NCBI GenBank assembly: GCA_021798335.1
Contig: JAJZMI010000087.1
Coordinates: 1-46,190 of the forward strand
Origin: Pseudomonadota bacterium
Lineage (GTDB): Bacteria > Pseudomonadota > Gammaproteobacteria > Steroidobacterales > Steroidobacteraceae
Reading direction: 5' to 3'
Length of the DNA stretch: 46,190 nucleotides
Of this stretch, positions 1-46,190 are shown piece by piece. The notes under the pieces are model-generated. The model saw nothing but the letters and a program-made list of their open reading frames with translations. It did no database searches and had not been told where the DNA came from. The position numbers and the translations under genes are program-made. Every line of letters starts with the position of its first letter. Positions within the stretch are counted from its first letter, which is position 1.

Positions 1-1057
1 AGACGCTCGCAATCCGATAGACGACGTCGCTGGCATACTCGTTCAGCGTGTAGTTGATCGACGAGGAGTAATTGGTGCCGCTGCCGTCGTAGTCGACGCC
101 GAGCCCGCCCCCGACGTCGATGTACTGTAGTCCCGCGCCCAGGAGCTTCAGCTCCGCGTACACGTGCGCGAGCTCGTTGATGGCATCCTTGAGCCGGCGA
201 ATGTCCTGCAGCTGGCTGCCCGGATGGCAGTGCACGAGCTGCAGGCAGTCGAGCATGTCGCGTGCCTTCAGCTCGCGCACCAGCTCGAGGATCTCGGTGA
301 TGAACAGGCCGAACTTCGATTTCTCTCCCGTCGAGTCGCGCCACTTGCCCGAGCCCTCGGTTACCAGTTTCACCCGCACGCCGATGCGCGGGCGGATCCG
401 GTACCTCTCGGCGTGCTTGAGAATCAGCGGTAGCTCGTCGTAGTTCTCGACGACCGGGATGATGGTCCGGCCGAGCTTGGTCGCGAGCGTTACTGCCTCG
501 ATGTAACTGTCGTCCTTGAACCCGTTGCACACGATCAAGCGGTCCGGAGCGTTTTCGGTCATCGCCATCACCGCGAGCAGCTCCGGCTTGGAGCCCACCT
601 CCAGCCCGAACCCGAATGCCGCGCCGTAGCGGTACACCTCTTCAACCACCAGGCGCTGTTGATTGACTTTGATCGGAAACACCGCCGCATAGCGGTTGCG
701 ATAATCGTTCTCGGCGATCGCCTGGGCGAACGCATCGTGCAGGTGCTTCAGCCGATGCGCGAGGATGTCCGAGAAGCGCACCACGACGGGCGTGGCGAGC
801 TCGCGCAGCTTCAGCCCCTCGATCACCTCGTAGAGGTCGATGTCGCTGCCGGGTTGCGTATCGGGCCGCACCACTACGTGTCCGGCCGCGTTGATGCCGA
901 AGTAACCCTTGCCCCACTCGTTGACGTGATACAGATCGAGGGAGTCCTCGATGCACCAGGGGGCGGTCGGGTTGTACTGGCGATTGCCGATGCGCTGGGG
1001 GTCTACGGCCACGGCGGTGTTTTCCGTGCGACGAGCGGGAGTGCGTTGCGCCCGCAC
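1..1057 (-). CDS. speA: Biosynthetic arginine decarboxylase, N-terminal part (runs off the left edge)
   Basis: Minus-strand translation reads ...NRQYNPTAPWCIEDSLDLYHVNEWGKGYFGINAAGHVVVRP...FPIKVNQQRLVVEEV...GFGLEVGSKPELLAVMAM...CNGFKDDSYIE...YIDVGGGLGVDYDGSGTNYSSSINYTLNEYASDVVYRI, typical of SpeA. Start codon (GTG near 1057) is uncertain. Confidence 0.9.
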   Translation of the reverse strand, partial: MRAQRTPARRTENTAVAVDPQRIGNRQYNPTAPWCIEDSLDLYHVNEWGKGYFGINAAGHVVVRPDTQPGSDIDLYEVIEGLKLRELATPVVVRFSDILAHRLKHLHDAFAQAIAENDYRNRYAAVFPIKVNQQRLVVEEVYRYGAAFGFGLEVGSKPELLAVMAMTENAPDRLIVCNGFKDDSYIEAVTLATKLGRTIIPVVENYDELPLILKHAERYRIRPRIGVRVKLVTEGSGKWRDSTGEKSKFGLFITEILELVRELKARDMLDCLQLVHCHPGSQLQDIRRLKDAINELAHVYAELKLLGAGLQYIDVGGGLGVDYDGSGTNYSSSINYTLNEYASDVVYRIASV

Positions 1058-1089
1058 GATATCAAAACGGGGCGGCAGCGATAGTCCCG

Positions 1090-1108
1090 CGCCGAAATTT
1101 TTTCGGCG
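1090..1108. other. Perfect stem-loop CGCCGAAA-TTT-TTTCGGCG between the sulfurtransferase gene and speA
   Basis: 8-bp perfect inverted repeat with 3-nt loop in the intergenic gap; possible terminator or processing hairpin, no U-tract follows. Confidence 0.4.
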
Positions 1109-1121
1109 TACCGAGCCGGCC

Positions 1122-1976
1122 TCACCGCGTCACCGGATGGCGCGGATCGCGGATCCACTCGCTCCAGGAGCCGGCGTAGAGGCGCGCGCCGGGCAGTCCC
1201 GCCACGCTCAGGGCAAGCAGGTTGTGGCAGGCGGTCACACCGGAGCCGCACATGCAGATGACCGACGCGGGCGCACGGTCCGCCAGCGCCGCAAGAAAGC
1301 GCCGCCGCAGCCTGGCCGGCGGCAGAAAGCTCCCGCCGTCGAGGTTGTCGGCGAACGGCAGGTTCACTGCCCCGGGGATGTGGCCGGCGAGCGGATCGAG
1401 CGTCTCATTTTCACCCGCGAACCGATCGGCGCCGCGGGCATCGATCAACAGGATCTCGCGCCGCTCGAGCCGGCCGGACGCCACCGCCTGCTCGATCTCC
1501 TCGGTCCGCGCCAGCATGTGCGGGTCGGGCTGCCCGTGGAAGCGGCAGGGCGCGGCGGGGGCGGGTGCGCCGCGCTCGAGCGGCAGACCCTGGGCCTCCC
1601 AGGCCACGAGTCCTCCGTCGAGCACCGCCGCCCGCTCGTGCCCCATCCAGCGCAACAGCCACCACAAGCGCGCGGCATACGCGCCGGGCCCCTGGTCATA
1701 GGCCACCACCTGCGTGTGCGCCCCGATACCCCAGCGCCCGAAGGATTCGGCGAGCGCGGCCGGCAAGGGCAGCGGATGGCGGCCGGTGGCGCTCGAGGGC
1801 GGACTCGACAAATCGCGCTCGAGGTGCGCATAAAGCGCCCCGGGGATGCGCGCCTCGGCGTACGCCTGCTCGCCCCACTGCGGCCGGGTCAGATCGAAGC
1901 GGCAGTCGAGGACCGCGAGGTCGGGCTCGCCCAGCCGTTGCGCGAGCTGCGGCGCGCTGATGAGAGTGTCGAACAT
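1122..1976 (-). CDS. sseA: Thiosulfate/3-mercaptopyruvate sulfurtransferase (two rhodanese domains)
   Basis: MFDTLISAPQLAQRL...VLDCRFDL...IPGALYAHLERDLS...VVAYDQGPGAYAARLWWLLRWMGH...LIDARGADRF...HIPGAVNLPF...CMCGSGVTACHNLLAL...LYAGSWSEWI. Confidence 0.85.
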   Translation of the reverse strand: MFDTLISAPQLAQRLGEPDLAVLDCRFDLTRPQWGEQAYAEARIPGALYAHLERDLSSPPSSATGRHPLPLPAALAESFGRWGIGAHTQVVAYDQGPGAYAARLWWLLRWMGHERAAVLDGGLVAWEAQGLPLERGAPAPAAPCRFHGQPDPHMLARTEEIEQAVASGRLERREILLIDARGADRFAGENETLDPLAGHIPGAVNLPFADNLDGGSFLPPARLRRRFLAALADRAPASVICMCGSGVTACHNLLALSVAGLPGARLYAGSWSEWIRDPRHPVTR

Positions 1977-2092
1977 GTGCCTGCCACCATTCTATGCCGC
2001 GAGCGCCGCATGGGATCGGCGCACAATCAGTAATAATCGCTCCGGGGGCGAACCCGGTACAATTCCTGGCGCAAAATCACCTAGAGGGGCTC

Positions 2093-2758
2093 ATGGCGAT
2101 CGAGGTCTACTGGGGCAGCGGGAGTCCGTATGCATGGCGGGTGCTGCTGGCGCTCGAGCACAAGGGGCTACCGTACACCGCGCATCTGTTGCAGTTTTCC
2201 AAGCAGGAGCACAAATCCCCGCACCTGCTGCAGATGAACCCCCGCGGCCGCGTGCCGGTGCTCAAGGACGGCGAGTACGTGTGCTTCGAGTCGCTCGCCA
2301 TCCTCTACTACCTCGACCGGAAATATCCCCATCCGCCGATCTTCGGGACGACGCCCGAGGAAGGCGGCACGATCATGCGGGTGATCAGCGAGTACCAATG
2401 CTACATCGAGCCGCACCTGCGCACGATCACCCACGCGGTGTTTTCCGGCGGCGTCGATCTGCGCGCCGATGAGATCACCCGGGCGATGCACGTGGTGGCC
2501 AGTGAGGCGCGCACCATCGAAGGGCGGCTCTCGAAGTCCGATTGGGTCGTCGGCGAGCGTTGCTCCGCGCTCGACATGGTCATTTTCCCGGGCATTCAGC
2601 TGTTGAGGCGCGCGCTCGAGCGCCCGGCGGCGCGCGAACTCGCCTCGCGCTTCCTGCCCGTGGAGGTCAACTATCCGGCGCTCGGGCGCTGGCTGGCGCG
2701 CATAGAGGCTCTGCCCGGCTACGAGCGCACCTATCCGCCGCACTGGCGCGCGAGCTAG
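2093..2758 (+). CDS. Glutathione S-transferase family protein
   Basis: MAIEVYWGSGSPYAWRVLLALEHKGLPYTAHLLQFSKQEHKSPHLLQMNPRGRVPVLKDGEYVCFESLAILYYLDRKYP; GST N-terminal thioredoxin fold motif. SD-like gaggggc upstream of ATG 2093. Confidence 0.85.
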   Translation: MAIEVYWGSGSPYAWRVLLALEHKGLPYTAHLLQFSKQEHKSPHLLQMNPRGRVPVLKDGEYVCFESLAILYYLDRKYPHPPIFGTTPEEGGTIMRVISEYQCYIEPHLRTITHAVFSGGVDLRADEITRAMHVVASEARTIEGRLSKSDWVVGERCSALDMVIFPGIQLLRRALERPAARELASRFLPVEVNYPALGRWLARIEALPGYERTYPPHWRAS

Positions 2759-2873
2759 GCGCGGCGTTTCACCTGCCGGCGGGCTTTGATACTCTGGCTC
2801 GCGCCCGCGCGGCGGGCAGGTCGGCGCCGTGGGCTGCGGCACCGGGCGATCACTTCCGAGATTCGTGAGCGAG

Positions 2874-4295
2874 ATGAGCGAACACAAGATCCACGTCGAA
2901 TTTCCCGGTCGAATCATCCTGGTTGGCTTCGGCAGCATCGGACAGGGCGTTCTGCCGCTACTGCTGCGCCACCTCGGTGTGCGCGCCGAGCGCATGACCA
3001 TCGTGACAGCCGAGGACACCGGCGGCGCGGAGGCGGCGCAGCTCGGCGTACGCGTCATTCACGAGGCGCTCACGCGCGAGAGCTACCGGCGGGTTCTCGG
3101 CCCGCTGCTCGGCCGCGGCGACTTCCTGGTGAACGTTTCGGTGAACGTCTCGAGCCTGGCGCTGGTGAAGTTGTGCTGGGAGAAGGGCTCGATGTACCTC
3201 GATACGTGTATCGAGCCCTGGCCCGGGGGTTACACGGATCCGACGCTGCCGGCCGGGCGCCGTACCAACTATGCGCTGCGCGAGGAAGCCCTCGCGCTGC
3301 GCCAGGGGAACGAGCGCGCCCCTACCGCGGTGCTGACGCACGGCGCCAACCCGGGTCTCGTGTCGCACTTCGTCAAGCAGGCGCTGCTCGATATCGCCGC
3401 CGACACCGGGGTCGAGGCCGGCTCGCCCGCCTCGCGCGCCGAGTGGGCCGCGCTTGCGCGCGAGCTCGGTGTGCGCACCATCCACATCGCCGAGCGCGAC
3501 ACGCAGGCCGCCAACACACCGAAGCAGCCGGGGGAGTTCGTCAATACCTGGTCCGTCGACGGGTTCGTGAGCGAGGGCTCGCAGCCGAGCGAGATCGGCT
3601 GGGGCACCCACGAGCGCAACTTCCCGCGCGATGGCAAGCGGCACGAATCCGGCTCCCAGGCCGCGATTTATCTGCTGCAGCCGGGAGCCGGCACTCGCGT
3701 GCGCACCTGGACGCCGCTGGCCGGATCCTTCCACGGATTCTGCATCACGCACGCCGAGTCGATCTCGATCGCGGACTACCTCACGGTGCGCGAGGGCTCG
3801 CAGGTGCTCTACCGCCCGACCGTGCACTATGCGTATCACCCGTGCGACGCGGCAGTGATGTCCATTCACGAATTCGCCGGCCGCAACTATCTGCAGCAGG
3901 AGCGCCAGCGCCTGCTGCGCGAGGAGATCACCACCGGGATCGACGAGCTCGGCGTGCTGCTCGCCGGACACGGCAAGAACGCGTACTGGTATGGCTCGCA
4001 GCTCTCGATCGAGGAGGCGCGAAGGCTGGCGCCGTGGAACAACGCCACCAGTCTGCAGGTCACCGCGGCAGTGCTCTCGGGCGTGGTGTGGGCGATCGAA
4101 AACCCCAACCGCGGCATCGTCGAGCCCGACGAGATGGATTTCCGGCGCAACCTGGAGATCTGCCGGCCCTATCTGGGGCCCCTGGTCGGCCGCTACAGTG
4201 ACTGGACGCCCCTGCATGAGCGCGGCCGGCTCTTTCCCGAGGACATCGATGTCGCTGATCCGTGGCAGTTCAAGAACGTGCGGGTGACCTGGTAG
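2874..4295 (+). CDS. hss: Homospermidine synthase
   Basis: IILVGFGSIGQGVLPLLLRHL...VNVSVNVSSLALVKLCWEKGSMYLDTCIEPWPGGY...THGANPGLVSHFVKQALLDIA...ENPNRGIVEPDEMDFRRNLEICRPYLGP. Confidence 0.88.
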   Translation: MSEHKIHVEFPGRIILVGFGSIGQGVLPLLLRHLGVRAERMTIVTAEDTGGAEAAQLGVRVIHEALTRESYRRVLGPLLGRGDFLVNVSVNVSSLALVKLCWEKGSMYLDTCIEPWPGGYTDPTLPAGRRTNYALREEALALRQGNERAPTAVLTHGANPGLVSHFVKQALLDIAADTGVEAGSPASRAEWAALARELGVRTIHIAERDTQAANTPKQPGEFVNTWSVDGFVSEGSQPSEIGWGTHERNFPRDGKRHESGSQAAIYLLQPGAGTRVRTWTPLAGSFHGFCITHAESISIADYLTVREGSQVLYRPTVHYAYHPCDAAVMSIHEFAGRNYLQQERQRLLREEITTGIDELGVLLAGHGKNAYWYGSQLSIEEARRLAPWNNATSLQVTAAVLSGVVWAIENPNRGIVEPDEMDFRRNLEICRPYLGPLVGRYSDWTPLHERGRLFPEDIDVADPWQFKNVRVTW

Positions 4296-4451
4296 GGCCA
4301 ATACCGCGCCGCGGGCGTCCGGGATGCCGCAGGCACGCGGTGCGGCCGCGCATCCCTCCCGGAACGCCGGCCGGGAAGCCCCGGGCAGGCTCGATCGCCG
4401 GTTTGCGGCTGCGGTGTCGGCGGGAGAGAGCCGCGCGGTGGCCGCGTTCCC

Positions 4452-4967
4452 TCAATGAGACGGGTCAGCGGCGTATTCGATCTCGACGATGACGAAGCGG
4501 CGCAGGCCGCCTGGCAGCTGCACGCTCACCTGCTCCTCGAGCCGCCTGCCGAGCAGCGCGCGACCGAGCGGGGAATCCATGCTGATGTAGCCGGGCTCAC
4601 GGTCGATTTCGTCAGGCCCGACGATACGGTAGCGCGCGTCGTGTCCATCCTCGAGCGTCTCGAGCGTGACCCAGGCGCCGAAGTAGACCCGCTGCGGGTC
4701 GGCAGGCGGCTGATTGACCACCACGAGGATCTCCAGGCGCTTGCGCAGGTCGCGCACCCGGCGGTCGATCTCGCGCAAGCGGCGCTTGCCATAGGTGTAT
4801 TCCGCGTTTTCGGAGCGATCGCCCTGGGCGGCCGCCTCGGCCACCGCCCGGGTCACCTGCGGGCGCTCGCTGCGCCAGAGCCTCTCCAGCTCCTCGCGCA
4901 GCCGGGCGGCGCCCTCGGGGGTGATGTAGGGGGATGAGGGCGGTTGCGGCGGGCGGTATCGGCTCAT
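4452..4967 (-). CDS. greB: Transcription elongation factor GreB
   Basis: [66 protein letters not shown]...[20 protein letters not shown] extends upstream to 4985 (MTRPQR), start chosen at MSRYRPPQ. Confidence 0.9.
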
Positions 4968-5087
4968 GCGCTGGGGACGGGTCACGGGGCCGCCTGAGCG
5001 CGCGCCCGGGCCACATAGTGCCAGAGGGCGGACATTCTGCGTACCGCTTCACGGTGGGGACTGTCGCCATCGACCTACACTGACCCC

Positions 5088-5291
5088 GTGGCGGCCAAGT
5101 ACTACACGCATTTCTTGACCGGCGGCGCGGGAGCCGAGCCGGTGGCCGCGCATGAATGGAGCGGGGTGGTCGAGCTGCGTGAGCCGCTGCGGGACCGGCG
5201 CGAGCTCGGCGAATTGCGCGTGTTGCTGGCGGTCAATTTCAATCTGGACTCGGAGGACATACGGATTCTTCATTGGGCGCGCCTTCACTGA
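5088..5291 (+). CDS. Small hypothetical protein (67 aa)
   Basis: MAAKYYTHFLTGGAGAEPVAAHEWSGVVELREPLRDRRELGELRVLLAVNFNLDSEDIRILHWARLH; GTG start 6 nt after TACACT; followed by a strong intrinsic terminator. Confidence 0.55.
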   Translation: MAAKYYTHFLTGGAGAEPVAAHEWSGVVELREPLRDRRELGELRVLLAVNFNLDSEDIRILHWARLH

Positions 5292-5337
5292 GTCCCCCTG
5301 TGGGCGGACTGCCCCCTCGCGGAAAGTCCGCTTTATA

Positions 5338-5370
5338 GCCCCGGTCCGTGCAGGATCGGGGCATTTTTAT
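5338..5370 (+). terminator. Intrinsic terminator downstream of the 67-aa ORF
   Basis: GCCCCGGTCC-GTGCA-GGATCGGGGC (10-bp stem with one G-U pair) followed by ATTTTTAT. Confidence 0.85.
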
Positions 5371-5415
5371 GTCCGCCCCGACCCCGTGCCCCGGCGACCT
5401 GTCATAATGTGATTC

Positions 5416-6639
5416 ATGAAGCGCGCCAACATCAGAGTCATCTTCGCGGTCTGTCTGTCCGTCGCCGGGCTTGCGGGCGCTCCGTGCCCGCGGGCCGCCG
5501 CCGCCCCCGCCGCTTTGCCGGTACCGGTCCAGACCGAGCGGTTCGTGCTCGCGCCGGGACAGGAGATGATCGGCCGCGTGCAGATCGTGCGGATCAAACC
5601 GCACCAGGTCCTCGCCGACATCGCCCGCCTGTTCGATGTCGGCTACGACTCGATCAAGCGCGCCAATCCCAAGGTCAACCCGTGGCTCGCTCCGGTGGGC
5701 ACGCGCGTGATCGTGCCGACGCAGTTCATCCTCCCGGATGCGCCACACGTGGGTATCGTGGTCGATATCGCCGCGATGCGGCTGTTCTACTACCCGCCGC
5801 ACGCGCCGGGGCGGCCGCAAGTCGTCATCACGCATCCGGTCGGGATCGGCAGGCTCGGCCACCCCACGCCGACGATGGTGACACGCGTCACCTGGCACCA
5901 GGCGCATCCCGCGTGGATCGTGCCGCGCTCGATCCTCGCCTCGCATGCCCGCCGCGGCACGCCGCTCCCGCGGGTGGTCGCGGCCGGTCCGGACAACCCG
6001 CTCGGCAACTACGCACTGCACCTGAGTTATCCGGAGATCCTCATTCACGGTACCGACAGACCGGCCGGAGTCGGACGGCGCGTCAGCCACGGCTGCATTC
6101 ACCTGTACCCGGAGGACATCCGACAGCTCTTCAAGATGGTGCCGAACGGCACGCCGGTGCGTGTCGTCAATCAGCCGTTCCTGTTCGCCTGGCAGAACGG
6201 GCGCCTGTACATGCAGGCCTACGGTGCGTTGCAGGATGACAAGCGGCCGTGGAAGACGGACCCCACGCTGCTGAGGCGCATGTTGCCCCGCCGGTGGGTC
6301 ACCGACCTCACGCGCTCGGACGAGAAGATCGATTGGACGCGGGTGCGGCGCCTGGTGGACGATCCCAGGGTCGTGCCGCTGCCGGTTTCGGGCCGGGGCC
6401 CGGTGCCCGGGGGAATGGTGGCGACCCTGGTGCAAAACCGTCTGCCCCTGGGGTCGGCGTGGAATGGCCGGACGCATCTGCCGCTCACGACCGCCCAATT
6501 CGACAAGGTTCTGAACCAGATCCGTTCGAGGGCGACGCCGAAGGACCCCGCGGCCGCCGATCCTCCCGGAGCCGCGCTCACCGGCAAGGTGTCCGCGCGG
6601 CGCGCCGTCCAGAGGCTCCGGTCACACCGGGCGCTGTGA
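5416..6639 (+). CDS. L,D-transpeptidase (YkuD/ErfK family) with signal peptide and LysM-like segment
   Basis: N-terminal signal peptide; LFDVGYDSIKRANPKVNPWLAPVGTRVIVPTQ (LysM-like); catalytic region ILIHGTD...GRRVSHGCIHLYPEDIRQLF. Confidence 0.88.
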   Translation: MKRANIRVIFAVCLSVAGLAGAPCPRAAAAPAALPVPVQTERFVLAPGQEMIGRVQIVRIKPHQVLADIARLFDVGYDSIKRANPKVNPWLAPVGTRVIVPTQFILPDAPHVGIVVDIAAMRLFYYPPHAPGRPQVVITHPVGIGRLGHPTPTMVTRVTWHQAHPAWIVPRSILASHARRGTPLPRVVAAGPDNPLGNYALHLSYPEILIHGTDRPAGVGRRVSHGCIHLYPEDIRQLFKMVPNGTPVRVVNQPFLFAWQNGRLYMQAYGALQDDKRPWKTDPTLLRRMLPRRWVTDLTRSDEKIDWTRVRRLVDDPRVVPLPVSGRGPVPGGMVATLVQNRLPLGSAWNGRTHLPLTTAQFDKVLNQIRSRATPKDPAAADPPGAALTGKVSARRAVQRLRSHRAL

Positions 6640-6708
6640 GGCTCCGCACGGCGGCTCTTGTGTTACAGTCGCGGGGTATCGAAAAGAACAACATTGGGGC
6701 GACACATC

Positions 6709-8295
6709 GTGGCTGAGGGCGGTCCGAGCTTCTCCCTCGAGTACGACGAGACTGAGCCGGCGGCCGCGTATCGCCCGCCGGTGACCGCCTTCGTCGGCCG
6801 CACCCTCAAGGGGCCGCTCAACCGAGCGGTGCCGGTGGCGAGCTTCACCGAGTTTCAGCAGATCTTCGGCGGCTTGTGGCAGCCCTCGAGCCTGTCGTAC
6901 GCCATCGAGCAGTTCTTCGCCAGCGGTGGCGGCCAGGCTCTGGTGGTGCGCGTCGCCAACGGTGGGCATGCGCCGACCGTGACTCTGCCGGCGGGCGCCG
7001 AGGTGTTGCGGCTGATGGGCCTGCAGCCGGGCTCGCGGGAGTACCTGCGGGCGTCCGTGGATTACGATGGGATCGCCGAGAGCGAAGGGCTGTTCAATCT
7101 TGTGCTGCAGCGGGTGCGTGCAGCCGGCTCCGAGCGGGTGGAGGACCAGGAGATATTCCGCCGGGTCTCGCTGCAGCCGGACTGCGAGCGGTTCATCGTC
7201 ACTGTGCTGCAGCGCTCGCAGCTGGCGCGAGCGGTTGCTCCGCTGCCGCAACGCCGCCCGGACCGCACGGGGCCGGGGGCAGGCGGATTCTCGGTCGGCT
7301 ACGTCGCGTCGAATTCCGATGGCGATGACGGCGGGCCCCTCACGGACTACGACGTGATCGGATCGGCGGCCGATGGCACGGGATTGTTCGCGCTGCGCAC
7401 CGAGGTTTTCGATTTCCTCTGTATTCCGCCGCTCTCCCGCGAGCAAGACGTCGGTCTCGGTACCCTGCTGGTCGCGGCGCGTCTGTGCCGCGAGTGTCAT
7501 GCGTTGCTGATCGTCGATCCGCCGAGCGACTGGACCTGCCCGCAGGAGGCGATCGAGGCGATGCGCAACTGGCCATTCCGCAGTGACCACGCCGTCCTGT
7601 ACTACCCCAGGTTGCGCGCCTTCGACCGGCTGCGCGGCCGGCACGAGACCTTCGCCTGCTGCGGTGCAGCCGCGGGCTTGCTCGCGCGCGCCGAGGCGTA
7701 CCGGCCGCTCGGGAGCCGCGATGACGAGGCGGTGCTGCGCGCCGGGCTGCTGCCGGCGGTCGAAGTCTCGCCGGCGCAGCGCGTGCGGCTCGCCCAGGCG
7801 GGTATCAACACTCTGGTGGCGGTCCGTTCCCCCGATATTCCGCCGGTGAGCGCGCGTACGCTCGCCACGGGCGGCAGCGGCTCGCCCGACTGGAGATTCC
7901 TCTCCGCCCGGCGTCTGGCGCTGCGCATCGCGGCCAGTGTCGAGCGCGGGACGCGTTGGATGCTGTTCGAGCAGAATGCGCCCGTCACCTGGGCACGCGG
8001 CCGCTCGCTCGTGGATGCCTATCTGGCGCGATTCGCGGCCGAGGGCGCGTTTGCCGGCGCCTCGGCGCAGGAGCGCTACTTCGTCGTATGCGACGAGCGC
8101 GTCAACCAGCCCGATTCGGTTGCCTTGGGCCGAGTCAACCTTCTGTTCGGCATCGCCGCGCGGCGTGCCGGGGAGTTCGACACCTGGCTGGTCAGCCACC
8201 AGCCGGCCGCCAGCCGTGCCCGGCCGGTCTCGGTCAACCGCCTGGCGACCCGCCCGTCGCGCGAGCAGCCCGCCGAGGCGGTGATGGGTCACTAG
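6709..8295 (+). CDS. Contractile phage tail-sheath-like protein (solitary)
   Basis: N-term RPPVTAFVGRTLKGPLNRAVPVASFTEFQQIFGG...LSYAIEQFFASGGGQALVVRVANG; C-term PPVSARTLATGGSGSPDWRFLSARRLALRIAASVERGTRWMLFEQNAPVTWARGRSLVDAYLARFAAEGAFAGASAQERYFVVCDERVN, matching the tail sheath family layout (gp18-like). Start GTG 6709 preferred over the TTG at 6658. Confidence 0.82.
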   Translation: MAEGGPSFSLEYDETEPAAAYRPPVTAFVGRTLKGPLNRAVPVASFTEFQQIFGGLWQPSSLSYAIEQFFASGGGQALVVRVANGGHAPTVTLPAGAEVLRLMGLQPGSREYLRASVDYDGIAESEGLFNLVLQRVRAAGSERVEDQEIFRRVSLQPDCERFIVTVLQRSQLARAVAPLPQRRPDRTGPGAGGFSVGYVASNSDGDDGGPLTDYDVIGSAADGTGLFALRTEVFDFLCIPPLSREQDVGLGTLLVAARLCRECHALLIVDPPSDWTCPQEAIEAMRNWPFRSDHAVLYYPRLRAFDRLRGRHETFACCGAAAGLLARAEAYRPLGSRDDEAVLRAGLLPAVEVSPAQRVRLAQAGINTLVAVRSPDIPPVSARTLATGGSGSPDWRFLSARRLALRIAASVERGTRWMLFEQNAPVTWARGRSLVDAYLARFAAEGAFAGASAQERYFVVCDERVNQPDSVALGRVNLLFGIAARRAGEFDTWLVSHQPAASRARPVSVNRLATRPSREQPAEAVMGH

Positions 8296-8347
8296 CGGCT
8301 TGCCGAGGACTATGGCTTAGACCGCGTTTTGCCGGCATCATTGTGCG

Positions 8348-8926
8348 ATGAGTGATGCAGTGCCTTCGGCCGAGGAGCACCGCGGCGCGCCGGTCGCGAG
8401 TGTCCCGCAGCGGCACGTCGTGTTTTCGCATGGCCAGGCGAGCGGACCGTGGGGGCGCAAGATCACCGCGCTCGCCGAAGTGGCCCGCGGCGAAGGATAC
8501 GAGGTCCATTCGGTCGATTACCGCGGGCTGGATGCGCCCCGGGAGCGCATCGCCCGGCTTGCCGAGTACTGCAAGGAACTGAGCGGGGAGCTGGTGCTGG
8601 CCGGCTCGAGTCTCGGCGGCTACGTGACCGTAGCCAGCGCCTCGGTCCTGCACGCGCGTGGCGTCTTTCTGATGGCGCCGGCGCTGTATTTCTCGGATCT
8701 GCCGCCGCTGCGCTCCGGCATCGTCGATTGTCCCGCGGCGGTGGTGCACGGCTGGGGCGACCAAGTCGTGCCTTACGAGCACAGCGTGCGATTCGCTCAG
8801 GGCTCGCGCGCCGCGCTGCACCTGCTCGACAGCGATCACAATCTGCACAACCAGATTCGCTACCTCCAGAATCTATTCGAGTACTTCCTCATTGCGCTCG
8901 ATCTGCCCGCGCCGGGCCGCGAATAA
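8348..8926 (+). CDS. Small alpha/beta hydrolase
   Basis: VVFSHGQASGPWGRKITALAE...LVLAGSSLGGYVTVASA...VVHGWGDQVVPYEHSVRFAQ...LLDSDHNLHNQI; nucleophile elbow GSSLGG. Confidence 0.8.
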   Translation: MSDAVPSAEEHRGAPVASVPQRHVVFSHGQASGPWGRKITALAEVARGEGYEVHSVDYRGLDAPRERIARLAEYCKELSGELVLAGSSLGGYVTVASASVLHARGVFLMAPALYFSDLPPLRSGIVDCPAAVVHGWGDQVVPYEHSVRFAQGSRAALHLLDSDHNLHNQIRYLQNLFEYFLIALDLPAPGRE

Positions 8927-8978
8927 GACCCGCAAGGGATCGGGGTAACCGGCGCCGGGTCCTGGCGCTGACGATCGC

Positions 8979-11405
8979 ATGAGCTGGCTGTTGCATCGAG
9001 TACTGGCACTTTGGGTGCGCTACAAGATCCTCCCGGAGGACGGTGAGGCTCGCCTGCGCGAGCGGCGGCGTCCGGTCTGTTACGTGCTCGAGCAGCGCAG
9101 CGCGGTCGATCTGGCGGTGCTGCAGAACGTCTGCGAGCGAGTGCATTTGCCCAGGCCGCGCAGGCGGCGCTTGCGCCGTCGGGGCGAGCGGCCCTCGTAT
9201 CTGTATCTCAGCCGCGTGCGCGGCTTCTGGAACGAGCGTATCGATCGGCGACCGCCGCCACAGATCGAGCAGCTGTTGCGCCTGCTCGAGGCCGATCCCG
9301 ATGCGGACTTCGACCTGGTGCCGGTGTCGGTCTATTGGGGCCGCGCGCCACTGCGCGAGAAATCGTGGCTGCGCCTGCTGCTTGTGGAGAACTGGGCACT
9401 CTCCAGCCGCGTGCGCAAATTCCTGCAGGTGCTGATCAACGGCCGCGACACGCTGGTCGAATTCAGCGAGCCGGTCTCACTGCGCAGCCTCATCGGACAA
9501 GACAGCGGGCTCGCGGTGCGCAGCCGGCGCATCACCCGCGCGCTGCGCGCGCAGTTCGTGCAGCGGCGCGCGGCCCGTATCGGTCCGGATCTGTCCCACC
9601 GGCGCACGGTGGTCACCCGGGTATTGCGGACCAGCGCCGTGCGTGCCGCCGTCGTTCAGTTGATGCGGGAAAAAAAGATCACGCGTCGTGCCGCGCTGCG
9701 CGAGGCGGCCGGCTACGCCAACGAGATCGCCGCGAATTACTCGCACGCGTTCGTGCGTTTCCTCGAGCGGGTGCTCACCTGGCTGTGGAACCGGCTGTAC
9801 GACGGTGTGACCGTGGGGCATCTCGAGACGCTCGAGCGGGTCGCGCAGGGGAACGAGATCATCTACGTGCCCTGCCACCGCAGCCACATGGATTATCTGC
9901 TGCTCTCGTACGTCATCTACGTCAACGGCTATGCGGTGCCGCACATCGCGGCCGGCGTGAATCTGAATCTGCCGGTGGTCGGGCGGTTCCTGCGCATGGG
10001 CGGAGCCTTCTTCATCCGCCGGCGCTTTCGCGGTAACGCCCTGTACACCGTCGTGTTCATGACGTATCTGGCGGCCATCATGGCGCGCGGGCATTCGCTC
10101 GAGTACTTCATCGAGGGGGGACGCAGCCGCACCGGTCGGCTGCTGCAACCCAAGACCGGCATGCTGTCGATGACCGTACGCAGCTACCTGCGCGAGCCGC
10201 TGCGCCCGGTGGTGTTCGTGCCGGTGTATTTCGGCTACGAGCGCATCATGGAGGGCAGCACCTACGTCGGCGAGCTCTCCGGCAAGCCCAAGGAAAAGGA
10301 GAGCGTCCGCGGCCTGGTGCGCTCGCTCGGCAAGCTGCGCGAGCGCTTCGGGCGTGTGCACGTCAATCTGGGCGAGCCGATCGCGCTCGCACAGGTTCTG
10401 GCGCAATCCGGGCCTTGGCCGGAACGGACCCCCGAGGCGGAGGCGCGCGCCGCGCGTGTCGGTGCGGCCGTGGAGGAGCTCGCCGCCCGGATCATGCGCA
10501 ACATCAACTCGGCCGCCGCGGTGACGCCGGTCAACCTGCTGGCGATGGTGCTGCTGGCCATGCCACGCCAAGCGCTGCCCGAGATCGATCTGATCCGCCA
10601 GATCGATTTATATCGGGCGCTGCTCGGCGGAGTGCCCTACAGCGAGCGGGTCACCGTGACCGAGCTGTCGGGTCAAAAGATCATCGCCTACGGCGAGGCG
10701 ATGAAGGTGCTGCAGCGGCAGGACCATCCCTCGGGCGATGTGCTGCACATGAGCGATGAGAGCGCGGTCCTGGCCGCGTACTTCCGCAACAACGTGCTGC
10801 ATCTGTTCGCGATGCCCTCCCTGCTGGCGTGCGTGTTCCTGAGCAACGCCGAAGTGACGCACGAGGAGATGCAGCGCCTCGGGGGGCGCATCTATCCGTA
10901 TATCGCCGCGGAACTGTTCCTGCGCTGGAACGAGGCGGAGGTGCCGGACGTGGTGGCGCGCGTTCTTGCCGAGCTGGCCCGCCACGGCCTGATCGAGCGG
11001 CACGCTGCACGCGGCGTGTGGCGGCGGCCGCCGCCCTCGAGCGCGCAGGCGATGCAGCTGTCCATTCTCGCGCAGGCGACCCTGCAGACCATCGAGCGGT
11101 ACTATCTTGCGATTGCACTGCTGCTGCAGGCGGGCTCGGGGACCATCAATCAGGCGACGCTCGAGGAGCGCTGCCAGCTCGCCGCGCAGCGCATCGCCGT
11201 GCTGTACGGGCTGAACTCCCCGGAATTCTTCGACCGATCCCTGTTCGCCAATTTCATCGATCTGCTGCGCCGGCGTGGCGTGATCCGCGGCAACGGTACC
11301 GGAACGCTCGAGTTCGACACGGTGTTGATGCAGGTCGCGGACGATGCGCAATTCGTCCTCAGCGAGCAGATCCGCCACAGCATTCTTCAGGTCACCCACG
11401 TGTGA
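8979..11405 (+). CDS. plsB: Glycerol-3-phosphate 1-O-acyltransferase
   Basis: IIYVPCHRSHMDYLLLSYV...GGAFFIRRRFRGNALYTVVF...LEYFIEGGRSRTGRLLQPKTGMLSMTVRSYL...FVPVYFGYERIMEGSTYVGELSGKPKEKES. Confidence 0.95.
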   Translation: MSWLLHRVLALWVRYKILPEDGEARLRERRRPVCYVLEQRSAVDLAVLQNVCERVHLPRPRRRRLRRRGERPSYLYLSRVRGFWNERIDRRPPPQIEQLLRLLEADPDADFDLVPVSVYWGRAPLREKSWLRLLLVENWALSSRVRKFLQVLINGRDTLVEFSEPVSLRSLIGQDSGLAVRSRRITRALRAQFVQRRAARIGPDLSHRRTVVTRVLRTSAVRAAVVQLMREKKITRRAALREAAGYANEIAANYSHAFVRFLERVLTWLWNRLYDGVTVGHLETLERVAQGNEIIYVPCHRSHMDYLLLSYVIYVNGYAVPHIAAGVNLNLPVVGRFLRMGGAFFIRRRFRGNALYTVVFMTYLAAIMARGHSLEYFIEGGRSRTGRLLQPKTGMLSMTVRSYLREPLRPVVFVPVYFGYERIMEGSTYVGELSGKPKEKESVRGLVRSLGKLRERFGRVHVNLGEPIALAQVLAQSGPWPERTPEAEARAARVGAAVEELAARIMRNINSAAAVTPVNLLAMVLLAMPRQALPEIDLIRQIDLYRALLGGVPYSERVTVTELSGQKIIAYGEAMKVLQRQDHPSGDVLHMSDESAVLAAYFRNNVLHLFAMPSLLACVFLSNAEVTHEEMQRLGGRIYPYIAAELFLRWNEAEVPDVVARVLAELARHGLIERHAARGVWRRPPPSSAQAMQLSILAQATLQTIERYYLAIALLLQAGSGTINQATLEERCQLAAQRIAVLYGLNSPEFFDRSLFANFIDLLRRRGVIRGNGTGTLEFDTVLMQVADDAQFVLSEQIRHSILQVTHV

Positions 11406-11412
11406 GGCTTCC

Positions 11413-11679
11413 ATGCATTTCTCCCGACCGCTGTACGAGGGATTGCCGTGGCTGTACATCGCACTCGGTGTCGCCGGGATCGCCGTCAGTTATTTCGTGG
11501 CCGAGTCCCGGGCGCTGGCTGCGTTCACCGGCATAGCGGGCTTCGTGGCGGTGCTGGCCGGCACGGTGATCTTGTTGCGGCGGCGTGATTTTCGCGAACT
11601 CGGCAGACGCTACGCCGGGGGCGATGCGGCCGAGCCGGATCGCAAGGGGCGCCCCGGGCCCGGCGCGGATCAGGATTGA
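11413..11679 (+). CDS. Small membrane protein (two predicted TM segments)
   Basis: MHFSRPLYEGLPWLYIALGVAGIAVSYFVAESRALAAFTGIAGFVAVLAGTVILLRRRDFRELGRRYAGG. Confidence 0.65.
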   Translation: MHFSRPLYEGLPWLYIALGVAGIAVSYFVAESRALAAFTGIAGFVAVLAGTVILLRRRDFRELGRRYAGGDAAEPDRKGRPGPGADQD

Positions 11680-12974
11680 GAGCGGGGCGAGATCGTCGGA
11701 ATCTCGAACGGCAGGTCCTCGCCGGCGAGGGTCGCCTCGTCGTGACCCAGCGCCGGAATGCCGGGCAGAGTGTCGGTCATATTCCCGTGCCCGCGCGATG
11801 CGCGCTCATCGAGGTACAACAGCTCGTGCTTGCCGATCAGTATCACATCGCCGTTGCGCAGATAATGCCGATGCACACGCTGCGAGCGTACGTACAGCCC
11901 GTTGGTGCTGTTCAGATCCTCGATGATGCTGGCCTGGCCGGTGGTTGTGATCTGACAGTGATGGCGGCTGATGAAGCGGCTCTCGATCTGCAGGTCGTTG
12001 TCGGGCGTACGCCCGACGATGATCCGTCCGGGCAGCAGCGGCAGCTCCTGGAGCGTGCGGCCATTCTCGGCGACCAGCACACGCGCAAGCGGCGGTACCG
12101 CCGGTTCGCGTCCGCCTCGCATGCGCGCGGCGGCCGGCGTGCCCAGGGGCTGGGGGCGCGCGGCATACTCGACCCATTGCAGCTCGGCGACCGCGTTGGC
12201 CACGTCCGCGGCGCTGACTTGGTCCCGGTCGGACGTGAACGCCGACATCAAGGCGGTGTCGCACAGGGTATTGATCAGACGCGGGACGCCGCCCGTGTAA
12301 CGATAGATTTCCCCGAAGGTGTCCGGCGCGAAGATTTCCCGGGCGCTGGCGCCGGCCACTTCCAGGCGGTGCCGGATGTACTCGGCGGTTTCCTCCGACG
12401 AGAGCGCGGTCAGATGAAAGCGCAGCCGGACGCGCTGATTCAGCTGCACGAGCTCCGGAGCGTCGAGCTTGGCGTTGAGTTCGGGCTGTCCGGCAAGGAT
12501 GATGCGCAACACCTTTTCCTTGGTGGTCTCGACGCCCGAGAGCAGCCGCACCTCCTCCAGCACGCGCTGCGAGAGGTTTTGCGCCTCGTCGACCACCAGC
12601 AGCACCCGCCGGCCGGCCGCGTACTGCTCGATCAGAAAGTTGTTGAGTGTCGCCAGCAGCTCGCTCTTCTTCATCTTGAACGGCGAGAAGCCGAATTGCG
12701 CCAGCAGCGATTGCAGGAAGTCGACCGCCGAGACCTGGGTCTGATTGATCTGCGCGACCACCACGTCCTGGGGGATCTCCCGCAGGAACGATTCGATCAG
12801 GGTCGTCTTGCCCGCCCCGATTTCCCCGGTGATCACCACGAAGCCGTCGGCGAACCAGATGGTCGATTCCATGTACGCCTTGGCGCGGGCGTGCTGTTTG
12901 GACAGATACAGGAACTGCGGATCGGGGCTGAGCCGAAACGGCAGCTCTTTCAGGTGAAAAGGCTCGATGTACAT
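11670..12974 (-). CDS. ExeA/GspA-type AAA ATPase fused to a C-terminal FHA domain
   Basis: MYIEPFHLKELPFRLSPDPQFLYLSKQHARA...GEIGAGKTTLIESFL (Walker A)...VLLVVDEAQNLS (Walker B)...RVRLRFHLTALSSEETAEYIRHRLEVAG; FHA: IIVGRTPDNDLQIESRFISRHHCQI...IIEDLNSTNGLYVRSQRV...LRNGDVILIGKHEL. Confidence 0.88.
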   Translation of the reverse strand: MYIEPFHLKELPFRLSPDPQFLYLSKQHARAKAYMESTIWFADGFVVITGEIGAGKTTLIESFLREIPQDVVVAQINQTQVSAVDFLQSLLAQFGFSPFKMKKSELLATLNNFLIEQYAAGRRVLLVVDEAQNLSQRVLEEVRLLSGVETTKEKVLRIILAGQPELNAKLDAPELVQLNQRVRLRFHLTALSSEETAEYIRHRLEVAGASAREIFAPDTFGEIYRYTGGVPRLINTLCDTALMSAFTSDRDQVSAADVANAVAELQWVEYAARPQPLGTPAAARMRGGREPAVPPLARVLVAENGRTLQELPLLPGRIIVGRTPDNDLQIESRFISRHHCQITTTGQASIIEDLNSTNGLYVRSQRVHRHYLRNGDVILIGKHELLYLDERASRGHGNMTDTLPGIPALGHDEATLAGEDLPFEIPTISPRSQS

Positions 12975-12988
12975 GGCGGGGGGGTATG

Positions 12989-14098
12989 CTACGGCAGGCG
13001 CACGTGCGAGGCCACCAGCCCCAGGACCGTGCGCGCGAGCCGGTCACGCCGGCCGGGCGAGGACTCGACGAGGGTGCAGTGACCGAGCTTGCGGCCGGGG
13101 CGGGGCCGTTTACCGTAATCGTGCAGATGCAGCCCCGCGAGCGCAAGCAGCTTCTCGCGCGCGGGGATCGTGCCGATCAGATTGACCATGGCGCTGTGTC
13201 CCAACGGACGGGTCGAGCCGAGCGGCAAGCCGAGAATTGCGCGCAGATGATTCTCGAACTGGCTGGTGGCGCAGCCTTCGATGGTCCAGTGGCCGGAGTT
13301 GTGCACGCGCGGGGCCATCTCGTTGGCGAGCAACCGGCCGTTGCGCACGAAGAACTCGATAGTCAGCACGCCTGTGTAGTGGAAGTGCTTCAGGCAGCGC
13401 GCCAGATACTGTGTGGCCGTGCGATGCCAGCGGGGCGGGCCGAACGGCGCGCGGGTGACCCGCAGGATACCGTCAGCGTGTACGTTGCCGTTCAGCGGGT
13501 AGACGGCCGTTTGCCCGCGCGTACTGCGCGCGCCGATGATGGATACTTCGCACTCGTACGACACCCATTCTTCGTACAGGAGCGGAACGCTGCCGAGCGC
13601 CTCCCAGGCGCGCTGCGCGTCCTCGCGGGTGCGGATGCGCATCTGACCCTTGCCGTCGTAGCCCATGCGGCGGGTCTTGAGTACCCCGGGCACGCCGATC
13701 TCGCGCAACGCGCGCTCGAGCGCCGCCTGTGAGCCGACCGCGCGCCAGCGCGTGGTGGGGATGCGAAGCCGCTCGAACAGGCGTTTCTCCGCGACGCGGT
13801 CCTGCGCGACGGCGAGCGCCGTGGCGGGCGGGCAGATGCGCGCGCGGCGCGCGCCGCCGGCATGCTTGCGCAGCGCCTCGACCGATACGTTCTCCCAGTC
13901 GAAAGTCAGCACCTGGGATTGGCGCGACAGCCACTTCAGGATCTGCGGGTCGGTGAACTCCCCGTGCACCACGGTCGCAACCTGGCCCGCGGGCGCTTCG
14001 CGCGCCGGGTCGAGGAAGAGAAAGTCGAGCCCGAGCGGATAGCCGGCCAATGCCAACATGCGGCCGAGCTGGCCGCCTCCGATGATGCCGATGGTCAT
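12989..14098 (-). CDS. purK: 5-(carboxyamino)imidazole ribonucleotide synthase
   Basis: [29 protein letters not shown]...[16 protein letters not shown]...[30 protein letters not shown]. Confidence 0.95.
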
Positions 14099-14592
14099 GT
14101 GCGGGCCGTGCGCGGGTCGGGTTGGGCGAGCACCGCCGCGGTCTGATCACGGCGGAACGCCGCGAGCGCCGAGTCGATCTCCGGATGTCTGTTGGCGAGG
14201 ATCGCCGCGGCGCACAGCGCCGCGTTGGCCGCGCCCGCCTCGCCGATCGCGAAGGTCGCCACCGGCACACCGGCGGGCATCTGCACGATCGACAGCAGCG
14301 AATCGAGTCCGCTCAAGGCCTTCGACTGCACGGGCACCCCGAGCACCGGCAAAGTGGTCTTTGCGGCGGTCATGCCGGGCAGGTGCGCCGCGCCGCCGGC
14401 GCCGGCGATGATCGCCTCCAGCCCGCGCTCACGGGCGGTGGCGGCATATTCGAACAGCAGGTCCGGCGTGCGGTGCGCCGAGATCACCCGGACTTCGTAG
14501 GCGACCCCCAACTTGTCCAACATCGCAGCGGCCGCGCGCAGCGTCTCCCAATCGGATCTCGAACCCATGATGATGCCGATCAGCGCTTGCAT
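14095..14592 (-). CDS. purE: N5-carboxyaminoimidazole ribonucleotide mutase
   Basis: [44 protein letters not shown]...[56 protein letters not shown]; overlaps purK by ATGA. Confidence 0.95.
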
Positions 14593-14602
14593 GGGGCGGA
14601 TT

Positions 14603-15148
14603 CTACCCAAGCAGGCCGCGTAACGCGCGAAACAGCGCCCGGCCCGCCGGGCCCTGCCGAGCGGCTCCCGCGGGCTGCTCGGTCCGCGCCGCGGCCGCGA
14701 GCGCCGCCCAATGCGATCGATCGAGGTCGGGGTGCAGCGCGGCGAGCGCCTCGAGCGCCGCATCCCCTTCGCCGACCAACCGCGCCCGCCAGTGCTCGGC
14801 CCGTTTGAAGCGCTGCGTCTCCTGGGCATCCTGCTCGCTGCGGGCGGCCAGCCTGCGGCGGATGGGCTCCGGGTCGATCTGGCGCATCAGCTTGCCGATG
14901 TACTGGCGCTGCCGCACGGCGGCCGCGCGGCTGCGGATCCGGCGCGCCTCGCGCACGGCCTCGAGCAGCGCCGCAGGCAGCTGCAGCGCGGCCAGATCGG
15001 CTTCGCGCAGCGCGATCAGCGCCTCGCCGAGGTCTTGTGCGGCATGCGCGCGGCGTTTTTTCTCGCTCTTGCTCGGCGGCTCGGCGCCCGGCTCGGGCGC
15101 CGAGCGTTCAGGTGCGGGCATGGGAAGATCCGCTGGTCGGCTGGCCAT
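14603..15148 (-). CDS. darP: YjgA/DarP family (DUF615) ribosome-associated protein
   Basis: [74 protein letters not shown]; divergent from pmbA as in E. coli. Confidence 0.85.
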
Positions 15149-15250
15149 GGCTGCTACACTAGCGCATTCCGCCGGTTCGCGTGAGCACCGCGGCGGGCGT
15201 GCCCGCCGGCACACGCCCGGCGGCGGCCGACCGCGCAACGAGGACTCTTC

Positions 15251-16606
15251 ATGCAACAGGGGCTCGAGCCCAACGCTTCCGCGAGCACGCTTCACGATGC
15301 CGTGCGCTGTGCATTGGCGCAAGCCGCCCGACTCGGGGCTTCCCAGGCCGAGGCCGATGCCAGCATCGGGCAGGGACTCGGTGTGACGGTTCGCCTCGGT
15401 GAGGTCGAGACGATCGAATATCAGCGCGATCGCGGACTGGCGGTGACGGTGTATTTCGGCAAGCGCAAGGGCGCGGCAAGCACCGCGGATCTGAGCCGCG
15501 AGGCCGTCTGCTCGATCGTCGCCAAGGCGTGCGCCATCGCGCGTTTCACCGCCGAAGATCCTTACGCGGGTCTGATCGAGCCCGAGGCGCTGGCGCGCGA
15601 GATTCCCGAGCTCGACCTCGACTATCCCTGGGCGCTCGCGGCCGAGGAGGCGATCGGCATCGCCCGGCGCTGCGAGCGAGCCGGCATGGACGTCGATGCG
15701 CGCATCACCAACTCCGAGGGCGCCTCTGTCGGCAGTCAGCGCCACACGGGCGTGTACGGCAATTCGCACGGGTTTCTGGCCGGGTTTTCCGCGACCAGCC
15801 ACTCGATCAGCTGCTCGCTCATCGCCCGGCACGGCACTGAGATGCAGCGGGACTACTGGTACACGGCCGCCCGCGACGCGCTCGATCTGGAGACGCCCGA
15901 GGCGGTCGGCGTGCAGGCCGGCCGGCGCGCGTGCGCGCGGCTCGGGGCGCGCAAGCTGAGCACCCGGCGTGCGCCGGTCCTGTTCGCCCCCGAGATGGCT
16001 CGTGGGCTGTTGCAACACTTCGTCGGCGCGATCAGCGGCCCGAGCCAGTATCGCAAAGCCTCGTTCCTGCTCGGCGCGGCCGGACAGCGGGTCTTTCCCG
16101 ATTTCGTGCGCATGAGCGAGCGGCCGCACATTCCCAAGGGCCTCGGCAGCGCCCCGTTCGATGCCGAGGGCGCCGCCACGCTCGATCGGGAGCTCGTCGA
16201 GCAGGGCGTTCTGAGTGGCTATGTGCTCGGCAGCTACTCGGCACGGCGTCTGGGTCTTAAGACCACGGGTAACGCCGGCGGCATCCACAATCTGCTGGTG
16301 GCGGCGCATGGCGCAGGGGGCGCACATTCGCGCGAGGCGTTGCTGCGGCAGATGGGCCGGGGTCTGTGGGTCACGGAACTGATGGGCCAGGGCGTCAACG
16401 GCGTGACGGGCGATTATTCGCGCGGCGCAAGCGGATTCTGGGTCGAGGATGGCGCGATCGTGCATCCGGTGCACGAAGTGACCATCGCGGGGAATCTACG
16501 CCAGATGTACGGCGGCATCGTGGCGATCGGCAACGATGTCGATGTTCGCAGTACGATCCGCACAGGCTCGGTGCTGGTCGAAGAGATGACGATCGCCGGG
16601 GATTGA
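15251..16606 (+). CDS. pmbA: Metalloprotease PmbA (TldE)
   Basis: VRLGEVETIEYQRDRGLAVTVYFGKRKGAASTADLS...VLFAPEMARGLLQHFVGAISG...TTGNAGGIHNLLV...LWVTELMGQGVNGVTGDYSRGASGFWVEDG...NLRQMYGGIVAIGNDVD. Confidence 0.95.
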   Translation: MQQGLEPNASASTLHDAVRCALAQAARLGASQAEADASIGQGLGVTVRLGEVETIEYQRDRGLAVTVYFGKRKGAASTADLSREAVCSIVAKACAIARFTAEDPYAGLIEPEALAREIPELDLDYPWALAAEEAIGIARRCERAGMDVDARITNSEGASVGSQRHTGVYGNSHGFLAGFSATSHSISCSLIARHGTEMQRDYWYTAARDALDLETPEAVGVQAGRRACARLGARKLSTRRAPVLFAPEMARGLLQHFVGAISGPSQYRKASFLLGAAGQRVFPDFVRMSERPHIPKGLGSAPFDAEGAATLDRELVEQGVLSGYVLGSYSARRLGLKTTGNAGGIHNLLVAAHGAGGAHSREALLRQMGRGLWVTELMGQGVNGVTGDYSRGASGFWVEDGAIVHPVHEVTIAGNLRQMYGGIVAIGNDVDVRSTIRTGSVLVEEMTIAGD

Positions 16607-16684
16607 GCCGCCGGCAGGCTTGGGGAACGACGTTGACCGGAACCCGCTGCGCGCCCCGCCATCGGCTGCCTCGCCGCGGTACCC

Positions 16685-18121
16685 GTGCCCTGCCGCGCTA
16701 GAGCACCCGTGCAGACTCTGCAGAATCCTCCGCCCCACCCGAATCGGGCCTCTCTGCGCCTGCTTGCCGGCCAGGCGCTCAGCCGCGCAGCCGGGGCCCC
16801 CCTGGTGGCCGGCAATCGCGTGCAGCTGCTGATCGACGGTAGTGCGCACTTCGAGGCCTGGGGCTCGATGATCGCAGCGGCGCGCCACGACGTGCTGCTC
16901 GAGAACTACATCATCGCCGACGATGCCGTCGGGCGGCACTTTCGCGATCTGCTGATCGAGCGGGCCCGTGCCGGGGTGCACGTGGCGGTGATTCATGACT
17001 GGTTCGGGACGTTCGGCAACGCTGGCCATCGGTTCTTTTCCCCGCTGCGCGCCGCGGGTGTTGCGGTGCGCGCGTTCAACCGGCCGCGCCTGGAAAGCCC
17101 GCTCGGGTGGGTGGGTCGCGACCACCGCAAACTGCTCGCCGTGGACGGGCGAGTCGGATCGGTCTCCGGGGTGTGCGTCTCGGCCAAGTGGCTGGGCGAT
17201 GCGGCACACGGCGTGGCCCCGTGGCGCGACAGTGGATTGCTGATCGAGGGACCCGCGGTGCGGAGCATCGAAGCGGCGTTTCGTGACAGCTGGGGCGGAC
17301 TCGGCGATCCGTTGCCGTTCGATCCGGCGCCGGAACCAGCCGCGTGCGGGGACGTGGCGCTGCGCATCATCGCCACGCAGCCTGCCCATGGCGCGATGTT
17401 CCGGCTCGACAGCCTGATCGCGGGCATGGCTACCGAGAGCCTGTGGATCAGCGACGCGTATTTCGTCGGAATCCCAACTTACGTACAGGCCCTGGCCGCC
17501 GCGGTGACCGACGGCGTGGACGTGCGTCTGCTCGTGCCGGGCAGCAACAATCTGCCGGCGGTTGCCGCGCTCTCGCGTGCCGGCTACCGCCCGCTGCTCG
17601 AGGCGGGCATCCGGGTATTCGAATGGAACGGCAGCATGATGCACGCCAAGACCGCGGTCGCCGATGGCCGCTGGGCGCGCGTGGGCTCGTCCAATCTCAA
17701 TCTCTCGAGCTGGCTGGCCAACTGCGAGATCGATGCCGCCGTCGAGGATGCCGGGTTCGCCACGCAGATGCAGGCACAGTATTTGAGCGACCTCGAGCGC
17801 TCTACCGAGCTGGTGCTGCAAGGTCGCCGGCCGCGGCCCCGCGGGAGCGTCGCGCGCAATTTGCGCGGTGGAAGCTCCTCGCGCGCGGCCGCCAGCGCCT
17901 TGCGTCTGGCCAATACGGTGGGCGCCGCCATTGCGAACCGCCGTGTGCTCGGGAATTCCGAGCGTGGGGTGTTGACGGTCGCCGGTGCCGCGCTGATCGT
18001 GCTCGCCGCGCTGGGGTTCTGGTTGCCGCAACTGCTGGCGTGGCCGCTGGCGACGCTCTGCGGCTGGTTGGGACTGAGTCTATTGTGGCGGCGCCTCAAA
18101 CGCGCGCGGGCGCGCCGTTAG
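16685..18121 (+). CDS. Phospholipase D-type (cardiolipin synthase-like) protein with C-terminal TM region
   Basis: Two HKD motifs: DHRKLLAVDGRVGSVSG and MHAKTAVADGRWARVGSSNLN; hydrophobic C-terminal segment TVAGAALIVLAALGFWLPQLLAWPLATLCGWLGLSLLW. Start codon uncertain. Confidence 0.82.
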   Translation: MPCRARAPVQTLQNPPPHPNRASLRLLAGQALSRAAGAPLVAGNRVQLLIDGSAHFEAWGSMIAAARHDVLLENYIIADDAVGRHFRDLLIERARAGVHVAVIHDWFGTFGNAGHRFFSPLRAAGVAVRAFNRPRLESPLGWVGRDHRKLLAVDGRVGSVSGVCVSAKWLGDAAHGVAPWRDSGLLIEGPAVRSIEAAFRDSWGGLGDPLPFDPAPEPAACGDVALRIIATQPAHGAMFRLDSLIAGMATESLWISDAYFVGIPTYVQALAAAVTDGVDVRLLVPGSNNLPAVAALSRAGYRPLLEAGIRVFEWNGSMMHAKTAVADGRWARVGSSNLNLSSWLANCEIDAAVEDAGFATQMQAQYLSDLERSTELVLQGRRPRPRGSVARNLRGGSSSRAAASALRLANTVGAAIANRRVLGNSERGVLTVAGAALIVLAALGFWLPQLLAWPLATLCGWLGLSLLWRRLKRARARR

Positions 18122-18358
18122 ACCATCGGACGGTGTGGCTGGCGGCCCGAGGCCCCCGCGGCGGGGTTGGGGGCGCCCGTGCGAGAGCTTGGCCGGGGAC
18201 GTGGCTGCTGACTGCTGCACGCCTGTGGCGGCTCGGGCTGGCGGGCGCCGGAGGGGCCTCGCGGTGCCCGGTGGAGCGCGCGCATCGGAGCGTTCCTCGC
18301 GATAATATCGGGCCTGGAGAGCCTGCCGAGATTGTGGTCAGTTTCCGAGGTGCCGACC

Positions 18359-19165
18359 ATGGAATCGAAATTCATTCTCGTGCTCCTGGCGTCCACCACC
18401 GGCGCAACGCAATGCCTGCGCATCGCCTCGGTGGTGGGCGAACGGCTCGGCCAGAAGCTGCGGTTTGCACACGTCGAGATCGGGCCGCGCTCGATCCTGC
18501 TGCCCTCGCAGGAGCAGCTCTCGGAGTACGAGGTTGAGCACCTGGTCGATCGCGAGCGTGCGGAGACCGAGAAGCTGAGCGGCATCGTCGCGCAGTGGAC
18601 CCAGGCCAAGGGCATTTCCGCCGAGTTCGATCTCTACAAGGGCGATGAATGGCGGGTCATGCGGCATTACCGCAAGACGGCCAGCATGGTCGTGTTGGCC
18701 GCGCCGAATTCGCAACCCATCGGGCACCGCGAGGCGCTGCGCGCGGCGCTGTTGCGCACGCGTCATCCGGTCGTAATGGTCCCACACACCTGGGAAGGCG
18801 GATTCGCCCGGCGGCTGCTGGTGGGCTGGCGGGATGTGCCCCCGCTGCGCCGCGCGCTCGACGCGTTCCGGCCGTTTCTCACCGCCGCCGAGCAGGTTGA
18901 GGTGTTGGCGGTCGATCAGGAGGACAGTGTGCTCGAGAGTGCCCGCGCCGCCCTCGGCCCCATCGCCGCCGGTACTCGCTATCGCAGTGTGGTGTCCGAG
19001 GGGCGGCGGACCGCGACCGTGCTGCTCGATGCGGCCACGGCGTTCCAGGCGGACGGGCTCCTCATGGGGGCCTTCCGCCGCGGCGAGATCCTGAACTGGT
19101 TGGTGCCGGGCACTTCGAGCCGGCTGGTCCAATCGAGTTCAGTGCCGCTGCTGATGCATCCCTGA
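18359..19165 (+). CDS. Universal stress protein-like (tandem USP) protein
   Basis: MESKFILVLLASTTGATQCLRIASVVGERLGQKLRFAHVEIG...ASMVVLAAPN...LLVGWRDVPPLRRALDAFRPFLTAAEQVEVLAV...GRRTATVLLDAATAFQADGLLMGAFRRGEILNWLVPGTSSRLVQSSSVPLLMHP. Confidence 0.65.
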   Translation: MESKFILVLLASTTGATQCLRIASVVGERLGQKLRFAHVEIGPRSILLPSQEQLSEYEVEHLVDRERAETEKLSGIVAQWTQAKGISAEFDLYKGDEWRVMRHYRKTASMVVLAAPNSQPIGHREALRAALLRTRHPVVMVPHTWEGGFARRLLVGWRDVPPLRRALDAFRPFLTAAEQVEVLAVDQEDSVLESARAALGPIAAGTRYRSVVSEGRRTATVLLDAATAFQADGLLMGAFRRGEILNWLVPGTSSRLVQSSSVPLLMHP

Positions 19166-19201
19166 GGCGCGCGTGCAGCCCTGCACGCGCGGGCCGCGCC
19201 G

Positions 19202-20470
19202 CTACAGCCAGCCCAGACCGCGGGCCAGCATGCTGATTGCCACCAGGAGGATCATCGGCACGAACACCTTCTTCAGGTGTACATTCGACATCCGATTGAG
19301 CGTCTTTGCGCCGAGCATCGAACCGCCGAGTACCCCGAGTGCCACCGGCGCGGCGATCAGCGGGTCGATGTCCCCACGTTGAAAGAAGATTCCGGCGGAC
19401 GCGGCCGCCGTCACACCGATCATGAAATTGCTGGTGGTGGTTGAGACCTTCATCGGCAACCGCATCGCGGTGTCCATCGCGAGCACCTTGAAAGTGCCAC
19501 TACCGATGCCGAGCAGACCGGAAATCAGTCCCGCCACGTACATCATGCCGAAGCCGATGCGCACGTGCGCGACGTGGTAGGGAATGTCCTGGTGCGTGCG
19601 GCGGTCCGAGTAAGTGCCGGGAAGTTTCAGTCCCGCGGCCCACTTGTGGTTCTGCACGTCCCGCGGCAGTTCTTCCCCGAGGCGTGCCACGAGCGGTATC
19701 GCCGAGATCAGCAGGACGATGCCGAACACGACGAACAGCACCGTATCGTTCAGCATGGATGAGATCAGGGCGCCGCAGACTGCTCCTGTGGTCGTCGCGA
19801 TCTCCAGGAACATGCCGACCCTGAGGTTGGTCATTCGATCGCGCACATAGGCCGCTGCCGCACCCGAGGAGGTGGCGATCACGGACACGATGGAGGCGCC
19901 GATCGCAGTGGCGAACGATACGTGGAAGACGAGCGTCAGGATCGGCACGATGAATACGCCGCCACCGAGCCCGGCCAGCGCGCCGACGAAGCCCGCGAAC
20001 ACGCTGCTCAACGCGATGAAGACCAGGGAGGCGAACGTGGTGTTCGGCACGTCCGTGAGGCCGGGCTTGCCCAGGTAGGGGCCGATCCCGAAGATGCTGA
20101 ACAGCAGGATGGCCAGAACGATCGCGGTGATGATGACGTAGGTGCGATCTTTCTCGATCGCAAAGGCGGCAATCGACACCGCGACGCGCAGGACCGGCGT
20201 GGCGAGCAGCACGAGCAGGCCGGCGGTGACGATTGCCACCGGCTCGATGGTCTTCAGGCCCGCGCCGACTTGCCCCAGGGTGTCGGGAAATGTCGTGTGG
20301 GGCAGCCGGCCCAGCAGGCGCAGCGCGTAGTAGTAGAGGATGCCGCCGAGTATTACTGCTACGCTCAGGAGTACGCCGCCGCGCAACACACCACTGATGA
20401 TGAGCTCTGTTTTGCGGATGAAGCTGTCATCCGGCCGGCCAGTCCTGTCGTTGATGGTGACGTTTGCCAT
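19202..20470 (-). CDS. DUF1634 + TauE/SafE-family membrane protein fusion
   Basis: N-term ISGVLRGGVLLSVAVILGGILYYY...VLRVAVSIAAFAIEKDRTYVIITAIVLAILLFSIF (DUF1634-like), then SSVFAGFVGALAGLGGGVFIVPILTLVFHVSFATAIGASIVSVIATSS...GLISGLLGIGSGTFKVLAMDTAMRLPMKVSTTTSNFMIGVTAAAS (TauE/SafE). Confidence 0.85.
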   Translation of the reverse strand: MANVTINDRTGRPDDSFIRKTELIISGVLRGGVLLSVAVILGGILYYYALRLLGRLPHTTFPDTLGQVGAGLKTIEPVAIVTAGLLVLLATPVLRVAVSIAAFAIEKDRTYVIITAIVLAILLFSIFGIGPYLGKPGLTDVPNTTFASLVFIALSSVFAGFVGALAGLGGGVFIVPILTLVFHVSFATAIGASIVSVIATSSGAAAAYVRDRMTNLRVGMFLEIATTTGAVCGALISSMLNDTVLFVVFGIVLLISAIPLVARLGEELPRDVQNHKWAAGLKLPGTYSDRRTHQDIPYHVAHVRIGFGMMYVAGLISGLLGIGSGTFKVLAMDTAMRLPMKVSTTTSNFMIGVTAAASAGIFFQRGDIDPLIAAPVALGVLGGSMLGAKTLNRMSNVHLKKVFVPMILLVAISMLARGLGWL

Positions 20471-20605
20471 CCGAGTGCCGGGGTGTATCTGAACTTTCCT
20501 CTACTCGAGACCGCTGCAGGGGTGAGAATCCCGGCCGCAACAGTCCCGCTCACGGGGGCGGGCGCTGCGGCGGCGACAGTCTACTGCCGCTGCGAATTTG
20601 CGACC

Positions 20606-20655
20606 CAAAAAAATAAAAAAAAACCTTTAGCCGCGACCTTCAGAGGTGCGCGGCT
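20606..20655 (-). terminator. Strong intrinsic terminator on the minus strand
   Basis: Minus strand AGCCGCG-C-ACC-TCTGAA-GGT-CGCGGCT followed by AAAGG and a long T-rich run (TTTTTTTTTATTTTTTT). Confidence 0.82.
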
Positions 20656-20799
20656 CACGACCGTATTTTGACAGTTCGCGCGCCGTGCGTGCAGCCCGGC
20701 TTTGGGATGTGCGTCGCTGTTTCGCGGCAGATTTCCGCAGCCTCGGATGGGGGCGGCCGCGCCCCACCCGAGCGGCATGGCGGCCGCCGCCGGCGGACA

Positions 20800-21082
20800 T
20801 CGGCTGACGGCGCTCGATCGATCAGCCACAACCGCTTCAGCAACTCGTCCCGGTCCGTTTTCAGATGGGCTGCGACGTCGCCAAGAATCGCAGCGAGCGT
20901 GCCGACCTCGAGGGGCCATGCGCCGGAATCGTTGCGTGATGAACGGGGGCTGAATCAGCCGTCAATCGAAGATGACTGCCGCTGTGGCGTACGATGCGGT
21001 AGCCGCCGCGGCCGAGTGTTCTTGTGAGCTCATTGCCGTCCAAATTTGCTCCCGGCAAGTTTGTCGAACCTACGGTTCTCAT
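20800..21082 (-). pseudogene. Frameshifted HicA-like (YcfA family) toxin remnant
   Basis: Frame 1: LPGANLDGNELTRTLGRGGYRIVRHSGSHLRLTADSAPVHHATIPAHGP; then after a one-base shift in a C4 run (plus 20912-20915): LEVGTLAAILGDVAAHLKTDRDELLKRLWL. Together they match the HicA pattern GY.i.RQ.GSH.rl...vtiPaH.pl.vGTL.aIl. Confidence 0.75.
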
Positions 21083-21091
21083 CCTGTCCCC

Positions 21092-21138
21092 GCCAAAACG
21101 TCGAGGCCCGCCGGTGGGCGGGCCTCTCTCGTTTTGGC
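21092..21138 (-). terminator. Hairpin immediately 3' of tRNA-Gln
   Basis: GAGGCCCGCC-GGTG-GGCGGGCCTC (10-bp stem) flanked by outer arms GCCAAAACG/CGTTTTGGC; minus-strand T4 run follows the inner stem. Confidence 0.65.
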
Positions 21139-21208
21139 TGGGGGACTAGGATTCGAACCTAGGTAAACGGAGTCAGAGTCCGTTGTCCTACCACTAGACG
21201 ATCCCCCA
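21135..21208 (-). tRNA. glnX: tRNA-Gln (anticodon CTG), CCA encoded
   Basis: Minus strand TGGGGGATCGTCTAGTGGTAGGACAACGGACTCTGACTCCGTTTACCTAGGTTCGAATCCTAGTCCCCCAGCCA; acceptor TGGGGGA/TCCCCCA, anticodon loop CTCTGAC. The symbol is generic. Confidence 0.93.
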
Positions 21209-21356
21209 AAATTCCATGCGGCACTCGTGCAGCTTTACCTCGTATTGAAGCCAGATCCGCTTTCGATCGCAAGCCACCGCCGGGGAATCAGGATTGCGGG
21301 GCTCATCCTGAGCCTCGGCCCTTCGGGCCCGGCGCCGCGCGCGGCCGAAAATCGTT

Positions 21357-21416
21357 GCCGGCGACCGGATCGAACCCGGGCAAGCGGAGTCGCAGTCCGT
21401 TGTCTTGCCCTCCGGC
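21357..21416 (-). pseudogene. Degenerate tRNA-like element lacking a proper D-arm
   Basis: Minus strand GCCGGAGGGCAAGACAACGGACTGCGACTCCGCTTGCCCGGGTTCGATCCGGTCGCCGGC; anticodon arm nearly identical to the adjacent tRNA-Gln (GACAACGGACTxxGACTCCG), a GTTCGATCC T-arm-like box, 6/7 acceptor pairs, D-arm missing. Confidence 0.55.
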
Positions 21417-21505
21417 CCAGCCGCACATCCGGGCAGCACGCGTATCGAGCGGATCGCGCCGGGGCAGCCATTGAAACCTGCCTCGGCGAGAGCTTCAAGA
21501 CCCGG

Positions 21506-21898
21506 TCAGCGCTTGGAGTACTGGGTGCCGCGGCGTGCTTTGCGCCGGCCGACTTTCTTGCGCTCCACCTCGCGCGCGTCGCGGGTGACGAAGCCCGCGT
21601 CACGCAGCGGTTTGCGGTAAGTCTCGTCGTACTGGATCAGCGCGCGGGTGATGCCGTGGCGGATGGCGCCTGCCTGGCCCGTGATGCCACCACCGTCGAC
21701 CGTGACACTGATGTCGAATCGACCGGTGAGTTCCAGGGCCTCGAGCGGCTGGCGCACGATCATTCGTCCGGTCTCGCGGCCGAAGAATTCATCGAGCGGC
21801 CGATCGTTGACGGTGATCTGGCCCGTGCCGGAGCGCAGGTAAACGCGCGCCGTAGCGGTTTTGCGCCGACCCGTGCCGTAATTTTGCTGGACTGCCAT
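21506..21898 (-). CDS. rpsI: 30S ribosomal protein S9
   Basis: [41 protein letters not shown]...[23 protein letters not shown]...[18 protein letters not shown]. Confidence 0.98.
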
Positions 21899-21989
21899 TC
21901 GATAAACCTCAAAAGATTCCATCCCGGGAGCGTGACGTCTGCCCACTCAAACTCGAGCGGGTGCTCGTCGGGTCAGTGTCCCCGAGCCT

Positions 21990-22418
21990 TCAGATCGCAA
22001 GCGGACGCGGCTGCTGAGCCTGGTGCGGATGCTCTCCGCCGGCAAACACATGCAGCTTTCTGAACATGCGCCGACCCAGCGGGTTCTTCGGCAGCATCCC
22101 CTTGACCGCGAATTCGATCGCCCGCTCGGGGTGCTCGGCGAGCAGCTTCTCGAGCGCAATCGACTTGATGCCGCCGATGTGCCCGGTGTGGTGATAGTAG
22201 ATCTTGTCGGTGAGCTTGCGGCCGGTGACACGCACCTTGCCGGCATTGAGCACCACGATGTGGTCGCCCATGTCGACGTGGGGGCTGTAATCAGCCTTAT
22301 GCTTGCCTTTTAGGCGATGGGCGATTTGCGTCGCGAGGCGCCCGAGCGTCTTGCCGGTCGCATCGACTACGAACCAATCGCCCCGGACACTGCCGGATTT
22401 GGCGAAAACCGTCTTCAT
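21990..22418 (-). CDS. rplM: 50S ribosomal protein L13
   Basis: [85 protein letters not shown]. Confidence 0.98.
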
Positions 22419-22580
22419 ATGAGCCTCAGCAGGGGGGCTTCGATCCAAAGAGGACCCGATTCAAAGGGCCGGCAAGTCTACTGAAGGCGCGCGCGCATTG
22501 CAAAAAGCCCATGCCGGCGGCCCGTGTCCACGCAGTCAGTTCGGCCCCCGCCGGCGCCCGAAGCTTCTATAATACGTTCC

Positions 22581-23219
22581 ATGGAAGCTTGCCGCTCCTT
22601 CGATTCCTGGGTGGCCGCCGCCGACCGGGCGCTGCGGGCCTTGTGGGCACCCGCACATCCGGCACGACCCGTTCCGGGCGGACCTGACGCAGCAAAGTCC
22701 GAGCTGACGGCAGGCGAACGGCGGCAAGCCGCATCGCTGATGCGAGTGAACCATGCCGGCGAAATCGCCGCGCAAGCCCTCTATCATGGGCAGGCGCTCG
22801 TGGCACGCGATGATGCCACGCGGGAGATGCTGCTGAAGGCGGCCCGGGAAGAGACCGACCACCTCGCCTGGTGTTCGACCCGCCTCACCGAGCTCACCTC
22901 CCGCCCCAGCGTGCTCGATCCGTTGTGGTATGCCGGCTCGTTCGCGATCGGGGCCCTGGCCGGCTTGCTGGGTGATCGCGTGAGCCTGGGATTCGTCGTC
23001 GAGACTGAGCGGCAAGTCGAGGGGCACCTCGACGGGCACCTAGGGGCGCTGCCGCCGCATGATTATCGCAGCCGCGCCATCGTGGAACAGATGCGGGCCG
23101 ACGAGATCATGCACGGCGCGCATGCCAAGGCCGCCGGCGGCATCGACCTGCCGTCGCCGGTTCGAGCGCTGATGGGTGCGACGGCGAGAGTCATGACCAC
23201 GACCGCGCACTGGATCTGA
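22581..23219 (+). CDS. coq7: Demethoxyubiquinone hydroxylase Coq7
   Basis: [55 protein letters not shown]...[17 protein letters not shown] (read [17 protein letters not shown]); di-iron motif. TATAAT 7 nt upstream of ATG. Confidence 0.92.
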
Positions 23220-23250
23220 TCACGGCGGCGGCCGTGATACCTCTGGTTTT
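23219..23250 (+). terminator. Hairpin at the 3' end of coq7
   Basis: ATCACGGC-GGCG-GCCGTGAT 8-bp perfect stem, short T4 run 8 nt later. Confidence 0.45.
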
Positions 23251-23273
23251 CGCAGCTTCCGGTGCGGTAGCCT

Positions 23274-23302
23274 TTTACCTGACGAGGTAAATTAAGTAAT
23301 CT
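23274..23302 (+). promoter_or_regulatory. crp upstream promoter with palindrome TTTACCT-GACG-AGGTAAA
   Basis: 7-bp perfect inverted repeat (23274-23291) whose left arm overlaps a -35-like TTTACC, 17 nt from -10-like TAATCT (23297-23302). Confidence 0.45.
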
Positions 23303-23338
23303 TCTCCTGAAGCCCGTCCACACGGGGGGGAGCCGGCA

Positions 23339-24073
23339 ATGGAAGAAAACATCGTCAAGCCGCTGAGTGACATTCCGGCGATCAATCGGTTCCTCAGTTA
23401 TTGCCGCATCCGTACCGTTCCTTCGAAGACCGTCGTGATTCATGCCGGTGATCTGCCCGACGTTCTCTACTACATCATCAGCGGCTCGGTCGAAGTGATG
23501 ATCGAGGACGAGGAAGGCAATGAAATGGTTCTTGCCTACCTCAATCGGGGCCAGTTCTTCGGCGAGATGGGCCTGTTTTTCCAGGACGAGGCAACCCGCA
23601 GCGCGTGGGTGCGCACGCGTAACGCCTGTGAGCTGGCGGAGATGACCTACTCGCGCTTCCGCCAGATTGCCGCCGAGAGCCCGGGGTTGGTGTTCGAGCT
23701 TGCGACACAGCTCGCGACGCGTCTCGATCGTACCAATCGAAAGCTCGGCGACCTCGCGTTCGTGGATGTGACCGGGCGCGTCGCGCACGCCATCAATAAT
23801 CTTTGTGAAGAACCGGATGCCATGACGCACCCGGAGGGCATGCAGATCAAGGTCAGCCGGCAAGAGCTGTCCCGCCTGGTCGGCTGCTCGCGCGAGATGG
23901 CGGGCCGGGTCCTGAAGGTGCTTGAGGATCAGGGGCTGCTGCGCGCCACCGGCAAGACGATCGTGGTCTTCAATGCCCGGCCGAAGATGCGGACACGTCC
24001 GGTGGTCGTCCCGGTCAAGCAATCGGGCAAGCCGGCCCGCCCCGCGGGCTCCGGACCGCAACAGGAAGATTGA
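23339..24073 (+). CDS. crp: CRP/Vfr/Clp-type transcriptional regulator
   Basis: YYIISGSVEVMIEDEEGNEMVLAYLNRGQFFGEMGLF...VSRQELSRLVGCSREMAGRVLKVLEDQGLL (HTH). Confidence 0.9.
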   Translation: MEENIVKPLSDIPAINRFLSYCRIRTVPSKTVVIHAGDLPDVLYYIISGSVEVMIEDEEGNEMVLAYLNRGQFFGEMGLFFQDEATRSAWVRTRNACELAEMTYSRFRQIAAESPGLVFELATQLATRLDRTNRKLGDLAFVDVTGRVAHAINNLCEEPDAMTHPEGMQIKVSRQELSRLVGCSREMAGRVLKVLEDQGLLRATGKTIVVFNARPKMRTRPVVVPVKQSGKPARPAGSGPQQED

Positions 24074-24094
24074 GGCGCGCCGCGCGCGCCTGTC

Positions 24095-24763
24095 TCAGGC
24101 GCTGGCGATCTGTGCGCGCATGGCCCGCAGCGTCGCCGCGTAGTCGTCGCTGCCGAAGATGGCCGATCCGGCCACGAAGGTATCCGCGCCGGCTCGCGCG
24201 CAGGCCTGGATATTCTCGACCTTGATCCCGCCGTCGACTTCCAGACGTATGGCCCGGCCGCTGGACTCGATTCGCTGGCGCACCGCGTCGAGCTTGCGCA
24301 GCGCCGTGGGGATGAATCGCTGCCCCGCAAACCCCGGGTTGACGGACATGATCAGCACCAGGTCGAGCTTCTCGAGCGTGTAATCGAGCCAGTCGAGCGG
24401 CGTGCCGGGGTTGATCGCCAGTCCGGGGCGGCAGCCGTGCTCGCGGATCAGATCGATGGTGCGATCCACGTGATCGACCGCCTCGGGATGAAACGTGATG
24501 AAGCCGGCACCGGCGCGCGCGAAGTCCGGCACGATCCGCTCGACCGGACGAATCATCAAGTGGACGTCGATCGGTACTTTCGTTCCGTGTCGGTGCAGTG
24601 CCTCGCACACGAGCGGTCCGATCGTCAGATTCGGCACATAGTGATTGTCCATCACGTCGAAGTGGATCAGATCGGCGCCGGCGTCCACGACGGCATCGAC
24701 CTCCTCTGCGAGCCGCGCGAAGTCGGCCGAGAGTATGGATGGGGCGATCCACGGGGTGTTCAT
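24095..24763 (-). CDS. rpe: Ribulose-phosphate 3-epimerase
   Basis: [45 protein letters not shown]...[20 protein letters not shown]...[10 protein letters not shown]. Confidence 0.96.
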
Positions 24764-25656
24764 GCGGCCGGTCCGCTCAAACGGCGCAGCGCCTCATGGT
24801 ACTTCTCGCTGGTGCGCGCAATGATTTCAGGCGGGAGTTTCGGACCCGGAGCCTGTTTGTTCCAGTCGAGTGTCTCAAGGTAATCGCGCACGAACTGCTT
24901 GTCGAAACTCGGCGGGCTGGTGCCGGGCCGGTACGAATCCGCCGGCCAGAATCTCGAGGAATCGGGCGTCAGCGCCTCGTCGATCAGCGTCAGCGTGCCG
25001 TGCTCGTCGAGACCGAATTCGAACTTGGTATCGGCGATGATGATGCCGCGCCGCCGTGCATGCGCGGCGGCGAACGTGTATAGCGCGATGGCGGTATCGC
25101 GCACCTTGGCGGCAAGCGCAGCGCCGATCAGTTTCTCGGTTTCGGTGAACGAGATGTTCTGGTCGTGCTCGCCCGCGGCCGCTTTGGTCGCCGGCGTGAA
25201 GATCGGCTCCGGCAGTGCCCCCGCAAGAGGCAGGCCCGCGGGCAGGGCGGTGCCGCATACCTGCCCGGTCTTCTGGTAATCCTTCCATCCCGATCCGATG
25301 AGGTAGCCCCGCACCACGGCCTCGATCGGCAGCGGCCGCAGCCGCTTGACGATCGCGGCGCGCTCGGCGAGCAGCGCGCGCTCCTCGGGGTTGGTGACCA
25401 CCGTCTCGATCGCCCGCCCGGTGAGGTGATTCGGCACGATATGGGCCGTACGCTCGAACCAGAATTGCGAGATGCGGTTCAGAACCTGCCCCTTGCCGGG
25501 GATGGGGTCGGGCAGCACCACGTCGAAGGCCGACAGGCGATCGGTGGTGACGATCAGCAGCGCATCCGCCCCCACTGCGTAAATGTCCCGAACCTTGCCT
25601 GCGTGGACCTTCTCCAGAGCGCGCAGCGAGGTCCGGTAAACGGTTGTGGCAGCCAT
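24760..25656 (-). CDS. purC: Phosphoribosylaminoimidazole-succinocarboxamide synthase
   Basis: [51 protein letters not shown]...[39 protein letters not shown]. Confidence 0.95.
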
Positions 25657-25705
25657 GCTTGCTACTATAGCAGTGCATGCACGGCCCGCACGTCCACCCT
25701 CGTCC

Positions 25706-26497
25706 ATGAAGTACACCGGCAAGGTCGCCGGCGGTCTGCTCGGCTTGGTACTCGGCTTCGGCCCCATCGGGGCCGTGCTCGGGGTTCTGATCGGACATCA
25801 GTTCGACGTCTACGCCGAGCAGCGTTCGGGCCGCACGACGCACTCGGCGGCGATCGGCGAACGATTCTTCCGCGCGACGTTCCGCGTCATGGGCTGCCTT
25901 GCCAAGGCGGACGGGCGGGTCTCCGAACAGGAAATCGCCGCCGCGCGTGGGGTGATGACGCAGCTGCGGTTGTCCGCTGCGCAGGTGCGCTCGGCTATCG
26001 AATATTTCACGGAAGGCAAGCAGCCGCAGTTCGATCTGCAAGCGGAGCTTGCCGAACTCAATCGCGCCTGCCTCGGCCGGCCGCACCTGAAGCGTGTGTT
26101 CGTCGAATTGCAGGTGCGCGCCGCGCTTGCCGGTAATGACCTCGAGGGACCCGTGCGGCGAATGCTCGCGAGCATCGCCGCGCGGCTCGGTCTGTCGGGG
26201 CTCGAGTTCGCGCAGATCGAGGCGGCGCTGCGCATTCAGGCTCACGCCTTCGGGCAGCCGCCCGGTCGTGATACGGCACAGGACCTCGAGCGCGCCTACA
26301 GCGTTCTCGGGGTGAGCCCGGGGGACAGCGATCGCGACATCGTGAAGGCCTACCGCAGGCAGCTCAGCCGCAACCATCCCGACAAGCTCAAGGCCAACGG
26401 CCTGCCGGATTCGATGCTCGAGCATGCCAAGCAACGGACGCAGCAAGTCATCGAGGCCTTCGAGCTGATTCGGGCTCGGCGGGGGATGAGGACTTGA
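25706..26497 (+). CDS. djlA: DnaJ-like co-chaperone DjlA (TerB-like + J domain)
   Basis: GKVAGGLLGLVLGFGPIGAVLGVLIGHQFD...MGCLAKADGRVSEQEI...DLERAYSVLGVSPGDSDRDIVKAYRRQLSRNHPDKL. Confidence 0.9.
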   Translation: MKYTGKVAGGLLGLVLGFGPIGAVLGVLIGHQFDVYAEQRSGRTTHSAAIGERFFRATFRVMGCLAKADGRVSEQEIAAARGVMTQLRLSAAQVRSAIEYFTEGKQPQFDLQAELAELNRACLGRPHLKRVFVELQVRAALAGNDLEGPVRRMLASIAARLGLSGLEFAQIEAALRIQAHAFGQPPGRDTAQDLERAYSVLGVSPGDSDRDIVKAYRRQLSRNHPDKLKANGLPDSMLEHAKQRTQQVIEAFELIRARRGMRT

Positions 26498-26550
26498 GCC
26501 GTGCAGCGCACTGGGCAAGCGAACGCGCCCAGGCGTAATCTTCCTGCGTC

Positions 26551-27900
26551 ATGTGGGCAAAATTCTGGTCATTTCTCGATGACTGGTTCTTCGGCGGCGC
26601 CGGGCGCAGCCCGGTGGAGCGCGGTCCGTTCATCCATGGGCTGAGCTACGTCTACGCCGTAGTGCGCGATCTGCTGACTCGCGGGGAGATCAACCTGCGG
26701 GCTATGAGCCTGGTGTATACGACCCTGCTCACGCTGATTCCCTTGGCGGCCTTCAGTTTCGCGATCCTCAAGCTCCTCGGCGCCGGCGGCGACCTTGCGC
26801 CGGTGGTCTATCAATTCTTCAGCGCGCTCGGCCCGCAGGAGGCTCCCAAGCTGACATCGCGCGTGGTGCTGTTCGCCAATCGGATCGGCGGCGGGTTGCT
26901 CGGCTCGGTCGGCCTGGCGCTGCTCGCCGTGACGCTGATCATCACGATCAAGAAGGTCGAGGACAGCTTCAATTTCCTCTGGCGCGTGCAGAAACCGCGC
27001 AGTCTGGCCCGCCGCGTCACCGAATATCTGACGCTGCTGGTCGTCGGCCCGATTCTTCTGGTGATGTTCATCGGGCTGTCGCACCGCGCGATCGACAGCG
27101 CGCCGTTTCGCGATCTGAGGCACCTGCCACTGCTCGATATCCTGACGGCGGCGGGGATCAAGCTCGCGCCCTACGTCATGGGCATCGTGTTCTTCACCGG
27201 TCTCTATATTCTGGTGCCGAACACCCGGGTGCGACTGCGTCCGGCGCTGATCGGCGCGGTGGTGGCGGGGATCCTGTGGGCGGCGGTCGGGCACATGTTC
27301 ACGGCCTTCGTGGTGCACTCGCCGCGCCTGGCGATCGTCTACGCCGGATTCGCATTCATCGTGGCGGCCCTGCTGTGGACGTACTCCGGATGGCTCATCC
27401 TGCTCGCGGGGGCGCTGCTGTCCTTCTACGTTCAGAACCCGGCCTACCTGCGCCTCGGGCTGCAGGCGCTGGAGCTCTCGGGCGCCGAGGTCGAGCAGCT
27501 CTCGCTGCGGGTGATGTATCTGGTGGGGCGCGCGTATCTCACGGGCGAGCGGCGTTGGCGTCTGAGCAGTCTCGCGGCCGAACTCGGCCTGCCCTCCGTT
27601 GCCGTGGCGGAAACGGTTTTGCCCCTGGAGCGCGCCGGGATCCTGCTGGTGACCGAGGAGGACGAGCTGGTGCCCGCGCGCGATCTGGGGCGCATCACGG
27701 TTGCGGAAATATTGGAGGTCGCGCGCAACCGGCAAACGGGCGATTTCAATCCGCGCGTGCTGCCGATTGCCCCGGTGGACCGCCTGCTCGGGGCGATCGA
27801 CGAGGCGCGTCGCGGCCGCTGCGGTGATCTTACGCTGCGCGACCTGGTTCAGGAGCCGCCCCGGGCGACCCTGGTGTTGGCCTCCGGCAACGGTCCGTGA
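26551..27900 (+). CDS. YihY/BrkB family inner-membrane protein
   Basis: NLRAMSLVYTTLLTLIPLAAFSFAILKLLG...ALLWTYSGWLILLAGALLSFYVQNPAYL, multiple TM, C-terminal winged-helix-like region. Confidence 0.88.
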   Translation: MWAKFWSFLDDWFFGGAGRSPVERGPFIHGLSYVYAVVRDLLTRGEINLRAMSLVYTTLLTLIPLAAFSFAILKLLGAGGDLAPVVYQFFSALGPQEAPKLTSRVVLFANRIGGGLLGSVGLALLAVTLIITIKKVEDSFNFLWRVQKPRSLARRVTEYLTLLVVGPILLVMFIGLSHRAIDSAPFRDLRHLPLLDILTAAGIKLAPYVMGIVFFTGLYILVPNTRVRLRPALIGAVVAGILWAAVGHMFTAFVVHSPRLAIVYAGFAFIVAALLWTYSGWLILLAGALLSFYVQNPAYLRLGLQALELSGAEVEQLSLRVMYLVGRAYLTGERRWRLSSLAAELGLPSVAVAETVLPLERAGILLVTEEDELVPARDLGRITVAEILEVARNRQTGDFNPRVLPIAPVDRLLGAIDEARRGRCGDLTLRDLVQEPPRATLVLASGNGP

Positions 27901-27910
27901 GGCGCGCCGC

Positions 27911-28594
27911 CTAGATCGTCTCCGTGCCGGTTTCCGTGCCGACCAGCAGCAGGTCCGCCGGCCGCAGCGCAAACAATCCCACGGTGACCACGCCCGTGAT
28001 GGCATCGAGCTCGCGCTCGAGCGCCGGGGGATCGCCGATCGGCAGTCCATGCACGTCGATGATCTGGTTGCCGTTGTCGGTCACGAAGCCCCGACGCCAC
28101 ACCGCGCGGCCGCCCCGCGCCTCGATCGCGCGTGTCACCAGCGCGCGCGCCATCGGAATGACCTCGATCGGCAGGGGAAACGCTCCCAGAGCCTCGGCGA
28201 GCTTGCCGTCATCGATGATGCACACGAAGCGCTCGGCAGCCGCTGCCACGATCTTCTCGCGCGTGAGCGCGCCGCCCCCACCCTTGATCAAGTGCCGGGC
28301 ACGGGTGGCCTGGTCGGCTCCGTCGATGTACAGATGTACCGTGCCGACCTCGTTGAGGTCGAGCACCTCGATGCCGGCGGCGCGCAGCAGGGCGCTGGTC
28401 GCTTCGGAACTCGACACGGCCGCCTGGATCAACCCCGGTTGCCCGGCCAGCGCCTCGATGAAATACGCCACGGTCGAGCCGGTTCCCACGCCGAGCACGC
28501 TGCCCGACTCGACGTAGTGCAGCGCGGTCTGCGCGCAGCGGCGCTTCTTGGCGCGGACCTCGTCCTGTGTCGGACCGGTTGTGGGCTGTGTCAC
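27911..28594 (-). CDS. rpiA: Ribose-5-phosphate isomerase A
   Basis: [20 protein letters not shown]...[64 protein letters not shown]; start uncertain (ORF open to 28663). Confidence 0.94.
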
Positions 28595-28620
28595 GGACTT
28601 TCCCGGGGCTGGAAACGAAT

Positions 28621-28640
28621 GTGCCCGCTTGCGCGGGCAC
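28621..28640. repeat. Palindromic dispersed-repeat-like hairpin GTGCCCGC-TTGC-GCGGGCAC
   Basis: 8-bp perfect stem; the minus-strand reading gives VPAQAGTF, resembling the translated signature of common dispersed intergenic palindromes. Confidence 0.5.
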
Positions 28641-28664
28641 GAGGGCATCGAACGTTGCTTCACC

Positions 28665-28688
28665 CGGCGGCCGCCGAAGCGGCCGCCG
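28665..28688 (-). other. Very stable hairpin with C(UUCG)G-type loop downstream of the Lys-rich mini-ORF
   Basis: Minus strand CGGCGGCCGC-TTCG-GCGGCCGCCG, 10-bp perfect stem; no U-tract follows. Confidence 0.6.
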
Positions 28689-28699
28689 AGCGAAAGGCC

Positions 28700-28753
28700 T
28701 CACTTCTTCTTTGCAGCTTTCTTCTTCGCGGCCTTCTTCTTTGCCTTCGCCAT
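28700..28753 (-). CDS. 17-aa lysine/alanine-rich peptide MAKAKKKAAKKKAAKKK
   Basis: ATG ... TGA on the minus strand; GGAGAG Shine-Dalgarno 5 nt upstream of ATG; TTGTAT-16-TATACT promoter-like pair at 28790-28817. Confidence 0.6.
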   Translation of the reverse strand: MAKAKKKAAKKKAAKKK

Positions 28754-28789
28754 GTTGGCTCTCCAATTGTCGGGTTAGTCCGAGGGCCG

Positions 28790-28817
28790 AGTATATACAT
28801 GCGAGGCAAAAATACAA
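28790..28817 (-). promoter_or_regulatory. Sigma70-like promoter for the Lys-rich mini-ORF
   Basis: Minus strand TTGTAT (28812-28817) 16 nt TATACT (28790-28795); alternative TTGCTT-18-TATATA. Confidence 0.5.
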
Positions 28818-28976
28818 GCAAGTCTTCAGAGGATGTGGTAACGGCGCACAGAAGCGGTCGATCGCTGCGCCGTTCATGCATCGGCGGGTCCGGTGCGCTC
28901 ATCCTGTCCGTCGCTCGCTGCAAGGCGACTCGCGCCGGCGCCTACTCGTGACGGATGCGGTGCCGTGCTCGCATTG

Positions 28977-29600
28977 TCACGGCACGCCGCGGATGCGGGC
29001 GCAATGGATGACCCCCCGCTCGGTTAGCACCATGTCGAGCGGTACGTCGTGCGCGGCGCGCGCGATGTAGTCGCGCTGCTGCACGGCATAAGCGAGTCCG
29101 ACGAGCAGGGGTCTGTGCTCCGGGGCGCGCGTGCGGCAAAACGCCAGTGCGCGATCGTAGTAGCCGCCGCCCATGCCGAGCCGGGTGCCACGGCGGTCGA
29201 AGCCGACGAGGGGCAGAAAAATGATGTGCAACGGGCGCGCATCAGGCAGTGCCGACCCTTGCGGCTCGGCGATGCCGAATCGGTTGCGGCGCACGCGCGT
29301 GCCGATCGGCGCGAACTGCATGGATCGTGCCGAACCACGCGCACCGATGCGTGGCAGGTAGACGCGACAGCCCCGTCGGCGCGCCATCGCGATCAACTCG
29401 GAGGTATCGAGTTCTTCGGGCAGGGCGGCGTACAGCCCGATGCGCCATCCCCGCCGCAACCGCAGCACGCGCACGGCACGGAGCGCGACGCTGCGTGCGG
29501 CGCGCGCGCGTTGCAGATCGGGAATGCTGCGGCGCGCCTGGCGCAGCACGGTCCGCAAGGACTCGCGGCCGTGCTCGGGGGTGCAATCAGGGAGCGTCAC
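28977..29600 (-). CDS. fau: 5-formyltetrahydrofolate cyclo-ligase
   Basis: RTVLRQARRSIPDLQRARAARS...IGLYAALPEELDTSELI...CRVYLPRI...FLPLVGFDRRGTRLGMGGGYYDRALAFCR...LVGLAYAVQQRDYIARAAHDVPLDMVLTERGVI. Confidence 0.9.
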   Translation of the reverse strand: MTLPDCTPEHGRESLRTVLRQARRSIPDLQRARAARSVALRAVRVLRLRRGWRIGLYAALPEELDTSELIAMARRRGCRVYLPRIGARGSARSMQFAPIGTRVRRNRFGIAEPQGSALPDARPLHIIFLPLVGFDRRGTRLGMGGGYYDRALAFCRTRAPEHRPLLVGLAYAVQQRDYIARAAHDVPLDMVLTERGVIHCARIRGVP

Positions 29601-29639
29601 CCGCCTGTGCCGGTGCGGGCCGTTGCTCTCGAACCGGAG

Positions 29640-29790
29640 CAACAGGTGGGACGAGCTGCGGCAGGTAAGGCTTTCCGCCCGGGGCGGACCTGCACAATTC
29701 TGCCGACAAGCCCAGAAGTCCCATGGGTGTTTCAATTAGGGTCCGAGGTAACCCGACCCACGTGTCGAGCACCGCAGGCGACGCTCGGGT
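29640..29790 (-). ncRNA. ssrS: Probable 6S RNA
   Basis: Lies between zapA and fau on the same strand (the conserved ssrS position). Minus strand has closing stem CGAG-(cgtcgc)-CTGCGG pairing with CCGCAG-CTCG about 130 nt later, enclosing a long irregular structured region, and TAGAGT -10-like box upstream. Ends approximate. Confidence 0.72.
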
Positions 29791-29832
29791 CACTCTACAC
29801 CAAACCCGGTCCGGTCGCAGGCTCGGTGCGGC

Positions 29833-30147
29833 TCACAGCTCGAGCGGCTGGGTGTGACCGAGCGCACTATCGAGGCGCTCGCGCAGCGCGCGCACCTTGT
29901 CGCTGGCCTCGACCGTGACCCGGCTGCCGCGCGTGCGCAGCTGCAGCAGCTCGTTGGCCATATTGAGCGCGACCATGACCGCAACGCGATCGAGTCCAAC
30001 CACCTTGCCGCTGTCGCGCACCTCGCGCATGCGCGCATTGAGGTATTCGGCCGCATCGAGCAGCGCCGGCCGCTCATCGTGGGGGCAAGCGACCATGTAA
30101 TCGCGGTCGAGAATGCGCACGTTGACGCGAGCGGGGTCCTGGCTCAT
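29833..30147 (-). CDS. zapA: Cell division protein ZapA
   Basis: VNVRILDRDYMVACPHDERPALLDAAEYLNARMREVRDSGKVVGLDRVAVMVALNMANELL. Confidence 0.93.
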   Translation of the reverse strand: MSQDPARVNVRILDRDYMVACPHDERPALLDAAEYLNARMREVRDSGKVVGLDRVAVMVALNMANELLQLRTRGSRVTVEASDKVRALRERLDSALGHTQPLEL

Positions 30148-30374
30148 GCGCTGTGCTCCAGGGCCTTCAATCGTCCGATCATGGCTTCGACGCGTGCGCG
30201 CACCTGCTCGTTCTTCTGCAGCAGCGAGGCGCGCTCGTTGGCGAGCGACTCGTGACGCTGCTTGAGCGCGCGGTTTTCATCACGCAGGCCTTCCACGACG
30301 CCGAGCAGCTCCTCTACCCGCCGCGTCAGGTGGGCGAGTTCGGCGTCGAGCGGCGAGGGTGCGGGGGCGGTCAT
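30144..30374 (-). CDS. TIGR02449-type small coiled-coil protein (ZapB-like)
   Basis: MTAPAPSPLDAELAHLTRRVEELLGVVEGLRDENRALKQRHESLANERASLLQKNEQVRARVEAMIGRLKALEHSA; overlaps zapA start by ATGA. Confidence 0.82.
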   Translation of the reverse strand: MTAPAPSPLDAELAHLTRRVEELLGVVEGLRDENRALKQRHESLANERASLLQKNEQVRARVEAMIGRLKALEHSA

Positions 30375-30485
30375 GCTGGCGCGACTATAGTGCCGAGCTC
30401 TTGGCGAGGTCAATCTGCGGGCGAAGGCCCTTGCCCGGCGACCCGGCGCATCCCTCGGCGTGCACATGCTGCATAATGCCCGGCA

Positions 30486-31052
30486 ATGCTCCCAGAAAAC
30501 TATGCGGACATTCAAAGTGCCCTCACCGAGGAGCACTCGCTCGCCGACGCGGCCGAGGCGCACGGCACGCTCAGCGGCTCTCTGTGCTCGGTGTCCGAGT
30601 ACCGATTCGAGGACTGGTTGTGCGACATCCTGCCGGAGGGCAAGGCCCGCCCGCCCAACGCCGCGCTCCTGCGCGAGCTGTATCGGAGCACCGCGGACGC
30701 GCTGTTCGCCCCGGACATGGGCTTCGAGCTACTGCTGCCGCAGGATGACCAGTCGATCGTCGAGCGCGCCGCCGCGCTCGGCCTGTGGTGTCAGGGGTTC
30801 CTGTACGGCCTGGGTCTGGGTGTGTTGCGTGATACGGCGCGCATGCCCGACGAGCTGAGCGAGATCGTCGCGGACATTACCGAAATCGGTCGTGCCGCGG
30901 TCGATACGGACCAGAGCGAAGAGTCGAACGAAGCGGCGTATGCGGAACTCGTGGAGTTCCTGCGCGTCAGCGTCCAAGTGGTGTTTGAGGAGCTGGCGCC
31001 GCTGCGCGAGACCTCGGCTGCACCCCTCTTACCCGGAGCATCCTTCCATTGA
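30486..31052 (+). CDS. ygfB: UPF0149 family protein YgfB
   Basis: EAHGTLSGSLCS...LLPQDDQSIVERAAALGLWCQGFLYGLGLG...DITEIGRAAVDTDQSEESNEAAYAELVEFLRVSVQVVFEEL. Confidence 0.9.
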   Translation: MLPENYADIQSALTEEHSLADAAEAHGTLSGSLCSVSEYRFEDWLCDILPEGKARPPNAALLRELYRSTADALFAPDMGFELLLPQDDQSIVERAAALGLWCQGFLYGLGLGVLRDTARMPDELSEIVADITEIGRAAVDTDQSEESNEAAYAELVEFLRVSVQVVFEELAPLRETSAAPLLPGASFH

Positions 31053-32440
31053 GAACCGTTACGGCCGCAGAAGAGTTCGCCCGCCGCCGCAGCGCGCTGA
31101 TGCGCCTGATGGGGCGAGAGGCCATCGCCATCGTGCCCTGCGCGCCGGTGCGGGCGCGCAACAATGACGTCGACTATCCGTATCGCCAGGACAGCGACTT
31201 TCACTACCTGACGGGTTTCGGCGAGCCGGAGTCCGTGGCGGTGCTCGTCCCGGGGCGCGAGCAGGCCGAATACATTCTGTTCGTGCGCGAGCGCGACCCG
31301 GCCCGCGAGATCTGGGATGGACGGCGCGCCGGCCCGGCCGGCGCGCGGCGCATCCATGGCGCGGACGATGCCTTCCCGATCGCCGACATCGACGAGATCC
31401 TGCCGGGGCTGATGGAGAACCGCGCCAAGGTCTTCTACGCCATGGGGATGTATCCGCAATTCGATCAGCGCGTGGTCGGCTGGGTGAACGGTTTGCGCAC
31501 GCAGGCGCGCAATGGCCGCCATCCCCCCCAGGAATTCGTGGCGCTCGACCAGGTGCTGCACGAGCTGCGGTTGATCAAGTCGCGTGCCGAGCTCGAGCTG
31601 ATGCGCTCCGCGGCACGCATCGGTGCGCTCGCCCACGTGCGCGCGATGCGCGCCTGCCGCCCCGGCCTCATGGAATACGAGCTGATGGCCGAGATCGTGC
31701 ACGAGTTCCGCCGCCACGGCGCCGACACGGCGTATCAGCCGATCGTCGGCGGGGGCGCCAATAGCTGCATCCTGCATTACATCGAGAACGACGCGGTCCT
31801 GCGCGCGGACGATGTCGTGCTGATCGATGCCGGCTGTGAGTACAACTATTACGCGTCGGATATCACGCGCACCTTCCCGGTCGCAGGGCGCTTCACGCCC
31901 GAGCAGCGGGCCGTGTATGACGTGGTGCTCGAGGCGAATCTTGCGGCGATTGCCAAAGTGCGTCCGGGCAATCACTGGAACGAGCCGCATGAGGCGGCCG
32001 TGCGCGTCGTGACGCAGGGGCTGGTGCGGCTTGGATTGCTCAAGGGCCGCCCGGCGAAGCTCGAGCGCGATGGCGCTTACCGGCGGTTCTTCATGCACCG
32101 CACCGGGCATTGGCTCGGCATGGATGTGCACGATGTGGGTGATTACAAGACGGGCGAGGCCTGGCGCGTGCTCGAGCCGGGCATGGTCCTCACCGTCGAG
32201 CCGGGCATCTATATCCCCCGCGGCGCGCGCGGCGTGCCGAAGCGCCTGCAAGGCATCGGGGTGCGGATCGAGGACGATGTTGTGGTGACCCGCAACGGTG
32301 CCGAGGTCCTCAGCGACGGCGCACCGAAGGATCCCGATCAGATCGAGATGCTGATGGCCGAGGTCCACGGCGAGGCGCCGAAGACGCCGCGCAGGCGGCC
32401 AGCCCGCGGTGCGCGGCGGGGGACGCGTGAGCGCCACTGA
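31049..32440 (+). CDS. pepP: Xaa-Pro aminopeptidase
   Basis: FARRRSALMRLMG...YPYRQDSDFHYLTGFGEPESVAVLVPG...VVLIDAGCEYNYYASDITRTFPVAGRF...HRTGHWLGMDVHDVG...MVLTVEPGIYIP. Confidence 0.95.
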   Translation: MRTVTAAEEFARRRSALMRLMGREAIAIVPCAPVRARNNDVDYPYRQDSDFHYLTGFGEPESVAVLVPGREQAEYILFVRERDPAREIWDGRRAGPAGARRIHGADDAFPIADIDEILPGLMENRAKVFYAMGMYPQFDQRVVGWVNGLRTQARNGRHPPQEFVALDQVLHELRLIKSRAELELMRSAARIGALAHVRAMRACRPGLMEYELMAEIVHEFRRHGADTAYQPIVGGGANSCILHYIENDAVLRADDVVLIDAGCEYNYYASDITRTFPVAGRFTPEQRAVYDVVLEANLAAIAKVRPGNHWNEPHEAAVRVVTQGLVRLGLLKGRPAKLERDGAYRRFFMHRTGHWLGMDVHDVGDYKTGEAWRVLEPGMVLTVEPGIYIPRGARGVPKRLQGIGVRIEDDVVVTRNGAEVLSDGAPKDPDQIEMLMAEVHGEAPKTPRRRPARGARRGTRERH

Positions 32441-33683
32441 GCGCACGCCCCGGCGCAATGCGAGTCGCCCGCGCGCGTACGACATCGTGATCGTCGGAGG
32501 CGGCCTGGTGGGGGCGAGTCTTGCGCTCGCACTGGCCGGCGCGGCCCGGCGCGTCCTGCTGATCGAGGGTGTGGCGCCGGACTCGAGCCTGCAGCCGAGC
32601 TTCGACGAGCGTACCACGGCGCTGGGTAATGCCAGCCGACGCATCTTCGAGGGGTTGGGCGTGTGGGATCATCTTGCGCGCGCGGCCGCTCCCATCCGCG
32701 TCATTCATATATCGGATGCGGGTCATTTCGGGGGCGCACGCTTGCGCGCCGAGGAGCAGGGGGTCGAGGCGTTCGGCTACGTAATCCCCAATCGTGTGAT
32801 CGGTGCCGCCCTGTGGCGCGCTTTGCAGCAAGCCGAGGGCGTCACGCTGCGCGTTCCGGCGCGCGTTACGGCGATCGAGATCGCCGCGGACGGGGCGGCC
32901 CTGACCGTGACCGACAGCGACGGGACGGAGGAGAGTGTCACTGCGCGGCTGTTGGTCGCCGCGGACGGGGCTCAGTCCGTGGTGCGCGCCGCGGCGGGTA
33001 TTGCCGCGGCGGTCGCGGATTACGAGCAGGTGGCGATCACCGCGGCGGTGACCACCGATCGGCCGAGTGACGGAACCGCGTACGAGCGTTTCACAGCCTC
33101 CGGGCCGGTGGCCGTGCTGCCGTTGCGCGATGGCGGTTACGGCACGGTCTGGGCCTGTCCTGCGGCACATGCGGCGCAACTGCTGCAGCTGAGCGATGCG
33201 GCGTACTTGGCCGCGCTCCAGGGGCGCTTCGGATGGCGCATCGGGCGGCTGCTGCGCGCCGGACGGCGGGCCTCGTATCCTCTGAAGCTCTCGCGGGCCG
33301 CCGCGAGCGTGGGCACACGGACCGTGCTGGTCGGCAATGCGGCGCAGGGGCTGCATCCGGTCGCGGGCCAGGGCTTCAACCTCGGGCTGCGCGATGCGGC
33401 ACTGTTAGCCGAGCACATTGTCGCCGCCGGCGGTGATCCGGGTTCGCCCGAGCTGCTGGACGGCTACTGTCGTGCGCGTGCCGCGGACCGCAGCGGCGTC
33501 GTGCGGTTCACCGATTCCCTGGTCAGGCTGTTCGCCAGCCGCCTGCCCGGCGTGAGCGTGCTGCGCGACTTGGGCCTGGTGCTGTTCGATCTTTCCCCGC
33601 CGGCCAAGCGGGCTCTGGCGCGGGTGAGCCTGGGGTTCGGCGGCCCGATGCCGCGGCTGGCGCGGGGCTTGACCCTGACATGA
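32427..33683 (+). CDS. ubiH: UbiH-type FAD-dependent ubiquinone hydroxylase
   Basis: YDIVIVGGGLVGASLALALAG...LLVAADGAQSVVRAAAGI...VLVGNAAQGLHPVAGQGFNLGLRDAALLAEHI. Start uncertain (32409 or 32427). Confidence 0.9.
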   Translation: MSATERTPRRNASRPRAYDIVIVGGGLVGASLALALAGAARRVLLIEGVAPDSSLQPSFDERTTALGNASRRIFEGLGVWDHLARAAAPIRVIHISDAGHFGGARLRAEEQGVEAFGYVIPNRVIGAALWRALQQAEGVTLRVPARVTAIEIAADGAALTVTDSDGTEESVTARLLVAADGAQSVVRAAAGIAAAVADYEQVAITAAVTTDRPSDGTAYERFTASGPVAVLPLRDGGYGTVWACPAAHAAQLLQLSDAAYLAALQGRFGWRIGRLLRAGRRASYPLKLSRAAASVGTRTVLVGNAAQGLHPVAGQGFNLGLRDAALLAEHIVAAGGDPGSPELLDGYCRARAADRSGVVRFTDSLVRLFASRLPGVSVLRDLGLVLFDLSPPAKRALARVSLGFGGPMPRLARGLTLT

Positions 33684-34936
33684 GCGGTGTCCGAACGGAT
33701 TGGGACGTGCTGGTCATCGGCGGCGGGCCGGTCGGCGCGTGCGCGGCGGCGTTGCTGCAGCGCGCAACCGCCAAGGCGCGCCAGCCGCTGACGGTCGGCT
33801 TGCTCGAGCCGGCGCGCCCCACGCCTGTGGCGCCGGACTCGCCACTCGACGCGCGGGTATCGGCCTGGTCACGCGCCAGCGAGCGCATTCTGCGCGCCGC
33901 CGGCGCCTGGGAGCGCATGGCGCCGCAGCGCATGGCGCCCTACGAGCGCATGTGCGTCTGGCCAGAGGCGCTGTCGGTCCGCAGTCCGCAGGCGCTGGTC
34001 TTCGATGCCGCGTGCGCGGGTGAGGCCAATCTCGGGGTCATCGCGGAGAATCGGCTGGCGCAGTGCGCGGCGCTCGAGGCGTTCGTGGCCTGCGGTGGGA
34101 CGATCATCCCTCAGACACTGTCGGCGGTGACCGTCGGCGAGCAGGCGGTGCAGGTGCGTACCGGTTCGGGCATCGAGCGATGCCGATTGCTGATCGGTGC
34201 CGACGGGGCCGATTCCAGAGTGCGCGAGGCGGTCGGCCTGCTCGCCCATGTACACAGCTACGGGCAGAAGGCGATTGTTGCGAACGTTCGCACTGAGCGC
34301 CCTCACGAGCACACCGCTTGGCAGCGCTTCCTGCGCACCGGGACGCTGGCATTCCTGCCGTTGGCCGACGCGTCGAGCTCCATCGTCTGGTCTGTCGACG
34401 AGGCGGTTGCGGGCGAGCTGCTCGCGATGGATGGATCGAGCTTCGAGCAGGCGCTGCTCACTGCGTCTGATGGCGTGCTCGGCGCCGTGCGGTTGTGTAC
34501 CGAGCGTGCCGCGCTCCCCTTGCGCCGCCTGCAGGCCGAGCGCTTCACCGCGGCTCGCTGCGCGCTGATCGGTGATGCCGCGCATGTGGTGCATCCGCTG
34601 GCCGGTCAGGGCGTGAATCTGGGCTTGCTCGATGCGGCGGCGCTCGTCGAGTGCGTGCTGCGGGCCCATCGGGCGGGGGAGGACCCGGGGGCGATGAGCC
34701 CGTTGCGCCGGTACGAGCGCTGGCGCAAGAGCGAGCTGGTGCCGCTGGCGCTGGCGATCGACGCATTCAACCGCTTCCTCGCCCATGGCGCCGGTCCGCT
34801 CTCGAGGCTCGCGCAGCGGGGGCTGTCCTGGGTGAATCGCAGCGAGGAGGTCAAGCGCTTCTTCATCACCCGCGCGCTCGGGTTGGCGGGGGAGCTGCCC
34901 GAGGCTGCGCGCCGGGGCGATGCCTGGCTCAGCTGA
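33680..34936 (+). CDS. ubiI: UbiI/VisC-type FAD-dependent ubiquinone hydroxylase
   Basis: DVLVIGGGPVGACAAALLQ...LLIGADGADSRVREAVG...CALIGDAAHVVHPLAGQGVNLGLLDAAALVECV. Confidence 0.85.
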   Translation: MSGVRTDWDVLVIGGGPVGACAAALLQRATAKARQPLTVGLLEPARPTPVAPDSPLDARVSAWSRASERILRAAGAWERMAPQRMAPYERMCVWPEALSVRSPQALVFDAACAGEANLGVIAENRLAQCAALEAFVACGGTIIPQTLSAVTVGEQAVQVRTGSGIERCRLLIGADGADSRVREAVGLLAHVHSYGQKAIVANVRTERPHEHTAWQRFLRTGTLAFLPLADASSSIVWSVDEAVAGELLAMDGSSFEQALLTASDGVLGAVRLCTERAALPLRRLQAERFTAARCALIGDAAHVVHPLAGQGVNLGLLDAAALVECVLRAHRAGEDPGAMSPLRRYERWRKSELVPLALAIDAFNRFLAHGAGPLSRLAQRGLSWVNRSEEVKRFFITRALGLAGELPEAARRGDAWLS

Positions 34937-35267
34937 GCGGGATCCGATCGATCTTCGCGGCGCAGATGAAGTCGTTCTCCGACAGCCCGTTGATCGCGTG
35001 CGTGGTGTACTGCACGCGGCAATAGTTGTAGCCGACCTCGAGATCCGGATGATGGTCCTCGATGTTGGCGATGTGGGCGAGCGCGTTTACGAAGCTCATG
35101 GTCCGGTAGAAGTCCAGGAACTTGAACTCCCGTCTGAGGAACGGTCCCTCGTGGGAAACGACCCACTGAGGCGAGAGGTGCCGGGCCAGCGCCTCGGCCT
35201 GCGCGCGGGTGAGTGGCGGCACGCCACCCTCGCAGGGCTTGCACTTCTTGTCGGTCAGCTCGCTCAT
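34929..35267 (-). CDS. phhB: 4a-hydroxytetrahydrobiopterin dehydratase
   Basis: CEGGVPPLTRAQAEALARHLSPQWVV...FKFLDFYRTMSFVNALAHIANIEDHHPDLEVGYNYCRVQYTTHAINGLSENDFICAAKID. Confidence 0.93.
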   Translation of the reverse strand: MSELTDKKCKPCEGGVPPLTRAQAEALARHLSPQWVVSHEGPFLRREFKFLDFYRTMSFVNALAHIANIEDHHPDLEVGYNYCRVQYTTHAINGLSENDFICAAKIDRIPLS

Positions 35268-35277
35268 CGCCGTGCCC

Positions 35278-36525
35278 TCAGGCGACCGCGGTCTCGGACG
35301 CGGCCTGCCTCTTGCTGAACTTGCGCGCCACGTATTGCTCGAGCAGATCCTGGAATTCCTCCGCGATGTGATCTCCCTTGAGCGTCACGGTCTTCTGCCC
35401 GTCCTCGTAGACCGGCGCAACGGGCCGCTCGCCCGTGCCCGGCAGACTGATGCCGATATTGGCATGCTTGCTCTCGCCGGGGCCGTTGACCACGCAGCCC
35501 ATGACCGCGACGGTCATGTCCTCGACCCCCTGGTACTCGCGCCGCCACGCCGGCATCCGGTGGCGGATGTGCGTCTGGATGCGTTGGGCGAGTTCCTGGA
35601 AGACGGTGCTGGTCGTGCGCCCGCAACCGGGGCAGGCCGTCACGAGCGGCAGGAACGAGCGCAGGCCCATCGTCTGCAGAATTTCCTGGGCCACGATCAC
35701 CTCCTGTGTGCGGTCGCCGCCCGGTTCGGGCGTGAGCGATACACGAATCGTGTCGCCGATTCCCCGCTGCAGGAGCACGGCCATGCCGGCGGTGGAGGCC
35801 ACGATTCCCTTGGAGCCCATCCCCGCTTCGGTCAGGCCCAGATGCAGCGGATAGTCGCAGCGGCCGGCGAGTTCGCCGTAGATCGCGATCAGGTCCTGCA
35901 CGCCGCTCACTTTGGCCGAAAGAATGATGCGATCGTGAGGCATGCCGAGTGTTTCGGCCCGGCGCGCGCTGTCGAGTGCCGAGAGCACTACCGCGTTGCG
36001 CATGATCTGTTGCGCGCTCAGGGGCTGGTCGCTGGCCGAGTTCTCGTCCATCAGGCGCGTGAGCAGATCCTGATCCAGGCTGCCCCAGTTGACGCCGATG
36101 CGTACCGGCTTGCCGTAGCGGCAGGCGGTCTCGATCATCTCGGCGAACTGCGGGTCACGCTTGCTGCCGCGCCCGACGTTGCCCGGATTGATGCGGTACT
36201 TGGCGAGCGCTTCGGCGCAAGCCGGATGCTCGCGCAGCAGCTTGTGGCCATTGAAATGAAAATCGCCGATCAGCGGCACGCCGACACCCATCTGATCCAG
36301 CCGCTCGCGGATGCGCGGCACCGCCTCGGCAGCCTCGGCCGTGTTTACGGTGACGCGTACCAGCTCGGAGCCGGCGCGGGCCAGCGCTTTGACCTGCTGA
36401 GCCGTACCCTCGGCGTCGGCGGTGTCGGTGTTCGTCATCGACTGGACGACGACGGGTGCGTCGCCACCGACACGGATGGCGCCAATCTGGACGGGGACGG
36501 ACGAGCGGCGGGGGATCGAGGACAT
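35278..36525 (-). CDS. ispG: 4-hydroxy-3-methylbut-2-en-1-yl diphosphate synthase
   Basis: [37 protein letters not shown]...[15 protein letters not shown]...[19 protein letters not shown]...[25 protein letters not shown]. Confidence 0.95.
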
Positions 36526-36691
36526 GGGAACCTGCCAGTGACGGGGTGGGCCGTGGAGCCAGGCGATTTTACCGGGCCGGGCCGCCGGCCGCGACCACCG
36601 CCGCGGGCCGGGCGTCCCTCGCCCCGGGCATGCGCGGCGCAGACTCCAATCCAGCCCTAAGACTGGTATCATTGCCGGGTCTCGTCAATCC

Positions 36692-36899
36692 GTCTGCACG
36701 GAGAGGGCCCGGCGTGCCGCCGGGACGCCGAAGGCGCAATTTCCGCCCGGAAACGCTCAGGCACACGAACGGCAGATGATGCAGGCGATCGCTGCGCCTG
36801 CGCGGGATCTCTGGAGAGCGGCGGACGCCTCGCGGCGCCGGCCCACCGAAGGGGAGAGGCGCACTTGCGCCCGATCTCTCAGGTCACCGGACAGAGGGG
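36692..36899 (+). promoter_or_regulatory. Tandem glycine riboswitch (two aptamers) upstream of gcvT
   Basis: Aptamer 1: CGGAGAGGG...GACGCCGAAGGCGCAA...GGAAACGCTCAGGCA; aptamer 2: CTGGAGAGCGG...CACCGAAGGGGAGAGGCGCACTTGCGCCCGATCTCTCAGGTCACCGGACAGAGGGG. Extended -10 TGGTATCAT just upstream. Confidence 0.93.
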
Positions 36900-36925
36900 C
36901 GGCAGGCTGGGCCTGCCGTTTTTTT
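36900..36925 (+). terminator. Intrinsic terminator/expression platform of the glycine riboswitch
   Basis: CGGCAGGC-TGG-GCCTGCCG-TTTTTTT immediately after aptamer 2 and 18 nt before the gcvT GTG start. Confidence 0.88.
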
Positions 36926-36942
36926 GTTTCTGAGGAGGATCT

Positions 36943-38028
36943 GTGGGACGACGCACCCCGTTATTCACCGTTCACGCGAGCGCCGGCGCGCGCATCGTCG
37001 AGTTCGGCGGCTGGGACATGCCGCTGCATTACGGCTCCCTGCTTGCCGAACATCATGCCGTGCGGCGCAGCGCCGGTGTGTTCGACGTCTCGCACATGTG
37101 CATCATCGATCTGGAGGGCGCCGAGACGCGGGCCCTGTTGCGGATGCTCTTTGCCAATGACGTCGGCAAGCTCACAATCCCCGGCAAGGCGCTTTATGGT
37201 TGCCTGCTCAACGAGCGCGGCGGGGTGATCGATGACCTCATCGTGTACTACCTCGGCGAGCGGTGGTTTCGAGCGGTGGTCAATGCCGCAACGCGCGCCA
37301 AGGATCTGCAGTGGATCCGGCAGCACGCGGCAGGCTTCGGCGTCAAGGTGACCGAGCGCGCCGATCTGGCCATGCTCGCGGTCCAAGGACCCGAGGCGCG
37401 CGAGCGGGTCGCGGCCCTGTTGAGCGGCGCCGGGGCGGCGCGGGCGCTCGCGCTCGAGGCATTCTGCGGCGCCGAGATCGACGGCTGGTTCGTCGCGCGC
37501 ACCGGCTATACCGGCGAGGAGGGTTTCGAGGTCATGCTGCCCGGGGAACAGGCACAGTCTCTGTGGCGGGCCCTGACCGCGGCCGGGGTCGCGCCGTGCG
37601 GCCTCGGGGCGCGCGACACGCTGCGCCTGGAAGCGGGCATGAACCTCTATGGCCAAGACATGGACGAGCACACCAGTCCGCTCGAGTCGGGACTTGCCTG
37701 GACGGTGGCGATGAGTCCGGACAGGGCGTTCATCGGTCGCGAGGCTCTCGAGGCGCAACGTGCCCGCGGCGTGGAGCGCAAACTGGTTGGACTGGTGCTG
37801 CAGGAGCGCGGGGTGCTGCGCGCCCACCAGCGCGTGATCGCCGCCGGGACCGGCGAGGGCGAGATCACCAGCGGCAGCTATTCCCCGACACTCGAGCGCT
37901 CGATCGCGCTGGCGCGTGTGCCGACCCCCACGCGCGGCCCCGTGCAGGTCGAGGTGCGCGGCAAGCTGCTCGATGCGCGTGTGGTCAAGCCGCCGTTCGT
38001 GCGGCACGGCAAATCCCTCATCGGCTGA
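36943..38028 (+). CDS. gcvT: Glycine cleavage system aminomethyltransferase
   Basis: RIVEFGGWDMPLHYGSLLAEHHAVRRSAGVFDVSHMCIIDLEG...ARTGYTGEEGFEVMLPGEQAQSLW...LGARDTLRLEAGMNLYGQDMDEHTSPLESGLAWTV; GTG start with GAGGAGG upstream. Confidence 0.95.
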   Translation: MGRRTPLFTVHASAGARIVEFGGWDMPLHYGSLLAEHHAVRRSAGVFDVSHMCIIDLEGAETRALLRMLFANDVGKLTIPGKALYGCLLNERGGVIDDLIVYYLGERWFRAVVNAATRAKDLQWIRQHAAGFGVKVTERADLAMLAVQGPEARERVAALLSGAGAARALALEAFCGAEIDGWFVARTGYTGEEGFEVMLPGEQAQSLWRALTAAGVAPCGLGARDTLRLEAGMNLYGQDMDEHTSPLESGLAWTVAMSPDRAFIGREALEAQRARGVERKLVGLVLQERGVLRAHQRVIAAGTGEGEITSGSYSPTLERSIALARVPTPTRGPVQVEVRGKLLDARVVKPPFVRHGKSLIG

Positions 38029-38087
38029 GCCGTCGCCACACGCCGATCGCCTCCTCTCAACCCGAGTCAGCCACGAGCAGTGCAACC

Positions 38088-38252
38088 ATGCAGCAGCGGC
38101 TTGATGGGCAAGGCAATTCCTGGAACGTCGAGTACCCCGGCGATCCGGCCACAGTTTCCGCCCGCGCGCCGCATGCGGCGCACGGGCACGAGGATGCTTA
38201 TCCTCCGGTTCCCACACCTACATCAGAATCGATTCCCTGGAGCGTCGCATGA
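38088..38252 (+). CDS. Possible 54-aa ORF overlapping the gcvH start (ATGA)
   Basis: [54 protein letters not shown]; stop TGA overlaps gcvH ATG. Contains palindrome GCGCCGCATGCGGCGC at 38166-38181. No strong SD. Confidence 0.3.
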
Positions 38253-38638
38253 GCAAGGTTCCCACCGATCTGAAATACACGCGAACCCACGAATGGCTGC
38301 GCACGCTGCCTGACGGCACCGTTGAAGTCGGCATCACCGATCATGCCCAGCATGCCCTTGGCGACCTGGTGTTCGTGGAAGTCCCCGAGGCCGGCCGCAC
38401 GGTCTGCCCCGGAGAGCCCTTCGCCGTAGTCGAGTCCGTCAAGGCCGCCTCCGACGTATATGCGCCGGTGAGTGGCGAGGTGATCGAAGGCAACCCCGCG
38501 CTCGCCGGCGCGCCGGAGACCCTCAACTCCGATCCGTATGGCGGGGGGTGGCTGGCGCGTCTGCGATTGACCGCGGCGCCGGGCGCGCTGCTGTCGGCCG
38601 CGGAGTACGAGAAGTTGACCGCGGAGGAGGCAGAGTAA
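38249..38638 (+). CDS. gcvH: Glycine cleavage system H protein
   Basis: [73 protein letters not shown] (lipoyl lysine in ESVKAASD). Confidence 0.96.
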
Positions 38639-40011
38639 TGGCTTTCGTTCCCCACACGCCCGAGGACGTTGCGGCGATGCTCGAGACCATCGGGGTCGAG
38701 AGCATCGAGCAGCTGTTCGAGGAGATTCCCGCCACGCTGCGCACCGGGACGCTGGAGGGGGTGCCCGAGGCGCTCAACGAGATGGAGCTTGCGCGGCTGA
38801 TGAGCGAGCGGGCGCGCCGCGACGGGCGGCAGTCGTGTTTCATCGGCGCGGGTGCCTACGAGCACCACATTCCCTCGGCCGTGTGGGCGGTGGCGACGCG
38901 CGGGGAGTTCTACAGCGCATACACTCCATATCAGGCCGAGGCGAGCCAGGGCACGCTGCAGCTGCTCTACGAGTATCAGACGATGATGGCGAATCTGACG
39001 GCCATGGAGGTCTCGAATGCCTCGCTCTACGATGGAGCCAGCGCGCTCGCGGAGGCGAGCCTGATGGCCGTGCGAGCCAATCGGCGATCGCGCTCGCAGC
39101 GCATCCTCGTGCCGAGCACTGTCCACCCGCACTACCGGCGCGCCGCGCGCGCGATCGCGGGCAATCAGGGACTGCGGTTCGAGGAATTGCCGCTCGCGAC
39201 CGACAGCGGCTGCACGAGCACCGAGGCGCTGAGCCGTTACGAGGATGAGGACATCACGGCGCTGGTCATCCAGCAGCCGAACGTCTTCGGCAGGCTCGAG
39301 GACGTCGATGCCCTGACCGACTGGGCGCATGCTCGGCACGCTCTGGCGGTGGCCGTGGTAAATCCGGTCTCGCTGGCGCTGCTGAAGCCGCCGGGAAACT
39401 GGGGCGCGAAAGGCGCGGACATCGTGGTCGGGGACGGTCAGCCGCTCGGCATTCCCCTCGGCTCGGGCGGACCGTACTTCGGGTTCATGACCACGCGGCT
39501 CGAGCACATCCGGCAGATGCCCGGCCGCATCGTCGGACGTACCGTCGATGCCGACGGCCGTCAGGGGTTCACATTGACCCTGCAGGCGCGCGAGCAGCAC
39601 ATCCGCCGCGCCAAGGCGACTTCCAATATCTGCACCAATCAGGGGCTGATGGTCACGGCCGCCACCATTCATTTGTCGTTGATGGGCGCCGAGGGTTTGC
39701 GACGCACCGCCCTGGCCTCGCATTCGCGCACGCGCGAGCTGGTGGCGGCGCTGAGCACGCTGCCCGGGGTGCGGCGGCGATTCTCGGGCCCCGTTTTCCA
39801 CGAGGACGTGCTCAGCCTCGAGCGGCCCGTCGGCCCATTGCTCGAGCGCCTGGCGGCGCGCGGCATTCTCGGAGGCTGGGATCTGCAGGAGCATTACCCC
39901 CAGCTCGGCCCGGCGCTGCTGGTGTGCGCCACCGAGACCAAGACTGCCGATGATATCGAACGCTACCGGCTCGCGCTGGATCAATGCCTGCGCGAGGCGC
40001 GAGCCGCCTGA
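38638..40011 (+). CDS. gcvPA: Glycine dehydrogenase (decarboxylating) subunit 1
   Basis: [31 protein letters not shown]...[52 protein letters not shown]...[25 protein letters not shown]. Confidence 0.95.
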
Positions 40012-40025
40012 GGCCGGAGTCGCTC

Positions 40026-41513
40026 ATGAATGCACAACGAGCCAACCATCTGGAAAAATTGATATTCGAGTATTCGGTCCCCGGCCGGGGGGCCGAGGAT
40101 CAGTGGCCCGCGCTGCCCGACGGCGACGCCGCGGCGGATCTGCCGCAGTCGCTGCGGCGGGCACAGCCGCCGCTGCTGCCTGCGGTGAGCGAACTGGAGA
40201 CCGTGCGCCATTTCACGCGTCTTTCGCAATTGAACTTCTCCATCGACACGAACTTCTATCCGCTCGGCTCGTGCACGATGAAGTACAACCCCAAGGCGTG
40301 CAACCAGTACGCCATGCTGCCGGAATTCCTCGCCCGCCATCCGCTGGCGCCGGACTCGGCCGGGCAGGGCGTGCTCGAGTGTCTCTACGAGCTGCAGGAG
40401 ATGCTCAAAGCGGTCACCGGCATGCAGGCGCTGTCCCTGAGCCCCATGGCGGGCGCCCAGGGGGAGTTCGCGGGCGTGGCGATGATTCGCGCCTATCATC
40501 GTGCGCGCGGCGATCTGGAGCGAAACGAGATCATCGTGCCCCAGGCGGCGCACGGCACCAACCCGGCCACGGCAACCATGTGCGGCTGTGTGGTGCGCGA
40601 GGTGCCGGTCGATGCCGAAGGCGACGTGGACATCGCGGCGCTCACGGCCGCCGTGGGTCCCAAGACGGCCGGCATCATGCTCACCAATCCCTCGACCCTC
40701 GGGGTCTTCGAGCGGCGTATCGAGGCGGTGGCGCGGATCGTGCACGGCGCCGGCGGTTTGCTCTACTACGACGGCGCCAACCTCAACGCCATTCTGGGCA
40801 AGGTGCGTCCCGGGGACATGGGGTTCGACGTCGTCCACGTCAACCTGCACAAGACGTTTTCCACGCCGCACGGCGGGGGTGGCCCGGGCTCCGGTCCAGT
40901 CGGGGTCGCGGCGCGTCTCGCGCCGTTCCTGCCGGTGCCGGTCGTGGGGCGGCGCGGCGAGCGGTACTGTTGGCTGACGGAGCGGGACCTGCCGCAGTCG
41001 ATCGGGAGACTCTCGGCGTTCGGCGGCAACATCGGGGTGCTCCTGCGGGCGTATATCTACATGCGCATGCTCGGTCGGGACGGCATGGCCCGGGTGGGCG
41101 AATTCGCCACGCTCAATGCCAACTACCTGCTCGCGCGGCTGACACGTTCGGGCTTCGATGCCGCTTACCCCGGCCGGCGCGCCAGCCACGAGTTCATCAT
41201 CACGCTGAAGCGCCAGGCGCGTGAGCTCGGTGTGTCTGCCATGGATTTCGCCAAACGGCTCCTCGATCATGGCCAGCATGCCCCGACCACCTACTTTCCG
41301 CTGCTGGTGCCGGAATGCCTGCTGATCGAACCGACGGAGACCGAGAGCAAAGCCGCCCTGGACGACTTCGCGGCGGCCATGACCGCGATCCTGACCGAAG
41401 CGGCGCAAGAACCCGAGCGCGTCACGAGCGCTCCGCATACCATGCCGGTACGGCGGCTCGACGACGTACGGGCGGCCAAGCAGTTGGACCTCACATGGAA
41501 ACCGGTGACCTAG
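40026..41513 (+). CDS. gcvPB: Glycine dehydrogenase (decarboxylating) subunit 2
   Basis: [32 protein letters not shown]...[24 protein letters not shown]...[27 protein letters not shown] (PLP lysine). Confidence 0.95.
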
Positions 41514-41593
41514 GCCCCGATCCATCCTTGCCGCCCGGTCTGCGCCGCGCGGCGGGCCGGTCGCGCGCCGGGTGGCCGTCATTCGGAGTGACG

Positions 41594-44467
41594 ATGCGAC
41601 TTCTTCGACTCTTGTGCCTCTGCGCATTGACTTTGCCTGTCTCGCTCGTGGCCGTGGCCGGGGTGAGCCCTCCCGCGCACCCGCGGCAGACGGCGGTGGC
41701 CGCACACCTGGCCCGCCGGGCTGCCGCGCTGGAGTCCAATCCGACTTGGGCCGCGACGCTTGCCCGAGTCGTGAATAGCGTCGTGTCGATCGACTTCAGT
41801 CAAGACCGCGCCTTCGACACGGACGTGAACGAGACGGCCGAGGCGACTGGCTTCGTGGTCGACGCCAAGCGCGGGATCATCCTGACCAACCGGCATGTCG
41901 TCACCCCCGGCCCCGTGACGGCGACCGCCACTTTCCTCGATCGCGAGCAGGTTCCGATCTATCCGATCTACTACGATCCGGTGCACGATTTCGGCTTCTA
42001 TCGCTACAACCCGAAGCTCCTGCGCTACATCCATCCCCAGTCGCTGCCGCTCGATCCGGCGGGCGCGCGGGTGGGACGGGAAATCCGCGTCATCGGCAAC
42101 AATGCCGGCGAGCAGCTCTCGATCCTGGCCGGCACGCTCGCGCGGCTGCACCGCGCCGCCCCGTTCTACGGCTTTGGCAACTACAACGATTTCAATACTT
42201 TTTACCTGCAAGCGGCCTCGGATACGTCCGGCGGATCGTCCGGCTCGCCAGTGATCGACATACGCGGGCGGGTGGTGGCGCTGAACGCTGGCGGAGCGCA
42301 GAACTCCGCGTCGAGCTTCTATTTGCCGCTCTGGGCGGTCAAGCGTGCGCTGAAGCTGATCGAGGCCGGACGGCCGGTGGCGCGCGGTACGCTCTACACC
42401 GTGTTTCATTACACGCCGTTCTATAAACTCCAGCGGTTGGGCCTGCCGGCTGCGCTCGAAACCGCGGTGCGCAAGGTCTTTCCGCAGCGCACCGGCATGC
42501 TGGTGGTCAGCACCGTACTGCCCGGATCCCCGAGCGCCAGGGCTCTGCAGCCGGGGGACATCCTGGTCCGCGTCAACGGTCACTACATCACCACATTTTG
42601 GCCCCTGGAACGAATTCTCGACCATTCGGTGGGCCGGCAGATCAGATTGCAGGTCGAGCGGGGTGGCAGGCTGATTGGGGTCAGGCTGCCGGTCGGCGAT
42701 CTCGACGCCCTCACGCCGAAGTCCTACGTGCAGTTCGGTAACGCCGTGGTGAACACGCTTTCCTACGAAATGGCGTTGCAGCTGAACGTGCCGCCGCGCG
42801 GGGTCTGGGTCGCCAGCCCGGGCTTCGTGTTCGGCGCGGCCGGGATACCGCGCGGCGCGGTGATCCACCGCATCGATTCGTGGCCGATCGACACTCTGCA
42901 GGATTTCCGGCGGGCGCTCGCCCACCTTGCCGACGGCCAATACGCCACGGTGCGCTTCACCGTTGCGGCCGATCCGAATACCACTCATCTGGCCTACTTC
43001 CGCATGGACCGGCGATGGTTTCCGGCGCAGTACTGCGTGCGCGACGACAAGCTCGGCGTGTGGCCGTGTACGGCGCTGCCGCCAGGTCCGCCGCCGCCCC
43101 CCTATCCGGTGAGCGCGACGCGCTTCCCGGCTTACCGCAATCCGCTGTTGACCCGGATGGCCCGCTCGCTGGTGTCGGTGACCTTCAGCATGCCTTACTC
43201 GGTCTCGGGAGTGACCGAGCACTACTATCACGGCACGGGTGTCGTGGTGGACGCCAAGCGTGGCTGGGTCGTGGTCGACCGCAACACGGTGCCGGTTCCC
43301 CTCGGGGACGTGACGGTGACGTTTGCCGGGACTCTGCAGGTACCCGGCCGTGTCGTGTACGTCAGCCCCATTCACAATCTCGCGGTCGTCGCCTACGACC
43401 CGCGGCTGATAGGCTCGACACCGGTGCGCAGCGCGAAGCTCACGCCGCGCCGGCTCGAGGCGGGTGAGCCTGTCGACGTGATCGGCATCGGCGCGAACAA
43501 TGATCTGCATTTCCGTGCCACGCGGATCTCGAGCATCGAGCCGCTGGAGCTGCCGCTGTCGCGGACGGCCCTCTTCCGGGACACCAACATCGAGAGCATT
43601 CAGCTGGTCAATCCGCCGGATAATTTCGACGGCGTGCTCGCCAACGGGCGCGGGGACGTGCTCGGACTGTGGTCGAGCTTCGCATTCGATACCGCCAACG
43701 GCGTCGGTCAGGACCTTCAGGGCGTGCCGATCGAGCCGGTCGAGGCGATGATCAGTCGTCTGCGCAGCGACCAACCGCTGCATTCGCTCGATGTGGAGTT
43801 TTCCCTCACCGGGCTCTCGAACGCACGCCTGATCGGCCTCTCGGGCGCATGGGCCGCGCGCATCGCCGCGCACAGCGGCACGCGCCGCGCGGTGCTGACC
43901 GTGGTGCGCGCCACAGGCGGCTCGCCGGCGCAGCGGCTGCTCGAGCCGGGGGATCTGTTGCTGGCGATCGATGGACACGTGGTGACGAGGTTCGAGCAAG
44001 TCGAGCGTGCCACCGCGAATCAGCCCCGGGTGCGGCTGACGATCTGGCGGGGGTCTCGGGCGCTGACGCTCACCGTGCCCACGGTGGTGCTCTCCGGAAC
44101 ACGACTGCGCCGTGTCGTGGAGTGGGGCGGCGCAACCCTTCAGGCGCCATTCCAGTCCCTGCTGGCTCAACGGGGCGTGCCGCCCATCGGGGTGTATGTC
44201 GATGACTTCGCGTTCGGCTCCCCCGCGGCGCGATACGGCTTGTATCCTGGGCTGCGGATCGTCGCGGTCGACGGCAAGCCGACGCTCAATCTGGATGCCT
44301 TTCTGCGCGCGGTCTCGAGCCAACCCAACCACGCCTCGGTGCGTCTGACGGCGATCGCCTGGAACAATGCGCCCAAGGTGATCACCCTGACGCTGGACAA
44401 TCACTATTGGCCGGCGTACGAGCTGCTGAGGACGGCGAAGGGCTGGGTGCGCCGAGCGCTCCAATAG
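41594..44467 (+). CDS. Exported tandem HtrA-like (double trypsin fold + PDZ) protein; second protease domain apparently inactive
   Basis: Signal peptide MRLLRLLCLCALTLPVSLVAVAG; domain 1 catalytic motifs LTNRHVV / DPVHDFGFY / TSGGSSGSPVIDIRG; PDZ VLPGSPSARALQPGDILVRVNG; domain 2 counterparts VVVDRNTVPV / SPIHNLAVVAYDP / NPPDNFDGVLANGRGDVLGL; further PDZ-like GSPAQRLLEPGDLLLAIDG and GSPAARYGLYPGLRIVAVDG. Confidence 0.85.
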   Translation: MRLLRLLCLCALTLPVSLVAVAGVSPPAHPRQTAVAAHLARRAAALESNPTWAATLARVVNSVVSIDFSQDRAFDTDVNETAEATGFVVDAKRGIILTNRHVVTPGPVTATATFLDREQVPIYPIYYDPVHDFGFYRYNPKLLRYIHPQSLPLDPAGARVGREIRVIGNNAGEQLSILAGTLARLHRAAPFYGFGNYNDFNTFYLQAASDTSGGSSGSPVIDIRGRVVALNAGGAQNSASSFYLPLWAVKRALKLIEAGRPVARGTLYTVFHYTPFYKLQRLGLPAALETAVRKVFPQRTGMLVVSTVLPGSPSARALQPGDILVRVNGHYITTFWPLERILDHSVGRQIRLQVERGGRLIGVRLPVGDLDALTPKSYVQFGNAVVNTLSYEMALQLNVPPRGVWVASPGFVFGAAGIPRGAVIHRIDSWPIDTLQDFRRALAHLADGQYATVRFTVAADPNTTHLAYFRMDRRWFPAQYCVRDDKLGVWPCTALPPGPPPPPYPVSATRFPAYRNPLLTRMARSLVSVTFSMPYSVSGVTEHYYHGTGVVVDAKRGWVVVDRNTVPVPLGDVTVTFAGTLQVPGRVVYVSPIHNLAVVAYDPRLIGSTPVRSAKLTPRRLEAGEPVDVIGIGANNDLHFRATRISSIEPLELPLSRTALFRDTNIESIQLVNPPDNFDGVLANGRGDVLGLWSSFAFDTANGVGQDLQGVPIEPVEAMISRLRSDQPLHSLDVEFSLTGLSNARLIGLSGAWAARIAAHSGTRRAVLTVVRATGGSPAQRLLEPGDLLLAIDGHVVTRFEQVERATANQPRVRLTIWRGSRALTLTVPTVVLSGTRLRRVVEWGGATLQAPFQSLLAQRGVPPIGVYVDDFAFGSPAARYGLYPGLRIVAVDGKPTLNLDAFLRAVSSQPNHASVRLTAIAWNNAPKVITLTLDNHYWPAYELLRTAKGWVRRALQ

Positions 44468-44494
44468 CGAGCGCCGCGCGGGAGGACGCGGACA

Positions 44495-45490
44495 TTGAGA
44501 GCTGCGCCGGAGGATCTGCAGGTCGCGGTGCGCGCGCTGCGTGCGGGCGAGCTGGTCGCTTTTCCGACCGAGACCGTCTACGGTCTCGGCGCGGATGCGC
44601 GCAACCCCGTGGCGGTGCGCCGTATCTTCACGGTCAAGGGGCGCCCGGCGCGCCACCCCGTCATCGTGCACCTGCGTGATGCGAGCCAGCTCGGCGAGTG
44701 GACCCGGGAGGTTCCGCCGGCTGCGCGGCGCCTGGCGGAGCAGTTCTGGCCGGGTCCGCTGACGCTGGTGCTGCCGCGCTCCGCGGGCGTCGATGACGGC
44801 GTTACCGGAGGACAGGATACCGTCGCGTTGCGCGTTCCCGCACACCCCATTGCGCAGCAGCTGCTTGCCGCCTTCGGCGGCGGTATCGCCGCGCCGTCGG
44901 CCAATCGTTACGGACGGCTGTCACCGACCTGCGCCGAGCACGTGCGCGAGGAGTTCGGTGATGCAGTGAAGGTGGTGCTCGATGGCAGAGAGTGCCCGAT
45001 CGGCCTGGAGTCGACCATCGTGGCCTTCAGTGACGGGGGGGCTCGGCTGCTGCGCCCGGGACACATCACGGCCGGACAGATACGTGCGCTGCTTGGGGAA
45101 CTGGTGGTCGGGGCCGACGAGTCCTCGCCCCGGGTGCCCGGCAGCACCGCGGCACACTATGCGCCGTCGACGCCGCTGCGCATCGTGCCGGCGGCTCAGA
45201 TCGATGCGCGCAGCGCAGCGCTCGCGCAGGGCGGAGGGCGTGTTGCGGTGCTGGCGTGGCGGGCTCCGCTCGGTGCCCACCCGGCGGTGAGCTGGATCAA
45301 TGCGGGTCTGCGGGCGCAGCAATACGCTCACGATCTGTACGCGCATTTGCGCTCGCTCGATAGAGCCGGTTGCACGTGCATCCTGGTGCAGGATGTCCCC
45401 GACGGCGAGGCCTGGGCCGCCGTGCGCGACCGGTTGCGCCGGGCTGCCGCCGGTGCTGGAGCCGGCGCCGCCATCACCGAGGCGCCGTGA
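44495..45490 (+). CDS. L-threonylcarbamoyladenylate synthase (Sua5/YciO/YrdC type)
   Basis: LVAFPTETVYGLGADARNPVAVRRIFTVKGRPARHPVIVHLRD...RVPAHPIAQQLLAAFGGGIAAPSANRYGRLSPT...LESTIVAFSDGGARLLRPG...VPGSTAAHYAPSTPL (C-terminal Sua5 domain). TTG start. Confidence 0.92.
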   Translation: MRAAPEDLQVAVRALRAGELVAFPTETVYGLGADARNPVAVRRIFTVKGRPARHPVIVHLRDASQLGEWTREVPPAARRLAEQFWPGPLTLVLPRSAGVDDGVTGGQDTVALRVPAHPIAQQLLAAFGGGIAAPSANRYGRLSPTCAEHVREEFGDAVKVVLDGRECPIGLESTIVAFSDGGARLLRPGHITAGQIRALLGELVVGADESSPRVPGSTAAHYAPSTPLRIVPAAQIDARSAALAQGGGRVAVLAWRAPLGAHPAVSWINAGLRAQQYAHDLYAHLRSLDRAGCTCILVQDVPDGEAWAAVRDRLRRAAAGAGAGAAITEAP

Positions 45491-45493
45491 CGG

Positions 45494-46190
45494 ATGCGCG
45501 CCAGAGGCAACCGCTGCATCGATCCATTCCAACCGGCGCAGATTCGCCGTCTGGTGCGCCAGTTCGGGTCCCCGCTGCTCATCTTGGATTGCGAGCGGGT
45601 ACGTGTGCAGGTGCGCAAGCTGCGTGCGGCGCTGCAACGCGTGGATCTGCATTATGCGTTGAAGCCGATGCCGCATGCGGCGGTGGTACAGACCGTGCTT
45701 GCCGAGGGTGGCTGCCTCGATCTGGCCACCAGCGGCGAGGTGCAGCTGGCGCGCCGCCTCGGGGTCGATCCGGCACGCTGCATCCATACGCACCCGATCA
45801 AGCGCCCTCAGGACATTCGTAATGCGCTCGATTTCGGCGTGCGCACTTTCGTGGCTGATAACCCCGACGAGGTACGCAAGTTCGAACGCTTCGCCGACCG
45901 TGCCGAGCTGCTTCTGCGGGTCTCGTTCCGCAGCCCCGGGGCCGTCTGCGATCTGTCGCGCAAATTCGGCTGTGATCCGGAGGATGTGCTCGCCCTGGCG
46001 CGGCTCGCCGCCGAGCTGGGCATCACCGTGCGCGGCCTGTCGTTTCACGTCGGGTCCCAGGCTGCCGACTCCGCCAAGCATGTCGAGGCGATCCAGGCCT
46101 GCGCCGCGTTGATCGCCGCTGGCAGGCGCCGCAAGCTCGGGACGCTCGATACGCTCGATATCGGCGGCGGGTTTCCGATCGACTACACGC
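45494..46190 (+). CDS. Fold-III PLP-dependent decarboxylase, ornithine/lysine decarboxylase-like (partial at right edge)
   Basis: FGSPLLILDCERVRVQVRKLRAALQRVDLHYALKPMPHAAVVQTVLAEGGCLDLATSGEVQLARRLGVDPARCIHTHPIKRPQDIRNALDFGVRTFVADNPDEVRKF...LSFHVGSQ...LDTLDIGGGFP. Confidence 0.85.
   Translation, partial: MRARGNRCIDPFQPAQIRRLVRQFGSPLLILDCERVRVQVRKLRAALQRVDLHYALKPMPHAAVVQTVLAEGGCLDLATSGEVQLARRLGVDPARCIHTHPIKRPQDIRNALDFGVRTFVADNPDEVRKFERFADRAELLLRVSFRSPGAVCDLSRKFGCDPEDVLALARLAAELGITVRGLSFHVGSQAADSAKHVEAIQACAALIAAGRRRKLGTLDTLDIGGGFPIDYT

Follow-up and report, generated by a model that had tools for sequence, protein, structure and literature searches.

A homologue of the contractile sheath, the sleeve protein of phage tails and bacterial injection machines, has been retained without the rest of the machine by most members of an order of environmental bacteria, and was presumably taken over for a different job. 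The gene lies in the 46,190-nt stretch of DNA analysed here (the window), and its product, as judged from sequence and profile comparisons, is a full-length contractile-sheath homologue. Its relatives in the order form one clade, occur in near-universal single copy and in a fixed gene order, evolve under purifying selection, stand without tube and baseplate J genes, and show a changed pattern of constraint. We take this as probably the outcome of an ancient domestication of the sheath of a contractile injection system (CIS), in which selection as a contractile lattice was lost. It is likely, in our judgement, that the result is a near-core, order-wide protein made from a contractile sheath, used outside any machine and owing a new function to the former insertion domain. 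We found no description in the open-access literature of a contractile sheath that an entire order retains by itself. If the reading is true, the sheath fold can be useful where there is neither a tube nor contraction, and annotators should be warned not to take a lone "phage tail sheath" gene as a sign of a prophage or a CIS.

The gene and its neighbours are arranged as follows:

5416 to 6639, + strand: YkuD L,D-transpeptidase (PF03734, E=9.9e-21), the syntenic upstream neighbour
6709 to 8295, + strand: the solitary contractile-sheath homologue, with a product of 528 aa read from GTG
8348 to 8926, + strand: alpha/beta hydrolase, a frequent downstream neighbour (Pfam, locus comparison)
8979 to 11405, + strand: plsB-type glycerol-3-phosphate acyltransferase, a frequent downstream neighbour (Pfam, locus comparison)

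The sheath reading frame is open throughout, and the GTG at 6709 is in frame, at a start position common to relatives. Searched as a single protein, the product stays below the curated Pfam cut-offs for PF17482 (21.7 bits vs 26.9) and PF04984 (17.4 bits vs 31.4), has no match in NCBIfam, and matches the PHROG tail sheath with E=1.9e-32. A family profile built from 25 members matches sheath proteins exclusively in the PDB, with the Streptomyces CIS sheath 8bky at the top (E=7e-75, about full length). The AlphaFold2 model has low confidence (pLDDT 53.5) and is too weak for residue mapping, yet the top ranks of a Foldseek search with it are all sheath entries (best E=9.5e-17). The product does not belong with TssB/TssC, the type VI secretion sheath, since the Pfam and PDB searches return only tail and CIS sheaths. 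No signal peptide is apparent by eye. The preliminary description had presented an intact, tail-sheath-like gene with an L,D-transpeptidase, an alpha/beta hydrolase and plsB as neighbours; the family profile confirms the sheath homology, although the single protein misses the Pfam cut-offs, and the neighbours were correctly named, as Pfam shows.

To describe the distribution of the gene, we used 249 genomes of the order with a completeness of at least 90%, the window's own genome excepted. The sheath was matched in 212 of them (about 85%) and in 55 of 62 genera, almost always as one copy. We read about 207 as true members, since five of the matches are either weak or due to other sheaths. Among 60 relatives the match is found in 53 (same-genus genomes, 35 out of 36), and the frame is open in nearly all of about 200 genomes. 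The gene is thus no fragment lacking orthologues. Purifying selection acts on it, with a dN/dS of about 0.2; measured against the window's gene within the genus, the ratio ranges from 0.05 to 0.24, with one distant pair at 0.44. The locus is an old fixed position and not a mobile island. Of 39 order loci, drawn from six families, 30 have a codirectional L,D-transpeptidase upstream of the sheath, in most cases next to it or separated by a single gene, and at most about 6 kb away. A natural set of losses is provided by genus g292, of the same family as the window, where 12 of the 13 genomes seen, mostly of 1.8-2.7 Mb, are without the solitary sheath.

Tail partners were searched with three models only, for the gp19-type tube, baseplate J and Pvc16_N, a CIS marker. 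The tube model had no match within the window, and none of the three had a match in the window's own genome, which is 80% complete. This bears out the earlier claim of a sheath without tube or baseplate and sets the locus outside the eCIS, with no tube gene in the cluster or the genome and neither baseplate J nor Pvc16_N. The same models found a tube in 11 of the same 249 genomes, baseplate J in 5 of the 60 relatives and Pvc16_N in 3. A gp19 tube lies near the sheath in 0 of 79 order loci (a count that includes some places fetched twice) vs 22 of 23 CIS loci.

The sheath might still serve a tail whose tube and baseplate are elsewhere in the genome or too diverged for the models, and the incompleteness of the window's genome and the small choice of models leave room for this. 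Yet six single-contig genomes that carry the solitary sheath (G058, G445, G455, G461, G475 and G571) have neither a gp19 tube nor baseplate J, and the absence is thus not an effect of missing contigs. The models also detect the tubes of the nearest CIS relatives easily, and they recover tube, Pvc16_N, baseplate J and the systems' own sheaths in G005 (same genus), G042 and G044. A hidden tail is therefore improbable. Two of these genomes, G005 and G042, carry the solitary sheath besides the complete system; in the first, the full CIS cluster is at locus L027 (G005:C96), where tube, Pvc16_N and baseplate J genes accompany a separate sheath gene.

The phylogeny separates the solitary sheaths from those of known machines. 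Of the 55 sheaths placed in a tree, the 27 order-level solitary members form one clade (100/100), within which members of the same family are grouped, and this clade stands apart from every tube-linked sheath. The nearest sheaths outside the order, among 370 genomes of the class, belong to CIS-like clusters in which a gp19 tube gene follows immediately downstream, and a sample of the phylum held nothing equally close outside the order. An annotated relative on a Streptomyces plasmid is likewise upstream of a gp19 tube gene, followed by a DUF4255 gene and an ATPase. By profile and tree, the closest known systems are the single-sheath CIS (Streptomyces coelicolor CIS, PDB 8bky, 8bl4, 9gtp), homologous over the full length, together with similar CIS clusters in Gammaproteobacteria (L095-L105, L108) and on plasmids (L118-L121). 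Their genes adjoin a gp19 tube and other CIS genes and encode sheaths with strictly conserved arms and C-domain, whereas the window's sheath has no such partner and an altered pattern of constraint. The contracted sheath of Halogeometricum borinquense (PDB 9ezm) ranks first among the structural matches of the weak model and third by sequence, but it was solved as a contracted sheath assembly. The sheaths of PVC/AFP and of T4/pyocin share the common core, give weaker profile matches and differ in belonging to multi-gene tails. Other sheaths without a nearby tube gene are found at L040 (G056:C3), L111 (G051), L113 (G044:C210) and L128 (G750). Of these, L040, L111 and L113 do not group with the solitary clade (the tree did not include L128), and tail-less sheaths may therefore have more than one origin.

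A decaying remnant of a prophage or CIS would explain why no tail partners are left and why the single protein scores low in Pfam. It is contradicted by the frame kept open under purifying selection, the fixed locus and the single old clade, and we regard it as having a negligible chance of being correct. For a prophage remnant in particular, we found no similar phage record for the protein, and no phage neighbours, decay or patchy presence at the locus; with one clade, purifying selection and matches in 212 of 249 genomes, this reading is refuted. The term "domesticated" used in the preliminary description is upheld by a gene conserved without a tail and vertically kept under purifying selection.

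The distribution of constraint along the protein indicates what selection now retains. The parts of the gene, with residues numbered from nt 6676, are:

6721 to 6777, + strand: N-terminal arm (residues 16-34), nearly unconstrained in the window's genus
6778 to 6960, + strand: N-terminal part of the sheath core, the best conserved part across the order (relative conservation 1.29)
6961 to 7380, + strand: insertion (outer) domain, relative conservation 1.15 vs 0.55 in tube-linked sheaths
7381 to 8115, + strand: core domain with the PF04984 and PF17482 matches (Pfam, profile, conservation)
8116 to 8211, + strand: C-terminal arm, which has diverged order-wide and remains under constraint within the genus

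In contractile sheaths, the core, made of N- and C-terminal parts, provides tube contact and assembly, and added domains have other roles (PMC9230969). Working sheaths strictly conserve both arms and the C-domain; in the solitary clade, conservation relative to the group mean is lower in the N-arm (0.60 vs 1.52 in tube-linked sheaths), the C-arm (0.70 vs 1.43) and the C-domain (0.87 vs 1.46). The relative conservation of the insertion domain in the clade is reached in 4 of 482 circular shifts, and the domain has order-wide near-invariant residues (R125, D129, D131, Q145 and Q158, same numbering). Column conservation correlates (Spearman) at 0.59 between halves of the solitary clade, at 0.74 between halves of the tube-linked group and at 0.12-0.21 across the two, groups that are unequal in divergence (mean identity 36% and 54%). 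Within the window's genus, the N-arm has a dN/dS of 0.66 vs 0.07 in tube-linked sheaths. Other observations argue against a non-lattice reading: within the genus, the C-arm is under constraint (dN/dS 0.08-0.13) and the insertion domain evolves no more slowly than average, single pairs from families f2, f7 and f11 have no clearly free N-arm, and the strand pattern G-[IVL]-x-V-x-E of this arm is kept in most other families. A loss of both arms is thus only half upheld, given the constrained C-arm.

These data bear on whether the protein still polymerises. Even with no tube present, its arms could drive self-assembly into rings or long tubes with a cytoskeletal or scaffold role. Sheath proteins do form polysheaths without other tail proteins (PMC6357053), and the constrained C-arm and the persistent N-arm strand pattern agree with such a scaffold. 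Against it, the regions most conserved in working sheaths, arms and C-domain, are here below average, and in the window's genus the N-arm evolves almost neutrally; we hold a polysheath scaffold to be possible but rather unlikely. The general logic of domesticated structural proteins suggests another role, in which the sheath copy would poison the assembly of incoming contractile tails, of myophages or CIS, by joining their sheaths. A near-universal, single-copy, vertically inherited and fairly slow-evolving gene does not fit such interference; neither do the lack of similar phage records and the relaxation of the arms needed to join a foreign lattice, and we think it very improbable.

We therefore lean, with some reserve, towards a CIS sheath that separated once from its machine, was inherited vertically with another job and is no longer selected as a contractile lattice. 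The parting from tube, baseplate and ATPase would date from the origin of the order or close to it, and the sheath would have passed down since as a chromosomal gene. Its product would be a cytosolic protein of sheath fold, active as a monomer or in small assemblies. A conserved partner may bind to a working surface formed by the N-terminal core and the former insertion domain (about residues 85-225 of the 528 aa). We consider a protein that works through these two parts, soluble or in small assemblies, more likely than a polysheath scaffold. Closed genomes carrying the solitary sheath exist, so deletion and pull-down are possible in principle.

The sheath gene starts 69 bp after the L,D-transpeptidase and ends 52 bp before the hydrolase, which plsB follows, and a weak terminator-like hairpin at 6632-6653 bears on a possible operon with the L,D-transpeptidase. 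The latter is missing nearby in 9 of the 39 order loci, including congeners that retain the sheath; it is therefore not an obligate partner, and obligate pairing was rejected. The order L,D-transpeptidase, sheath, hydrolase thus holds in its first part for most loci, and the association with hydrolase and plsB is looser. The envelope role proposed earlier is not supported, gene order being its sole link, and it is a guess that the syntenic L,D-transpeptidase connects the protein to envelope or peptidoglycan work. Further genes recur around related loci: LemA-like and TPM-domain genes at a greater distance upstream, and on the downstream side the hydrolase, plsB and a hydantoinase-like gene (the LemA and hydantoinase names were given by eye). 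In L022-L025 and similar loci, the L,D-transpeptidase comes after the LemA-like gene and two TPM-domain genes, a place they do not occupy in the window. There, a 67-aa protein without Pfam match (5088-5291, + strand) is encoded between a greA/greB-type gene and the L,D-transpeptidase, and it recurs in 13 related loci (cluster c10).
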